Positions 1 through 64,000 of a DNA stretch of 64,000 nt are shown here, piece by piece. Numbering within the stretch: the first letter of the stretch is position 1; the number at the start of each line of letters is the position of its first letter. Below the pieces are notes generated by a model. It made no database searches. It was not told where the DNA came from and worked only from the letters and a program-made list of their open reading frames with translations. A program made the translations under genes and the position numbers. Source of the DNA: Pseudoxanthomonas suwonensis (GTDB taxonomy: Bacteria; Pseudomonadota; Gammaproteobacteria; Xanthomonadales; Xanthomonadaceae); assembly GCF_000972865.1 (NCBI RefSeq), contig NZ_CP011144.1:3531118-3595117 (forward strand). Reading direction: 5' to 3'.

Positions 1-506
1 CACAGCTGCCCCGCCTGTTCGGGGCTGCCGGAAAAACTGTGGACCACCCCGCGCAGCCGCGCCGCGTCGCCGCCGATGCGGCGGATCGATGCAACCACCG
101 CGTCCACCGCGCGGCGCGCGTGCACGATCACCGGCAGCCCGGCGTCGCGCGCCAGCCGCAGCTGGCCGTCGAAATAACGCGCCTGCGCCTGCCGGTCCAG
201 GCCCTCGACGAAGAAGTCCAGCCCGCATTCGCCGATCGCCAGCGGCCGTTCGCGCTCGACCCAGGCCTGCAGTTCGTCCAGGTGGTGCGGGCGGTGTTCG
301 GCGAGGAAGGTGGGATGCAGCCCGTAGGCCGGATACAGCCCCGGCGCGGCGTGGCAGACCTCGCGCAGCTTCGGCCAGCTGGCCGCGGTCACCGCCGGGA
401 CGAGCTGCCGCCGCACGCCGGCGGCGCGGGCGCGCTCGACCACGGTGGCGCGATCGGCATCGAACTCGTCCGCGTCCAGGTGGCAATGGCTGTCCACGAG
501 CTGCAT
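1..506 (-). CDS. tatD: TatD family metal-dependent hydrolase/DNase (3' end outside window)
   Basis: This is a metal-dependent hydrolase of the TatD family, cytosolic and linked in other bacteria to DNA repair or degradation. The first 168 residues of a protein that is normally about 255-265 residues long are visible; the rest lies left of base 1. Motifs present in order are DSHCHLD (His7 and His9 bind the first metal), GLHP at about 62-65, IGECGLDFF at about 91-99 (Glu93), VIVHAR with His129, and VHSFSG with His156. I chose the ATG at 506 because DSHCHLD begins five residues in, as is normal for the family; an in-frame GTG six codons upstream is an alternative. Family identity is secure, physiological substrate unknown. 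Confidence 0.93.
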   Translation of the reverse strand, partial: MQLVDSHCHLDADEFDADRATVVERARAAGVRRQLVPAVTAASWPKLREVCHAAPGLYPAYGLHPTFLAEHRPHHLDELQAWVERERPLAIGECGLDFFVEGLDRQAQARYFDGQLRLARDAGLPVIVHARRAVDAVVASIRRIGGDAARLRGVVHSFSGSPEQAGQL

Positions 507-543
507 GGAGTCCGGCTCCGGCACGGCCGCATCCTTCCGCCGT

Positions 544-765
544 TCAGCGCTGTCCGCTGTTGTCGGGCAGCGAGGGCGGGTCCTTGCGCCGTTTCCAGTT
601 GGCCAGCAGCAGGGTGGCCAGGCCGAACGCGAGTTCGTCGACGAACGGGACCGGATCGGGCAGCAGCAGGTTCACCGCGAACAGCGCGGCGGTCACCTTG
701 AACAGGGTCGGGAAGCGCAGGCCGCGCGCCCATTCCATGAAAGTCGACAGCAGGGGGCTGGGCAT
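544..765 (-). CDS. Small membrane protein, DUF6116-like
   Basis: A 73-residue protein with one clear hydrophobic segment (about residues 22-36) followed by a second semi-hydrophobic stretch ending LATLLLANWKRRKDPP. The Lys/Arg-rich tail suggests an inner-membrane protein with a cytoplasmic C-terminus. The pattern (short N-terminus, PFVDE, LLLANWKKR-type end) is what I recall for the small uncharacterised DUF6116 proteins of xanthomonads; that assignment is from memory. It lies upstream of tatD on the same strand with 37 bases between, so the two may be cotranscribed. Function unknown. Confidence 0.7.
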   Translation of the reverse strand: MPSPLLSTFMEWARGLRFPTLFKVTAALFAVNLLLPDPVPFVDELAFGLATLLLANWKRRKDPPSLPDNSGQR

Positions 766-918
766 GACGGACGGTTCGCTCGAGGTCCCGGGGGAAAGCT
801 ACCATGGCCGTCACGGACCCGCGGAACACCGGCGTTGCGGGCGTTCCGGGTCCTGTTCAGCTTTGCCATGATGGAATCCGCTCGAACACAGCGGGACCCG
901 CCCGCGAGGAGCACGGCC

Positions 919-1743
919 ATGAAGCAAGCCTCTACCATCCTGATCGCTGCCGGTGCCCTGCTGGTCGGAGGCATCGCCACAGCGGCCTTCATGAACAACC
1001 GCAACAAGCAGCCCGAACCGGTCGTCGCGCCCGCGCTGGCCGACCCGGCGCTGGCCGCGGACGATGCACCGCCGGCCGCCGATGACGCGTTGCCGGTCGA
1101 CACCCTGCAGTACGCCGAGATCGTCGGGGTCAAACCGGTGACTCAGAAGGAGAAACTCTACGCCACCGTGATCGGTACCGAGCCGGTGCGCGAGACCACC
1201 CAGACCGCCGTGCCCCGGGAAGTCTGCGAGGACGTGGTGGTGCAGGAGCGCCTGCCGGAGAAGGACGGCAACGTCGGCGGCACCGTGGCCGGCGCCGTGA
1301 TCGGCGGCCTGCTCGGCAACCAGGTCGGCGGCGGCAGCGGCAAGAAGGCCGCCACCGCGGCCGGCGCCATCGCTGGTGGCGTGGTCGGCAACCAGGTCGA
1401 CAAGCGCCATGAAGGCGGCAAGGTGGTCACCCGCACCGAGCGCCAGTGCCGCACCGAGCAGGCGGTGTCCGAGTCCAGCCGGGTCACCGGCTACAACGTG
1501 ACCTACCGCAACGCCGACGGCACCACCGGCACCATGCGCATGGCCAGCAACCCCGGCAACCGCGTGGCGATGGGCAATACCGAGAAGCTGGTCGGCTACG
1601 ACGTGACCTACCGCTTCAACGGCCAGGAGGGCACCCTGCGCCTGGACCAGAAGCCGGAAACCGACCGGCTGCCGGTGGTCGACGGCAAGATCGTGACCTC
1701 CACCGCGGTGGTCGAGGTGCCGACCGGCACCGCCCGCCAGTAA
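919..1743 (+). CDS. Glycine-zipper (2TM) envelope protein
   Basis: A 274-residue protein with an N-terminal hydrophobic anchor or signal (residues about 5-25), an Ala/Pro/Asp-rich linker, then a glycine-zipper double membrane segment (about 117-160) of the kind seen in 17-kDa surface antigen/SlyB-like proteins. The remaining 100 residues contain two similar units, GYNVTYRNADGTTGTMRM and GYDVTYRFNGQEGTLRL. The start at 919 has a good ribosome-binding site (GAGGA) eight bases upstream; longer in-frame upstream sequence does not look like protein. Followed directly by a strong terminator, so probably a single transcription unit. A role in envelope integrity is the family expectation, not proven here. 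Confidence 0.82.
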   Translation: MKQASTILIAAGALLVGGIATAAFMNNRNKQPEPVVAPALADPALAADDAPPAADDALPVDTLQYAEIVGVKPVTQKEKLYATVIGTEPVRETTQTAVPREVCEDVVVQERLPEKDGNVGGTVAGAVIGGLLGNQVGGGSGKKAATAAGAIAGGVVGNQVDKRHEGGKVVTRTERQCRTEQAVSESSRVTGYNVTYRNADGTTGTMRMASNPGNRVAMGNTEKLVGYDVTYRFNGQEGTLRLDQKPETDRLPVVDGKIVTSTAVVEVPTGTARQ

Positions 1744-1766
1744 CCGCCTGGCGCCCGCACGGAACG

Positions 1767-1796
1767 AAGGCCGGCCCCGCGCCGGCCTTCTTTTTT
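1767..1796 (+). terminator. Rho-independent terminator after the glycine-zipper gene
   Basis: A perfect GC-rich stem (AAGGCCGGC / GCCGGCCTT) with a short loop is followed immediately by CTTTTTT. It sits 24 bases after the stop codon of the glycine-zipper gene. Confidence 0.9.
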
Positions 1797-1907
1797 GGTT
1801 CTTGACCCGTTTGGGGGAATGCGGCGCGACGGCTGGAAGCAGAGGCCAAAGCCAATGCCAATGCAACCGCAAGAGCGCCGGGGGTGGTCGGCTTCGGGCT
1901 GAGCCGC

Positions 1908-2006
1908 GGCAGTGCGGGTGTGTTGCGGTCGTCTCGACGGCACATCCCTGTGCCGACTCGCCGACGCGGCCATCCATGGCCGCTGCCGCAACACACCCGC
2001 ACTGCC
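1908..2006 (+). repeat. Structured palindrome family, copy A (99 nt)
   Basis: Two perfectly complementary 21-base arms (1908-1928 and 1986-2006) enclose two small hairpins: CGGCACA-TCCC-TGTGCCG and GCGGCCA-TCCA-TGGCCGC. Together they would fold as a three-way junction. The 5' flank contains GGCTTCGGGCTGAGCC and the 3' flank contains GGTCGTGGCTCCG; both are shared with other copies in the window (21633-21731, reverse copy 53164-53262, divergent 52813-52923). There is no plausible protein in it. Placement is between the glycine-zipper gene terminator and a REP pair. Confidence 0.85.
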
Positions 2007-2085
2007 ACGTCTTCGGGAACTTTGGGGTCGTGGCTCCGTTCCGGCGTCCCCAAGCAACAGCCGTCATTTTGCTGCCGCGCCGTTC

Positions 2086-2182
2086 TGTAGGAGCCGGGCT
2101 TGCCCGCGACGCGACGCCATTGGCACAGGCGACGCCCTCGTGATCCCGACGCCCGTGTCGCCGACTGAAGTCAGCTCCTACA
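2086..2182 (+). repeat. REP pair (REPIN), GTAGGAGC family
   Basis: Begins TGTAGGAGCCGGGCTTGCC and ends with the inverted partner GTCAGCTCCTACA, about 97 nt apart, the usual layout of two facing REP sequences. Each REP carries its own small hairpin (for example GGGCTTGCCC). The same unit recurs at 2209, 20153, 20274, 21803, 21923, 41989, 53007, 57467, 57587 and 57706. No REP-associated transposase gene is visible in the window. Confidence 0.88.
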
Positions 2183-2208
2183 TGAAGAGCAGCTGCGCCG
2201 TGGCTGTT

Positions 2209-2304
2209 GTAGGAGCCGGGTTCAGCCGGCGACCCGACGCCTTCGGCACAAGCGACGCCCTCGTGGTTCCGACACCCGGGTCGCCAGCAAGCTGGGCTCC
2301 TACA
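2209..2304 (+). repeat. REP pair (REPIN), GTAGGAGC family
   Basis: Starts TGTAGGAGCCGGGTTCAGCCGG and closes with AGCTGGGCTCCTACA. It is the second of two tandem REPINs upstream of the glutaryl-CoA dehydrogenase gene. Just after it, 2327-2357 holds a further hairpin (CCCCCCTTTCGCC / GGCGAAGGGGGG) that resembles half of the palindrome at 18196-18323. Confidence 0.87.
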
Positions 2305-2520
2305 GAAGGCAGCGCCGTCGCAGGCCTTGCCCCCCTTTCGCCGCAGGCGAAGGGGGGAGAGGGCTGCTTGCACGCCACTGGCGTGCGGCCCGATGAACGC
2401 CCGAAGGCTGTGCCTGAGGGCCGGACCGGGCGGGAAGGGGGCCTTTGCCCGTGCCACGCGCTGCCCGCTCCTCGCAGCGTGCCGATACAATCGCAACCTT
2501 TCCCAGACCCGGTTTGCGCC

Positions 2521-3684
2521 ATGGCCCTGTCTCCCTACGACCTGTTCGACGTGCGTTCCCTGCTCAGCGACGAGGAGCGCGCCGTCCAGGAGGCCGTGGC
2601 CCGCTTCACCGACGAGCGCGTGCTGCCGGTCATCGGCGACTGCTTCGACCAGGGCCGGTTCCCGCAGGAACTGGTGCCGGAGATCGCCGCGCTCGGCCTG
2701 CTCGGTTCCTCGCTGCCGGAGGAGTACGGCTGCGCCGGGCTCAACGCGGTCAGCTACGGTCTGATCTGCCAGGAGCTGGAGCGCGGCGACAGCGGCATCC
2801 GCAGCTTCGTCAGCGTGCAGTCCTCGCTGTGCATGTACCCGATCTTCGCCTACGGCAGCGAGGAACAGCGCCGGCGCTGGCTGCCGGACATGGCCGCCGG
2901 CCAGGTGATCGGCTGCTTCGGCCTGACCGAGCCGCACGGCGGCTCGGACCCGGGCAACATGAAGACCCATGCCAGGAAGGACGGCGGCGACTGGGTGATC
3001 AACGGTTCCAAGATGTGGATCACCAACGGCAACCTGGCCGACATCGCCATCGTCTGGGCGCAGACCGACGAGGGCATCCAGGGCTTCGTGGTGGAGAAGG
3101 GCACGCCCGGCTTCAGCGCGCAGGAGATCAAGCACAAGATGAGCCTGCGCGCGTCGGTGACCTCCTCTCTGTTCTTCGACAACGTGCGCGTGCCCGATTC
3201 CAGCCGCCTGCCGAACGTGAAGGGGCTGAAGGGCCCGCTGGGCTGCCTGACCCAGGCCCGCTACGGCATCACCTGGGGCCCGGTCGGGGCCGCCATCGCC
3301 TGCCTGGACGAGGCGCTGAACTACTCCAAGGAACGCATCCTGTTCGGGCGCCCGGTGGCGGCCACCCAGAGCGCGCAGATCAAGCTGGCCGAGATGGCCC
3401 GCCGCATCACCCTGGCGCAGCTGCTGGTGCTGCAGCTGGGCCGGCTCAAGGATGCCGGCAGCATGCAGCCGTCGCAGGTCTCGCTGGCCAAGTGGAACAA
3501 CTGCCGCATGGCCATCGACATCGCCCGCGAGTGCCGCGACCTGCTCGGCGGCGCCGGCATCACCACCGAGCACGCCGCGATCCGCCACGCGCTGAACCTG
3601 GAGTCGGTGATCACCTACGAGGGCACCGAGACCGTGCACCAGCTGGTGATCGGCCGCGAGCTGACCGGCATCAACGCGTTCTGA
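2521..3684 (+). CDS. gcdH: Glutaryl-CoA dehydrogenase (acyl-CoA dehydrogenase family)
   Basis: A 387-residue FAD enzyme that oxidises and decarboxylates glutaryl-CoA to crotonyl-CoA in lysine and tryptophan breakdown. The whole acyl-CoA dehydrogenase fold is present: N-terminal helical domain, the middle motif CFGLTEPHGGSDPG (about 138-151), MWITNG, and the C-terminal helical domain. Glu367 in TYEGTE is the expected catalytic base, and the ending GRELTGINAF is typical of the glutaryl-CoA branch rather than short- or medium-chain enzymes. The ATG at 2521 gives a normal start (LSDEERAVQEAVARF begins the domain). A TACAAT box at 2486-2491 could be the -10. It is followed after eight bases by the acetyltransferase gene, so an operon is likely. 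Confidence 0.92.
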   Translation: MALSPYDLFDVRSLLSDEERAVQEAVARFTDERVLPVIGDCFDQGRFPQELVPEIAALGLLGSSLPEEYGCAGLNAVSYGLICQELERGDSGIRSFVSVQSSLCMYPIFAYGSEEQRRRWLPDMAAGQVIGCFGLTEPHGGSDPGNMKTHARKDGGDWVINGSKMWITNGNLADIAIVWAQTDEGIQGFVVEKGTPGFSAQEIKHKMSLRASVTSSLFFDNVRVPDSSRLPNVKGLKGPLGCLTQARYGITWGPVGAAIACLDEALNYSKERILFGRPVAATQSAQIKLAEMARRITLAQLLVLQLGRLKDAGSMQPSQVSLAKWNNCRMAIDIARECRDLLGGAGITTEHAAIRHALNLESVITYEGTETVHQLVIGRELTGINAF

Positions 3685-3692
3685 GCCCGGCC

Positions 3693-4241
3693 ATGTCGAC
3701 CGCTCCGGTCATCGAAACCCAGCGGCTGGTCCTGCGCGTCCCCCAGGCCGGCGATTTCGACCGCTACGCCGAACTGCTGGCCGACGAGGAGGCCTGCCGC
3801 TACATAGGCGGCCACCAGCCGCGCGCGGCGGCCTGGCGCAAGTTCCTGCAGATGCCGGGGGCGTGGGCGGTGCAGGGCTTCGCCATGTTCTCGGTGGTCG
3901 AAAAGTCGTCCGGGCTTTGGCTGGGCCACGTCGGGCCGTGGCGCCCGGAAGACTGGCCGGGCACCGAGGTCGGCTGGTCGCTGCACCCCGATGCCTGGGG
4001 CAAGGGCTATGCGACCGAGGCGGCGGAGGCAGCCATCGACTGGGCTTTCGCGCAGTTGGGCTGGGACGAGGTGATCCACTGCATCGACCCGGCCAACGCG
4101 CCGTCGTGGCGGCTGGCCATGCGCCTGGGTTCGCGCAACCGCGGGCCGGGTCGCGTGCCGCCGCCGTACGAGGACGCGACGATCGACATCTGGGGCCAGA
4201 CGCGCCAGGAGTGGTCCGCGCGAAGGGAACGCGGCGGATGA
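3693..4241 (+). CDS. GNAT family N-acetyltransferase
   Basis: A 182-residue acetyltransferase of the RimJ/RimL-like GNAT type. It opens with the usual IETQRLVLRVPQAGDFD and carries the acetyl-CoA pyrophosphate-binding region VGWSLHPDAWGKGYATEAA (about 92-110). The substrate cannot be inferred. Its stop overlaps the start of the next gene by four bases (ATGA at 4238-4241), indicating translational coupling with the glutathione transferase. Confidence 0.88.
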   Translation: MSTAPVIETQRLVLRVPQAGDFDRYAELLADEEACRYIGGHQPRAAAWRKFLQMPGAWAVQGFAMFSVVEKSSGLWLGHVGPWRPEDWPGTEVGWSLHPDAWGKGYATEAAEAAIDWAFAQLGWDEVIHCIDPANAPSWRLAMRLGSRNRGPGRVPPPYEDATIDIWGQTRQEWSARRERGG

Positions 4242-4894
4242 TCACCGTCTACGGCATGTCCATGTCCGGCAACTGCTACAAGCTGCGGCTGCTGCTGGAG
4301 CAGCTGGGCCGCGACTACCGCTGGGTCGAGATCGACAGCGCGCGCGGCGGCACCTGCACCCCGGAGTTCCTGGCGAAGAACCCGAACGGCAAGGTGCCGG
4401 TCATGGAGCTGGAGGACGGCCGCGTCCTGGCCGAATCCAACGCGATCCTGTGCTGGCTGGCCGAGGGTGCCCAGGGTCCGCACGGGAATTTCCTGCCCGA
4501 CGACGCCTGGCTGAAGGCGCAGGCCCTGTCCTGGCTGTTCTTCGAGCAGTACAGCCACGAGCCGTACATCGCCGTGGCCCGCTTCATCCGCGGCTGGACC
4601 CCGGCCGATTCGCCGCGCCGCGCCGACCTGCCGCGGCTGCGCGAGCGTGGCCACCAGGCGCTGGCGGTGATGGAACGGCACCTGCAGTCGGCCGACTGGT
4701 TCAGCGGTCAGGGCTACGGCATTGCCGACATCGCCCTGTTCGCCTACACCCATTGCGCCGCCGACGGCGGCTTCGACCTGGCCGCGTACCCGCGCATCGG
4801 CGACTGGCTCGCCCGCGTGCGCGCGACGCCGGGTTTCGTGCCGATGCCGGACCTCGACGACGAGGCGGTGGCGCGGCTCGCCCTTCCGGACTGA
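4238..4894 (+). CDS. Glutathione S-transferase family protein
   Basis: A 218-residue cytosolic glutathione transferase-like protein. The N-terminal thioredoxin-fold domain (about 1-78) contains YGMSMSGNCYKLRLLLE and the glutathione-site motif NPNGKVPVMELEDGRVLAESNAI. The helical C-terminal domain follows (about 88-205; GYGIADIALFAYTH). The start overlaps the previous stop, and the gene is followed six bases later by the dehydrogenase E1 gene. This setting suggests detoxification or thioester chemistry beside acyl-CoA catabolism, which is inference. Confidence 0.9.
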   Translation: MITVYGMSMSGNCYKLRLLLEQLGRDYRWVEIDSARGGTCTPEFLAKNPNGKVPVMELEDGRVLAESNAILCWLAEGAQGPHGNFLPDDAWLKAQALSWLFFEQYSHEPYIAVARFIRGWTPADSPRRADLPRLRERGHQALAVMERHLQSADWFSGQGYGIADIALFAYTHCAADGGFDLAAYPRIGDWLARVRATPGFVPMPDLDDEAVARLALPD

Positions 4895-4900
4895 CTTCGC

Positions 4901-7210
4901 ATGAACGGTTCCAGCAACGAGCGCAGCCCCATTCCGGCCTCGACCCTTCCTGCCTGGAAACGGGGCATCAACCGTGCCGAGATCTGCGACCGCAACTTCG
5001 GCGAGTTCGTGCGCGCCTGGCGCGGCACGCCGGCGCCGAGGCCGCGCGACGGCGACCCGGTCCTGCCGGGCAGCGCGCTGGACGCGCGCGGTTTCCGCGA
5101 GTTGCTCGAATCGCAGCTGGTCAGCCGCCACCTGGACCTGATGGCGCGCGTGCTGCGCGTGCAGAACAAGGTCTTCTACACCATCGGCAGCAGTGGCCAC
5201 GAGGGCAATGCGATGGTGGCGCGGCTCACCCGCCACACCGACCCGGCGTTCCTGCACTACCGCAGCGGCGGCTTCATGGCCGAGCGCTTCGGCAAGCTGC
5301 CGGGGATGGACCCGGTGATGGACTCGGCGCTGAGCTTCGCCGCCAGCGCCGAGGACCCGGCCTCCGGTGGCCGGCACAAGGTCTGGGGCAGCAGGCCGCT
5401 GTGGGTGCTGCCGCAGACTTCGACGATCGCCTCGCACCTGCCCAAGGCGCTGGGCACGGCGGTGGCGATCGAGCAGGCGCGCCGGATCGGCCACGAACTG
5501 CCGGTGCCGGCCGACAGCATCGCGATCTGTTCCTTCGGCGACGCCAGCGCCAACCACGCCACCGCGCAGACCGCGTTCAACGCCGCAGCCTGGACCGCCT
5601 ACCAGAAGCTGCCGGCGCCGGTGCTGTTCGTGTGCGAGGACAACGGCATCGGCATCTCGGTGAAGACCCCGGACGGCTGGATCGGCACCCGTTTCCGCGC
5701 GATGCCGGGGCTGGACTACTTCGCCGCCGACGGCCTGGACCTGGCCGCGGGCTACGGCCAGGTCCAGGCGGCGGTCGAGCACTGCCGGCGCACCCGGCGG
5801 CCCACCTTCCTGCACCTGCGCACGACCCGGATCATGGGCCACGCCGGCACCGACTTCGAGATCGAATGGCGCAGCATCGAGGAACTGTGCGCGGTGGAGG
5901 CGACCGACCCGCTGCTTCGCAGCGCGGCCATCGCCTTGGAATCCGGGCTGATGACGGCCGGGGAACTGCTCGCGCTGTACGAATCCACCCGCCAGCGCTG
6001 CTTCGCCGCGGCCGAGGAGGCCGACCGCCGGCCGAAGCTGGGTTCGCTGGCCGAGGTGATCGCGCCGCTGGCGCCGTACACGCCGGACGCGGTGCAGGCC
6101 GAGGCGCGGCGCGCCGCGCCGGACGAGGCGCGGGTGGCCGCCTTCGGCGGCGAGGACAAACTGCCGGAGAAGCAGGCCCCGCGCCACCTGGCGATCCAGA
6201 TCAACCAGGCCCTGCACGAGCTGCTGGCCAAGTACCCCGAGTCGCTGCTGTTCGGCGAGGACGTGGCGCAGAAGGGCGGCGTCTACACCGTGACCAAGGG
6301 CCTGCAGAAGGCGTTCAAGGGCGCGCGGGTGTTCAACACCCTGCTGGACGAAACCATGATCCTCGGCCTGGCCCAGGGCTACGCCAACATGGGCATGCTG
6401 CCGCTGCCGGAGATCCAGTACCTGGCCTACTTCCACAACGCCTGCGACCAGATCCGCGGCGAGGCGGCCAGCCTGCAGTTCTTCAGCAACGACCAGTACC
6501 GCAATCCGATGGTCGTGCGGATCGCCGGGCTGGGCTACCAGCGCGGTTTCGGCGGTCATTTCCACAACGACAACTCGATCACGGCGCTGCGCGACATCCC
6601 GGGGATCGTGGTCGGCTGCCCCTCGCGCGGCGACGATGCGGTCGCCATGCTGCGCGCGCTGGCGGCGCTGGCCAAGGTCGACGGGCGCGTGGCGGTGTTC
6701 CTGGAGCCGATCGCGCTGTACATGGCCAAGGACCTGTACGAGCCCGGCGATGGCCAGTGGCTGTTCCCCTACCCGGAGCAGGGCAGCCAGGCAATCGCGC
6801 TGGGCGAGGGCCGGGTGTACGCGTCCGGGTCGGAAGACGGGGCCGACGACCTGGTGGTGTTCACCTACGGCAACGGCGTGCCGATGAGCCTGCGCGCCGC
6901 GCGCCGGATCGAGGCCGCGCACGGCTGGAAGGTGCGCGTGGTCGACCTGCGCTGGCTGGTGCCGCTCGATGCGGCCTTCATCGTCGGCCAGGCGAGCAGT
7001 GCCAAGCGGATACTGGTCGTCGACGAGGGCCGGCGCAGCGCCGGGGTGGGCGAGGGCGTGGTCACCGCGATCATCGAGGGCGGCTTCGGCGCGCGGCCGT
7101 TCCGCCGCGTGGTCGGCGCCGACACCTACACGCCGCTGGCCGGCGCCGCGTTCCTGGTGATCCCGGGCGAGGACGACATCGTCGCCGCGGCGGCGGAGCT
7201 TGCCGGCTGA
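4901..7210 (+). CDS. Fused alpha/beta E1 component of a branched-chain-type 2-oxoacid dehydrogenase
   Basis: A 769-residue thiamine-diphosphate enzyme in which the E1-alpha and E1-beta chains are one polypeptide. The alpha half (about 60-400) has the dehydrogenase fold (SSGHEGNAMVA), HLPKALGTAVA, and the thiamine-diphosphate/Mg motif FGDASAN (about 212) continuing to CEDNGIGIS (about 246). The beta half (about 425-769) starts RHLAIQINQALHELL and contains LFGEDVAQKGGVYTVTKGL and GFGGHFHNDNS. Separate alpha and beta genes are the more common form; single-chain versions are known. Partner E2/E3 genes are not in the window. Last gene of the probable gcdH operon. Confidence 0.88.
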   Translation: MNGSSNERSPIPASTLPAWKRGINRAEICDRNFGEFVRAWRGTPAPRPRDGDPVLPGSALDARGFRELLESQLVSRHLDLMARVLRVQNKVFYTIGSSGHEGNAMVARLTRHTDPAFLHYRSGGFMAERFGKLPGMDPVMDSALSFAASAEDPASGGRHKVWGSRPLWVLPQTSTIASHLPKALGTAVAIEQARRIGHELPVPADSIAICSFGDASANHATAQTAFNAAAWTAYQKLPAPVLFVCEDNGIGISVKTPDGWIGTRFRAMPGLDYFAADGLDLAAGYGQVQAAVEHCRRTRRPTFLHLRTTRIMGHAGTDFEIEWRSIEELCAVEATDPLLRSAAIALESGLMTAGELLALYESTRQRCFAAAEEADRRPKLGSLAEVIAPLAPYTPDAVQAEARRAAPDEARVAAFGGEDKLPEKQAPRHLAIQINQALHELLAKYPESLLFGEDVAQKGGVYTVTKGLQKAFKGARVFNTLLDETMILGLAQGYANMGMLPLPEIQYLAYFHNACDQIRGEAASLQFFSNDQYRNPMVVRIAGLGYQRGFGGHFHNDNSITALRDIPGIVVGCPSRGDDAVAMLRALAALAKVDGRVAVFLEPIALYMAKDLYEPGDGQWLFPYPEQGSQAIALGEGRVYASGSEDGADDLVVFTYGNGVPMSLRAARRIEAAHGWKVRVVDLRWLVPLDAAFIVGQASSAKRILVVDEGRRSAGVGEGVVTAIIEGGFGARPFRRVVGADTYTPLAGAAFLVIPGEDDIVAAAAELAG

Positions 7211-7263
7211 GTCGAGGACGGGCGATGCGGAATTGCCCATCGTGGCTCCGCGTCGCCCTGCCG

Positions 7264-7352
7264 CCGTCGTCCCCGCGAAGCGCTTTACAGCAGCCGAGGT
7301 GCTTCACAACAGCCGAATGGCTGGTCATGGCTGATCACGCCGGGACGACGGG
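7264..7352 (+). repeat. Palindromic repeat, CCGTCxTCCCCGCG family
   Basis: Inverted ends CCGTCGTCCCCGCG and CGCCGGGACGACGG enclose a remnant carrying CAGCCGAATGGCTGGTCA. The same repeat type occurs at 30168-30319, 39050-39163, 52712-52745 (half copy) and 59007-59092. It lies between the E1 gene and the FMN reductase gene and codes for nothing. Confidence 0.75.
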
Positions 7353-7442
7353 CAGATTCGATTTGCCGGGTTTCCGCATCTTCACCTGCCGCCCGCACCC
7401 GCCTGCCTAGCATCCATGGACCCTCCCCACAGGAGCACAGCC

Positions 7443-7997
7443 ATGGACACTCGCAAGGTCGCGGTTTTCGTCGGCAGCCTCCGCAAGGACTCGTTCAACC
7501 GGCAACTGGCCCGGGCGCTGGAGCGGCTGGGCGAGGACCGGCTCGAATTCGACCATGTCGAGATCGGTGGCCTGCCGTTCTACGACCAGGACTTCGACGA
7601 GGACTACCCGGCCGAGGGCGTGGCCCTGAAGCAGCAGGTCCGCGCCGCAGACGCGGTGCTGTTCGTCACCCCGGAATACAACCGCTCGGTGCCCGGGGTG
7701 CTGAAGAACGCCATCGACCTGGCCTCGCGCCCCTACGGCGACAGCGCCTTCGCCGGCCTGCCGGCGGCGGTGATCGGCGCCTCGCCCGGCGCGATCGGCA
7801 CCGCGATGGCCCAGCAACACCTGCGCAACATCCTCTCCTACCTGGACATGGCGGTGCTGCCGCAGCCGGAGGCCTACCTCCAGTTCAAGGACGGATTGAT
7901 CGACGACGAAGGCCGGGTGACCAATCAGGACACCCGCGAGTTCCTGGAGGACTTCGTCGACGGCTTCGTGGAGTGGATCGACCGCCAGCGCGGCTGA
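7443..7997 (+). CDS. NADPH-dependent FMN reductase family protein
   Basis: A 184-residue flavodoxin-fold oxidoreductase of the ChrR/azoreductase-like NADPH-dependent FMN reductase family. The FMN phosphate loop is GSLRKDSFNRQLA (about 11-23), the isoalloxazine loop is TPEYNRSVPGVLKNAIDLASRP (about 76-97), and GASPGAIGT follows. The ATG at 7443 is preceded by AGGAGCACAGCC, a clear ribosome-binding site almost identical to the one before the glycine-zipper gene; an in-frame ATG 27 bases upstream has none. It converges on the UbiM-like gene. Likely a quinone or metal reductase; substrate not determinable. Confidence 0.9.
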   Translation: MDTRKVAVFVGSLRKDSFNRQLARALERLGEDRLEFDHVEIGGLPFYDQDFDEDYPAEGVALKQQVRAADAVLFVTPEYNRSVPGVLKNAIDLASRPYGDSAFAGLPAAVIGASPGAIGTAMAQQHLRNILSYLDMAVLPQPEAYLQFKDGLIDDEGRVTNQDTREFLEDFVDGFVEWIDRQRG

Positions 7998-8007
7998 GCC
8001 TGCGCCG

Positions 8008-9240
8008 TCAGCCGGGCCGCAGCTGCGCCAGCCCGGTGCGCAGCCGCTGCAGCGGGGTCGGGTCGACCGGGCTGGCATCGGTCAGGGCCGCGGCCAGCGC
8101 GCGCCGGAACGGCGGCAGGCCGGCGCCGGCGCGCAGGGCCGCGCTGCGCAGCCAGCGCGCCGGCAGGCGTTCGTCGGTGTACAGGCCGACGATGGCGCGG
8201 GTGGCCTGGAACAGCGGCCAGCTGCCGCGCCGGTGGCGGCGCTCGTAGCGGGCCAGCAGCGCCGCATCGCCCAGGTCGCGGCCGCGGGCGATCGCGGTGG
8301 CGGCCAGGTCGGACAATCTCTCCACGCTGGCCAGGCCCAGGTTGAAGCCGTGCGCGGTGACCGGGTGCATGCCCACCGCCGCGTCGCCGGCCAGGGCCAG
8401 GCGCGTCCCGGCGAAGCGGTGCGCCCAGGTCGCCACCAGCGGATAGACGTGGCGGCTGCCGGCCAGTTCGATGCGGCCGAGGCGGCCGCCATAGCGGCGC
8501 TGCAGTTCGGCGGCGAAGGCGGCCTCGCCGGCGCCGGCCAGGGCGCGGGCCTGCTCGCCGGGCAGGGTGACCACCGCGCCGGCCAGGTGCTCGGACAGCG
8601 GCAGCAGGGCCAGGGTCTGGCCGAGGCCGAACCATTCCCAGGCCGCGTGGTCGTGCGGCAGTTCGTGGCGGATCCGGCACACCAGCATGCTGCGGCCGAA
8701 GTCGTGCAGGTCGGCGCCGATGCCCAGCGCGCGCCGGGTCTCGGAGTAGCGGCTGTCGGCGGCGACCAGCAGGCGTGCCTGCAGGCGGGTGCCGTCGTCC
8801 AGCTCCAGCCGGGCCGCGTCGGCGCCGGTGTGGATCGAGCGCAGCGTGGCCGCGGCGTACAGGTCGATCCCGGGCGCCTCCTGCACGGCCAGCCAGGCCG
8901 CGCGGCGGATCAGGTGGTTGGCGACCAGTTCGCCGAGCCGGTCGCCGTCGGCCGGGGCGACCCGCAGCTCCTGCGGCAGGTCGCGGTCCATCACCCGCGC
9001 GGAGCGCAGCGGGTAGGCCTCGCCGGCCGGGAGGTGGCGCCACACGCCAAGTTCGCGCAGCAGCCGGACCGAGGCGTGGGTGAGGGCGATCTCGCGGCCG
9101 TCGAAGGCCGGATCGGCCAGCGCGGCTTGCGGCTGCCGCTCGACCAGCGCGACCCGCAGGCCCTGCAGACCGAAGGCCCGGGCCAGGCACAGCCCGACCG
9201 GGCCGGCGCCGACGATGGCGACGTCGTGGTTCATCTGCAT
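8008..9240 (-). CDS. ubiM: FAD-dependent ubiquinone-biosynthesis hydroxylase (UbiH/UbiM type)
   Basis: A 410-residue class A flavoprotein monooxygenase. The N-terminus has the FAD dinucleotide motif VAIVGAGPVGLCLARA, then FDGREIALTHASVRLLRELG; the second FAD motif GDAAVGMHPVTAHGFNLGL is at about 280-298. These match the ubiquinone ring hydroxylases (UbiH/UbiF/UbiL/COQ6). The DGREIALTH form and the xanthomonad setting favour UbiM, which hydroxylates the ring in this family, but without an alignment UbiH remains possible. Membrane-associated by family knowledge. The start is the ATG at 9240; a second ATG follows two codons later. Confidence 0.8.
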   Translation of the reverse strand: MQMNHDVAIVGAGPVGLCLARAFGLQGLRVALVERQPQAALADPAFDGREIALTHASVRLLRELGVWRHLPAGEAYPLRSARVMDRDLPQELRVAPADGDRLGELVANHLIRRAAWLAVQEAPGIDLYAAATLRSIHTGADAARLELDDGTRLQARLLVAADSRYSETRRALGIGADLHDFGRSMLVCRIRHELPHDHAAWEWFGLGQTLALLPLSEHLAGAVVTLPGEQARALAGAGEAAFAAELQRRYGGRLGRIELAGSRHVYPLVATWAHRFAGTRLALAGDAAVGMHPVTAHGFNLGLASVERLSDLAATAIARGRDLGDAALLARYERRHRRGSWPLFQATRAIVGLYTDERLPARWLRSAALRAGAGLPPFRRALAAALTDASPVDPTPLQRLRTGLAQLRPG

Positions 9241-9499
9241 CCTCCTGTGCGTTCCTTCGGGGTGGCCGGGCCAGTCTAGGCGCGCCGCCGCCGCGCGCCC
9301 TGATCGAGGTCAAGCCCGACCGCAGCGGAACGCATCGAGGCCCTGCGGAGACCCGCATCCGGCCGGCTATACTGCACGGTCCGAACTCCAATGACGGACT
9401 TCGCCTTGCTTGTGAATCAATCACTTGCGGCGAATTTCGAATAAACCACTTCATTCCGGTGGCGCATTGCGCCGCGACACCCGGGGAATCGACCGCCGC

Positions 9500-12400
9500 A
9501 TGCGCCTGTCCACGATCAAGCTGTCCGGATTCAAGTCCTTCGTCGATCCCACCACGCTGCACCTGCCGACCAACATGACCGGCGTGGTCGGGCCGAACGG
9601 TTGCGGCAAGTCCAACATCATCGACGCGGTGCGCTGGGTGATGGGCGAAAGCTCGGCCAGCCGCCTGCGCGGCGATTCGCTGACCGACGTGATCTTCTCC
9701 GGCTCGGCCGCGCGCAAGCCGGTCAGCCAGGCCACGGTCGAGCTGATCTTCGACAACTCCGACCACGCCATCGCCGGCGAGTACGCCGCGTTCAACGAGA
9801 TCTCGGTCAAGCGCACGGTCAGCCGCGACGGCCAGAGCCAGTACTACCTCAACGGCACCAAGTGCCGCCGCCGCGACATCACCGACCTGTTCCTGGGCAC
9901 CGGCCTGGGCCCGCGCAGCTACTCGATCATCGAGCAGGGCATGATCAGCCAGATCATCGAGGCCCGGCCGGAGGACCTGCGCGTGTACCTGGAGGAGGCC
10001 GCCGGCATCTCCAAGTACAAGGAACGGCGCAAGGAGACCGAGACCCGCATCCGCCACACCCGCGAGAACCTGGACCGGCTCAACGACCTGCGCGAGGAGG
10101 TCGACAAGCAGCTCGATCACCTGCGCCGCCAGGCCCGCCAGGCCGAGCAGTACCAGGCGCTGCAGGCCGAGCGCAAGGTCAAGGACGCCGAGTGGAAGGC
10201 GCTGCAGTTCCGCGCACTGGACGTGCAGCTGCAGGGCCTGCGCGAGCGGCTGGCGCAGGAGGAGACCAAGCTCGAGCAGATCATCGCCGGCCAGCGCGAG
10301 GCCGAGCGCGAGATCGAGACCGGCCGCGTGCGCCGCGAGGAAGCGGCCGAGGCGCTGAACAAGGCGCAGGCCGAGGTCTACCAGGTCGGCGGCGTGCTGG
10401 CCCGCATCGAGCAGCAGATCCAGCACCAGCGCGAACTGGCCAGCCGCCTGAACCAGGCACGCGACGAGGCCGCCACCGCGCTGGCCGAACTGGACCAGCA
10501 CATCGGCGACGACCGGCAGAAGCTGGAAGTGCTGCGCGCGGCGGTCGAGGAGGCCGAGCCGCGGGTGGAGCAGCTGCGCGAGGACGATGTGTTCAAGCAG
10601 GAGGCGCTGCGCGAAGCCGAGGCCGCACTGGCCGACTGGCAGCAGCGCTGGGAGACCCATGGCCGCGAGGCGGCCGAGGCGGCGCGCGCCGGTGAGGTCG
10701 AGCGCACCCGCGTGGACTACCTCGACCGGCAGTCGCTGGAAGCCGACCGCCGGCGCGAGGCGCTGGCCGCCGAGCGCAGCGGCCTGGACCTGGAGGCGCT
10801 GGCCGAGGCCTTCGAGCAGGCGCAGGTCCAGCACGAGACCCAGAAGGCCGCGCTGGACGGCCTCAACGAGCAGCTCGACGCGCGCAAGCAGGCGGTGTCG
10901 GCGCTGCAGGAACAGCAGCGCGGCGCGCAGTCCGAACTGGCCGAGGTGCGCAAGCAGGCCCAGGCCGCGCGCGGCCGCCTGTCCTCGCTGGAAACCCTGC
11001 AGCAGGCCGCGCTCGGCCAGGAGCAGGGCGCGGCGGTGGCCTGGCTGAAGGCGCGCGGGCTGGATTCGGCCGCGCGCGTGGGCGAGCGGCTCACGGTCGA
11101 AGAGGGCTGGGAGAACGCGGTCGAGGGCGCGCTGGGGCAATTGATCGAGGGCGTGCTGGTCGATGCACCGGAGCAGCTGGTGGAAGCTCTGGCCGACCTG
11201 GGCGAGGGCCGCATCGCGCTGGTCGCCGACCAGGCCGGCGACGCATCGTTCGCGCCGACCTCGCTGGCGGCCAAGGTGCGCGGTCCGCTGGCGTTGCGCC
11301 GCCTGCTCGCGCGCCTGCACGCGGCCGAGGACCTGGCCGAGGCCCGGCGCCTGTTGCCGCAGCTGGGCGAGGGCGATTCGATCATCACCCGCGGCGGCGA
11401 GCGGCTGGGCGAGGGCTGGGTGCGCGTCTCGCGTTCCGGCGCGGCCAAGCAGGGCGCGCTGCTGCGCGAGCGCGAGATCCAGTCGCTGCGCGCCGGCATC
11501 GAGGAACTGCAGCAGCGCGAGGCCGAGCTGGACCATCGCCTGGCCAGCCTGCGCGACCAGCTGCTGGCGGCCGAGCAGCAGCGCGAGGACGCGCAGCGCC
11601 AGCTGTACATGGCCCACCGCAGCGTCTCCGAGCTGGCCGGCCAGCTGCAGAGCCAGCAGGGCCGCATGGACACCGCGCGCCAGCGCATCGAGCGGATCGA
11701 GAACGAACTGGCGCAGCTGGTCCAGATCCTGGACGGCAGCCGCGAACAGGCGCGCGAGGCGCGTTCACGGCTGGAGGACGCGGTGGTGCGCATGGGCGAC
11801 CTCGAGTCGGCGCGGCAGGCGCTGGAGGCCGAACGCCGCCAGCGCACCGAGGCCCGCGACCTGGCCCGCGACGCCGCCCGCGCCAGTCGCGACGCCACCC
11901 ACGCACTGGCGCTGGGGCTGGAATCGCAGCGCACCCAGATCGCCTCGCTGACCCAGGCGCTGCAGCGCATGGACGGCCAGCGCGGGCAGCTGGACTCGCG
12001 CCTGGGCGAACTGAGCGCACAGCTGAGCACCGGCGACTCGCCGGTGCAGGCGCTGGAGACCGAACACCAGACCGCGCTGGCCGAGCGCGTGCGCGCCGAC
12101 CGCGTGCTGGGCGAGGCGCGTTCGGTGCTGGAAGGCATCGACCACGAGCTGCGCGGCTTCGAGCAGGCGCGCCAGCAGCGCGACGAGCAGTCGCTGGCCC
12201 AGCGCGAGCGCATCGGCCAGCGCCGCCTGGAGCAGCAGGCACTGGCGCTGAAGGCCGAGCAGATCGTGCAGGCCGTCACCGGCGAAGGGCTGGTGCTGGA
12301 GGACGTGGTCAACACCCTGCCCGAGGTCGCCGATCCGGCGCAGTGGGAGCAGGCGGTGGGCCAGATCGACGCGCGCATGCGCCGGTTGGAGCCGGTCAAC

Positions 12401-13003
12401 CTGGCCGCGATCCACGAATGCGGCGAGGCCGAGCAGCGCAAGACCTACCTGGACGCGCAGAACACCGACCTGACCACCGCGCTGGAGACCCTGGAAGAGG
12501 CGATCCGCAAGATCGACCGCGAGACCCGCGGCCGCTTCAAGGACACCTTCGACCGGGTCAATTCCGGCATCCAGCAGCTGTATCCGCGCCTGTTCGGCGG
12601 CGGCCATGCCTACCTGGAGCTGACCGGCGAGGACCTGCTCGACACCGGCGTGGCGATCATGGCCCGGCCGCCGGGCAAGCGCGTGTCCAACATCTCGCTG
12701 CTGTCCGGCGGCGAGAAGGCGATGACCGCGGTGGCGCTGGTGTTCGCCATCTTCCAGCTCAACCCGGCGCCGTTCTGCCTGCTCGACGAGGTCGACGCGC
12801 CGCTGGACGAGGCCAACGTCGGCCGCTTCACCGGCATGGTCAAGGAGATGAGCGAGAAGGTGCAGTTCCTGTTCGTCAGCCACAACAAGGCGACGATGGA
12901 GGCCGCGCACCAGCTTTCCGGCGTGACCATGCGCGAGCCGGGCGTGTCGCGCCTGGTCAGCGTGGACCTGGAGGAGGCGGCGCGCCTGGCCGGCGCGGCG
13001 TGA
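9500..13003 (+). CDS. smc: Chromosome partition protein SMC
   Basis: A 1167-residue structural-maintenance-of-chromosomes ATPase that compacts and segregates the chromosome with ScpAB. The N-terminal head has Walker A GPNGCGKSN at about 31-39. Two very long coiled coils (about 165-500 and 660-1000, rich in Glu/Gln/Arg/Leu) flank a hinge around 505-640. The C-terminal head carries the ABC signature LLSGGEKAM (about 1066) and Walker B CLLDEVDAPLDEAN (about 1092). I chose the ATG at 9500 because MRLSTIKLSGFKSFVDPT is the standard SMC start. First gene of the classical smc-zipA-ligA order. Confidence 0.96.
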   Translation: MRLSTIKLSGFKSFVDPTTLHLPTNMTGVVGPNGCGKSNIIDAVRWVMGESSASRLRGDSLTDVIFSGSAARKPVSQATVELIFDNSDHAIAGEYAAFNEISVKRTVSRDGQSQYYLNGTKCRRRDITDLFLGTGLGPRSYSIIEQGMISQIIEARPEDLRVYLEEAAGISKYKERRKETETRIRHTRENLDRLNDLREEVDKQLDHLRRQARQAEQYQALQAERKVKDAEWKALQFRALDVQLQGLRERLAQEETKLEQIIAGQREAEREIETGRVRREEAAEALNKAQAEVYQVGGVLARIEQQIQHQRELASRLNQARDEAATALAELDQHIGDDRQKLEVLRAAVEEAEPRVEQLREDDVFKQEALREAEAALADWQQRWETHGREAAEAARAGEVERTRVDYLDRQSLEADRRREALAAERSGLDLEALAEAFEQAQVQHETQKAALDGLNEQLDARKQAVSALQEQQRGAQSELAEVRKQAQAARGRLSSLETLQQAALGQEQGAAVAWLKARGLDSAARVGERLTVEEGWENAVEGALGQLIEGVLVDAPEQLVEALADLGEGRIALVADQAGDASFAPTSLAAKVRGPLALRRLLARLHAAEDLAEARRLLPQLGEGDSIITRGGERLGEGWVRVSRSGAAKQGALLREREIQSLRAGIEELQQREAELDHRLASLRDQLLAAEQQREDAQRQLYMAHRSVSELAGQLQSQQGRMDTARQRIERIENELAQLVQILDGSREQAREARSRLEDAVVRMGDLESARQALEAERRQRTEARDLARDAARASRDATHALALGLESQRTQIASLTQALQRMDGQRGQLDSRLGELSAQLSTGDSPVQALETEHQTALAERVRADRVLGEARSVLEGIDHELRGFEQARQQRDEQSLAQRERIGQRRLEQQALALKAEQIVQAVTGEGLVLEDVVNTLPEVADPAQWEQAVGQIDARMRRLEPVNLAAIHECGEAEQRKTYLDAQNTDLTTALETLEEAIRKIDRETRGRFKDTFDRVNSGIQQLYPRLFGGGHAYLELTGEDLLDTGVAIMARPPGKRVSNISLLSGGEKAMTAVALVFAIFQLNPAPFCLLDEVDAPLDEANVGRFTGMVKEMSEKVQFLFVSHNKATMEAAHQLSGVTMREPGVSRLVSVDLEEAARLAGAA

Positions 13004-13089
13004 GTGCCGGGGACGGGCGCGGGGTTTTTCCGCGGCCGCTCCTCGTGACATGCTTGCAGCATCCCTGACCCCCGGCGGAGACGCGTTCC

Positions 13090-13842
13090 ATGTCCGACAA
13101 AGACCTGCTGCGCATCGGCATCCTGATCGTCGGCCTGCTCCTGCTGGTGGCGATCTGGTTCTTCGGACGGCCGCGCAAGGAGCAGCAGGGAACGCGCCGC
13201 GAATCCCGCCAGTCGCCGGCGATGACCTCCGAGTACGGCCGCGCGCGGCAGGAGCCGTCGCTGGACCAGGCGCCGCCGGCCGACGGCGACGATGGCGACT
13301 ACAGCGGCGAAGAGGTCAGCCAGCCGGAACTGGGCCTGGGCGCCGGGGCGGCGCCGGCGTCGAGCCACCTGGGCCGCCGCGAGAGCCAGGACTTCGACAA
13401 GATCGTCTCGCTCTACGTGGCCGCGCGCGCCGGCAGCGTGCTGCGCGGCGAGGACATCGTCGTCGCCGCCGAGAAGACCGGCATGGTCTTCGGCCACATG
13501 AACGTGTTCCACCGCCTGCTGGAAGGACACCCGGAGCGCGGCCCGGTGTTCAGCATGGCCAGCATCATCAAGCCCGGCAGCTTCGACATGGCCCACATCC
13601 GCGAGCTTGAGACCCCGGCGATCGCCTTCTTCCTGACCCTGCCGGCGCCGGTGCCGGCGCTGGATGCCTGGGAGAAGATGCTGCCGACCGTGCAGCGCCT
13701 GGCCGAACTGCTCGACGGCGTGGTCCTGGACGACAGCCGCAACGCCCTGGGCCGCCAGCGCATCGCCCACATCCGCGACGAACTGCGTGCCTACGACCGC
13801 CAGCACGAGGCGCCGCCTCTGACCAAGGCGCCACGCTGGTGA
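13090..13842 (+). CDS. zipA: Cell division protein ZipA
   Basis: A 250-residue bitopic inner-membrane division protein that tethers FtsZ. The N-terminal membrane segment (about 7-25, LLRIGILIVGLLLLVAIWFF) is followed by a charged Gln/Glu/Pro-rich linker (about 30-105) and the C-terminal FtsZ-binding domain (about 108-235), including SLYVAARAGSVLRGEDI and MFGHMNVFHRL-like sequence. The gene lies 86 bases after smc, as in many gammaproteobacteria; ligA normally follows but here two unrelated genes intervene. Confidence 0.92.
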   Translation: MSDKDLLRIGILIVGLLLLVAIWFFGRPRKEQQGTRRESRQSPAMTSEYGRARQEPSLDQAPPADGDDGDYSGEEVSQPELGLGAGAAPASSHLGRRESQDFDKIVSLYVAARAGSVLRGEDIVVAAEKTGMVFGHMNVFHRLLEGHPERGPVFSMASIIKPGSFDMAHIRELETPAIAFFLTLPAPVPALDAWEKMLPTVQRLAELLDGVVLDDSRNALGRQRIAHIRDELRAYDRQHEAPPLTKAPRW

Positions 13843-13861
13843 ACGCGGCGGTGACGCGCCG

Positions 13862-14299
13862 GTGACGGTGCGCGGCATCAGCCACGCGACCTTCGTGGTC
13901 GCCGACCTGGAGCGCACGGCGCGGCTGCTGCGCGAAGGGCTGGGCGCGCGCGAGGTCTACGACAGCGCCGGCCGCGAGCATTCGCTCTCGCGCGAGAAGT
14001 TCTTCCTGCTCGGCGACCTGTGGCTGGTGGCGATGGAAGGCGGGCCGCAGGCCGAGCGTTCCTACCGGCACCTGGCCCTGGCCGTCGACGCATGCGACCT
14101 GCCGGGGTACCGGCAGCGGCTGCAGGCGCTGGGCGTGGAGGTCCTGCCGGGGCGCGGACGGATCGACGGCGAGGGCGAGTCGCTGTACTTCCGTGACCAC
14201 GACAACCACCTGTTCGAGCTGCACGCCGGCACGCTGGAGCGCCGGCTCGCCGCCTATGCCGCGGCCGATGCGACCGTCGCGCCCGCGGCCGCCACCTGA
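13862..14299 (+). CDS. fosX: FosX-like fosfomycin hydrolase (VOC family)
   Basis: A 145-residue vicinal-oxygen-chelate metalloprotein closely resembling FosX, the Mn-dependent enzyme that opens the epoxide of fosfomycin with water. The metal ligands His8 (GISH), His70 (SYRHLAL) and Glu119 (NHLFELHAG) and the FosX-specific general base Glu45 (SLSREKFF) are all present, each shifted by one from the Listeria numbering. Translation starts at GTG (13862 or 13868); no ATG is available. It begins 19 bases after the zipA stop and its last 46 bases overlap the end of the convergent aminotransferase gene. A related VOC hydrolase with another substrate cannot be excluded. Confidence 0.85.
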   Translation: MTVRGISHATFVVADLERTARLLREGLGAREVYDSAGREHSLSREKFFLLGDLWLVAMEGGPQAERSYRHLALAVDACDLPGYRQRLQALGVEVLPGRGRIDGEGESLYFRDHDNHLFELHAGTLERRLAAYAAADATVAPAAAT

Positions 14300-15384
14300 G
14301 CGAAGGCGTCGCGGAATCGCGCCATTTCCTCGCGCGTGCCCACCGTCACCCGCACCCGCTGCGGCCATACCGGCCAGCTGCGGCCGACCACCACGCCCTC
14401 GGCGGCCAGCGCCCGGGCGAACGCGGCACCGTCGCCGCGCACGTCGACCATGAAGCAGTTGGCCTGCGAGGGCAGGCAGGGGTAGCCGCGCGCGGCGAGC
14501 CAGGCGATGGTCTCGTCGCGGACCGCGGCGTTCTCGCGCTTGCGCGCCGGCACCAGCGCCGGTTCGCGCAGGCTGGCCAGGCCGGCCGCCAGCGCGGTCA
14601 CCGGCAGCGGATTGCTGCCGAAGGCCGCGAGCCTGGCCAGCAGGTCCGGCCGCCCGAGCGCCAGGCCCAGGCGCAGCCCGGCCATGCCGTAAAGCTTGGA
14701 GAAGGTGCGCAGCACGACCAGCTCGCCGCCGGCACGCACCTGGTCGAGCATCGACGGCGCGTCGGCGTAGTGGATGTAGGCCTCGTCCACCAGCAGCACG
14801 CTGCCGGCCGGCTTGTTCGCCAGCAGCCACGCTATGTCGCCGTGGGCGGTGACCGAGCCGGTCGGATTGTTGGGGTTGCAGACGTAGAGCAGCCCGGCCT
14901 GCGGATCGGCGGCGGCCATCGCCCGCACGTCGTGGCTGCCGTCGGCGCGCAGCGGTATGCGGTGCACCGGCGCACCATGGGCGGCGGCGGTGTCGGCCAC
15001 CGCATCGAAGGTCGGATCGGGGACCACCACCGCGCGCCGCGGCGAGGTGAAAGCCAGCGCGGCGCGGTCCAGCGGGTCGCTGGAGCCGGCATGGACGGCG
15101 ACATGGTCCACCGGCAGCGCGTTCTGTGCGGCGAACTCGGCGGCCAGCTCGCCGCGCAGGCCGAACTGGTAGCGGCCACTGGATGGCAGGATCGCGCGCA
15201 CCGCTTCCTGCGCGGCGGGCGAGGGGCCGAGCGGGCATTCGTTGAAGTTGAGCATCACCGGTGCGGCCGGCGCGGGGGCGGGCCGTGCCGCGGCCGCGGC
15301 AGTGCCGGCGGACGGGAGCAGGGCGCCGGCCGCAGCCAGGCCGGAACCGCGGAGGAAGCTGCGACGGGAGACGGCGACGGACAT
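14254..15384 (-). CDS. Tat-exported HisC-like aminotransferase
   Basis: A 376-residue fold-type I PLP enzyme most like histidinol-phosphate aminotransferase. The N-terminus is a twin-arginine signal (SRRSFLRGSG, then an Ala-rich hydrophobic stretch and an Ala-x-Ala-type cleavage region at about 30-33). The mature part has the Asn-Glu motif NFNECPLGPSP, the cofactor motif CNPNNPTG, DEAYIHY, and the PLP lysine in TFSKLYGMAGLRLG (about 227-240). A periplasmic location is unusual for histidine biosynthesis, so the natural substrate is probably different. It overlaps the fosX end by 46 bases and is divergent from ligA. Confidence 0.85.
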   Translation of the reverse strand: MSVAVSRRSFLRGSGLAAAGALLPSAGTAAAAARPAPAPAAPVMLNFNECPLGPSPAAQEAVRAILPSSGRYQFGLRGELAAEFAAQNALPVDHVAVHAGSSDPLDRAALAFTSPRRAVVVPDPTFDAVADTAAAHGAPVHRIPLRADGSHDVRAMAAADPQAGLLYVCNPNNPTGSVTAHGDIAWLLANKPAGSVLLVDEAYIHYADAPSMLDQVRAGGELVVLRTFSKLYGMAGLRLGLALGRPDLLARLAAFGSNPLPVTALAAGLASLREPALVPARKRENAAVRDETIAWLAARGYPCLPSQANCFMVDVRGDGAAFARALAAEGVVVGRSWPVWPQRVRVTVGTREEMARFRDAFAQVAAAGATVASAAA

Positions 15385-15486
15385 GCGGGCGGAACCGGCA
15401 GGGAAGGGAGCAGCGCCAAGCTAGCGCCGACCCGGGCGCGGCGGCAAGGCGGCAGCGACGCCTGTCGGACATCACGCCGCGGCGGG

Positions 15487-17868
<2,382 letters not shown>

Positions 17869-17872
17869 GGCG

Positions 17873-19309
17873 ATGGACCACGCACGACGCTTGCGCCAGG
17901 AATCCACCGATGCCGAGGCCCGGTTGTGGGCGAGGCTGCGCAACCACCAGTTGGGAGCTAAGTTCCGTCGGCAGCACCGGGCTGAAGGGTTCATCCTCGA
18001 CTTTGCCTGCGTGGAGCAGTTGCTGGCGGTCGAGCTGGAAGGTGGGCAGCATCTGGAGCAGCAGTCCGCCGATGAAGAGCGTACGCGGCGATTGCAGGAC
18101 GCGGGTTGGCGGGTCGTGCGCTTCTGGAACGATGAGGTGCTGGTGCGTACGGACGAGGTGGTCGACGCGATCTGGCAGGCACTGCAAAAAGCGCCCCCTC
18201 ACCCCAGCCCTCTCCCCCGCAAGGGGGGGAGAGGGAGCCAGACGCAGGCTATGCAAGCCAAACAGGAGAGCCGGGGTTCTGCCCCCTCTCCCCCGCTTGC
18301 GGGGGAGAGGGCTGGGGTGAGGGGGAGCTCCTGGCCCCCCACCGCCGATATCGAAGCCCTCCGCCTCCGCGCCCGCCTCTACACCCTCATCCGCACCTTC
18401 TTCGCCGAACGCGGCGTGCTGGAAGTGGAAACGCCCGTGCTGTCGGAAGCCGGCAACACCGAGCCCAACATCGACAGCTTCACCACCCGCTTCAGCGGCC
18501 ACCGCGACGCCGGCGCGCCCGAGCGCTGGCTGCGCACCTCGCCCGAATACCCGCTCAAGCGCCTGCTCGCGGCCGGCATCGGCGACTGCTACGAACTGGG
18601 CCGGGTGTTCCGCAACGGCGAGGCCGGTGGCCGCCACAATCCCGAGTTCACCATGCTCGAGTGGTACCGGGTCGGCTGGGACCACCTTCGCCTGGCCGAC
18701 GAGACCGTGGCGCTGGTGCAGGACGCCCTGGCCCTGGCTGGGCGCCGCGCCGACGTGGTGTCGACGACCTACCGCGAACTGTTCCTGCACGCGGCCGGCG
18801 TCGATCCGTTCGCCGCCGATGATGCGCAGCTGCGGCAGCCGCTGGCCGGCATCGGCATCGACGGCGACGGGCTGTCGCGCGACGACTGGCTGGACCTGCT
18901 GATGACCCACCTCGTCCAGCCGCATTTCCCGGCCGACCGGATCACCGTCGTCCACGACTGGCCGGCCACGCAGTGCGCGCTGGCGAAGATCCGCGAGCCT
19001 GCGCAGGCCGGCGGCGCCCCGCCGGTGGCCGAACGCTTCGAGCTGTACCTGGGCGCGTTCGAACTGGCCAACGGCTACCACGAGCTGACCGACGCCCACG
19101 AACAGCGCCGGCGCTTCCTGCGCGACGGCCAGGTACGCGCCGGCCGCGGCGCCGTGCAGCCGCCGCTCGACGAGCGCCTGCTCGCGGCGTTGCAGTCGGG
19201 CCTGCCCGACTGCGCCGGCGTGGCCCTGGGCGTGGAGCGCCTGCTGATGGCCCTGGCCGGAACCGACCGGATCGCCGACGTGCTGGCCTTCGATTTCGGC
19301 TGCGCCTGA
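17873..19309 (+). CDS. epmA: DUF559 endonuclease-like domain joined in frame to EF-P lysyltransferase EpmA
   Basis: One uninterrupted 478-residue frame contains two unrelated parts. Residues 1-105 match DUF559 (restriction-endonuclease-like: ARRLRQESTDAEARLWARLRN, FILDFACVEQLLAVELEGGQH, RRLQDAGWRVVRFWNDEV). Residues about 150-478 are EpmA (PoxA/GenX), the class II lysyl-tRNA-synthetase paralogue that attaches beta-lysine to elongation factor P: motif 2 [19 protein letters not shown] and motif 3 GVALGVERLLMAL. The joint (about 109-148) is encoded by a palindromic intergenic repeat (18196-18323). EpmA alone could start at the in-frame GTG at 18317, which has GGGAGAGGG eight bases upstream and gives RGSSWPPTADIEALRLRARL, close to the normal EpmA start. 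So this is either a true fusion or two genes without a stop between. Confidence 0.8.
   Translation: MDHARRLRQESTDAEARLWARLRNHQLGAKFRRQHRAEGFILDFACVEQLLAVELEGGQHLEQQSADEERTRRLQDAGWRVVRFWNDEVLVRTDEVVDAIWQALQKAPPHPSPLPRKGGRGSQTQAMQAKQESRGSAPSPPLAGERAGVRGSSWPPTADIEALRLRARLYTLIRTFFAERGVLEVETPVLSEAGNTEPNIDSFTTRFSGHRDAGAPERWLRTSPEYPLKRLLAAGIGDCYELGRVFRNGEAGGRHNPEFTMLEWYRVGWDHLRLADETVALVQDALALAGRRADVVSTTYRELFLHAAGVDPFAADDAQLRQPLAGIGIDGDGLSRDDWLDLLMTHLVQPHFPADRITVVHDWPATQCALAKIREPAQAGGAPPVAERFELYLGAFELANGYHELTDAHEQRRRFLRDGQVRAGRGAVQPPLDERLLAALQSGLPDCAGVALGVERLLMALAGTDRIADVLAFDFGCA
18196..18323 (+). repeat. Palindromic repeat inside an open reading frame
   Basis: Arms of 23 bases (18196-18218, CCCTCACCCCAGCCCTCTCC..., and its perfect complement 18301-18323) each contain an internal hairpin of C-runs and G-runs. 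This is a common intergenic repeat type, but here it lies in frame and encodes PHPSPLPRKGGRG and PPLAGERAGVRG. It separates the DUF559 and EpmA coding parts and supplies the alternative EpmA ribosome-binding site and GTG start. Confidence 0.85.
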
Positions 19310-19389
19310 GGCAGCGGGCATTCACCGGATTTTCCGGCGGCGGGGACACAATCCGGTCGGACAAGGACCACTCGGAGGGGGCGGTGCGG

Positions 19390-20106
19390 ATGGAAGCGGA
19401 GCAGGGCCGAGGAGCGTTCGCCGGTTGGCGCAGGGGCATGGGCCTGGCGGCTTGCGTGTGTGTCGCCGCGCTGTCCTGGGCCGGGCCGGCGTCGGCGGCC
19501 AGCGGCAAGGTGGTGCGCTGCGAGTCGGAGGAGCTGCGCCGCGTGCACTGTCCGATGGACACCGGCAATGGCGTGGACCTGGTCCGCCAGCTGTCCGGGA
19601 GCGCCTGCATCCGCGAGGTGGACTGGGGTCTGGACACGCACGGCGTGTGGGTGGCGCGCGGCTGCCGCGCCGAGTTCCGTGCGCGCGATGCCGGGGCGAC
19701 CGTGGCCCGTCGGGTGATCCGCTGCGAGTCCAGCAGCGGCCGCACCCGCAGCTGCGCGGTCAGCCTGCGCGGCGCGCCGGTGCGCCTGCTGCGCCAGTCC
19801 TCGGTACTGCCCTGCCGCCGCGACGAGAGCTGGGGCGTGGGTCGCAACGAGGTCTGGGTGTCGCGCGGCTGCAAGGGCGAATTCGAGATAGGCGACCGCG
19901 ACGGCGGCTTCCCACCGGGCCAGCGGCTGCTGACCTGCGAGTCCAAGGACCGGGTGCGGCGCGACTGCGGCACCACCGTCGAGCACGGCGTGGTCCTGCT
20001 GCACCAGCTGTCGGGCATGCCGTGCGAGGAAGGCGTGAGCTGGGGATGGGGGGCCGAGAGGGTCTGGGTCGACAAGGGCTGCCGGGCGCAGTTCGGGGTG
20101 GAGTAG
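19390..20106 (+). CDS. Secreted protein with three DUF3011 repeats
   Basis: A 238-residue exported protein with a signal peptide (about 1-36, hydrophobic LAACVCVAALSWAGPASA). The mature part consists of three copies of a unit of about 60-65 residues: each has a Cys-Glu-Ser start (RCESEELRRVHC, RCESSSGRTRSC, TCESKDRVRRDC), a Leu-Leu/Val-Arg-Gln core, a Cys before a Trp-Gly, and ends VWVARGCRAEF, VWVSRGCKGEF, VWVDKGCRAQF. Four conserved cysteines per unit suggest disulfides. This is the DUF3011 pattern; function unknown, periplasmic or surface location inferred. A GTG two codons upstream is an alternative start. It follows epmA by 80 bases. Confidence 0.85.
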   Translation: MEAEQGRGAFAGWRRGMGLAACVCVAALSWAGPASAASGKVVRCESEELRRVHCPMDTGNGVDLVRQLSGSACIREVDWGLDTHGVWVARGCRAEFRARDAGATVARRVIRCESSSGRTRSCAVSLRGAPVRLLRQSSVLPCRRDESWGVGRNEVWVSRGCKGEFEIGDRDGGFPPGQRLLTCESKDRVRRDCGTTVEHGVVLLHQLSGMPCEEGVSWGWGAERVWVDKGCRAQFGVE

Positions 20107-20152
20107 GAGGGGGCGCCACGGCGATGTCCCTTGGCATTCTGCGTCACGCGTG

Positions 20153-20252
20153 TTGCAGGAGCCCTGCTTGCCGGCGACCCGGGCGTCGGAATCATGGGGG
20201 CGTCGCTTGGGCCGAGGTCGTCGCGTCGCCGGCTGAACCCGGCTCCTACAAC
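20153..20252 (+). repeat. REP pair (REPIN), degenerate left end
   Basis: Left REP starts TTGCAGGAGCCCTGCTTGCCGG (GTAG changed to GCAG); right REP ends GAACCCGGCTCCTACAACA. First of two tandem units between the DUF3011 gene and mtnA. Confidence 0.8.
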
Positions 20253-20273
20253 AGCCACGGCGCGGCCGCTCTC

Positions 20274-20372
20274 TGTAGGAGCCGACTTCAGTCGGCGACG
20301 CGGGCGTCGGGATCACGAAGGCGTCGCCTGTGCCGACGGCGTCGCGTCGCGGGCAAGCCCGGCTCCTGCACA
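20274..20372 (+). repeat. REP pair (REPIN), GTAGGAGC family
   Basis: Starts TGTAGGAGCCGACTTCAGTCGG and ends GCAAGCCCGGCTCCTGCACA. It ends 28 bases before the -10 box of mtnA, so any -35 element of that promoter lies next to the repeat. Confidence 0.83.
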
Positions 20373-20399
20373 TGAAACGGGGCCAGTACGCATGCCGGC

Positions 20400-20405
20400 T
20401 ACAAT
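20400..20405 (+). promoter_or_regulatory. Candidate -10 box placing mtnA transcription start at its ATG
   Basis: TACAAT ends seven bases before the ATG at 20412, so the expected transcription start coincides with the first base of the start codon. No Shine-Dalgarno sequence is seen upstream. This predicts a leaderless mRNA. Confidence 0.5.
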
Positions 20406-20411
20406 GCACGT

Positions 20412-21467
20412 ATGGAAACCGCCCTCGACTTCGACCGCTACGACCACATCCGCCCGATCCTCTGGACCGGCGAGGCGCTGGAACTGCTGGACCAGCGCAA
20501 GCTGCCGTTCGCGGTCGAGCACGTGGCCTGCCGCGACAGCGACGAGGTCGCCCAGGCGATCCGCGATCTGGCCGTGCGCGGCGCGCCGGCGATCGGAATC
20601 GCCGCGGCCTGGGGGGTGGTGCTGGCCGGCCGCGCGGTGGAGGCCGACGACGGCGCCGAAGCGCTGAGCAGGCTCGAACCGGCGCTGCAGCGGCTCAACG
20701 CCGCGCGGCCGACCGCGGTCAACCTGGCCTGGGCGCTGGCGCGGATGCGCCGCGCGCTGGACGGCGTGGGCGCGGACTGGCGGCAGGCACTCGAACGCGA
20801 GGCGCAGGCGATCGCCGACGAGGACCTGGCCGCCAACCGCCACATGGGCGCGCTGGGCGCGGCGCTGGTCGCGCCGGGCAGCGGCGTGCTGACCCACTGC
20901 AACACCGGCTCGCTGGCCACTGCCGGCTTCGGCACCGCGCTGGGCGTGATCCGCGCCGGCGTGGCCGAGGGCCGCATCGGCCGCGTGTTCGCCGGCGAGA
21001 CCCGGCCGTGGCTGCAGGGCGCGCGCCTGACGGTGTGGGAGCTGCAGCAGGACGGGATCGAGGCCACGCTCATCGCCGACTCGGCCGCCGCGCACCTGAT
21101 GAAGACCGGGTCGGTGCAGTGGGTGGTGGTGGGCGCCGACCGGATCTGCGCCAACGGCGACACCGCCAACAAGATCGGCACCTACCAGCTGGCCATTGCC
21201 GCCCGCCACCACGGGGTGAAGTTCATGGTCGTGGCGCCGTCCTCAACCGTGGACCTGGACACGCCCGACGGCGGCGCCATCGAGATCGAGCAGCGCGACC
21301 CGGGCGAGCTGCACGGGGTCGGTGGCGTGCGCACGGTGGCCGAGGGCATCGGTGCCTGGAATCCGGTGTTCGACGTGACCCCGGCGGATCTGATCGACGC
21401 GATCGTCACCGAGAAGGGCGTGGTCGAGCGGCCGGACGCGGCGAAGATGCGGGCGCTGTTCGGATAA
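20412..21467 (+). CDS. mtnA: S-methyl-5-thioribose-1-phosphate isomerase
   Basis: A 351-residue enzyme of the methionine salvage pathway that converts methylthioribose-1-phosphate to methylthioribulose-1-phosphate. The eIF2B-like fold is recognisable, with [13 protein letters not shown] near residue 60, the catalytic cysteine in [10 protein letters not shown] (about 160) and the catalytic aspartate in [18 protein letters not shown] (about 240). The next gene of the housekeeping block on the same strand, gyrA, is 5.9 kb away; in related genomes mtnA and gyrA are near each other, so the ABC operon between them may be an insertion (inference). Confidence 0.94.
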
Positions 21468-21632
21468 GGGGGCGGAGGCGATCGAGCACGCTTGCGGTTC
21501 TTGGCCTGTTTGAGAGGAATGGGCCGCGATGGCAACCGCAACCGCAAGGGTGTCATTGCCGCAGCGCGCGGCGGCGCGTTCATCGACTTCGGCTGCCGGG
21601 ACGCATCGTGGCGCGGCTTCGGGCTGAGCCGC

Positions 21633-21731
21633 GGCAGTGCGGGTGTGTTGCGGTCGGCTCGACGGCACATCCGTGTGCCGACTCGCCGACGCGGCCATCC
21701 CTGGCCGCTGCCGCAACACACCCGCACTGCC
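21633..21731 (+). repeat. Structured palindrome family, copy B (99 nt)
   Basis: Same orientation and length as copy A. The two 21-base arms (21633-21653, 21711-21731) are identical to those of copy A and perfectly complementary. Inner hairpins are CGGCACA-TCCG-TGTGCCG and GCGGCCA-TCCC-TGGCCGC: the stems are kept while loop bases differ from copy A. Flanks GGCTTCGGGCTGAGCC and GGTCGTGGCTCCG are conserved. A leader resembling bases 1800-1875 (TTCTTG, then AACCGCAA) precedes it, so the repeat unit is longer than the hairpin. Confidence 0.85.
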
Positions 21732-21802
21732 ACGTCTTCGGGAACGTCGAGGTCGTGGCTCCGTTCCGGCGTCCAGAAGCAACAGCCGTCGTTGCGCTGT
21801 TC

Positions 21803-21899
21803 TGTAGGAGCCGGGCTTGCCCGCGACGCGACGCCGTCGGCACAGGCGACGCCCTCGTGATTCCGACGCCCGTGTCGCCGACTGAAGTCAGCTCCTACA
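21803..21899 (+). repeat. REP pair (REPIN), GTAGGAGC family
   Basis: Nearly the same sequence as the unit at 2086-2182, and at the same place relative to structured palindrome B as that unit has to palindrome A. The whole block (palindrome plus two REPINs) is therefore duplicated between 1.8-2.3 kb and 21.5-22.0 kb. Confidence 0.87.
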
Positions 21900-21922
21900 G
21901 AAGAGCGGCCGCGCCTTGGCTG

Positions 21923-22020
21923 TTGTAGGAGCCGGGTTCAGCCGGCGACCCGACGACCTCGGCACAGGCGATGCCCTCATGGTTCCGACGCCCGTGTCGC
22001 CAGCAAGCTGTGCTCCTGCA
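21923..22020 (+). repeat. REP pair (REPIN), GTAGGAGC family
   Basis: Starts TGTAGGAGCCGGGTTCAGCCGG and ends AGCTGTGCTCCTGCA. The remaining bases 22021-22193 before the ABC permease stop hold only a short hairpin (GGGCCGT-AGCG-ACGGCCC) and no gene. Confidence 0.85.
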
Positions 22021-22193
22021 GGAAACCCGGAACGATCGGACGGCGGCCCCGGCTAAAGCCAGTGCTTTTTGCTCCAGGGCCGTAGCGACGGCCCCACACC
22101 GAAGCCGACGCCCTTGGTTCGCGACGACGCCTGCGGCTGACCCGGGAGCCGGGCGGCCTTCCCCGGAGTCGGGAGAAAAACCCTTCCTGCGCC

Positions 22194-22988
22194 TCAACCC
22201 TTGCGCGCCAGCCGCCAGATCGCGACCGCGCTGAACAGCACGGTGAACCCCACCGCGCCGCCCGCGGCCACCAGCACCGGCACGAACTGGAGCTTGTCGA
22301 TGCCGCCGGCGTGCATGGCCAGCTGGCTGACGTGGAACTGCGGCCACAGCGGCACCTGCCAGTGCATCGACTGGGGCAGTGGGAAGAACATCCCGGAGAG
22401 GTAGCAGCCGGGCAGGTAGACCAGATTGGCGTAGCCGGGCGCGGAGCTGCCGCGGAACAGGGTGCCGATCATCAACCCCATAGCGCAGAAGGGGATTGCG
22501 CAGGCGAGCAGCGTCGCGCTCATGGCGACGATCCGCACCGGTTCCAGCGGCAGGCGGCCGGCCGCCAGCGCCACACCGAGGATCGGCAGGTAGGCGATGG
22601 CGCCGAAGGCGAGCCCGCACGCGATCTTCGCCACCAGCCAGGATCCCGTCGGCGCGGGCTGCGCGCGCTTCAGCCGCAGCATGCCCATCTCGCGCTCCAT
22701 CGCCAGCGACGTGCCGATGCCGAACAGCGCCGGCATGCTGATCGCCATCACCGAGAACGCCGAGAACAGGAACACCCCCACCATGGGATCCTTGGCCGTG
22801 GCGTCGGCGGTCACCACCAGCCCGATGAGCGCGTACAGCGCCACCGGCATGACCAGCACCGGGAAGGCCAGGCCGGGGTTGCGCAGCAGCCGCAGCGCCT
22901 CGCAGCGGGTCTCCTCGAGGTAGGCGGCCATGAGCCGCCGCGGCGGCGGTCCCGCGAGGGCGCGATCGTTCAGGGCATCGGCGTTCAT
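22194..22988 (-). CDS. ABC-2 type transporter permease
   Basis: A 264-residue inner-membrane protein with six predicted membrane segments, typical of ABC-2 permeases (AMEREMGMLRLKRAQPAPTGSWLVAK is the usual amphipathic region, followed by membrane helices; a PLPQSMHWQVPLWP loop precedes the last helices). Its start overlaps the stop of the acyltransferase-ATPase fusion by four bases, so that ATPase domain is its obvious energising partner. It may export a drug, lipid or peptide; substrate unknown. Last gene of the GntR operon. Confidence 0.88.
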   Translation of the reverse strand: MNADALNDRALAGPPPRRLMAAYLEETRCEALRLLRNPGLAFPVLVMPVALYALIGLVVTADATAKDPMVGVFLFSAFSVMAISMPALFGIGTSLAMEREMGMLRLKRAQPAPTGSWLVAKIACGLAFGAIAYLPILGVALAAGRLPLEPVRIVAMSATLLACAIPFCAMGLMIGTLFRGSSAPGYANLVYLPGCYLSGMFFPLPQSMHWQVPLWPQFHVSQLAMHAGGIDKLQFVPVLVAAGGAVGFTVLFSAVAIWRLARKG

Positions 22989-25141
22989 GCGGCCTCCCGG
23001 GTGAGTTCGTTGAATGCTTCGTCGAGCCCGGCCTGGCGCACTTCCAGCCGGGCGAGGGTGGGATCCTCGGCGAGCAGGCGGCGCACCACGGTCTCGGCGT
23101 CGCTGGCGGTGAGGTGCAGGCGGTCGCGCTCCAGGCGCGCGTCGAGCACGCCGGGCCAGCCGCCCACCTCGGCGGCGCTGAGCCGCGACTCGCAGCTGAT
23201 CCGGCGCTGCGCCACCAGCGCGCGCATGTCGTCGACGCTGCCGGAGGCCACCACCCGGCCCTTGGCGATCACCGTGACCCGGTCGGCCAGCGCCTCCGCT
23301 TCCTCCAGGTAGTGGGTAGTGAGCACGATGGAGCATCCGCCCGAGAGCAGGCTGCGGATGCTGGCCCACAGCGCTTGGCGCGCCTGCACGTCCAGGCCCA
23401 CCGTGGGCTCGTCGAGGAACAGCACGCGCGGCTGCCCGCAGATGGCCACGGCGAACTGGACCAGCCGCTTCTGCCCGCCGGAGAGCTTGCCGTAGGGCCT
23501 GCCGGCGAAGGCGGAGACGCCGGCGCGGTGCAGGGTCTCCTCGAGTGGCAGCGGATCGGCGTAGTAGCTCGAGGCCAGCCGCACCAGTTCGTGCGCGCTC
23601 AGTTCCTTGGGCAGCTCCACGTCCTGCAGCATCACGCCCAGGCCCTGGCGGCGGGCGATCTCCTGTGGGTCGCCGCCGAGCAGGGTGGCGTTGCCGCCGT
23701 CGGCTTCGATCAGGCCCAGCCACAGCGCGATGGCGGTGGACTTGCCGGCGCCGTTGGGCCCGAGCACGGCCAGCAACTCGCCGCCGCGCACCTGGAGGTC
23801 GATGCCGTCCAGTGCGGTGACGTTGCCGAACGTCTTGGTGATGCCACGCAGCTCCGCGACCGGCGAACCGCCGCTGCCGGGTGGCGGTACCGGAGCCGGC
23901 GAAGACGGGTCGGGCGGCGCGCCCGCGGACTTGCCGCGCCTATACCGGCGGCCATTGAGCAACTGGCCGACGGCCGTCGGCCGCACCAGCCAGTGGTAGC
24001 TGGCGAACAGCACGATCAGGCTCACCGCCAGGACGAACGGATACTTGATGCCCCAGTGCAGCTGCCAATGGCCTACCCAGACCTGCAGCGCCACGACCAC
24101 CGGCAGGTGCGCCAGGTACACCCAGTACGAGGCGTCGGCGATGTAGCGGCGCAGCGGGCTGGGGCCGGACAGGAAGCGCAGCGCGGCCCCGGTGATGCCC
24201 ATCGCCAGGCCCCACGCGGCCACGCCGGACATCAGCGCGAAGCCGGACTTGGTGAGGGTGGTGTCGTCGACCAGGTCGAAGGGATTGGCCGGGAATCCCG
24301 GCGGTGCCATCGGCGACACGCGCAGGCTCGCCAGCATCCAGGCGGCGGCCAGCGTGCCCGCCAGCAGGTTCGGCAGCCAGTGCCTGGCGATCGAGGCCAG
24401 CGCGTCGCGCGAGCGGTGCACCAGCCAGCCGAAGCCGAAGGCCACGCCATAGCCCACCAGCGGCGCCGGTTGCGGGATCACGGTCTGGTCCGGCGCGGGG
24501 ATTCCCGACCAGTAGAACCACATCGGCAGCGCCATCAGCGCCAGCGACACCGGGATGCCGAGCAGCAGCACCACCAGCGGCACCCGGAGCATGCCCGAGA
24601 CCAGTGCGTCCACCGCGCCGCGCAGCTTGCGCGAGCGGTCGATGCGCACGACCAGGGCGCGGACCAGCAGCGTGACCGCATAGAGCTGCAGCAGCTGGTA
24701 CAGGAACCACAGGTGCGCCAGCGGGAAGGCGCCGAAGGCCTTCGGCATCTCCGGCATCGGCGGCAGGTTGCCGCCGAAGGACTTGCTGACGCCCGCGATC
24801 CAGATCCACATGATCAGCGGATACAGAACCACCCAGCCGATCACCAGCGGCACGGCGATGCGCAGCAACCGGTTCCTGCAGAAGCCGCCGGTGCCCAGGC
24901 GCTGGTGCAGGAGCCGGGCGAAGAAGCCGGCGAGCAGGAAGAACAGCGACATGCGGAAGATGTGCGCGACAAACGCGGCATCGGCGAGGAAGGGGCTGGG
25001 CGAGTTGTCGACCATGGCCCAGATGCCGGGCGGCCATCCGGGCATGAACGACAGCGCGGCATGGAAGGCCACGCCGAGCAGGAGCGCGAAGCCGCGCACG
25101 GCATCCAGTGCGTGCAGGCGTTGTGGGTCGGCGTGGTGCAT
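22985..25141 (-). CDS. Fusion protein: membrane acyltransferase plus ABC transporter ATPase
   Basis: A 718-residue protein of two modules. Residues 1-395 are a multi-span membrane acyltransferase of the OafA/OpgC-like Acyltransferase_3 type: it opens HALDAVRGFALLLGVAFHAAL (the Arg and His of this motif are present), has about ten membrane segments and contains ASYWVYLAHLPVVV near 345. A Pro/Gly/Ser-rich linker (about 398-425) follows. Residues about 426-640 are an ABC ATPase with Walker A GPNGAGKST, signature KLSGGQKRL, Walker B VLFLDEPTVGLD and switch THYLEEAE; the C-terminal 75 residues are a typical extension. No stop or convincing internal start separates the modules. It sits 12 bases after the upstream permease gene and overlaps the downstream one, so both halves are within one operon. 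Confidence 0.85.
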   Translation of the reverse strand: MHHADPQRLHALDAVRGFALLLGVAFHAALSFMPGWPPGIWAMVDNSPSPFLADAAFVAHIFRMSLFFLLAGFFARLLHQRLGTGGFCRNRLLRIAVPLVIGWVVLYPLIMWIWIAGVSKSFGGNLPPMPEMPKAFGAFPLAHLWFLYQLLQLYAVTLLVRALVVRIDRSRKLRGAVDALVSGMLRVPLVVLLLGIPVSLALMALPMWFYWSGIPAPDQTVIPQPAPLVGYGVAFGFGWLVHRSRDALASIARHWLPNLLAGTLAAAWMLASLRVSPMAPPGFPANPFDLVDDTTLTKSGFALMSGVAAWGLAMGITGAALRFLSGPSPLRRYIADASYWVYLAHLPVVVALQVWVGHWQLHWGIKYPFVLAVSLIVLFASYHWLVRPTAVGQLLNGRRYRRGKSAGAPPDPSSPAPVPPPGSGGSPVAELRGITKTFGNVTALDGIDLQVRGGELLAVLGPNGAGKSTAIALWLGLIEADGGNATLLGGDPQEIARRQGLGVMLQDVELPKELSAHELVRLASSYYADPLPLEETLHRAGVSAFAGRPYGKLSGGQKRLVQFAVAICGQPRVLFLDEPTVGLDVQARQALWASIRSLLSGGCSIVLTTHYLEEAEALADRVTVIAKGRVVASGSVDDMRALVAQRRISCESRLSAAEVGGWPGVLDARLERDRLHLTASDAETVVRRLLAEDPTLARLEVRQAGLDEAFNELTREAA

Positions 25142-25153
25142 GGGCGGGGTTCC

Positions 25154-25822
25154 TCAGATGAAGTCGCGGCGGCGCGCGGCCGTGGCCAGCGGCAGCGCGA
25201 CGGCGATGGCGAGAACCAGGAATTCGACGAGCAGGACGTTGAGGACCGTGCCGTTCCAGACCGGAACCGGGCCCGACAGGTGGTCGCGGATCCCGGGCAG
25301 GGCGCCGACGACGAACATGAAGATGCTCACCGCCATGTTGGTCACGATGATGATCGCGATCACGGCGGCCTCCGAGCGCGCATGCAGCGCTGCGCACAGC
25401 ACCACCGAGAAGTTGGCGAGCAGGAAGCCGGACAGCAGGGCCACGTAGGGCAGCATGCCGTCCGGCACATCCGGCGAGGCCAGCACCAGGACGACCGCCG
25501 AGGCCGTGGCCACCAGCCACGGCACCATGTAGCTCAACAGCAGGCCGGCGGTCTTGGCGAACACGTACCCGCGGATCGAGACCGGCAGGCTGAGCACGAA
25601 CTGCAGCGACTGTTCCTTGCGCTCCTGGGTGACGCCGTAGAGGGCGAGCATGACGCCGCAGGCGATGACGGCGGTGATCCAGGCCAGCGAGCCGATGTTG
25701 AAGGCGGTCGCACCGAAGCTGCAGACCAGGGCGGCGAGCGCGGCGGCCACGGCGGTGCCGGCCATCATCCAGCGGTTGAGGTACAGCTCCTTGGCGACGA
25801 GCTTGCGGATGACGATGCTCAT
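25154..25822 (-). CDS. ABC transporter permease (first ABC system)
   Basis: A 222-residue membrane protein with six predicted helices. The region YGVTQERKEQSLQFVLSLPVSIRGYVFAK (about 62-90) resembles the ABC-2 permease family. Its start overlaps the upstream ATPase stop by four bases, pairing it with that ATPase. Arrangement GntR regulator - ATPase - permease is the Ytr-type organisation known from Gram-positive and some Gram-negative bacteria, often responsive to envelope stress. Substrate unknown. Confidence 0.87.
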   Translation of the reverse strand: MSIVIRKLVAKELYLNRWMMAGTAVAAALAALVCSFGATAFNIGSLAWITAVIACGVMLALYGVTQERKEQSLQFVLSLPVSIRGYVFAKTAGLLLSYMVPWLVATASAVVLVLASPDVPDGMLPYVALLSGFLLANFSVVLCAALHARSEAAVIAIIIVTNMAVSIFMFVVGALPGIRDHLSGPVPVWNGTVLNVLLVEFLVLAIAVALPLATAARRRDFI

Positions 25823-26709
25823 TGGCCGCGCGCCTCCCGGTGGTGCATGACGTTGGCGACGAAGATCTCCTCCAGGCTCATGCGCTGCACGTGGCGCACC
25901 GCCGGGCCCAGTTGCGCCAGTTGCCGTTCGTCGAAGCGGTTGGTGGTCAGGGTATGGAAGTGGCCGTCGCAGGCGTGGCCGACGATGTCCGGCAGTTCCG
26001 GCAGGGTGGCGCCCGGCGCCAGCTGCACCTCGATCCGGCGCCAGCGCTCCAGGAACTCCTCCTTGTCGCCGCTGTCCACGATCCGGCCGCGGTCCAGGAA
26101 GGTGATGCGATCGGAGATGCGCTCCACGTCCACGGTGTTGTGCGATGAGAACAGGATGGAGCGGCGCTCGTCGCGCAGCACGTCCATGAACTCGGTGAGC
26201 AGCTCGTGGCGCGCCACCGGGTCCAGGCCGGTGGTGGGCTCGTCGAGGATGAGCAGCCGCGGGCGGCGCGCCAGCGCCAGCAGCAGCGTGGCCTTGATGT
26301 GTTCGCCGTGCGAGAGGCTGCGTGCCGTCTGCGCCGGGCGCAGGTTGAAGCGCCGGATCAGCCGGGCGGCGTAGTCCGCGTCCCAGTCCGGGTAGATCGA
26401 GGACACCAGCGTCATGTGCCAGCCCAGCGTGGCATTGGGCATCAGGCGCATGTCCGCCGAGACGTAGCCGATGTCGCGCTTGGCCACGGCCTGCGCCTCG
26501 GGCATCGGGCAACCCAGCACGCGGATCTCGCCCGCGTCGGGGGCCAGCATTCCCATGGCCATGCGGATGGTGGTGCTCTTGCCGGCGCCGTTCGGGCCCA
26601 CGAAGCCGAGCACCTGTCCCGGTTCCAGATCAAGCCAGAGGTCCTGCAGGGTGAAGAAGCGGAACGCCTTGGTGACGCCGCGCATCTCGATGTGTCGGGT
26701 CGCAGTCAT
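25819..26709 (-). CDS. ABC transporter ATP-binding protein (first ABC system)
   Basis: A 296-residue ATPase. Walker A is GPNGAGKST (about 35-43), the Q-loop region is IGYVSADMRLMPNAT, Walker B is LLILDEPTTGLDPVA and the switch histidine is in SSHNTVDVERISD. The usual LSGGQ signature is altered to LSHGEHIKA, with His in place of the second residue of SGGQ; such variants occur in YtrB-like ATPases. It overlaps the GntR regulator stop by four bases and the permease start by four bases, so the three are translationally coupled. Confidence 0.9.
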   Translation of the reverse strand: MTATRHIEMRGVTKAFRFFTLQDLWLDLEPGQVLGFVGPNGAGKSTTIRMAMGMLAPDAGEIRVLGCPMPEAQAVAKRDIGYVSADMRLMPNATLGWHMTLVSSIYPDWDADYAARLIRRFNLRPAQTARSLSHGEHIKATLLLALARRPRLLILDEPTTGLDPVARHELLTEFMDVLRDERRSILFSSHNTVDVERISDRITFLDRGRIVDSGDKEEFLERWRRIEVQLAPGATLPELPDIVGHACDGHFHTLTTNRFDERQLAQLGPAVRHVQRMSLEEIFVANVMHHREARGQ

Positions 26710-27092
26710 TTCGATTCCAGCTTCTGTTGCACGCGGCGCAGGCGCGCCGCCAGTTCTTCGGGGGACAGGCCCAGTTGCAGGGCGATCCCGGCGGCGGCCT
26801 CCAGGTGCTCGTCCAGCTTCTGGTTCCGGATCTCGCTGGCCAGGTTGCCGGCCTCGGCCACGAACGAACCCTTGCCGTGGCGGGTCACGATCACGCCTTC
26901 GGACTCCAGGTCCAGATAGGCGCGCTTGACGGTGATCACGCTGACGTTGAGGCCCGCCGCCAGTGCCCGGATCGACGGCAGTTCCTTCCCGGCCGGCCAA
27001 TCGCCGGCGGCGATGCGCGCCCGGATCTGCTCCATGATCTGGAGGTACATCGGGCGGGCGTCCGTCTGCGAGATGTGGAGGCTACTGTACAT
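26706..27092 (-). CDS. GntR family regulator (YtrA subfamily)
   Basis: A regulator of about 128 residues with an N-terminal winged-helix DNA-binding domain (PMYLQIMEQIRARIAAGDWPAG, then LPSIRALAAGLNVSVITVKRAY, the recognition helix, and GVIVTRHGKGSFVA) and a short C-terminal helical dimerisation segment, the form typical of the YtrA subfamily. I chose the ATG at 27092; the earlier ATG at 27101 lies inside the operator palindrome. First gene of the five-gene operon and probably autoregulated through that palindrome. Confidence 0.88.
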   Translation of the reverse strand: MYSSLHISQTDARPMYLQIMEQIRARIAAGDWPAGKELPSIRALAAGLNVSVITVKRAYLDLESEGVIVTRHGKGSFVAEAGNLASEIRNQKLDEHLEAAAGIALQLGLSPEELAARLRRVQQKLESK

Positions 27093-27117
27093 ACTGTGCA
27101 TACAGTGTATGCACAGT
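27093..27117 (-). promoter_or_regulatory. Perfect 25-bp palindrome, probable GntR operator
   Basis: ACTGTGCATACA and TGTATGCACAGT are exact inverted repeats around a single central base. An overlapping partial copy (ACTGTACATAC) lies at 27084-27094. It is the most AT-rich spot in the area, contains -10-like TACACT/TATGCA sequences, and abuts the regulator start codon, so binding there would block transcription of the ABC operon. Confidence 0.75.
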
Positions 27118-27260
27118 TTCCGGGCGAAGGGAAGTCCCTGCGCGAACCTTCCTCGGCCCGGGTCGGGTGGGCGGGCGCCGTACCCCTCCCGAGGGGGCTA
27201 TGGGACGCGCAAGTTCTTGTTTCTGCATGGAATGGCGGGCCTCGGGGTGCCGCCCTGTGC

Positions 27261-27266
27261 TACAAT
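27261..27266 (+). promoter_or_regulatory. Extended -10 promoter element of gyrA
   Basis: TGCTACAAT, an extended -10 (TGn plus TACAAT), lies 73 bases upstream of the gyrA start codon and predicts a leader of about 65 nt. The -35 region shows no good match. Confidence 0.5.
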
Positions 27267-27338
27267 CCGCCGGTTCCGCACCGCCCGCCGCTGCCGCCAT
27301 GGCGCGGGCGCCGATCCGCCCCAACCGAAGCGTCCTGA

Positions 27339-29951
<2,613 letters not shown>

Positions 29952-29971
29952 GCCTGCGCATGCGGGAGAGC

Positions 29972-30004
29972 GAACGCCGGCCATGGGCCGGCGTTCGTGT
30001 TTTC
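29972..30004 (+). terminator. Rho-independent terminator of gyrA
   Basis: Perfect 11-bp stem GAACGCCGGCC / GGCCGGCGTTC with a three-base loop, followed by GTGTTTT, starting 20 bases after the gyrA stop. Confidence 0.88.
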
Positions 30005-30167
30005 GGGTGTCGCGTAGCGTCGCCGTGCCGTTCGTGGCCGCTGCCGCCGGATTCCGCCCGATCGCTGCCGGAGCCGGCCGGGCCGGCATCCGCAGTGCCT
30101 GATGCAACGTTCGTGCGGCATTGCGCCTACGGCGCTGCAGCCAGGGTTGGCGCATGGAGCAACGACC

Positions 30168-30319
30168 CCGTCGTCCCGGCGAACGCCGGGACCCAGCGAC
30201 TTCTGGCTTTGCCGCGAACGGACAGGTCGCGAGGAAAGTCACTGGGTCCCGGCGTGACCAGCCATTCGGCTGTTATAGATCGCTTCGGCTGTGATGAAGC
30301 GCTTCGCCGGGACGACGGG
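30168..30319 (+). repeat. Nested palindromic repeat, CCGTCxTCCCxGCG family
   Basis: Outer arms CCCGTCGTCCCGGCGAA and TTCGCCGGGACGACGGG enclose a second inverted pair (CGCCGGGACCCAGCGACTT against AAGTCACTGGGTCCCGGCG). The inner right part carries CCAGCCATTCGGCTG, also found at 7264-7352 and 39050-39163. The gap 30005-30416 contains this and no gene. Confidence 0.8.
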
Positions 30320-30416
30320 CGAGGGATGGGCAAGGCCAGCAGAGGCGAACTGACGATGGCTCCCGTTCGCGATGCGGCTGTCATTGCAGCCGGCATCGCC
30401 AGACCAACCGGCGTGC

Positions 30417-31397
30417 CTAGATCGTCCGGCACTGCCTCCAGCGCACGGCATCTTCGCTGCCCGGGCGCGGGTTGAGCTGCACGCGCACGGTGCGCAGCGG
30501 CGGGTAGCGCTCCAGCTCGCTGCAGATCAGCGGCCAGACCATCTGGTCGCTGCCGCTGCGGTCGATCACCAGGGTGGCGCGGGTCAGCCAGTAGGCGCGG
30601 GTGATACCGGGCACCTCGGACAGCGTGCGCGCGACGTCGCTCTGGTAGCGGGCCAGGGTGGTGTCGTCCGGGTTCTCCTGGATGACGTCATCGTCGACGG
30701 GGGCCGCCGCTGCGGCGGCGGGTTCGGCGGGGGTCGCCGGCGTGGCGGCGGGTGCCGACGTCGGCGTCGCGGCGACCGTGGCGGAATCGCGGTTCGCCGA
30801 AGATTCCAGCTGCGGCAGCAGCACCGCCACCACCAGGCCCAGCGCCAGCGAGGCGCCCAGCGCGATCAGGGTGTGCCGCTTGGCCTGCGCGGTGGCGTCG
30901 GCCTCGATGCGCCGGGTCGTGTCGGCGGGCATGAACGGCTTGAGCAGCGGCCACAGGCGGCGACCGTCGATGACTTCGATGCCGCGCGCGGCCGCGGCGG
31001 CCAGCGCGTCGCGCTCGGCGCGGCCCTCGGTGAGCAGGATCCCGGCGCGCGCGCCGGCCATGTCCATCGCACTGGCCAGTTCCTCCACGCTCGATTCGCC
31101 GAGGCGGTAGGCCATGCCGTGCTTGCACGACAGCAGCCAGCGGCTGTCGCCGTCGGTCATCAGCAACTGGCTGCTGCTCGAGTCGCTGCCCGGATCGGGA
31201 CCGTGGCTGGCGTCGCGCAGGCCGCGCTGCTGCATGGCCTGGCCGATGATCGTGGCGAACTCGCGCCAGCGCAGGTTGGCCAATGCACGCAGGCCTGCGG
31301 CGGTTTCCGTTTCCTGACGCCGCACCAGCCACAAGTAGATCACTGCCAACACGGCCGCGAGCGCAGCCAAGGCCAGTCCCAATATCCAGGAAGACAT
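30417..31397 (-). CDS. Membrane protein with an Mrr-like restriction endonuclease domain
   Basis: A 326-residue protein with an N-terminal membrane helix (about 3-23), a cytoplasmic domain (about 35-165) resembling the Mrr catalytic fold (LRWREFATIIGQAMQQRGL, SRWLLSCKHG, SVEELASAMDMAGARAGILLTEG, RGIEVIDGRRLWPLL), and a second membrane helix (about 175-195). An Ala/Pro linker and a C-terminal domain of about 90 residues follow. The expected Asp-(Glu/Gln)-x-Lys active site is only partly recognisable: the core strand reads LLSCKHG, with Cys where Gln or Glu is usual. So nuclease activity is doubtful and a structural or sensing role is possible. Convergent with gyrA, monocistronic. Confidence 0.75.
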   Translation of the reverse strand: MSSWILGLALAALAAVLAVIYLWLVRRQETETAAGLRALANLRWREFATIIGQAMQQRGLRDASHGPDPGSDSSSSQLLMTDGDSRWLLSCKHGMAYRLGESSVEELASAMDMAGARAGILLTEGRAERDALAAAAARGIEVIDGRRLWPLLKPFMPADTTRRIEADATAQAKRHTLIALGASLALGLVVAVLLPQLESSANRDSATVAATPTSAPAATPATPAEPAAAAAAPVDDDVIQENPDDTTLARYQSDVARTLSEVPGITRAYWLTRATLVIDRSGSDQMVWPLICSELERYPPLRTVRVQLNPRPGSEDAVRWRQCRTI

Positions 31398-31584
31398 GCG
31401 GATCCCTGCCAGAAAGCCCCTGTACCGGAGCGCGATGTTACACGTCTGGCGATGGCGCGCGCCGGAAAGAAAGTGGCCCGCCAGTCCGGTAGCCGAGAGG
31501 GGAGGGGAGCAAACGGCGGTGGGACTGGCGGGCCGGTTCCGATTCTGCCGCAGCGCTTTGTGCTCTGCAACAAACCGGTGGAGG

Positions 31585-32064
31585 TCAGATTTCCGGCGGC
31601 GGCGGGGCAGCGGCGTCCGTACCGCGCGAGCGCTGCAGTTCGCGGGTCAGCGCGTCGATGCGCGCGCCGAGCGCGTCCAGGTCGTCGCGGGTGGGCACAT
31701 CGAGCTGGCGCAACGTCTGCTGCACGCGCTGCTCGAACACCTTGCCCATGGTTTCCCAGGCCTCGCCGGCGCGGGCCTGTGCCCGGCCCATCGCCGAGTC
31801 CAGGCTCTGGCGCAGGCCTTCCAGCCGGCCGGCGGCGCCGGCGGCCGAAGCATCCGCGCCCTCGACCTGGCGGCCTTCCTCGGCCAGCTGGTCGAACAGC
31901 CGGCTGCCCTCGTTCTGTGCGCGGGCCAGCGCGCCGATACCGGCGAGCCAGACCTGGTGGGCGTTGTCACCCAGTTCGCGGGCGATGCGGCCGGCCTGTG
32001 CCTGCAGGTCGGCGACGCTGCCCAGTCCGGGGGTGTGGCCGGGGGTGTCGGGTTCAGCGCTCAT
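31585..32064 (-). CDS. Poly(hydroxyalkanoate) granule-associated phasin family protein
   Basis: A 159-residue amphipathic, Ala/Gln/Glu-rich protein with heptad-like helices (ARELGDNAHQVWLAGIGALARAQNEGSRLFDQLAEEGRQVE, VFEQRVQQTLRQLDVPTRDDLDALGARIDALTRELQ). This is the PhaI/PhaF-type phasin pattern, including the conserved VWLAGIGALARAQ and the LDVPTRDDLDAL coiled-coil segment. Phasins coat PHA granules in the cytosol. The upstream gene on the same strand encodes another PHA-system protein, 74 bases away. No PHA synthase is in the window. Confidence 0.85.
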   Translation of the reverse strand: MSAEPDTPGHTPGLGSVADLQAQAGRIARELGDNAHQVWLAGIGALARAQNEGSRLFDQLAEEGRQVEGADASAAGAAGRLEGLRQSLDSAMGRAQARAGEAWETMGKVFEQRVQQTLRQLDVPTRDDLDALGARIDALTRELQRSRGTDAAAPPPPEI

Positions 32065-32138
32065 GTCCGGTCCTCGTGGTGTTCGCGACCGGACCAGTCT
32101 GCGCACCGGCGCGATAAGAGGACGTGAGTTGCCCGCCG

Positions 32139-32414
32139 TCAGTCCAGGCGCTCGTCCAGCACCCGCCGGATCTCGGCCTCGACCTGGCCGCGCAGCGCCG
32201 ACAGCAGGAAACCCAGTTCGGCCGTCACCCGGACCTGGCGCGGCAGCAGCTCGACCTGGCCCTGCAGGCCGGGGCCGGACAGCTGGACCGAGTCGCCCTG
32301 CCAAGCACCGGAAACCCCGTAGCGGTCGCGCAGCTGCGCGGCGATGCCGTCGACGATCGCGCGCGCCTCGTCCGCGCTGCGGGTGTGCGGATGCAGGATG
32401 TCGATGCGGGCCAT
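32139..32414 (-). CDS. Polyhydroxyalkanoic acid system family protein
   Basis: A 91-residue protein (MARIDILHPHTRSADEARAIVDGIAAQL...) matching the small PHA granule-region family: an N-terminal beta strand with HPH, a long helix, then alternating strands (VELLPRQVRVTAELGFLLSALRGQVEAEIRRVLDERL). I chose the ATG at 32414, since the preceding 31 codons look non-coding and overlap the divergent FHA-gene promoter. It probably forms an operon with the phasin gene. Molecular role unknown. Confidence 0.82.
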   Translation of the reverse strand: MARIDILHPHTRSADEARAIVDGIAAQLRDRYGVSGAWQGDSVQLSGPGLQGQVELLPRQVRVTAELGFLLSALRGQVEAEIRRVLDERLD

Positions 32415-32506
32415 GGCGCAGGTCGGGAACGGGGGGCGGAAAGGGTAGCCGCGATGCCGGCACAGGGCCAGCGGGACGGGCATCCGAATGCTAGGCTCTG
32501 CCCCCA

Positions 32507-33304
32507 ATGTCCGACCTGCAACTCCATTTCGCCCAGCGCCAGCAGGCGGACCACCCCCTGTCCCCCGGCGTCCACCGCGTCGTCCGCCAGCCCAACGGCG
32601 CGCTGGGGATCGGCGATGCGCTGCCCGGGGTGCTGCTGCTGCAGTTCTGCCTGGACCGGCGTGGGCTGTGGCTGCAGGTGCCTCCCGGCGCCCGCGGGGT
32701 CCACGTCAACGGGCGCCCGGTGCAGCGGATGGCGCTGCTGCGTGCCGGCGACGCGGTCTACGTCGACGGTGTGGAACTGCTGGTGCGCGCGCCGCTGCGG
32801 CCGCGGCCGGCGCCGCTGGACCCGGGCGAGCATGCCGGCGACCCCCGCGTCGTCCTGCGCGGCGTGGGTGGCCAGCACCATGGCCGCAGCTTCACTCTCG
32901 GTCCGCCGCGGCTGGTCGGCACCTCGCGCGAGGCCGACATCCGCATCGACGACCCCGCGTTCCCGGCGCGGCATGCGCTGCTTGAGCGGCATGGGGACGT
33001 GGTCCTGCTGCGCGGCCTCGGCCAGGAATCCAGCGTGGTGAACGGCGTGGCGGTGCGCGACGCTGTGCTCGGTGTGGGCGACCAGGTGGTGTTCGACGGG
33101 CAGCACCGGTTCGTCGTGGAATTCCCGGCCGCGCCGGCGGACGTTCCGTCGCAGGCGACGGTGCCGGCCGCGGAGACCGAGCCGGTTGCCGCAGTGTCGG
33201 ACGATGGCCCGGCCCGGCCCCGGGCGCGCCTGCCCTGGCTGCTGCTGGCCGCGCTGCTGCTGGGCCTGGTGTTCAGCGCGCTGCTGTGGTTTGGCGCGCG
33301 CTGA
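32507..33304 (+). CDS. FHA-domain membrane protein
   Basis: A 265-residue protein with two forkhead-associated-like modules and one C-terminal membrane helix. The N-terminal module (about 15-95) is degenerate (ALGIGDALP, VHVNGRPVQRMALLRAGDAVYVDG); the second (about 120-210) is canonical, with VGTSREADIRIDDPAFPARHALLE and SSVVNGVAV, which carry the expected phosphopeptide-binding Arg, Ser/Thr and Asn. A linker and hydrophobic segment (about 243-262) end the protein. It probably recognises phosphothreonine proteins at the inner membrane; no kinase is nearby. A -10-like TAGGCT (32492-32497) lies only nine bases before the ATG. Its last 32 bases overlap the msrQ end. Confidence 0.85.
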   Translation: MSDLQLHFAQRQQADHPLSPGVHRVVRQPNGALGIGDALPGVLLLQFCLDRRGLWLQVPPGARGVHVNGRPVQRMALLRAGDAVYVDGVELLVRAPLRPRPAPLDPGEHAGDPRVVLRGVGGQHHGRSFTLGPPRLVGTSREADIRIDDPAFPARHALLERHGDVVLLRGLGQESSVVNGVAVRDAVLGVGDQVVFDGQHRFVVEFPAAPADVPSQATVPAAETEPVAAVSDDGPARPRARLPWLLLAALLLGLVFSALLWFGAR

Positions 33305-33917
33305 GCCACCGCACCGCGCGCCAGCCCAGCAGCACCGCCAGGATCGCCGCGTACAGCGCCGGCTCGCGCAGGTCGGACTTCACCAGCCACCAGAAGTGCA
33401 GCACCGCCAGCACGCCCACGGCGTAGACCAGCCGGTGCAACTGGCCCCAGCGCCGGCCCAGCCGCCGCATCCAGCCCAGGGTGGAGGTGATCGCCAGCGG
33501 CACCAGCAGCAGCCAGGCGGCGAAACCGACGGTGATGTACGGGCGCTTGGCGATCTCCTCGAACACCTGCGTCCAGTAGCCGCCGAGGTCCAGCACCAGG
33601 TAGGCGGTCAGGTGCAGGCTCGCGTAGAAGAAGGCGTACAGGCCGAGCATGCGCCGGAAGCGCAGCAGCACCGCCTGGCCGGTGAGCTGCCGCAGCGGCG
33701 TCACCGCCAGGGTCAGCAGCAACAGGCGCAGCGCCCACAGGCCGGTGCGGTGCTCGATCTCGGCCACCGGGTCGGCGCCGAGCGCGTCTCTGCCGGTGCG
33801 CCATACGTCGGCGATCTGCCAGGCCAGCCACGCCGCCGGCAGCAGCGCGGCCACATGCACGGCGGCCTTGGCCCACACCAGCGCCGCCGGCGTGGGCGGT
33901 CGCGGGCGGCGGCTCAT
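33273..33917 (-). CDS. msrQ: Haem-binding membrane subunit MsrQ
   Basis: A 214-residue integral membrane protein of the ferric-reductase-like family with six predicted helices and conserved histidines in the helices (FFYASLHLTAYL, WGQLHRLVYAVGVLAVLHFWW). It passes electrons from the quinone pool to MsrP for repair of oxidised methionines in periplasmic proteins. It follows msrP by 28 bases on the same strand, the standard msrPQ arrangement. The 3' end overlaps the FHA gene. Confidence 0.92.
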   Translation of the reverse strand: MSRRPRPPTPAALVWAKAAVHVAALLPAAWLAWQIADVWRTGRDALGADPVAEIEHRTGLWALRLLLLTLAVTPLRQLTGQAVLLRFRRMLGLYAFFYASLHLTAYLVLDLGGYWTQVFEEIAKRPYITVGFAAWLLLVPLAITSTLGWMRRLGRRWGQLHRLVYAVGVLAVLHFWWLVKSDLREPALYAAILAVLLGWRAVRWLSARQTTAAR

Positions 33918-33945
33918 GCGTCGCCCGTCGCCGCCACGGTCGCGG

Positions 33946-34917
33946 TCAGTACCACTTGCGCAGGTCCATGCCGGCGTACATCGCGGCGACCTGCTCGGCG
34001 TAGCCGTTGAACGGGCGGGTCGGGATCCGCCCGGCGAACAGCTTGCTCTTGCTGCCGGCAATGCGGCGCTCGGTCTTCTGGCTCCAGCGCGGGTGGTCGA
34101 CGTCCGGGTTGACGTTGGAGAAGAAGCCGTACTCCGACGGCTGCAGGTCGTGCCAGGCCGTCGGCGGCATCCGCTCGGCGAAGCGGATCGCCACGATGGA
34201 CTTGATCGACTTGAAACCGTACTTCCACGGCACCACCAGCCGCAGCGGCGCGCCGTTCTGCTGCGGCAGCGGCTTGCCGTACAGGCCGGTGGCCAGCAGG
34301 GTCAGCGGGTGCATGGCCTCGTCGATGCGCAGGCCCTCGCGATACGGCCAGTTGATCGAGCGGTAGCGGATGCCCGGCATCTGCTTGGGATCGGCCAGGG
34401 TGGTGAAGGCCACGTACTTCGCCCGGGAGGTCGGTTCGAAGCGCTTGAGCACGTCGCCCAGCGGCACGCCCAGCCACGGGATCACCATCGACCAGCCCTC
34501 GACGCAGCGCAGCCGGTAGACGCGCTCCTGCGGCGCCAGCCCGTGCAGCAGGTCTTCCAGCGCGACGCGGCCGGGCCTGGCGCATTCGCCGTCCACGGCC
34601 ACCGACCAGGGCGAGGTACGCAGCGTCTTGGCCGCGCGCGAGGGGTCGCCCTTGTCGGTGCCGAATTCGTAGAAGTTGTTGTAGGTGGTGATGTCCTCGT
34701 AGCGGGTGAGTTCCTCGTCCGTGCGGAAGCCGGCCTTCGCGTCGGCGCTGCTGATCGCTGTCTTCGGTGGCGGCGGAGGTTCGGCCTCGGCGCAACCGGA
34801 CACGGCGCCGAGCAGCGGGCTGGCGGCGAAGGCGGCCAGCAACCGGCGACGGTCGCGGTAGACCGGCTCGTCGGTGATTTCGCCGGCAGGAATCCTGGGC
34901 AGGCGCAGGATCGGCAT
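33946..34917 (-). CDS. msrP: Periplasmic methionine sulfoxide reductase catalytic subunit MsrP
   Basis: A 323-residue molybdopterin oxidoreductase. The N-terminus holds a Tat-type signal ([23 protein letters not shown]). The mature part shows the sulfite-oxidase fold, with [18 protein letters not shown], the molybdenum-ligand cysteine in [15 protein letters not shown] (about 145) and [15 protein letters not shown]. The start at 34917 ([24 protein letters not shown]) fits the family; longer upstream in-frame sequence does not. Works with MsrQ. Confidence 0.93.
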
Positions 34918-35065
34918 CGCATGGCTCCGGTGGAACGCAACGGTTGGGACCGCGGCCGGGGCAGGGCGGTTCCCGGCATCGCACGCGGTCGTCGGCGCCG
35001 GTCTTGGTTGCGCCCGCAACCGCTGCACTGCGGCATACTACGGGACCTTTCGTGACGGGTGGTTC

Positions 35066-36151
35066 ATGGCGCGCGCCTACAACTTCAGTGCCGGCCCTGC
35101 GACATTGCCGGAACCGGTCCTGCGCCAGGCGCAGGCCGAGATGCTGGACTGGAACGGCGTGGGCGCCTCGATCGTGGAGCTGAGCCATCGCGGCGCAGAA
35201 TTCATGGACGTGGCCGCGCAGGCCGAGGCCGACCTGCGCCGGTTGCTGTCGGTGCCGGACGACTACGCGGTGCTGTTCCTGGCCGGCGGCGCGACCACCC
35301 AGCAGGCACTGCTGGCGCTGAACTTCGCCGCGCCCGGGCAGGTCGCCGACTACGTGGTCACCGGCCACTGGGGCAGGACCGCGATCAGGCAGGTCGAGCC
35401 GTACGTGCGCGTGCACGTGGCCGCCGACGGCGGGCCGGGCGGCTTCCGCGACATCCCGCCGCGCGACACCTGGTCGCTGAGCGCGGATGCGGCCTACGTC
35501 CACATCACCGCCAACGAGACCATCCACGGCGTCGAGTTCCGCGACACGCCGGAGGTGGGCGCCGCACCGCTGTTCGCCGACTTCAGTTCCTCGATCGCCT
35601 CCGAACCGGTGGACGTGTCCCGCTACGGGCTGATCTACGCCGGCGCGCAGAAGAACCTGGGCCCGGTCGGGATCTCGGTGGTGATCGTGCGCCGCGAGCT
35701 GTTGCAGCGCGAGGGCCAGCCGCGCGCGGACATCTTCACCTATGCCTCGCACGCGGCGCGCGACTCGATGCTCAACACCCCGCCGACCTGGAACTGGTAC
35801 CTGCTCGGCCTGACCGTGAAGTGGATGCTTGACGAGGGCGGAGTGGAGGAATTCGCGCGGCGCAATGCGGCCAAGGCCGGACTCGTCTACGGCGCGATCG
35901 ACGCGTCCGGCGGCTTCTACCGCAACGAAGTGGCCCCGGCGGTACGTTCGCGGATGAACATCCCGTTCTTCCTGTCCGACGAGACCCTGACCGCGCGCTT
36001 CGTCGCCGAGTCGAAGGCGGCCGGCCTGCTGGCGTTGAAGGGGCACAAGGCGGTCGGCGGGCTGCGCGCCTCGCTGTACAACGCCATGCCGGTGGCCGGC
36101 GCGCAGGCGCTGGTCGATTTCATGCACGATTTCCAGCAGCGGCATGGCTGA
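35066..36151 (+). CDS. serC: Phosphoserine aminotransferase
   Basis: A 361-residue PLP enzyme that makes 3-phosphoserine from 3-phosphohydroxypyruvate (serine pathway) and the equivalent step of pyridoxal phosphate synthesis. The start [19 protein letters not shown] is typical. FLAGGATTQ binds the cofactor phosphate, and the PLP lysine is in [12 protein letters not shown] (about 197). It begins the serC-pheA-aroA block. A CATACT-like -10 lies about 30 bases upstream of the ATG. Confidence 0.95.
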
Positions 36152-36171
36152 GCGGCTGGCAGATTGATCTT

Positions 36172-36205
36172 CTTGTAGGAAGCGCACTTCAGGGCGCGAC
36201 CGCCA
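36172..36205 (+). repeat. Single REP-like arm
   Basis: TTGTAGGAAGCGCACTTCAGGGCGCGACCGCC keeps the GTAGGA-x-GC core and a short hairpin but has no inverted partner before pheA. It lies in the 88-base serC-pheA gap. Confidence 0.5.
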
Positions 36206-36239
36206 TGCGGCCGACGCCAGAGACCACGGAACCCCGCCC

Positions 36240-37406
36240 ATGGCACCACCGAAAAAAACCGCGGCCGGACAGCCGGCGAAGAAGAAACCGGCGCCGCGAG
36301 GCAAGCAGGCCGCGCCTGCGGCTGCGCCGCCGCTGCTTGCCGACGTGCGCGCGCAGATCGACGGCATCGACCGCCGGATCCAGGAACTGATCGCGCAGCG
36401 CGCCGGCTTCGCCCTCCAGGTCGGCAAGGCCAAGGGCAAGCTGGCCGCGGCGGTGGACTACTACCGGCCCGAGCGCGAGGCGCAGGTTCTGCGCATGGTG
36501 GTCGACCGCAACGAGGGGCCGCTGTCGGACGAAGTCCTGGTCCACGTGTTCCGCGAGATCATGTCGGCCTGCCTGGCGCAGCAGGAGCCGCTGAAGATCG
36601 GCTACCTGGGTCCGGAGGGCACCTTCAGCCAGCAGGCGGTGCTCAAGCACTTCGGCCGCTCGGCGCACGGGCTGCCGCTGGGCAGCATCGAGGAAGTGTT
36701 CCAGGAGGTCGAGGCCGGCAACGCCGACTTCGGGGTGGTGCCGGTGGAGAATTCGGGGCAGGGCACGATCCAGGTCACCCTGGACATGTTCCTGACCTCG
36801 CAGCTGAAGATCTGCGGCGAGGTCGAGCTGAAGGTGCACCAGTACCTGCTCTCGCGCAGCGGGCGGATCGAGGACATCGAACGCGTCTACGCGCACCCGC
36901 AGGCGTTCGCGCAGACCGCCGGCTGGCTGCGCGCCAACCTGCCCAAGGCGGAGAAGGTGCCGGTGTCGAGCAATGCCGAGGGCGCGCGCCGGGCGCGCGG
37001 CGCCGACGACGCGGCGGCCATCGCCGGCGAGAGCGCGGCGCACGTGTACGGCCTGAAGAAGGTCATCATGCGTCCGATCCAGGACGACAAGGACAACACC
37101 ACGCGCTTCCTGGTGATCGGCCGGCAGATCTTCCCGCCGTCGGGGCACGACCGCACCTCGGTGCTGGTGTTCATCCACGACAAGCCCGGCGCGCTGTTCG
37201 ACGTGCTCAGTCCGTTCGCCCGGCACGGGATCAGCATGAACCGGATCGAGTCGCGGCCGTCGCACCAGGCCAAGTGGGAGTACGCGTTCTTCATCGACCT
37301 TGCCGGGCACGTGGAGGACGAGGCGATGAAGCAGGCGCTGGCGGAACTGGAGAAGCACGCAGCGCAGGTGAAAGTACTGGGGTCGTATCCGGTGGCGGTG
37401 CCGTAG
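36240..37406 (+). CDS. pheA: Bifunctional chorismate mutase / prephenate dehydratase
   Basis: A 388-residue P-protein for phenylalanine synthesis. After a Lys/Ala/Pro-rich N-terminal tail (1-33, unusual in length), it has the chorismate mutase domain (about 35-112, VRAQIDGIDRRIQELIAQRAGFALQVGKAKG). Next comes the prephenate dehydratase domain (about 118-295, GYLGPEGTFSQQAVLKHFG; DFGVVPVENSGQGT) and the C-terminal ACT regulatory domain (about 300-385, NRIESRPSHQAKWEYAFFIDL), which senses phenylalanine. aroA follows after 295 bases that hold a structured repeat and a tRNA fragment. Confidence 0.96.
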   Translation: MAPPKKTAAGQPAKKKPAPRGKQAAPAAAPPLLADVRAQIDGIDRRIQELIAQRAGFALQVGKAKGKLAAAVDYYRPEREAQVLRMVVDRNEGPLSDEVLVHVFREIMSACLAQQEPLKIGYLGPEGTFSQQAVLKHFGRSAHGLPLGSIEEVFQEVEAGNADFGVVPVENSGQGTIQVTLDMFLTSQLKICGEVELKVHQYLLSRSGRIEDIERVYAHPQAFAQTAGWLRANLPKAEKVPVSSNAEGARRARGADDAAAIAGESAAHVYGLKKVIMRPIQDDKDNTTRFLVIGRQIFPPSGHDRTSVLVFIHDKPGALFDVLSPFARHGISMNRIESRPSHQAKWEYAFFIDLAGHVEDEAMKQALAELEKHAAQVKVLGSYPVAVP

Positions 37407-37438
37407 GGCATTCCGTCGCACGGAAACGCATGTCGGTG

Positions 37439-37544
37439 GGAGCACGGCCATGCCCCTCGCGGGACACGCCGTGAATCCATCCATGGAGGCTCGACGGCGC
37501 CATCCATGGCGCCGACGGTCCCGCGAGGGGCATGGCCGCGCTCC
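37439..37544 (+). repeat. Structured palindrome family, copy E (106 nt, divergent arms)
   Basis: Arms of 26 bases (37439-37464 and 37519-37544; the left begins GGAGCACGGCCATGCCCC) pair at 25 of 26 positions. Between them lie TCCA-TCCA-TGGA and CTCGACGGCGCCA-TCCA-TGGCGCCGAC. The second inner hairpin matches the CTCGACGGC...ATCC...GCCGAC frame of copies A and B, whereas the arms are unrelated in sequence. It lies between pheA and aroA. Confidence 0.7.
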
Positions 37545-37597
37545 TCGACACGTGGCGGTGCGGTTCAAGGCAAAGGCAGGCCGGGACTGCCGGTGCA

Positions 37598-37630
37598 GGG
37601 TCGCAGGTTCAAATCCTGCCCCCGCTACCA
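37598..37630 (+). other. tRNA 3'-end fragment (T arm, acceptor 3' strand and CCA)
   Basis: GGTCGCAGGTTCAAATCCTG followed by CCCCCGCTACCA is a complete T arm, acceptor 3' strand and CCA end. No matching 5' acceptor strand (AGCGGGG/CGCGGGG), D arm or anticodon arm is found upstream, so it is not a working tRNA gene. It is closest to the 3' half of initiator tRNA-fMet as I recall it. Such fragments usually mark recombination or integration at tRNA genes. Confidence 0.65.
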
Positions 37631-37701
37631 CGTTTCGTGTCGCGTGACCGGCGCGAACGGAATTCAATCGACTTCAGTCAGCTGGAAACTACGGAGCAGA
37701 G

Positions 37702-39012
37702 ATGTCGCAGCAGTCGCAGCATTGGGTCGCAACCGCCGGGCAGCCGCTGCGCGGCACGCTGGAGATCCCGGGGGACAAGTCGGTCTCGCACCGCTCGGTG
37801 ATGCTGGCCGCGCTGGCCGACGGGGTGTCGACCATCGACGGGTTCCTCGAGGGCGAGGACACCCGGGCGACCGCGGCGATCTTCTCGCGGCTGGGCGTGC
37901 GCATCGAGACGCCATCGCCGTCGCGGCGGATCGTGCACGGGGTGGGCGTCGATGGCCTCAAGCCCGCCGACGGATCACTGGATTGCGGCAACGCCGGCAC
38001 CGGCATGCGCCTGCTGGCCGGCCTGCTGGCGGCGCAGCCGTTCGACAGCGTGTTGGTCGGCGACGAGTCGCTGTCCAGGCGGCCGATGCGGCGCGTGACC
38101 GGGCCGCTGGTGCAGATGGGCGCGAGGATCGACACGCAGGACGACGGCACGCCGCCGCTGCGCATCAACGGTGGCCAGGCGCTGACCGGGATCGACTACA
38201 CCCTGCCGGTGGCCAGCGCGCAGGTGAAGTCGGCGCTGCTGCTGGCCGGCCTGTACGCGTCGGGCGAGACCTCGGTGACCGAGCCGCATCCGACCCGCGA
38301 CTACACCGAGCGCATGCTCTCCGCCTTCGGGGTGGAGATCGAGTTCGCGCCCGGTTACGCGAAGCTGCGCGGTGGCCAGCGCCTGCGCGCGACCGACATC
38401 GCGGTGCCGGCGGACTTCTCCTCGGCGGCGTTCTTCCTGGTCGCGGCCAGCATCGTGCCCGGCTCCGAGCTGCGCCTGCGTGCGGTCGGGCTCAACCCGC
38501 GCCGCACCGGGCTGTTGCGGGCGCTGCGGCTGATGGGTGCGGACATCAGCGAGGAGAATCCGTCCACCCACGGCGGCGAGCCGGTGGCCGACCTGGTGGT
38601 GCGGTACGCGCCGCTGCGAGGCATCGAGGTGCCCGAGGTGCTGGTGCCGGACATGATCGACGAGTTCCCGGCGCTGTTCGTGGCCGCGGCCTGCGCTGAA
38701 GGCCCGACCGTGGTGCGCGGCGCGGCCGAGTTGCGGGTCAAGGAATCCGACCGGCTGGCGGCGATGGCGGTCGGCCTGCGCACGTTGGGCCTGCGGATCG
38801 ACGAGACGCCCGACGGCGCCACGATCCATCCCGGGCCGCTGGGCGCCGGCACGATCGAAAGCCATGGCGACCATCGGATCGCCATGGCCTTCGCGGTGGC
38901 CGCGCAGCGCGCGGCCGGGGAGGTGAGGGTGGACGACGTGGCCAACGTGGCCACGTCGTTCCCGGGCTTCGACCGGCTGGCGCAGGACTGCGGTTTCGGC
39001 CTGCGCGGTTGA
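37702..39012 (+). CDS. aroA: 3-phosphoshikimate 1-carboxyvinyltransferase (EPSP synthase)
   Basis: A 436-residue shikimate-pathway enzyme that joins phosphoenolpyruvate to shikimate-3-phosphate. Family motifs are in order: LEIPGDKSVSHRSVMLAALA (about 15-34), EDTRATAAIF, DCGNAGTGMRLLAGLLA (about 94-110), GDESLSRRPMRR (about 120-131), and ESDRLAAMA plus ESHGDHRIAMAFAVA near the C-terminus. The GDKSVSHR/GDESLSRRPM pattern with Ala in NAGT is the class II-like form. The ATG at 37702 is the natural start. Confidence 0.96.
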   Translation: MSQQSQHWVATAGQPLRGTLEIPGDKSVSHRSVMLAALADGVSTIDGFLEGEDTRATAAIFSRLGVRIETPSPSRRIVHGVGVDGLKPADGSLDCGNAGTGMRLLAGLLAAQPFDSVLVGDESLSRRPMRRVTGPLVQMGARIDTQDDGTPPLRINGGQALTGIDYTLPVASAQVKSALLLAGLYASGETSVTEPHPTRDYTERMLSAFGVEIEFAPGYAKLRGGQRLRATDIAVPADFSSAAFFLVAASIVPGSELRLRAVGLNPRRTGLLRALRLMGADISEENPSTHGGEPVADLVVRYAPLRGIEVPEVLVPDMIDEFPALFVAAACAEGPTVVRGAAELRVKESDRLAAMAVGLRTLGLRIDETPDGATIHPGPLGAGTIESHGDHRIAMAFAVAAQRAAGEVRVDDVANVATSFPGFDRLAQDCGFGLRG

Positions 39013-39049
39013 GGCCGCTGTCCGTCATCCTCCATCTGCGCACCCCTCT

Positions 39050-39163
39050 CCCGTCATCCCCGCGTAGGCGGGGATCCAGCGACTTGCACTTGGGGTCGCA
39101 GTCCCGGCGAGATCAGCCATTCGGCTGCTGTAAATGCTGTAAAGCGCTTCGCGGGGATGGCGG
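39050..39163 (+). repeat. Palindromic repeat, CCGTCATCCCCGCG family
   Basis: Arms CCCGTCATCCCCGCG and CGCGGGGATGGCGG enclose a nested unit with GCGGGGATCCAGCGACTT and ATCAGCCATTCGGCTGCTG. It lies between the convergent aroA and TonB-like genes and may act as a bidirectional hairpin; there is no U-tract. Confidence 0.78.
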
Positions 39164-39222
39164 CGTGCCTTGAAGGCGACCCCGGTCCATTCAGACCGGG
39201 GTCTCAAGCATTGCCAGCAGCA

Positions 39223-39786
39223 TTACCCGCGGCGGAAGTCCACCGGCAGCTGCACTGTCGCCGGCACGGCCTTGCCGCCGCGCATGGCGGGTTCGAAGCG
39301 CCACTGGCGCGCGGCCTCGATCGCGGCGCGGTCGAAGGCGCGGTCGCGGTTGCCGCTGCGCTCGACCACCTGCACGTCGGTGGGAATGCCGCGCTCGTCG
39401 ATCGCGATCCTCAGCAGCACGCTGCTTTCATTGCCGGCGCGCAGCGCGGCACGTGGGTACTCGGGCATCGGATTGCCGGCCAGCGGCAGCGGCGCGCGGT
39501 CGGCGACCGCGGCCGGCCGCGGCTGCTCGGTGCGGGCGCTGCGCGTCGCCACCGGGGCGTCGGCAGGTGCCGGCACCGCCGCCGGCGGTTCAATTGTGAC
39601 CACGGGTGCGGTCGGGGTAATGATCGTGGCCTCGCGCTGCGAGTACCACCAGAGGCCGGCGGCGACCAATGCCACTGCCAATGCGCCGAGCAGCAGCGGC
39701 GAGGTGCGTTCGCGCTCCCGCACGGCGTCGGCGTTGGCCGGATCGAGGTGCGGCGTGTCCTGCGGGCGTGTGGTGTACGTCGTCAT
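39223..39786 (-). CDS. Energy transducer TonB family protein
   Basis: A 187-residue single-span membrane protein: short cytoplasmic N-terminus, membrane helix (about 30-47), Pro/Ala-rich periplasmic spacer, and a C-terminal TonB domain (about 105-187: PMPEYPRAALRAGNESSVLLRIAIDERG, RSGNRDRAFDRAAIEAARQWRFEPA). No ExbB/ExbD genes are adjacent. It is probably an accessory TonB-like protein. A second, related gene follows on the same strand upstream (39920-40570), suggesting paralogy. Confidence 0.85.
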   Translation of the reverse strand: MTTYTTRPQDTPHLDPANADAVRERERTSPLLLGALAVALVAAGLWWYSQREATIITPTAPVVTIEPPAAVPAPADAPVATRSARTEQPRPAAVADRAPLPLAGNPMPEYPRAALRAGNESSVLLRIAIDERGIPTDVQVVERSGNRDRAFDRAAIEAARQWRFEPAMRGGKAVPATVQLPVDFRRG

Positions 39787-39919
39787 GGTCGTTCTCCTCG
39801 GCGGGTGGAACCGTGGCCGAGTTTCCGCACGACGATGTCTGCGCCGGGTCGATTTCAGCTGAACGATTCCCGAGCCGCGGGCGCGGTTCAGCGAGTTGCA
39901 CGGCGGGTGAGGGCCGGGC

Positions 39920-41957
<2,038 letters not shown>

Positions 41958-41988
41958 CACCTGCGTGCGGCTGGGCCGCGCCCTTCCT

Positions 41989-42087
41989 TGTAGGAGCCGG
42001 GTTCAGCCGGCGACACGGGCGTCTGAACCATGAGGGAGTCGCCTGTGCCGAAGTGGCGTGTCGCCGGCTAAACCCGGCTCCTACAAC
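41989..42087 (+). repeat. REP pair (REPIN) between convergent serS and azoR
   Basis: Starts TGTAGGAGCCGGGTTCAGCCGG and ends GGCTAAACCCGGCTCCTACAA. It occupies most of the 141-base gap between the two convergent stops. Confidence 0.88.
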
Positions 42088-42098
42088 AGCAGAGTTCT

Positions 42099-42686
42099 TC
42101 AGGCCGCCTCGCGCAGCGATGCCGTCGCCTGCGGGATCGCCGCCTTGGCCGCGGCGATCGCCTCGGCGCGGTGCTGCGGCGACAGGCCCACGCCCTCGGC
42201 GCGGACGAACTCGACGTCGTCGATGCCGAGGAAGCCGAACACCTGGCGCAGGTAGGGCTCCTGGAAATCCGCCGGCGAACCGGTGTACAGGCCGCCGCGG
42301 CCGCTGGCGACGATCACCTTCTTGCCGCCGGCCAGGCCCTGCGGGCCGTGCTCGGTGTAGCGGAAGGTGCGCCCGGCCACCGCGATCCGGTCGATCCAGG
42401 CCTTGAGCGTGGAGGGGATGCTGAAGTTGTACATCGGCGCCCCGACCACCACGACGTCGGCGTCCAGGAACTGCTGCAGGGCGCGCTCGGCCTCCGCCGC
42501 CTCGGCCGGGTCGGCCTTGGCCAGGCTGCCGCCGGTCAGGTGGGGCAGGGGGTCGCGGCCCAGGTCGCGGTGCTCGACCTGCACGCCGTCGAGCCCGGCC
42601 GACCACTGTGCGACGATGGCCGCGGTGAGCTCGCGGGTGACGGAGTTGTCGCCCAGGGCGCTGGAGTCGATGTGCAGCAGTTTCAT
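42099..42686 (-). CDS. azoR: FMN-dependent NADH-azoreductase
   Basis: A 195-residue flavodoxin-like quinone/azo reductase. The FMN phosphate loop is [20 protein letters not shown] (about 5-24); [19 protein letters not shown] (about 88-106) and ASGRGGLY (about 137-144) bind the flavin ring. The start at 42686 (MKLLHIDSS) fits the family. Divergent from a LysR regulator, which probably controls it. Confidence 0.92.
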
Positions 42687-42761
42687 GGTGGTGTCCTTGG
42701 TCCGGAGAGGGCGGCGTCGCCGCGACCGGGACACTATCCGTCGTTGCATTGATGGGATAAA

Positions 42762-42778
42762 GGTGGTTATATGCCACC
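42762..42778 (+). promoter_or_regulatory. Candidate LysR operator between azoR and its regulator
   Basis: GGTGG-TTATATG-CCACC, an inverted repeat with a seven-base AT-rich centre, lies in the 119-base divergent gap, 28 bases before the regulator ATG. The layout and spacing fit a LysR-type binding site. Confidence 0.55.
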
Positions 42779-42805
42779 ATCCGTTCCGTACATGGAAATA
42801 TAGCC

Positions 42806-43786
42806 ATGCAGGACCTCAACGACCTCTACTACTTCGCCATGGTGGTCGAGCATGGCGGTTTCGCCGCCGCCGAGCGCGCCCTGGGCATCCCCAAGTCGCG
42901 CCTGAGCCGGCGCATCAGCCAGCTGGAGACCGACCTGGGGGTGCGCCTGCTGCAGCGCTCCACCCGCCGCTTCGCGGTCACCGACGTGGGCATGAGCGTC
43001 TACCGCCACGCCCAGACCATGCTCACCGAGGCCCAGGCTGCGCGCGAGGTGGTGGACCGGCTCAGCGCCGAGCCGCGCGGCGTGGTCCGGGTCAGCGTGC
43101 CGGTGGCGCTGGCCCAGCAGCAGCTGCCGAAGCTGCTGCCGAAGTTCCTCGACCAGTACCCGAAGGTGCGCCTGCAACTGCATGTGGGCAACCGCCGCGT
43201 CGACCTGATCAACGAGGGCTTCGACCTGGCCCTGCGCGTGCGTGCGCGCCTGGACGACGATGGCAGCCTGGTGATGCGCAGCTTCGGCCAGATCCAGGAA
43301 CTGCTGGTCGCCAGCCCGAAGTACCTGGACCGCGCCGGACGGCCGAAGGACCCGGCCGACCTGGCCTCGCACCTGACCCTGAGCATCCACGAGGACGAGG
43401 CGCACCAGCGCTGGGAACTGCACGGCCCGGGCGGCGAGGTGCGCCGGGTGGACCTGCAGCCGCGCGTGGCCGGTTTCGACTTCCCGCTGCTGCAGGCCAT
43501 GGTCAAGGACGGCTTCGGCATCACCATGCTGCCGGAGACGGTCTGCGCCGAGGCCGTGCGCAAGGGCGAGCTGGAGGTGGTGCTGCCGGAATGGTCGCTG
43601 CCGCAGGGCATCTGCCACGCGGTATTCGCCTCCCGGCGCGGTATGCTGCCAGCGGTGCGGGTGTTCATCGACTTCCTGGCCGAGCACCTGCCGCAGCAGA
43701 TCGAGTCCTCGCGGCTGGACTGCGGCAACTGCGGGCGCAAGCCGGGTGCAGCGATGCCGGCGACCGAGGCCGTCGAGGCCGGCTGA
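42806..43786 (+). CDS. LysR family transcriptional regulator
   Basis: A 326-residue regulator: N-terminal helix-turn-helix (about 1-60, [41 protein letters not shown]), a linker helix, and a two-lobed effector domain (about 90-295). The C-terminal extension ([15 protein letters not shown]) has two Cys in CGNC, which could be redox-active or metal-binding. Divergent transcription from azoR suggests it regulates quinone/azo reductase synthesis. Confidence 0.9.
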
Positions 43787-43869
43787 TCGCCGCCGCGGCG
43801 CGTGCGACAATCGCGCGCCGCCGCGTCCGGACCGGCGGCGCCGGACAGCATCGCGGGCGACTGAAAAAC

Positions 43870-43959
43870 GGAGAGATGGCCGAGCGGTTTAAGGCACCGG
43901 TCTTGAAAACCGGCGTAGTGGCGACACTACCGTGGGTTCGAATCCCACTCTCTCCGCCA
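43870..43959 (+). tRNA. tRNA-Ser (anticodon UGA), CCA encoded
   Basis: A 90-nt class II tRNA: acceptor GGAGAGA pairs with TCTCTCC, the D arm is GCCGAGCGGTTTAAGGC, the anticodon stem-loop CCGGTCTTGAAAACCGG exposes TGA, the long variable arm is GTAGTGGCGACACTAC and the T arm is GTGGGTTCGAATCCCAC, followed by GCCA. It reads UCA/UCG-type serine codons. Its 3' end is copied again at 44109-44128. Confidence 0.95.
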
Positions 43960-44015
43960 CCCTGTTGAATGCAGGCGCTCCCAGTGCCGACGATGCTGTC
44001 GAGGGCAAGCGAACC

Positions 44016-44128
44016 GAGTGGGATTTGAACCCAAGGGTTCGACAAGCCGGCGCAGCCGGCCTGCGCGGCGAAGCCGCCCGAAGGGCAAGGCACCGCAGGT
44101 GCCGCAGCAATCCCACTCTCTCCGCCAC
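44016..44128 (+). repeat. tRNA-Ser 3'-end-derived multi-hairpin element (left copy)
   Basis: GAGTGGGATTTGAACCC (44016-44032) is an inverted, one-mismatch copy of the tRNA-Ser T arm, and AATCCCACTCTCTCCGCCAC (44109-44128) is an exact direct copy of the last 20 bases of the gene plus one. Between them are GAACCCAAGGGTTC, GCCGGC-GCA-GCCGGC, GCGGC-GAA-GCCGC and GGCACC-GCA-GGTGCC. The ends pair (GAGTGGGATT with AATCCCACTC), so the element can fold as a multi-branched structure. A related copy is at 46336-46427. Confidence 0.75.
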
Positions 44129-44159
44129 TTCGGTATATATCCGGGAACGCCAATTCCCG

Positions 44160-44577
44160 CCGATTTCCCCCCTTGGCCGGCAACAAGCGTCCGCAACAGG
44201 TCTCGGGCTATTTCACCACCGGCGGTGCCGTCGGGCGGCTGGAGCCCGGTGCCGAGGTCACCTGGGATTTTCGCGATTTCCCCGGCGCCTTCCCGGTGAA
44301 GATGGTCAAGGTCGAGACGGACAAAAGGATCGTGCTGCAATGAGGCGCGGCGCCCGACGGCGATCCGACCGCGCCTATGACATCACGGTGACGATGAGCT
44401 TCAAGGCGCTGGAGGACGGCCAAACTTTGGTCACCATCGAGGAAGAGGGTTTTTCGGGACAACCCCGCCGGCCAAAAGGCCTCCTACGGCAATTGCGAGG
44501 GCTGGACCGGCATGCTGTGCGCCATTAAGGTGTTTCTGGGGAGCGGCATCAATCTGCGCGAGGGCTTCTACCGATAG
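44160..44577 (+). pseudogene. Broken SRPBCC/AHSA1-domain gene
   Basis: The translation in pieces reads QQVSGYFTTGGAVGRLEPG, EVTWDFRDFPGAFPVKMVKVE (frame 1, ending at TGA 44341-44343), then YDITVTMSFKALEDGQTLVT in another frame, then NPAGQKASYGNCEGWTGMLC and NLREGFYR in the first frame with a normal stop at 44575-44577. This is the central and C-terminal part of an AHSA1/START-like SRPBCC protein, with a premature stop and two compensating frameshifts. The N-terminal 30-odd residues are missing, cut off near the repeat at 44016-44128. Not functional. Confidence 0.8.
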
Positions 44578-44637
44578 CCCGGCACAACCGATGCTGCCGC
44601 GACGCATTCCCGCTGGCATCCGTTCCGGAGACGTCCC

Positions 44638-46095
44638 ATGTTGCGTATATCCGTTCTCGTTCTTGGAGCCCTGCTGGCCTTGCCCGCGATCGCCCAGTCG
44701 CCGGTGCCCGGCGACGCCGGGATACGCGCGCTGCTGGAGCAGCGTATCGATGTCGAGCGCCAGGGCGTCGGCATCGTCGTCGGCGTGATCGAGCCGCATG
44801 GCACGCGCGTCGTCGCCCACGGGACCTTCGCAACCGGCGATCCGCGCCCGGTCGGCGGCGACACGCTGTTCGAGATCGCCTCGATCACCAAGGTGTTCAC
44901 CGGCGTGCTGCTGGCCGAGATGGTCGAGCGCGGCGAGGTTCGGCTCGACCAGCCAGTCGCCGAGCTGCTGCCCGACGGCGTCGTGGTGCCGGGGCGCGGC
45001 GGCAAGCAGATTACGCTGGAGCATCTCGCCACCCACCGCTCCGGGCTGCCGCGGCTGCCGGACAATCTCGATCCCGCCGACTGGGCTGACCCCTATGCCG
45101 ACTACACCGCCGAGGATCTCTACGCCTTTCTCGCCGGCTACGAGCTGACCCGCGATATCGACGAGGCGTTCGAATATTCCAATCTCGGCACGGGACTGCT
45201 CGGCCACGCCCTGGCCAGAGCGGCGGGGGTGGACTATGAGACGCTGCTGCGCGAGCGCATCCTCGAACCCCTGGGCTTGACCGACACGGTCATCAAGCTG
45301 CCCGGGGATCTGGCGCGGCGCCACGCCACCGGCCACGACGGGGTGATGCAACCGGTGCCGTTCTGGACCTGGGACGTTCTGGAAGGAACAGGCGCGCTGC
45401 GCTCCACCGCTGACGACCTCTCGAAATTCCTTTCCGCGGTAATCGGTTACACAGAGACCGATCTGGCGCCGGCAATGGCGTCGGCCACCAAAGCGTACGC
45501 CGATGTCGAGGCCGGGAGACAGAACACAGCGACCGATCTGGCGCCGGCAATCGCGTTGGCCACCGAAGCGCACGCCGATATCGGGGCCGGGATGCAGATC
45601 GGGCTGGCCTGGCTCATCAAGCCGCTCGGCGACGACGAGCTGGTCTGGCACAGTGGCGGCAGCGGCGGATTCCGCAGCTTTGCCGGCTATCTGCGCAATG
45701 CCGGCGTGGGCGTGGTGGTGCTCTCGAACATGGGTACCGCAATCGGCGTCGACGATCTCGCTCTGCATCTTCTCGACCAGTCGCTGCCGCTGGCGCCGCT
45801 GGCACCGCCGAGGGAGCGGGTCGAGGTGGAGGTCGATCCGGCGATCTATGAAGGTTTGACGGGCGTTTACGAGCTCGCGCCGGGTGTCATGCTGACCATC
45901 ACCCGTCAGGGCGACGGGCTTTACGCCCAGGCGACGGGGGAGGAGCGATTTCCGATCTTCCCCGAAAGCGAGACGGAATTCTTCTACCGGGTGATGTACG
46001 CCCAGATTACCTTCGAGACCGGCGACGATGGCCGCGCCAACGCCTTGATCCTGCACCAGCCTGGGCTCGAAATGCGGGCGCCGCGCGTCGAATAG
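44638..46095 (+). CDS. Serine hydrolase of the beta-lactamase (class C/EstB) family
   Basis: A 485-residue exported protein. A signal peptide (about 1-20, LRISVLVLGALLALPAIAQS) precedes a penicillin-binding-protein-like catalytic domain. Its motifs are SITK (nucleophile Ser and Lys in EIASITKVF, about 83), YSN in EYSNLGTGLLG (about 180) and HSGGSGGF (KTG equivalent, about 338). The C-terminal 110 residues form a beta-rich domain. A 25-residue segment is tandemly repeated in the middle (about 274-323). It may be an esterase or peptidase rather than a lactamase. Codon use is richer in AAA, TTT, ATT and TAT than that of its neighbours. GGAG lies 8-12 bases before the ATG. Confidence 0.85.
   Translation: MLRISVLVLGALLALPAIAQSPVPGDAGIRALLEQRIDVERQGVGIVVGVIEPHGTRVVAHGTFATGDPRPVGGDTLFEIASITKVFTGVLLAEMVERGEVRLDQPVAELLPDGVVVPGRGGKQITLEHLATHRSGLPRLPDNLDPADWADPYADYTAEDLYAFLAGYELTRDIDEAFEYSNLGTGLLGHALARAAGVDYETLLRERILEPLGLTDTVIKLPGDLARRHATGHDGVMQPVPFWTWDVLEGTGALRSTADDLSKFLSAVIGYTETDLAPAMASATKAYADVEAGRQNTATDLAPAIALATEAHADIGAGMQIGLAWLIKPLGDDELVWHSGGSGGFRSFAGYLRNAGVGVVVLSNMGTAIGVDDLALHLLDQSLPLAPLAPPRERVEVEVDPAIYEGLTGVYELAPGVMLTITRQGDGLYAQATGEERFPIFPESETEFFYRVMYAQITFETGDDGRANALILHQPGLEMRAPRVE
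45456..45605 (+). repeat. 75-bp tandem duplication inside the serine hydrolase gene
   Basis: GACCGATCTGGCGCCGGCAA starts at 45456 and again at 45531. The two 75-base units encode TDLAPAMASATKAYADVEAG and TDLAPAIALATEAHADIGAG and have diverged at many bases, so the duplication is not recent. It keeps the reading frame. Confidence 0.85.
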
Positions 46096-46096
46096 C

Positions 46097-46255
46097 TCAG
46101 CCCCCGAGCAGCGCTTCGAGGCGCAATTCGGCGATGCGCTCGACCTGCCGGCACGCCTCCTCGAACTCGGCATCGTGACGATCCTGCACGAGCGGATGCA
46201 CCAGATCGATCGCTTTCGCGAGGATTCCGGCGTGTGAGGGCGCGTAGGGATTAGA
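46097..46255 (-). pseudogene. Remnant C-terminus of an unidentified protein
   Basis: The only protein-like stretch reads NPYAPSHAGILAKAIDLVHP, then VQDRHDAEFEEACRQVERIA and ends LEALLGG at a stop overlapping the end of the serine hydrolase region. It is helical, charged and about 50 residues long, with no start codon of its own before sequence turns into repeat and hairpin DNA (ATGGCGTAG / CTACGCCAT at 46261-46286). Family not recognised; the fragment supports the view that this islet is a decayed insertion. Confidence 0.35.
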
Positions 46256-46335
46256 GGGCCATGGCGTAGACGTAGTTCTACGCCATCCCAGGGTCCCGAC
46301 AGCATGGAGCACCCGGTCGCATCCAAGGCGCGGCC

Positions 46336-46427
46336 GAGGGGATGAGAATCCGAGGGTTCGACAGGTCGGCGGAGCCGCCCGCAGGGCGAGGCACCGCAGG
46401 TGCCGAGTGAATCCCTCCTTCCGCCAA
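46336..46427 (+). repeat. tRNA-end-derived multi-hairpin element (right copy)
   Basis: Aligns with the element at 44016-44128: GAGGGTTCGACAGGTCGGC, then GAGCCGCCCGCAGGGCGAGG, then CACCGCAGGTGCCG, and a tRNA-like end GAATCCCTCCTTCCGCCA. It lacks the exact tRNA-Ser(UGA) end, so it may derive from another serine tRNA or have diverged. It stops four bases before the M28 peptidase stop codon. Together the two elements bracket the 2.2-kb islet. Confidence 0.65.
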
Positions 46428-46430
46428 CCC

Positions 46431-47342
46431 CTACGACGCCCCCGGCGGCGCCGGCTTCGCATCCAGCGAGCGCAACCCCGCTTCCAGCACGCGCAGCGCC
46501 TTCGGCACGTTGCCGGGGTCGAGCTGGGAGGCGTCGTCCTGCGGGCTGTGGATCACCTGCATCACCTTCGGCGCCTGTTCCGGCCTCTGGCCGGCGAAGG
46601 CCTGCAGGATCGCGGGTATCTCGTCGCCGCCCACCAGCGAGAACGAGACCGCCGGCCAGCCGGCCCTGAGGAAGGCCAGGTGGTCGGTCGGCGGGTACTT
46701 GTCGCCGGGCTGGAATCCGAGCTGCAGGTCCTGGCTGGTCGCGCGCATCGCCGCTTCCATCGGCGTGCCCGCTTGCGGCGCCATCATCCACAGCGTGTCG
46801 CCCCAGCCGAACACGTCGAAGTTAACGTACAGCGCCGGCTGCTCCCGGCCAGGCGCGGCGACCCACGCACGCGAGCCGAGCAGGCCGTGCTCTTCCAGGT
46901 CCCAGAAGGCGAGCGCGACCCGGTGCGCCTGCAGCGGCGCGGCCTGCAGCGCCTGGGCCAGTTCCAGCACCGTCGCCACGCCGGAGGCGTTGTCGGTGGC
47001 GCCATGGCCGACGTCGACGCGGTCGTAGTGCGCGCCGATCAGCAGCAGCGGCGCGCCGGCCGGGCCACCGAGATCGGCGACGAGGTTGCGGCCCTGTTTG
47101 CCGTCCAGTTCGAAGGCTTCCTCGCGCCAGTCCACGCCCATCGCGTCCAGACGCGCGCCGATGGCGGCGGCGCGGGCGGCGGTGTCGACGCCCGCGCTGA
47201 TCTGCGCGACCTGCGCCTGCCAGCGGGCGGCGACGGGATCCCGGGACGCGTCGGCGAAAGCCGGCGATGCCGCGAGCACGCACAGGACGAAGGCGAACAC
47301 GGCGGCCGGGCGGCATGCCCGGCGGAAGGCAGGATGGCTCAT
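46431..47342 (-). CDS. Secreted zinc aminopeptidase-like protein (M28 family)
   Basis: A 303-residue exported metallopeptidase. After a signal peptide (about 1-30, AAVFAFVLCVLAASPAFA) the M28 fold shows the zinc-site pattern: His in IGAHYDRV (about 103), Asp in HGATDNASG (about 115), the Glu-Glu pair in WDLEEHG (about 149), the Asp in NFDVFGWG (about 175) and a His near the C-terminus (VIHSPQDD). All metal and catalytic positions are present. It is probably a periplasmic or secreted peptidase. Divergent from the response-regulator gene. Confidence 0.9.
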   Translation of the reverse strand: MSHPAFRRACRPAAVFAFVLCVLAASPAFADASRDPVAARWQAQVAQISAGVDTAARAAAIGARLDAMGVDWREEAFELDGKQGRNLVADLGGPAGAPLLLIGAHYDRVDVGHGATDNASGVATVLELAQALQAAPLQAHRVALAFWDLEEHGLLGSRAWVAAPGREQPALYVNFDVFGWGDTLWMMAPQAGTPMEAAMRATSQDLQLGFQPGDKYPPTDHLAFLRAGWPAVSFSLVGGDEIPAILQAFAGQRPEQAPKVMQVIHSPQDDASQLDPGNVPKALRVLEAGLRSLDAKPAPPGAS

Positions 47343-47441
47343 TAGGTTTCCCCGGTAACGGAGTCACAGTATGCACGGCGTTCGCTTGTCCGGCGGCCGG
47401 CGCGGGGATAGTCTGCGCGCGGGGCATACCGAGGGAGCGGC

Positions 47442-48089
47442 ATGACCATCCGTGTTTTCCTGGTGGACGACCATGCGCTGGTCAGGACCGGGCTGCGCAT
47501 GATCCTGTCGGCGGAGACCGACATCGAGATCCTGGGCGAGGCCGAAAGCGGCGAGGACGCGCTGCCGCTGATCCGCAAGCACAAGCCCGACGTGGTGATC
47601 TGCGACCTGCACCTGCCCGGCATCAGCGGGCTGGAGGTCACCGAGCGCATCGTCCGCAGCCAGCTCGGCAGCCGCGTGGTGATCGTGTCCGTGCTCGAGG
47701 ACGGGCCGTTGCCGAAGCGGCTGCTCGACGTCGGTGCGTCGGCCTACGTGGGCAAGGGTGGCGATGCGCGCGAACTGCTCAACGCGGTGCGCGACGCCGC
47801 GCGCGGCAAGCGCTATCTCGGCAGCAGCATCGCGCAGAACATGGCCCTGGCCAGCGTCGACGGCGGCGATTCGCCGTTCGACCTGCTGTCGCCGCGCGAG
47901 CTGGAAGTGGCGATGCTGCTGGTCCAGGGCATGCGCCAGGACACGATCGCCCGGCGCCTGAACCTCAGCGCCAAGACCATCAACACGCACAAGTCGCGGC
48001 TGTTCGAGAAGATCGGGGTGCAGGACAGCATCGCCCTGGCGCGCCTGGCGGCGCGCTACGGGCTCATGGATCCGGGCAGCACGATCTGA
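47442..48089 (+). CDS. NarL/FixJ-type response regulator, GacA/UvrY-like
   Basis: A 215-residue regulator with an N-terminal receiver (about 1-118; phospho-acceptor Asp in VVICDLHLPGISGLE, about 54; acidic pocket DDH; Lys in VGKGG) and a C-terminal LuxR-type helix-turn-helix (about 145-210; LSPRELEVAMLLVQGMRQDTIARRLNLSAKTINTHKSRLFEKIGV). The SPFDLLSPRELEVA junction and overall length closely resemble GacA/UvrY, which controls small regulatory RNAs of the Rsm system. A cognate sensor kinase is not in the window. GGGAGCGGC precedes the ATG. Confidence 0.88.
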   Translation: MTIRVFLVDDHALVRTGLRMILSAETDIEILGEAESGEDALPLIRKHKPDVVICDLHLPGISGLEVTERIVRSQLGSRVVIVSVLEDGPLPKRLLDVGASAYVGKGGDARELLNAVRDAARGKRYLGSSIAQNMALASVDGGDSPFDLLSPRELEVAMLLVQGMRQDTIARRLNLSAKTINTHKSRLFEKIGVQDSIALARLAARYGLMDPGSTI

Positions 48090-48149
48090 AGCGCGGACCG
48101 CGCACGGCGCGCGGCCATCGATGGTCCCGTGGCCACGCGTTCGCTACGG

Positions 48150-48178
48150 CCGGCCTCCCGTCATGGACGGAAGGCCGG
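48150..48178. terminator. Hairpin between convergent gacA-like gene and rne
   Basis: CCGGCCTCCCGTC / GACGGAAGGCCGG with an ATG loop (one mismatch in 13 pairs) lies 60 bases after one stop and 12 bases after the other. It has no T-run on either side, so it may be only a pause or processing hairpin. Confidence 0.35.
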
Positions 48179-48189
48179 TGCCGTGCAGG

Positions 48190-51100
48190 TCAGGCCTGGC
48201 GGCTCTGGTCGGAGCCTTCGACCGCTGCCGTGTCGGCGTGGCCTTCGACGGCTTCATCGTCCGTCGGCTCGGCCTCAGCCACCTGGGCGGCGGCATCCTG
48301 CGGTGCGGGCGCGGGCGTTTCCTGCGCGGCAGGCGCCTGGTCGAACAGGCCGGCCGTGGTCGGATAGGGCGTCGGGGCCGCGTCCGGCGCGGCATCGCTG
48401 GCAGTCGCCATCGGATCGTCGCTGGCAGCGGCTGCCGTTTCCACGGTCGCAGTCTCCGGGACTACGTCTGGTACCGGCGCTTCCGTGGCGGCCACGTCGG
48501 TGGCAGGCGTTTCAGTAGCGGTCACTTCAGCAGCGCTCACTTCCGGAGCCGCGTCCACCGACGGCGCTTCCGCGGCCGCGATGGCAGCCGCAGCGGCCGG
48601 CTCGACCGGGTCGGCCGCCGGTACCGGTTCGCCGGCGACGGCCTGAGCGGCGGCCAGGGCAGGTTCGGCTGCCGCCAGCTGCTCGACGGGCGCCGGGGAG
48701 ACCAGCGGCGCCGGCGCCGGCGCGGCCATCTCGTCGACGGCCGCGTGCGCGGGCGCCGGATCGGCCGCTGGCAGTTCCTGCGCTTCCGCGACAGGTGCAG
48801 CCTTCACCGGCTGTGGCGCGGGAGCAGGGAGGTCGTCGAAATCGAACTCGGGCTGGCCGGCGTGCGCCGGTGTCGCAGCGTCCGCGGACACCTCCGGCTC
48901 CTCGCCGCCGATCTCGTCGTCGTCGGCGTCGTCCAGGTCGGTCCCCGTCTCGCTGCCGGCTTCGGCCAGCGCGCCTGCGGCCTCGCCGCCACGACGGCGG
49001 CGGCGTCCACCGCGACGGCCGCGGCGGCGGCGGCTGCCACCTTCCGCGGTGCCGTCCTCGGTCGCGGGCACGGTGTCGCCGCCCACGTTGGCAGTGGTCG
49101 CGGTGACCTCGGCTGCGGTCGCGGTCGGATCGCCGACCACCACGGCAGCCGGCAGCGCCACGGCGGCGGTCGCGACGTTCTCGGCCACCACCTCGGCCGG
49201 CGCCGCAGGCGCGCGCGGCGCTTCCTCGCTGCGCGGAGCCGGTGCCTGCTGTTGCGCGGGCTTGGTGGTTTCGGCGGTTTCGGGCTTCTGCGGCTTCGGC
49301 TGCTTCTGCTGCTGGCGGTTGCCGGGCTGGCCCTGCGCCTGCGCGGCCTTCTGCTGCGCCTGGCGCTCCTGCTTCTGCTGCGGCGGGGCGTTGCCGCCAC
49401 CCTTGCCCTGCTGGCTGCCGCGCTGCTTCTGCTGCTGGCCGCCGCGGTTGCCCTGCTGGGCGCTGCCGCCTTCATTGCGGCCGTCGCGGCGACCGCGGTC
49501 GTTGCGGTTGCCGCGACCTTCGCTCTGCGGCTGCCGTTCCGGTGCCGGCGCGGCGGGCGTGTTGTCGCCGCCGAACAGGCGCTTGAAGAAGCCGACCACG
49601 CCACCGGAAGCCGGGGCCGCTACCGGCGCGCGCGGCGCCAGCGCGGCGGCCACCGGGGCCGGCGCCTCCTCGCGTTCCTCGCGCACCGGGGCCGGGCGCG
49701 GCGGGGCCACGCGGGTGACCGCCGGCGGCGGCGGGATGTTGAGCTGGGCCTTGGTCAGCGCGTGCACCGGCAGCTTGCGCGGGGTGCCGCGCTGGTAGCT
49801 CGGCTTGCCGCTTTCCTCGCCCAGCTCGTTCTCGCGCAGGCGGGTGACCTCGTAGTGCGGGGTATGCAGCTGCTCGTCGGCGACGATGATGATCGGCGCG
49901 TCGTGGCGCTGCTCGATCTCGCGCAGCGCACCGCGCTTCTCGTTGAGCAGGAAGTTGGCGATCTCCACCGGGGCCTGGACCAGCACCTGCCCGGTGTTCT
50001 CCTTCATCGCGTGCTCCTCGGCGACGCGGATGATCGACAGCGACAGCGACTCGACGCTGCGCATGCGGCCGTGGCCCTCGCAGCGCGGGCATACGATCTG
50101 GCTGGACTCGCCGAGGCTGGCGCGCAGGCGCTGGCGGCTCATCTCCATCAGGCCGAAGCGGCTGATCCGGCCCAGCTGCACGCGGGCGCGGTCGTACTTG
50201 AGCGCGCCCTGCAGGCGGTCCTCGACCGCGCGCTGGTGCTTGGACGAGGACATGTCGATGAAGTCGATCACCACCAGGCCGCCCAGGTCGCGCAGGCGCA
50301 GCTGGCGGGCCACTTCCTCGGCCGCCTCCAGGTTGGTGTGGAACGCGGTCTCCTCGATGTCGCCGCCCTTGGTGGCGCGCGCCGAGTTGACGTCGATCGC
50401 GGTCAGCGCCTCGGTCTGGTCGATCACCAGCGCGCCGCCGGAAGGCAGGCGGATGGTGCGCTCGTAGGCGTTCTCGATCTGCGACTCGATCTGGAAGCGG
50501 TTGAAGAGCGGGATGTCGTCCTTGTAATGCTTGAGCTTGCGCAGGGTCTGCGGCATCACCTGTTCCATGAACTGGCGTGCGTCCTGGTGCATCTCTTCGG
50601 TGTCGACCAGGATCTCGCCGATGTCGGCGCGCAGGTAGTCGCGCAGGGCGCGGATGATCAGCCGCGACTCCTGGTAGATCAGGAACGGGGCCGGCTTGCT
50701 CAGCGCGGCCTCGGCGATCGCGCGCCAGGCGGCCAGCAGGTAGTCCAGGTCCCACTGCAGTTCCTCGGCGTCGCGGCCGACGCCGGCGGTGCGGATGATC
50801 ACGCCCATGTCGTCGGGGATGGTCAGCGCGTCCATCGCGCGCTTGAGCTCGGCGCGGTCTTCGCCCTCGATCCGGCGCGAGACGCCGCCGGCCGACGGCG
50901 AGTTGGGCATCAGCACCATGTAGCGGCCGGCCAGCGAGATGAACGTGGTCAGCGCCGCGCCCTTGTTGCCGCGCTCGTCCTTGTCGACCTGGACCACCAC
51001 TTCCTGGCCCTCGCGCAGCAGCTCGCGGATGCCGGCCTTGTTCGGGTCGACGCCGCTCTGGAAGTAGTCGCGGGAGATTTCCTTGAGCGGCAGGAAGCCG

Positions 51101-51294
51101 TGGCGCTCGGCGCCGTACTCGACGAAGGCCGCCTCGAGGGAGGGTTCGAGCCGGGTGATGCGGCCCTTGTAGATGTTGGACTTCTTCTGTTCCTTCGACG
51201 GCTGTTCGATGTCGATGTCGTACAGGGTCTGGCCGTCGACGATGGCCACGCGCAGTTCTTCGGCCTGCGTGGCATTGATCAACATTCGCTTCAT
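48190..51294 (-). CDS. rne: Ribonuclease E
   Basis: A 1034-residue endoribonuclease, scaffold of the RNA degradosome. The N-terminal catalytic half (about 1-510) begins [21 protein letters not shown] and has the S1 domain ([30 protein letters not shown]), the DNase-I-like region with the metal-binding [21 protein letters not shown], and the zinc link [12 protein letters not shown] that joins subunits. The C-terminal half is low-complexity: Arg/Gln-rich RNA-binding stretches (about 590-660), [16 protein letters not shown] near 760, then long Ala/Pro/Glu/Thr-rich disordered sequence. It is divergent from rluC, as is usual. Confidence 0.95.
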
Positions 51295-51728
51295 GGTGCG
51301 TTCCTCGCGCGCTCTACCGCGCGGAACGCCGGGGCGTTCGCTCTCTGGAATCCCGCCGGCCGCCCGTTCTTGCGTGATCGGGAGGGGAGGCGGGTTTCGC
51401 CGCCCGTCGCGCGGGGCGCGGTCCGGACGGATCCTGGTTTCCAGCGCTGCAACACCACGGCGGACCGCGGGAGCGCTTTGCTATGGGTTTCTTATTGGGT
51501 ACGGCGGGCCGCCGGCGCGGACGCCATGCGGGACATGTTCAGCAACCGGTGCTCTGACCCACCGGGCCATGGCCGGGTCTGCCTGCAAGCCGCTAACATG
51601 GCCGCTCCGGGAGCGGTGGCCGCGCACTGTGCCGGGATCGCGGGAAGCCCGGGCTTTCGGCCCTGCAACTTCTTCCAGCGGAATCAAACCCTTACATCGC
51701 CGGCCGAGTCTAACAGAATTCACCTCCC
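51295..51728. other. Divergent rne-rluC regulatory region (434 bases, no gene)
   Basis: The gap contains the rne leader on the minus strand and the rluC promoter on the plus strand. The least GC-rich spots are TTTGCTATGGGTTTCTTATTGGG (51478-51500), a likely rne promoter area, and GAATCAAACCCTTACATC with AGTCTAACAGAATT (51679-51722), a likely rluC promoter area. The distance allows an rne leader of up to about 180 nt, as expected for an autoregulated RNase E transcript. Confidence 0.45.
51298..51329 (-). promoter_or_regulatory. Leader hairpin masking the rne ribosome-binding site
   Basis: On the rne strand, GCGTTCC-GCGCG (loop GTAGAG) pairs with CGCGC-(GA)-GGAACGC, and the 3' arm contains the Shine-Dalgarno sequence GAGGAA seven bases before the ATG. 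In enterobacteria RNase E controls its own mRNA through leader hairpins; whether this one does is inference. Confidence 0.5.
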
Positions 51729-52700
51729 ATGACCCCATCCCCCACGGACGGCCCCGCCCGGGCCGGCGCCCGCACCGTGAAGGTGCCCGAAGACCGCGAC
51801 GGCCAGCGCCTGGACAACTTCCTGCTGGGCCAGCTCAAGGGGGCCCCGCGCAGCCTGGTCTACAAGCTGGTGCGCAGCGGCCAAGTCCGCGTCAATGGTG
51901 GCCGGGCCAAGGCCGAGCGCAAGCTGGCTGCGGGCGACGAGATCAGGATTCCGCCGGTCCGGCTGGGCGAGGAGGCCGAGCGCGGCACCCCGGCGCCGGG
52001 CCTGCTGCAGCGGATCGAGGCGGCGATCGTGTTCGAGGACGCGCGCCTGCTGGCGCTGGACAAGCCCTCGGGAGTGGCCAGCCACGGCGGCAGCGGGATC
52101 AGCTTCGGCGCGATCGAGACCCTGCGCGCGCTGCGGCCGGGGCATACGCTGGAGCTGGCGCATCGCCTGGACCGGGACACGTCTGGGGTGCTGGTGGTGG
52201 CCAAGAAGCGTTCGGCGCTGGCCGAGCTGCAGGCGCTGATGCGCGAGGGCGGGGCGGGCGGCGGCATCCGCAAGCGCTACCTGACCCTGCTCACCGGGCG
52301 GATGCCGGACGGCACGATGAGCGTGGACGCGCCGCTGCACGTGGGCCTGCGCCAGGGTGGCGAGCGCCACGTGCAGGTCGATCCGGACGGCAAGCCGTCG
52401 CTGAGCCACTTCAAGGTGCTGGAGCGGCGCGGCGGGCAGTCCTACTGCGAGGTGCGGATCGACACCGGCCGCACCCACCAGATCCGCGTGCATGCGCAGC
52501 ACATCGGCCATCCGGTGGCCGGCGACGACAAGTACGGCGCTCCGGAGGCCAACCGGCGGCTGCGCGACAAGGCCGGGCTGCGGCGGCTGTTCCTGCATGC
52601 GGCGTCGCTGGAGTTCGCGCTGGACGACGGGCGCACGGCGTACACGATCAGTGCGCCGCTGGCACCGGAGTTGCGAGAGGTGCTGGATCGGCTGGAGTGA
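51729..52700 (+). CDS. rluC: 23S rRNA pseudouridine synthase RluC
   Basis: A 323-residue RluA-family pseudouridine synthase that modifies 23S rRNA (positions 955/2504/2580 in E. coli). The N-terminal S4 RNA-binding domain (about 24-85, GQRLDNFLLGQLKGAPRSLVYKLVRSGQVRVNG) precedes the catalytic domain with the nucleophilic Asp in AHRLDRDTSGVLVVAK (about 140-155), RKRYLTLLTG and GRTHQIRVHAQHIGHPV. Divergence from rne supports RluC over RluA/RluD. Confidence 0.93.
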   Translation: MTPSPTDGPARAGARTVKVPEDRDGQRLDNFLLGQLKGAPRSLVYKLVRSGQVRVNGGRAKAERKLAAGDEIRIPPVRLGEEAERGTPAPGLLQRIEAAIVFEDARLLALDKPSGVASHGGSGISFGAIETLRALRPGHTLELAHRLDRDTSGVLVVAKKRSALAELQALMREGGAGGGIRKRYLTLLTGRMPDGTMSVDAPLHVGLRQGGERHVQVDPDGKPSLSHFKVLERRGGQSYCEVRIDTGRTHQIRVHAQHIGHPVAGDDKYGAPEANRRLRDKAGLRRLFLHAASLEFALDDGRTAYTISAPLAPELREVLDRLE

Positions 52701-52711
52701 CGGTATTTTCG

Positions 52712-52745
52712 CCGTCATCCCCGCGAAGGCGGGGAGCCAGTGACT
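52712..52745 (+). repeat. Half copy of the CCGTCATCCCCGCG repeat
   Basis: CCGTCATCCCCGCGAAGGCG followed by GGGAGCCAGTGACTTG, without an inverted partner, directly after rluC. It contains its own hairpin CCCCGC-GAAG-GCGGGG and could serve as a transcription-ending structure. Confidence 0.6.
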
Positions 52746-52812
52746 TGAACGGTCAAGATTGCGATTGCATGGCTTGAGGCAAGAGCTTCAGGGCCGCCAG
52801 CTTCGGCTGGGT

Positions 52813-52923
52813 CCGCCGTGCCCAGGGGGGTCTGGCGCATCGCTCCGCTGCGGCGTCCTGCCTCCGAGTCGCGACCGCAGCACATCCCTGTGCTGCTTGC
52901 GCCAGACCCCCTGGGCACGGCGG
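52813..52923 (+). repeat. Structured palindrome family, copy D (111 nt, different arms, same flanks)
   Basis: Arms of 27 and 26 bases (52813-52839, starting CCGCCGTGCCCAGGGGGG; 52898-52923) pair along their full length with one bulged G, but share no sequence with the arms of copies A-C. The inner hairpin GCAGCACA-TCCC-TGTGCTGC (52877-52896) has the same GCACA-TCCC-TGTGC core as copy A. The flanks GCTTCGGCTGGGTC (before) and GGTCGTGGCTTCG (after) match those of A and B. It lies 240 bases from copy C. Confidence 0.8.
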
Positions 52924-53006
52924 CCTCGGGTGGCTTGTAGGTCGTGGCTTCGATAGGAAGAGCAACAGCAAAGGCAAAAGCACCCCTCCCAGACGGCACT
53001 GCCTTC

Positions 53007-53100
53007 TGTAGGAGCGGGCATGACCGCGACACGGGCGTCGGAATCACGAGGGTGTCGCCTGGGCCGACGGCGTCGGGTCGCGGTCATGCCCGCTCCTACA
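53007..53100 (+). repeat. REP pair (REPIN) between copies D and C
   Basis: Starts TGTAGGAGCGGGCATGACCGCG and ends GCGGTCATGCCCGCTCCTACA. The REP hairpin bases (GCGGGCATGACCGC) differ from the other REPINs while both ends remain complementary to each other. Confidence 0.85.
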
Positions 53101-53163
53101 AAAAGCTTTGCCCTGCTCATCGCCTGTGAACGGAGCCACGACCCCAAAGCTCCCCGAAGACGT

Positions 53164-53262
53164 GGCGGGCCGGGAGTATTGCGGCAGCGGCCATGGATGG
53201 CCGCGTCGGCGAGTCGGCACACGGATGTGCCGCCGAGACGACCGCAATACCCCCGGCCTGCC
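53164..53262 (-). repeat. Structured palindrome family, copy C (99 nt, inverted orientation)
   Basis: Same length as A and B but reversed. The arms (53164-53184, 53242-53262) read GGCAGGCCGGGGGTATTGCG... on the minus strand against GGCAGTGCGGGTGTGTTGCG... in A. About a third of arm positions changed, yet 20 of 21 pairs remain when one G-T wobble is counted. The inner hairpins CGGCACA-TCCG-TGTGCCG and GCGGCCA-TCCA-TGGCCGC and both flanks are conserved. Bases 53263-53432 beyond it hold a short stretch with GCAACCGCA, as in the leader of A, and no gene. Confidence 0.85.
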
Positions 53263-53432
53263 GCGGCTCAGACCGAAGCCGACCACATCCGGCGCTTTTG
53301 ACTATGCGGTTGCTTTCCTTCCCGCCGCCCGCCACCCGCCGCCTGCTGCCCGCCGAACCCCGACTCCGACTGTGGCGCGTCGATCGCTATCGGTGCCGTG
53401 CTACGGGTGCCAGCGGTGGGGCATCGCCGTAT

Positions 53433-54242
53433 TCACCACTTGAACAGCACCAGGCTCAGCGCCAGCACACCCATGCCGCTGACCAGGCCGTAGACCGTCT
53501 CGTGGCCCTTGGCGTAGCGCTTGGCCGCCGGCAGCAGCTCGTCGATCGCCAGGAACACCATGACGCCGGCGATCACGCCGAACACCATGCCGAATACCGC
53601 GTCGGTCAGGTGGTTGGACAGCAGCATGAAGCCGATGATCGCGCCCACCGGCTCGGCCAGCCCGGACAGCAGGCTGGCGATGAAGGCATAGCCTTTGTTG
53701 CCGGTGGCGTAGTACACCGGCACCGCGATGGCGATGCCTTCGGGAATGTTGTGGATCGCGATCGCGAACGCCAGCGGCAGGCCCACCGCCGGGTTGCCCA
53801 GCGTGGCGAAGAACGTGGCCAGGCCCTCGGGGAAGTTGTGCGCGGTGATCGCCACCGCCGTCATCAGCCCGACCCGGCGGATGTAGTCGCGGTTGTGCTG
53901 GCGCAGCGCCGGGTCGTCCGGGGTCAGGGCGTCGTGCGGATTGGGCACCAGCATGTCGATGACCATGATCAGCAGCACGCCGGCCAGGAACGCGAACGTG
54001 GCGTAGGTGAAGCCCAGCCGCGCGTCGAAGGCCAGGGTGAACGAATAGATCGACTTGTTGAGGATCTCCGACAGCGACACGAACACCATCGCGCCGCCGG
54101 CGAAGGCCAGGCCGAAGGCGAGCAAACGCGGGTTGGGCCCGCGCGCGAAGATCACCAGCAGGCTGCCGAGCGCGGTGGCCAGGCCCGCGGCCAGGGTCAC
54201 CGCCAGGGCGACCAGCACCGCGGAGGTCGAAGGCTCGTGCAT
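53433..54242 (-). CDS. zupT: Zinc transporter ZupT (ZIP family)
   Basis: A 269-residue inner-membrane metal importer with eight predicted helices. The two metal-site signatures are HNFPEGLATFFATL (helix 4, about 134-147) and HNIPEGIAIAVPVYYA (helix 5, about 163-178). A His/Asp-containing cytoplasmic loop (PNPHDALTPDDPALRQHNRD) lies between helices 3 and 4. It takes up Zn and possibly Fe, Co or Mn. It follows the TonB-domain lipoprotein gene by 30 bases on the same strand. Confidence 0.93.
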   Translation of the reverse strand: MHEPSTSAVLVALAVTLAAGLATALGSLLVIFARGPNPRLLAFGLAFAGGAMVFVSLSEILNKSIYSFTLAFDARLGFTYATFAFLAGVLLIMVIDMLVPNPHDALTPDDPALRQHNRDYIRRVGLMTAVAITAHNFPEGLATFFATLGNPAVGLPLAFAIAIHNIPEGIAIAVPVYYATGNKGYAFIASLLSGLAEPVGAIIGFMLLSNHLTDAVFGMVFGVIAGVMVFLAIDELLPAAKRYAKGHETVYGLVSGMGVLALSLVLFKW

Positions 54243-54272
54243 GCGTGCTTCCTCGTCCCTGAGGTGGCGGGT

Positions 54273-54695
54273 TCAGAGCGCGGGCTGGCGGCCGGCGTCC
54301 AGCGCGAAGCAGGCGTCCGGGCGTACCGCCGGCGGGGTGAAGTTCACCGGCACCTGGATGATCTGCGCCACCGGTTCGCCCGCGCGGGTGGCCGGTCGGA
54401 ATTTCCAGCCCTGCACGGATTCCTGCGCCAGCCGGTCGAGCTCGTCGTTGCCGCTGCTGCCGACCACATCGATCCGGGTCGGGGTGCCGGCCGGGCCGAC
54501 CTCGACCTTGAGCAGGGCCTGGCCGCCGACGCCGGCGCAGGCCAGCTCGATCGGGAACTGCGGCGGCGGGGTGTCGATCGCCGCGACCTGGGTCGGCGCC
54601 GGCACCGGTTCGGCCGGCGGTGCGCTGCCGCCGCAACCGGCCAGCAGGACGGTCAGCGCCACCGCGCCCGGCAGGGACGGGGAGGGACGGGTCAT
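54273..54695 (-). CDS. TonB C-terminal-domain lipoprotein
   Basis: A 140-residue protein with a lipoprotein signal (LTVLLAGCGG, lipidated Cys about 21) and a short Pro-rich spacer. The C-terminal domain resembles the TonB C-terminal fold (ALLKVEVGPAGTPTRIDVVGSSGNDELDRLAQESVQGWKFRPATRAGEPV). A lipid anchor in place of a cytoplasmic-side membrane helix means it cannot couple to ExbBD in the usual way, so its role is unclear. It sits between zupT and phhB, with three bases to the latter, so the three genes are probably one operon. Confidence 0.8.
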   Translation of the reverse strand: MTRPSPSLPGAVALTVLLAGCGGSAPPAEPVPAPTQVAAIDTPPPQFPIELACAGVGGQALLKVEVGPAGTPTRIDVVGSSGNDELDRLAQESVQGWKFRPATRAGEPVAQIIQVPVNFTPPAVRPDACFALDAGRQPAL

Positions 54696-54698
54696 GGC

Positions 54699-55043
54699 TC
54701 AGTCCTCCAGCAGGGCCGCGGCGCGCGCCGCGCAGATGAAGTCGTTCTCGCTCAGCCCGCCGACGTCATGGGTCGAGAAGCGCACCACGCAGCGGTCGTA
54801 GTGCACGCCCAGGTCCGGATGGTGGTCCTCGCGGTGGGCGATCCAGGCCAGCGCGTTCACGAACGCCATCGTCCGGTGGTAGTCCTTGAACTTGAAGGTT
54901 CGTACCAATGCGCGGCCTTCCTCGGCCAGTTCCCAGCCCGGTACCTGCGGCAGCAGCTCGGCGATGCGGGCCTGCCCCAGCCGGTGTTCGTGGCCCTTGC
55001 GGGGCAGGCAGTGCGCCTGTGCCAGCGGGATGAGGTCGGACAT
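54699..55043 (-). CDS. phhB: Pterin-4a-carbinolamine dehydratase
   Basis: A 114-residue enzyme that regenerates the tetrahydropterin cofactor used by aromatic amino-acid hydroxylases. The family core is clear: [68 protein letters not shown], with the active-site His pair in EDHHPDL (about 71-77) and the ligand-binding THDVGGL. Phenylalanine hydroxylase, its usual partner, is not in the window. First gene of the phhB-lipoprotein-zupT run. Confidence 0.93.
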
Positions 55044-55111
55044 GGGGGAGCCTCCGTGGTGCCTGCCTGAACGCTGCGGCGGGCGGCTGCGGGCCGGCGC
55101 CGGGACATGGC

Positions 55112-55117
55112 TAGAAT
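55112..55117 (+). promoter_or_regulatory. Candidate -10 box placing nfuA transcription start at its ATG
   Basis: TAGAAT ends six bases before the ATG at 55124, so the predicted transcription start falls on or next to the start codon. No Shine-Dalgarno sequence is present. Second such case in the window after mtnA. Confidence 0.5.
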
Positions 55118-55123
55118 ACCCGC

Positions 55124-55720
55124 ATGATCAATATCTCCGACAGCGCGCAGGCGCACTTCCGCAAGCTGGTCGAACGCGAGGCCATCCCCGGCCTGGGCGT
55201 GCGCCTGAGTGCGGTGGACCCGGGCACGCCGCGCGCCGACGCGCGGCTGGAGTTCGCCGAGCCGGCCGAACTGGCCGGCGACGAGTGGGCGGTCGACTGC
55301 GACGGCTTCACCCTGTACGTGGCCGCCGACAGCGTGGCCTGGCTGGACGGCGCGGAGATCGACTACGTCTACCAGGGCACCGGCGCGCAGCTGACCATCC
55401 GCGCGCCGAAAATCAAGGGCGAGGCGCCGGCCGACTCGGCCTCGCTGGTCGAGCGCGTGCGCTGGGTGCTGGAGAACGAGATCAATCCGCAGCTGGCCCA
55501 GCACGGCGGCCGCGCCAGCGTGCAGGAAGTGTCGGCCGAGGGCGTGGTCCTGCTGCGCTTCGGCGGTGGCTGCCACGGCTGCGGCATGGCCGACGTGACC
55601 CTCAAGCAGGGCATCGAGAAGACCCTGATCGCGCGGGTGCCGGGAGTGACCGCGGTGCGCGACGCCACCGACCACGACAGTGGCCAGGCGCCGTACATGC
55701 CGCGCGGAAACGCGGCCTGA
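55124..55720 (+). CDS. nfuA: Fe-S biogenesis protein NfuA
   Basis: A 198-residue iron-sulfur carrier. The N-terminal half is a degenerate A-type (HesB/IscA-like) domain that lacks the usual cysteines ([17 protein letters not shown]...). The C-terminal half is the NifU-like domain (about 105-185, [20 protein letters not shown]) with the cluster-binding CHGC in [14 protein letters not shown] (about 150-153). It delivers clusters to client proteins under stress. Followed 15 bases later by the repetitive membrane protein gene. Confidence 0.95.
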
Positions 55721-55735
55721 CGCGGCGCTGCGCTG

Positions 55736-57472
55736 GTGACGCGGGCGTATGAAATCGTCCAGGCGCTGATCGAGCGCACGCCACTGCGTCCCCCGCTGGA
55801 ACGAACCACCCGCATGCCCTATGGCTGGGCGCTGTGGCTGCGCGCGCTGAAGCCGTTGCCGGCGCGCCCGCATGCCGAGCCCGGCGAGGTGGTCGACCTG
55901 CTGGCGCAGCGGCCGCTGCGGCCGCTGCCGCCGGGGGAGGAACTGGCGACCTGGCCGGCGTTCGCCTCGCTGTTCCGCCAGGGCTGGCTGCCGTCGCCGC
56001 GCGACGAGCGCCCGCTGCGCTGGACCTCGCGCCTGGCCACGCTGTTGCTGCATCTGCTGTTCGTCGTGTTCCTGGCCTGGCTGGCCTATCTGCAGTCCCT
56101 GCTGCCGCCGCCGCCACCGGAAGCAGGCGGCGGCGAGCGGATCGAGGTCGGTTTCGTCGGCGCCGGCGATCCGGGCACGCCGCGCGCCGACGCCGCCGAC
56201 GCGCCCGCCGGAGCGCCGGGCGAGACCGCCGATTCGGCCGACCCGGCGCCGGCACCGGCGCAGGCGGCCGCAAGCACCGAGGCCGCGCCGTCGGCGCCGT
56301 CGCTGCCGCAGGTCGGCACCCCGCTGCCCACGCCGGTCCTGCAGGCGCCGCCGCTGCCGGAGGTCGCCGTGCGCGAGGTTCCGGAGCCGGTGCCGTCCGA
56401 GCCCACGGTCGCGCAGCCGGTCCAGGTGACCGAGGTCGAGCGGCCGACCATCGACTACGTGCTGCCGCCGACCACGCCCAGCCAGGTCACCGTGCGTCCG
56501 GTCGATGCGCCGCAGCTGCGCGAGCGCGAGGTGACCGTGGTGCAGGCGCCGACGATCGAGGCGCCGCAGGTGCGGCCGGTCGACGTGCCGTTGCGGCAGC
56601 CGCGCGAGGCGGAGTTGCGCATGCGCGAGGTCGACGAGCCGGTGCCGCAGGTGGAGGTCCGGCCGGTCGCCGTGCAGGGACCGCGGATCGAGGCCAGGCC
56701 GCCGGGCGCGCCCGAGGCGAGCGTGCGCCAGCGCGAGGTGGCGATGCCGTCGCCGGCGGCGGCGGAGTCCGCATCGACCGCGGCCGGTGCGGCGAGCGCC
56801 GCGGCCGCCGCATCGTCCGCCGCACCGGCCGCGGGCATTGCGCCCGCCGGTACCGGCCAGGATCCGGCGCCGCGTCCTGCCAGCGGACAGGCGCCGGGCA
56901 GTGCCTCGCCGGCGACCGCCGCCACCGGGCCTGGCGCCGGCAGTGGCTGGGAAAGCCCACGCACCGGCGACGACTGGGGCCAGGCGCGCAGCGGTGAGGT
57001 CCGGCCGGGTGGCACCTCGGGCCTGTTCGACGGCGAGGGTCGGGTGCGCCTTCCCGGGGACGGCTCGGGGCCGGGACAGGGACCGGCGAGCGGTGCCGGC
57101 GCGGGTGCCGGCATGGCCGACCGCGGCGCGCCGGGCGGCGACAACGACACCTGGACCCGGGACCGCATCGACCAGTCCGGCACCTGGCTCAAGCGTCCAC
57201 CCTACGACTACGAACCGACCAGCTTCGACCGCTACTGGGTGCCGAACGAGTCGCTGCTGGCCGATTGGGTGCGCAAGGGCATCAAGTCGGTGGCCATCCC
57301 CATCCCGGGCACCGGCAAGAAGATCGACTGCGTGGTCTCGATGCTGCAGCTGGGCTTCGGCTGCGGCATCTCCGACCCGGACCTCAACGAGCAGCCGACC
57401 ACCGCGCGGCCGCCGCCGGACATCCCGTTCAAGCCCGAACTGCAGGAAGACAACGGCAGCGTGCCGTTGTAG
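55736..57472 (+). CDS. Repetitive single-span membrane protein
   Basis: A 578-residue protein starting at GTG. The N-terminal cytoplasmic region (about 1-95) includes PYGWALWLRALKPLPARPHAEPGEVVDLLAQRP. One membrane helix (about 102-124, LATLLLHLLFVVFLAWLAYLQSLL) follows. A very long Pro/Val/Glu then Ala/Ser/Gly-rich region (about 125-460) contains repeated short motifs such as VREVPEPVP, VREREVTVVQAPTIEAPQVRPVDVP. The C-terminal domain (about 465-578, TWLKRPPYDYEPTSFDRYWVPNESLLADW, KIDCVVSMLQLGFGCGISDPDL) looks folded, with two Cys. Similar proteins annotated transmembrane repetitive protein follow nfuA in xanthomonads, as I recall. Function unknown. Its TAG stop is part of a REP sequence. 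Confidence 0.75.
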   Translation: MTRAYEIVQALIERTPLRPPLERTTRMPYGWALWLRALKPLPARPHAEPGEVVDLLAQRPLRPLPPGEELATWPAFASLFRQGWLPSPRDERPLRWTSRLATLLLHLLFVVFLAWLAYLQSLLPPPPPEAGGGERIEVGFVGAGDPGTPRADAADAPAGAPGETADSADPAPAPAQAAASTEAAPSAPSLPQVGTPLPTPVLQAPPLPEVAVREVPEPVPSEPTVAQPVQVTEVERPTIDYVLPPTTPSQVTVRPVDAPQLREREVTVVQAPTIEAPQVRPVDVPLRQPREAELRMREVDEPVPQVEVRPVAVQGPRIEARPPGAPEASVRQREVAMPSPAAAESASTAAGAASAAAAASSAAPAAGIAPAGTGQDPAPRPASGQAPGSASPATAATGPGAGSGWESPRTGDDWGQARSGEVRPGGTSGLFDGEGRVRLPGDGSGPGQGPASGAGAGAGMADRGAPGGDNDTWTRDRIDQSGTWLKRPPYDYEPTSFDRYWVPNESLLADWVRKGIKSVAIPIPGTGKKIDCVVSMLQLGFGCGISDPDLNEQPTTARPPPDIPFKPELQEDNGSVPL

Positions 57473-57563
57473 GAGCCGTGCTTGCCCGCGACGCGACGCC
57501 GTCGGCACAGGCGGCGCCTTCATATTGCCGACGCCCGTGTCGCCAGCAAGCTGCGCTCCTACA
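57467..57563 (+). repeat. REP pair (REPIN) 1 of 3; supplies the upstream gene's stop codon
   Basis: TTGTAGGAGCCGTGCTTGCCCG begins inside the last codons of the repetitive membrane protein gene; the TAG of GTAGGAG is its stop. The inverted partner ends GCTGCGCTCCTACAA. First of three tandem units upstream of prfB. Confidence 0.87.
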
Positions 57564-57586
57564 AAGGGACAGCTGCCACCCAGCTG

Positions 57587-57685
57587 TTGTAGGAGCCGGG
57601 TTCAGCCGGCGACCCGACGCCGTCGGCCCAAGCGACGCCTTCATGATCCCGACGCCCGTGTCGCCCACTGAAGTGGCCTCCTACA
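57587..57685 (+). repeat. REP pair (REPIN) 2 of 3
   Basis: Starts TTGTAGGAGCCGGGTTCAGCCGG and ends GTGGCCTCCTACAG. Its spacing to the next unit (about 120 bases) is regular. Confidence 0.87.
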
Positions 57686-57705
57686 GAAGCCAGGCGGCTC
57701 CGCCG

Positions 57706-57803
57706 TTGTAGGAGCCGGGTTCAGCCGGCGACCCGACGCCGTCGGCCCAGGCGACGCCCTCATGATCCCGACGCCGGTGTCGCCAGCAAGCTGTGCTCCT
57801 GCA
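57706..57803 (+). repeat. REP pair (REPIN) 3 of 3
   Basis: Starts TTGTAGGAGCCGGGTTCAGCCGG and ends GCTGTGCTCCTGCA. The left halves of units 2 and 3 are almost identical, pointing to tandem duplication. It ends about 36 bases before the prfB -10. Confidence 0.87.
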
Positions 57804-57838
57804 AAGGCATCCCGGCCCCCTGGCCGGCGCGCAACTGC

Positions 57839-57844
57839 TAGAAT
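57839..57844 (+). promoter_or_regulatory. Extended -10 promoter element of prfB
   Basis: TGCTAGAAT (TGn plus TAGAAT) ends 32 bases before the prfB ATG, giving a leader of about 25 nt. No good -35 is visible next to the REPIN array. Confidence 0.5.
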
Positions 57845-57876
57845 CGGCGGCCGTTTTCAAGCCCGCCGCCCCTGCC

Positions 57877-59005
57877 ATGATCGAGCTCAATCCCGTCCGC
57901 CAGCGCATCGCCGACCTGACCGGTCGGGTGATTTCGCTCCGGGGGTATCTTTGACTACGACGCCAAGAAGGAGCGTCTGGAAGAGGTCAACCGCGAGCTC
58001 GAGCTGCCCAACGTCTGGGATGATCCGGAGCGGGCACAGGGCCTGGGCCGCGAGCGCGCGATCCTGGAGAAGACCGTCGGCGGCATCGCCTCGGTGCTCG
58101 AGGGCCTGAGCGAGTCCTCCGAGCTGCTGGAACTGGCCGAGAGCGAACAGGACGAGGACACCGCCAACGCGGTGGTGGCCGACGTCGACCGCTACGAGAA
58201 GGACGTCGAGAAGCTCGAGTTCCAGCGCATGTTCTCGGGGAAGATGGATGCCTCCAACGCCTTCGTCGACATCCAGGCCGGCGCCGGCGGCACCGAGGCG
58301 CAGGATTGGGCCGAGATGCTGCTGCGCATGTACCTGCGCTGGTGCGAGTCGCGCGGCTGGAAGACCGAACTGATGGAGGCCAGCGGCGGCGACGTCGCCG
58401 GCATCAAGTCGGCCACGCTGCGCGTCGAGGGCGATTTCGCCTACGGCTGGCTCAAGACCGAGACCGGCGTGCACCGGCTGGTGCGCAAGTCGCCGTTCGA
58501 TTCGGACAACCGCCGCCACACCAGTTTCACCTCGGTGTTCGTGTCGCCGGAAGTCGACGACAACATCGACATCGAGATCAACCCGGCCGACCTGAGGACC
58601 GACGTCTACCGCTCCTCGGGCGCGGGCGGCCAGCACGTCAACAAGACCGAGTCGGCGGTGCGCATCACCCACGTGCCGACCGGCATTGTCGTGGCCTGCC
58701 AGACCGGGCGCAGCCAGCACCAGAACCGCGACAACGCGATGAAGATGCTGGCCGCCAAGCTGTACGAGCTGGAGATCCAGAAGCGCAACGCCGAACGCGA
58801 CGCGGTCGAGGCGACCAAGTCCGACATCGGCTGGGGCAGCCAGATCCGCAACTACGTGCTGGACCAGAGCCGGATCAAGGACCTGCGCACCGGCATCGAG
58901 CGCAGCGACACCCAGAAGGTGCTGGACGGCGACCTGGACGAGTTCGTCGAGGCCAGCCTCAAGGCGGGCCTGGAGGCCGGCGCCAAGCGTTCCGACGCGG
59001 CCTGA
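57877..59005 (+). CDS. prfB: Peptide chain release factor 2 (programmed +1 frameshift)
   Basis: A 375-residue release factor that ends translation at UGA and UAA. The first 25 codons end CGG GGG TAT CTT TGA C; ribosomes shift +1 at CTT, skipping base 57952, and continue GAC TAC GAC. So the coding sequence joins 57877-57951 and 57953-59005. The slippery CTTTGAC and the upstream GGGGG (internal Shine-Dalgarno) match the classical autoregulated site. Motifs: SPF in [14 protein letters not shown] (stop-codon reading) and GGQ in [13 protein letters not shown] (peptide release). Adjacent to lysS as in many bacteria. Confidence 0.96.
57941..57955 (+). promoter_or_regulatory. Programmed frameshift site of prfB
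   Basis: GGGGGTATCTTTGAC combines an internal Shine-Dalgarno-like GGGGG, the slippery CTT and the in-frame UGA read by RF2 itself. Low RF2 lets the ribosome pause and shift, so RF2 controls its own level. Confidence 0.93.
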
Positions 59006-59006
59006 T

Positions 59007-59092
59007 CGTCGCTCCCGCGCAGGCGGGAGCCCAGCGACTTGACTGGTTCCACCCATTGAAGACACCGGACTCCCGCCTGCGCGGGAGCGACG
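59007..59092 (+). repeat. 23-bp perfect inverted repeat between prfB and lysS
   Basis: CGTCGCTCCCGCGCAGGCGG... (59007-59029) and its exact complement (59070-59092) enclose a 40-base spacer. It belongs to the CCGTCATCCCCGCG repeat type but with changed bases in both arms. It ends 16 bases before the lysS ATG, so it could attenuate readthrough from prfB. Confidence 0.8.
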
Positions 59093-59108
59093 GCAAGACG
59101 GGCAAGAG

Positions 59109-60626
<1,518 letters not shown>

Positions 60627-60799
60627 ACCGGGTGGGGGGCCGGGTGCACGGGTGTCCCGGACCCCGTGCAAGGGACCGTTTCCTGCGCTGTGTCACTGTT
60701 TTCGGGGTAGCTGGCGGCGTCCCTGGCACGGTCCCTGCGTCCTTTCCTGGCAGAGGCGGGGCGACTGGCGTCCCGCGATCCCGGGCGGATGGGGGCGAC

Positions 60800-61939
60800 A
60801 TGGGTGCGGGCAGGGCCGGCAGCGCGCTATTCTGCGTTCCTACGGCGGAGCGCAACGGGGCGGAACGGGACTTGGACATCGTCATCGTCGACGATCAAGC
60901 ATCTGCGCGCACGATGCTGCGGCACATCATCGAGGACATCACCTCGGAGCTGGCCGTGCACGACTTCGGCGACGCGCGCCAGGCCCTGGCGTGGTGCGAC
61001 AACAATCCGACCGACCTGCTGCTGCTCGACTACCGCATGCCCGGCATGGACGGGCTGGAATTCGCCCGCCGCTTCCGCCGCCTGCCCAAGCACCGCGACA
61101 TCCCGATCATCCTGATCACCGTGGTCGGCGACGAGCCGGTGCGCCAGGCCGCGCTGGAATCGGGCGTGATCGACTTCCTGGTGAAACCGGTCCGCCCGCG
61201 CGAGCTGCGCGCGCGCTGCCACAACCTGCTGCAGCTGCGCCAGCAGTCCGAGACGGTCAAGCAGCGCGCCCTGTCGCTGGAGCAGCGGCTGCTGTCGAGC
61301 ATGCACGAGGTCGAGGAGCGCGAGCGCGAGACCCTGTCGCGGCTGGCGCGCGCGATCGAGTTCCGCGACGCCGGCACCAGCGCCTACCTGGAGCGCATGT
61401 CGCGCGTGGCCGGGCTGGTCGCCGAGGGCATGGGCCTGCCCGAGGATGACGTGCGCACGATCGAGATGGCCGCCCCGCTGCACGACATGGGCAAGATCGC
61501 CATCCCCGATTCGGTGCTGATGAAGGCCGGCAAGCTGGACGAGGTGGAGATGGCGGTGATGCGCCGCCACCCGCGGATCGGCCACGAACTGCTCAGCGGC
61601 AGCCAGAACCGCTTCATCCAGGTCGGGGCGATGATCGCCCTGCGCCACCACGAGCGCTATGACGGCAGCGGCTATCCCGACGGCCTGGCCGGCGAGGCGA
61701 TCCCGCTGGAGGCGCGGATCGTGGCGGTGGCCGACGTGTTCGACGCGCTGATCTCGCCGCGTCCGTACAAGGACGCGTGGACGGTCGACGCGGCGCTGGC
61801 CTACCTGTACGCCCAGCGTGGCCGCCTGTTCGACCCGGACTGCGTCGACGCGCTGGTCCGCGGGCGCGAGCGCCTGCAGCAGATCTGCGACCAGTACTCC
61901 ACCGCTTCGGCGCGGCCGGGAGGGCTGGTCCATGGCTGA
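60800..61939 (+). CDS. rpfG: DSF-responsive cyclic-di-GMP phosphodiesterase/response regulator RpfG
   Basis: A 379-residue response regulator. The receiver domain (about 25-150) has the phospho-acceptor Asp77 in LLLLDYRMPGMDGLEF and VGDEPVRQAALESGVIDFLVKPVRP. A linker helix leads to the HD-GYP domain (about 175-375), with HD in APLHDMGKIAIPDSVL and GYP in HHERYDGSGYPDG. RpfC phosphorylates it after sensing the diffusible signal factor; it then degrades cyclic di-GMP to switch on virulence, enzyme secretion and biofilm dispersal. The ATG at 60800 gives a length close to Xanthomonas RpfG (378). It overlaps rpfC by eight bases. Confidence 0.95.
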   Translation: MGAGRAGSALFCVPTAERNGAERDLDIVIVDDQASARTMLRHIIEDITSELAVHDFGDARQALAWCDNNPTDLLLLDYRMPGMDGLEFARRFRRLPKHRDIPIILITVVGDEPVRQAALESGVIDFLVKPVRPRELRARCHNLLQLRQQSETVKQRALSLEQRLLSSMHEVEERERETLSRLARAIEFRDAGTSAYLERMSRVAGLVAEGMGLPEDDVRTIEMAAPLHDMGKIAIPDSVLMKAGKLDEVEMAVMRRHPRIGHELLSGSQNRFIQVGAMIALRHHERYDGSGYPDGLAGEAIPLEARIVAVADVFDALISPRPYKDAWTVDAALAYLYAQRGRLFDPDCVDALVRGRERLQQICDQYSTASARPGGLVHG

Positions 61940-64000
61940 CGCCTTCGCCTGGTTCCGCCAGCGCTTTTCCCATCGCCCCGACAGCGAGCACGGGCAGGCG
62001 CTGGTCCGGATCATCCTGATCCTGCTGATCCTGTGCTACGTGCTGCTGCCCTCGTCGCGCGCCGGCCTGGATCCGGGGCAATACCGCGACGTGCTGGTGA
62101 TCGTGCTGTCCGGCCTGAGCCTGAGCCTGGGCATCTTCGCCTGGCTGCTGGCGCGGCCGGGACGCTCGGACGTGCGCCGGATCGTCGGCATGCTGGCCGA
62201 CTACGGGCTGATGGCCGCGGGCATGATCCGCATGGGCGAGCCGCTGGCCTGGGTCTACGTGGTGCTGATGTGGGTGACCGTCGGCAACGGCCTGCGCTAC
62301 GGCAACCGCTACCTGCACCTGGCCGTGGCGATGGCGCTGGCCAGCTTCGGCAGCGTGCTGCTGTTCAACGATTACTGGCGGCAGCCGCAGGTCCAGGGCC
62401 TGGGCATCGGCCTGCTGGTCGGCCTGGCGGCGGTGCCGCTGTACCTGTCGAGCCTGCTCAGGCAGCTGACCCGCGCCACCGAGGAAGCGCGGCGCGCGAG
62501 CGAGGCCAAGAGCCGTTTCCTGGCCAACATGAGCCACGAGTTCCGCACCCCGCTCAACGGCCTGGCCGGCATGTCCGAACTGCTGGCCACCACCCGCCTG
62601 GACGACGAGCAGCGCGAGTGCGTGCGCACCATCCAGGCCTCGACCCGCTCGCTGATGGCGCTGGTCGAGGACGTGCTGGACATCTCGGCGATCGAGGCCG
62701 GCAAGCTCAAGCTCAACCTCGAGGACTTCTCGCCGCGCGAGCTGGTGTCCAGCATCGGCCTGATCCTGCAGCCGCAGGCGCGGGCCAAGAACCTCGACTA
62801 CCTGGTGGTGATCGGCGAGGACGTGCCCGAGACGCTCAACGGCGACGCCGGCCACGTGCGCCAGGTGCTGCTGAACCTGGTCGGCAACGCGGTCAAGTTC
62901 ACCGACCAGGGCCGGGTCCGGGTCGACGTCGAGGTGGCCGCCGCCACCGCGGACGACACCCGCGCCCGCCTGCGCTTCACGGTCACCGATACCGGCATCG
63001 GCATCCCGGCGAAGATGCGCGGGCGCCTGTTCGAGGCCTTCGAGCAGGCCGACGCCGGCCTGGCCCGCCGCTACGGCGGCACCGGCCTGGGTACGACCAT
63101 CGCCAAGGGCCTGGCCGAGGCGATGGGTGGGCGGATCGGTTTCGAGAGCATGGAAGGCCGCGGCAGCCGGTTCTGGGTCGAGCTCCCGTTCGCCGGCCCC
63201 AGCCAGCGGCCGCTGCGCCCGGTCACCGCGTCGGTGACCGAGGTGGAGGGCGAGACCGCGCTGCGCGACGCCGGCGGCAACGTCATCGCCTTCGCCGACC
63301 CGTTCCTGCGCCACCGCGCCCGCGTGCGCAGCATGACCCTGCTGGTGGCCGACGACTACGAGGCCAACCGCATGGTCCTGCAGCGCCTGCTGCAGAAGGC
63401 CGGCCACCGCGTCACCTCGGTCGATGGCGGCGAGGAGGTGCTCGACGCGATGGCCGCCAGCGAGTACGACGCGGTGATCGTCGACCTGCACATGCCCGGG
63501 GTCAGCGGCCTGGACCTGCTCAAGCAGCTGCGGGTGATGCAGGCCGGCGGCGGCCAGCGGACCCCGGTGGTCGTGCTCAGCGCCGACGTGACCCCCGAAT
63601 CGATCCAGCGCTGCGAGCAGGCCGGCGCCTATGCGTTCCTGGCCAAGCCGGTAGCGGCCGCAAAGCTGCTGGAGACGCTGTCGGACATCGCCGCGCACCG
63701 CGGCCGCCGCAGTGCCGCGCTGCCGCCGCGCCAGGGTGGCGCCGACGCGTCCAACGGCGTGCTCGACAGCTCGGTGCTGGACGAACTGGCGGCGATGGGC
63801 ATGGGCGAGGAGTTCGAGCGCGAGTTCATCGCCCACTGCCTGGCCGACGCCGACGGCTGCATCGGCGCCATGCAGCACGCCGCCGAGGCGGCCGACTGGG
63901 CACGCCTGCGCGACCATGCCCACGCGATCAAGGGCGTGGCCGCGAACATGGGCCTGGTCCGGGTGGCCGAGCAGGGCAGCGAGCTGATGCGGCTGGCCGA
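61932..64000 (+). CDS. rpfC: DSF sensor hybrid histidine kinase RpfC (3' end outside window)
   Basis: The first 689 residues are visible. Five to six membrane helices (about 22-165) form the DSF input region. The kinase follows: phosphorylatable His202 in [14 protein letters not shown] box [15 protein letters not shown], and G boxes DTGIGIP and [14 protein letters not shown]. The receiver domain (about 465-590) has Asp518 in VIVDLHMPG and Lys in FLAKPV. The Hpt domain (from about 620) has His664 in [14 protein letters not shown]. These correspond to the His198/Asp512/His657 relay known from Xanthomonas. The gene starts inside the end of rpfG; no separate rpfH lies between. rpfF would be expected beyond the window. 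Confidence 0.95.

Follow-up and report, generated by a model that had tools for sequence, protein, structure and literature searches.

A dispersed three-way-junction repeat in the Pseudoxanthomonas suwonensis genome

The window, a 64,000-nt stretch of the P. suwonensis chromosome, contains three copies (A, B and C) of a palindromic repeat, each 99 nt long and each located where the earlier note had placed it. The positions of the copies, their hairpin tips and their neighbouring features are given in Table 1. The conserved left part of the unit around copy A (GGTTCTTG...) starts directly after the T run of the terminator-like stem of the upstream gene. All three copies can form the proposed three-way junction, in which an outer stem of 21 pairs encloses two short hairpins. 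The flanking sequences named in the earlier note are also conserved, and the unit extends beyond the hairpin.

Over the 99 nt, copies A and B differ at 3 positions, A and C at 11, and B and C at 12. The earlier estimate that about a third of the arm bases differ between A and C was too high, the actual count being 9 of 42 outer-arm bases (21%). In copy C, which is inverted, 20 of the 21 outer pairs stand as had been described, one of them as G-T, and the failing pair is A-C. A weaker fifth member in the window belongs to another class, with a different outer stem and core, and carries two CATGGATG tips.

Table 1. Copies of the repeat and associated features in the 64,000-nt window
Feature	Positions	Strand	Basis or remark
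Copy A, three-way junction, 99 nt	1908..2006	GGA-tip strand -; strand of the earlier note +	sequence
Copy A, hairpin 1 tip CAGGGATG, RsmA/CsrA-type site	1943..1950	-	sequence; consensus as quoted in PMC7652899 and PMC6692469
Copy A, hairpin 2 tip CATGGATG	1971..1978	-	sequence
Copy A, conserved left flank GGCTTCGGGCTGAGCC	1890..1905	+	corresponds to the outer, inverted end seen in paired units
Copy A, conserved right flank ACGTCTTCGGG ... GTCGTGGCTCCG	2007..2038	+	
Intrinsic terminator-like stem of the gene upstream of copy A	1766..1790	+	
GTAG-type REP doublet downstream of copy A	2087..2182		ordinary REP, separate repeat
Copy B, three-way junction, 99 nt	21633..21731	GGA strand -	
Copy B, tip CACGGATG	21668..21675	GGA strand -	
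Copy B, tip CAGGGATG	21696..21703	GGA strand -	
Copy C, three-way junction, 99 nt	53164..53262	GGA strand +	left module of a paired unit
Copy C, tip CATGGATG	53192..53199	GGA strand +	
Copy C, tip CACGGATG	53220..53227	GGA strand +	
Copy C unit, right module	52817..52919	GGA strand -	second, inverted three-way junction with a different outer stem
Copy C unit, right module tips CAGGGATG and CAGGACG		GGA strand -	
GTAG-type REP doublet between both modules of the copy C unit	53001..53106		
Weaker fifth member of another class	37447..37536	GGA strand -	46.3 bits

The repeat is not confined to the window. A 20-base core pattern with up to two mismatches finds 81 copies in the 3.89-Mb single contig of the genome, and all 81 were extracted and inspected. 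With up to three mismatches the same core gives 90 sites, against 12 for a reversed-pattern control. The genome carries at least 81 scattered copies of the palindromic repeat, far beyond chance. Three of the copies (L077, L087 and L089) have damaged outer stems because a common foreign stretch of more than 60 nt replaces part of the left arm.

Conservation of the fold within the genome and across the family

In a MAFFT alignment of all 81 copies (A1), 98.0% of 2812 cells pair in the three-way-junction structure, compared with 92.8% when partners are shuffled and 29-47% when they are slid. Both sides change in 13 of the 35 pairs, and none of 500 shuffles attains the observed value on any of five measures. 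The outer stems can be grouped into a small number of arm types, and most arms of each type face a partner that matches. A second alignment (A2) omits the eight copies with fewer than 17 of the 21 arm pairs in register, all of which remain in A1.

Covariation also extends across the genus. A set of 34 rows (26 from relatives and 8 from the genome itself) shows change on both sides in 33 of 35 pairs, including all 21 outer pairs. Its covariation value is 0.616 against 0.158 for shuffled and at most 0.087 for slid partners, in an alignment that leans towards the model because its rows were aligned with that model. Alignment A4 retains one row on the wrong strand (L091, minus). Compensatory change at both levels supports the earlier proposal of selection on, or templated copying of, a folded strand.

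Covariance models were used at two levels, the genus and the Xanthomonadaceae. Model R1 matches 15 of 17 genomes of the genus, our own included (E <= 0.001); 42 of its 65 matches were kept after removal of opposite-strand second readings and of locus L199, a copy of L180. Model R2 places the family in at least 34 of 198 Xanthomonadaceae genomes and at least 13 of 54 genera, the home genus included (E <= 1e-5). These counts are lower bounds, because the filters were strict and 20 candidates were scored per genome. Two of the 24 loci of the family search (L240 and L250) lie at contig ends and are too short to read. At E <= 0.01, R2 also identifies relatives in Stenotrophomonas that have a different outer stem and lie directly behind the same zinc-transporter gene as that beside copy C. 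The closest named relatives of the zinc-transporter protein at site C are from Pseudoxanthomonas, the best being P. kaohsiungensis at 91% identity. A record titled Bacillus subtilis (L128, JAHREJ010000018.1) holds a zinc-transporter gene 77% identical to that of the window, placed among Stenotrophomonas and Xanthomonas matches, and is probably mislabelled or contaminated. The RNase P RNA gene has an element for a neighbour in two genomes (L178 and L251), at no more than about 300 and 70 nt.

At gathering score, no Rfam family matches the repeat in the 64-kb window or in 20 relatives. The earlier note had recognised no named family, and the Rfam match that it listed as a refutation did not appear. 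Membership of an Rfam family was rejected on these grounds, all matches being below threshold (RsmV, for example, scores 13.6 bits against a required 100). Carriage by a plasmid or phage was also rejected, as collections of both gave no match to the 181-nt region of copy A at E 1e-5.

Two GGA hairpin tips on the opposite strand

On the strand opposite to that described in the earlier note, the TCCN loops read NGGA and each inner hairpin ends in CA-N-GGA-TG. The complete hairpins are GGCACA-N-GGATGTGCC for hairpin 1 and GGCCA-N-GGATGGCC for hairpin 2. The binding site of CsrA/RsmA is given as RUACARGGAUGU with invariant ACA and GGA, and the hairpin-loop repeat of CsrB as CAGGA(U/A/C)G (PMC7652899); the RsmA/CsrA consensus is also quoted as (A/U)CANGGANG(U/A) (PMC6692469). 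As read from their sequence, both inner hairpin tips match this published site, and their variation fits it base by base. Of the 81 copies, 73 could be aligned in register, and all 73 have T, C and C at the three loop-1 positions that read GGA on the other strand. The neighbouring N is C in 24 copies, A in 17, G in 31 and T in 1, and three or more of these bases occur within each of the four most frequent arm types. This position is the third most variable of 172 alignment columns and the most variable within the 99-nt element. Loop 2 behaves similarly, with T in 73 copies, the first C in 73 and the second in 70 of 73, and an N that is A in 35, C in 36 and T in 2.

Both tips are present in 75 of the 81 copies and one tip in the other six. 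Two tips are also found in 38 of the 42 elements of the genus (one tip in the remaining 4) and in every one of the 22 elements from the family search that could be read; in these 22, no tip occurs on the other strand. The resulting total of 60 out of 64 relatives arises partly by selection, because these relatives were found with models that contain the tips. For this reason we also listed palindromes without any model (arms of at least 14 nt separated by 35-75 nt), covering the window and 80 loci that had been retrieved through a protein. Of the 40 palindromes obtained, 10 have at least two tips on one strand, 2 have tips on both strands, 6 have one tip and 22 have none. The tipless group includes all five palindromes with GTAG-type ends, a further GTAG-REP doublet, other repeats, and chance-like palindromes within genes.

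The tips persist while their surroundings are replaced. Across the 60 two-tip relatives, the two tips are carried on 11 and 19 distinct fully paired 4-bp stems, and these stems are fully paired in 59 and 44 of the 60, respectively. The first 15 positions of the arm exist in 55 distinct forms among the 64 relatives' elements. Some Stenotrophomonas members (L143, L112 and L165 at 3345), which account for part of the six one-tip palindromes, have a changed second tip, and tips therefore decay in some copies. The distance from GGA to GGA is 28 nt in all 75 two-tip copies of the genome and 26-30 nt in all 60 two-tip relatives. This spacing falls inside the range over which a CsrA dimer is reported to bridge two sites (10-63 nt, best above 18 nt; PMC7652899). 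In sequence, the element has what is expected of a sequestering RNA, namely at least two GGA hairpin tips that fit the CsrA consensus. The structured RNA that was among the options of the earlier note gains from these two predicted RsmA/CsrA-type tips, which lie on the opposite strand and had been overlooked.

A paired, MITE-like unit and the search for a mover

In relatives, the three-way junction can form one half of a larger unit. Fourteen such units consist of two inverted modules, 92-520 nt apart, around a variable middle. Their outer ends are close to GCGCYGGCTTCGGNNNGAGCCGC and its inverse, and their inner ends to CGTCYTCGG...GTCGTGGCTTCG and its inverse. A second, inverted module lies downstream of 33 of the 81 copies in our genome, and 31 of these 33 are of the GTATTG arm type. 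The GGA strands of paired units point outward, and open frames run through the unit. In our genome a start resembling GGTTCTTGGCC could be placed in 50 copies if up to three mismatches were allowed, many of them perhaps by chance, and in 19 copies with at most one mismatch; in 8 of the 19, four consecutive T occur within the 12 nt ahead of it. The start of a GTAG REP lies within 250 nt of 75 of the 81 copies. CGTC-tagged REPs were considered because CGTC follows the hairpin, and were dropped, as those repeats have stems of 8-9 bp.

Site C shows how presence of the unit varies between lineages. The own-type core was found between the two flanking genes in none of 80 named relatives, a count that leaves out loose core matches outside the zinc-transporter gap (L140 at 423 and L153 at 2026). 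P. kaohsiungensis has a different paired unit at this site, and in several other Pseudoxanthomonas the two genes are separated by only about 16-40 nt. Read from these sequences, presence at site C appears lineage-specific, as expected of a mobile unit. The element combines inverted ends with dispersed copies, as MITEs do.

We searched for a mover among Y1 transposases. None of 25 Y1-transposase loci in 17 Pseudoxanthomonas genomes (two of the loci in our own) carries the element by models R1 and R2, and none of 17 loci in four Stenotrophomonas maltophilia records does so by model R2. Palindromes with two tips gave the same result for the Y1 loci (0 of 40). The single R1 hit (L216, 32.5 bits), which had appeared promising, is a GTAG-REP doublet. 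An assignment to RAYT or TIRYT elements was rejected, as 0 of 42 Y1 loci from our genome, the genus and S. maltophilia carry the element. The non-autonomous mobile element suggested in the earlier note is supported by the lineage-specific presence at site C and the inverted terminal modules, but none of these 42 loci carries the element.

These observations could be explained by a DNA signal with no need of an RNA function. The modules would be the folded ends of a non-autonomous MITE-like transposon, their TCCN/NGGA loops would be read on single-stranded DNA by a transposase, and compensatory change would keep the ends foldable and the unit mobile. We regard this reading as unlikely, though it is the strongest of the alternatives. 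It accounts for the inverted modules and inverted outer ends of the 14 paired units, for near-identical copies such as A and B at unrelated sites, and for the pattern at site C. Elements that move on the lagging strand can be co-directional with the replication fork, and 57 of the 81 copies are so oriented while 24 are not (p 3e-4, with dnaA at 1,926,251 taken as the origin). Against this stand the 42 Y1 loci, none of them with the element, and a 290-aa frame, in the one 0.9-kb middle that was examined (that of a distant unit), which matches no Pfam family. The fork bias is also absent in convergent contexts (16:13 of 29), and targeting of the replication fork is not claimed. Moreover, a DNA signal does not by itself predict the match to an RsmA site, including which base is free. 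A sequence-specific binder of DNA hairpins would leave the same loop pattern.

The element resembles several known repeats and can be distinguished from each. GTAG REPs and REPtrons (SMAG) are likewise dispersed palindromes at gene ends, but are described as short hairpins of 20-40 bp that bear a GTAG tag and in many cases are associated with a RAYT (PMC3733652), whereas the present element has a 99-nt branched fold, no GTAG at its ends and no linked Y1 transposase. The TIR repeats of S. maltophilia TIRYT transposases are long, partly self-complementary, dispersed and often close together (PMC3733652). They are defined by a flanking Y1 transposase, and the element is separated from them by its absence from the 42 Y1 loci examined. 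MITEs such as RUP, NEMIS and ERIC are also short, lack an evident gene, have inverted ends and are dispersed beside genes (PMC3733652). The ends of the present element differ in being predicted three-way junctions with RsmA-type tips.

Several further repeats were seen. Runs of GCAACC/GCAACG hexamers lie just outside the left end of many units (for example L042, L093, L191 and L181), and related inverse hexamer runs lie outside the right end of some relatives' units. Another repeat, a palindrome with 46-nt arms of CCCTCTCCC type, occupies positions 18190-18329 of the window, and the middles of units L185, L190 and L206 contain sequence that resembles it. A palindrome at 43930-44036 of the window overlaps the tRNA at 43870-43956; its right arm repeats a tRNA 3' end in inverted form and may be another tRNA-like piece or the remnant of an integration site. 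The second Y1 transposase of the genome (L095, 2,490,086-2,490,418) is bordered by a different repeat, GGGGTCAGGTTCATTTTC. Copies of the element are scarcer near the origin across the 81 in the genome.

Gene context and the choice of strand

Several measures bear on which strand might be transcribed. In each of the three sets, the GGA strand has the lower mean predicted RNA folding energy. Wobble pairs favour the GGA strand in the genus (73:26) and, slightly, in the family (23:20), and are reversed in our own genome (45:83), a reversal that we think reflects one fixed pair at the junction. Within the 21 outer pairs, wobble cells favour the GGA strand by 33:8, with about equal numbers of positions. 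A strand call from wobble pairs was dropped, as the sets disagree. We found no sigma-70-like promoter near copy A or copy C. Gene direction gives no preference for the GGA strand of left modules: of 78 contexts in our genome, 58 have a left-hand gene that reads the TCC strand of the module, and 48 have a right-hand gene that reads the GGA strand. A right module was found for just 33 of the 81 copies.

Gene contexts were assigned with our own codon model and are uncurated. By these calls, 29 of the 81 copies lie between convergent genes, 26 and 17 in the two tandem arrangements and 3 between divergent genes, with 6 lacking a call on one side. A gene call runs across the hairpin in 11 of the 81, where the frames are possibly spurious. 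For the nucleoid or termination signal listed in the earlier note, the one observation in favour is this location at gene 3' ends.

The same location could indicate a REP-like stabiliser of 3' ends or a transcription boundary, the long hairpin protecting mRNA 3' ends or separating convergent genes. We consider this improbable. The 70 copies with no gene call across the hairpin are what such a role would favour, 29 being convergent, 26 and 12 tandem and only 3 divergent by the uncurated calls, and the upstream stop codon lies at a median of 164.5 nt before the hairpin in 58 copies. Copy A, however, already sits behind a terminator-like stem with a T run, and a stabiliser leaves unexplained the fixed GGA beside a free N, the spacing of the two tips and the branched form of the hairpin. 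Least probable of all is that the repeat has no function, template switching during replication having recopied one arm onto the other and the copies being debris of repeat spread: many variants within the genome have a change on one side only, and the main arm types repeatedly show perfect pairs of arms, but template switching predicts neither a loop with one free and three fixed bases across many genera nor a constant spacing between two loops.

Putative dispersed RsmA decoys as the preferred explanation

RsmA/CsrA governs metabolism, motility, biofilm formation and virulence-related traits in many gammaproteobacteria and is restrained by decoy RNAs. Our genome has one csrA gene above the Pfam cut-off. 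Compared with five solved CsrA-type chains, its protein reaches 93.5-94.9 bits, and 86 bits with 2jpp; it keeps L4 and R44, which are described as critical for RNA binding (PMC7652899). The genome has no match to the CsrB or PrrB/RsmZ models. The RsmY model gives a weak match at 1,469,940-1,470,049 on the minus strand (25.8 bits against a gathering score of 57, E 4.3e-4), which is not among the 81 copies. According to the report on RsmU, classical decoys have no significant homologue in any sequenced Xanthomonas, and RsmU itself is found only there (PMC7694677).

At the level of sequence, the element has conserved and covarying pairing, a pair of CA(N)GGA(N)G tips that lie on one strand at a spacing of 26-30 nt, a free N beside a fixed GGA and inverted paired modules, in a genome with an intact csrA. 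The explanation that we prefer, which we judge to fall just short of an even chance, is a predicted three-way-junction module with transposon-like spread, whose opposite-strand RNA would present two predicted RsmA/CsrA sites and act as a scattered decoy. A small transposon-like unit would spread the module through the genome. The GGA strand would then be transcribed, either by a transcript that starts within the unit and runs outward or by one that reads through from a convergent gene next to it, and RsmA would bind the resulting RNA. A single CsrA/RsmA dimer could bridge both tips of one module, and the copies together would titrate RsmA. The same binding might instead have a different outcome, namely local control of the mRNA whose 3' end holds the module.

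We place this reading no higher than about even, with the DNA signal second, because gene direction does not favour the GGA strand, no sigma-70-like promoter was found near copies A and C, the wobble counts disagree and a DNA-binding protein could use the same loop pattern. The published work on RsmU lowers it slightly further. When all four GGA motifs of RsmU were changed, RsmA still bound in vitro, in a smaller complex, and the overexpression phenotype was kept (PMC7694677). GGA tips are therefore not the whole of RsmA binding in Xanthomonadaceae. In addition, the tip hairpins of the element have about seven contiguous pairs, compared with mostly four or fewer in CsrA hairpins selected by SELEX (PMC7652899).

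A scattered decoy of this kind would have both precedents and differences among known RNAs. CsrB/RsmB and RsmX/Y/Z also display CA(N)GGA(N)G tips on hairpins, with several per cell spaced for the CsrA dimer, but are encoded by one or a few genes, CsrB having 22 GGA motifs (PMC7652899). The element instead has two predicted sites per module, at least 81 dispersed copies, a transposon-like unit and no Rfam match. RsmU (sRX061) of Xanthomonas campestris is a Xanthomonadaceae RNA with GGA motifs, as the element would be; it derives from a 3' untranslated region, binds RsmA and is not homologous to the classical decoys (PMC7694677). As described, it is a single locus restricted to Xanthomonas with GGA motifs that are dispensable for RsmA binding in vitro (PMC7694677), whereas the element is multi-copy and present in other genera.

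A broader form of the decoy reading is more doubtful, and we put it forward tentatively. A mobile family may have scattered an RsmA decoy chromosome-wide, so that dozens to a hundred transposon-borne double hairpins soak up RsmA in Xanthomonadaceae without CsrB/RsmZ-type genes. These would take the place of the small number of dedicated decoys in other gammaproteobacteria, and would extend RsmA control to every 3' end in which they insert. The components, CsrA-site hairpins and MITE-like repeats, are known. A literature search of titles and the opening parts of abstracts, with subscription journals mostly outside its reach, returned no published report that combines them in a dispersed repeat with paired CsrA-type tips and dozens of copies. 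If the family binds RsmA, it provides candidate decoys in 13 genera of Xanthomonadaceae and bears on the question of what antagonises RsmA in these bacteria. It would then also be an example of a protein sponge made from a dispersed, mobile repeat.

Downstream of csrA itself, at a distance of about 400 nt and after a tRNA-Ser (GCT) gene, the genome has one of the copies (L011, 3,197,467-3,198,180). This position could be due to chance; it would also allow feedback on the regulator's own transcript.
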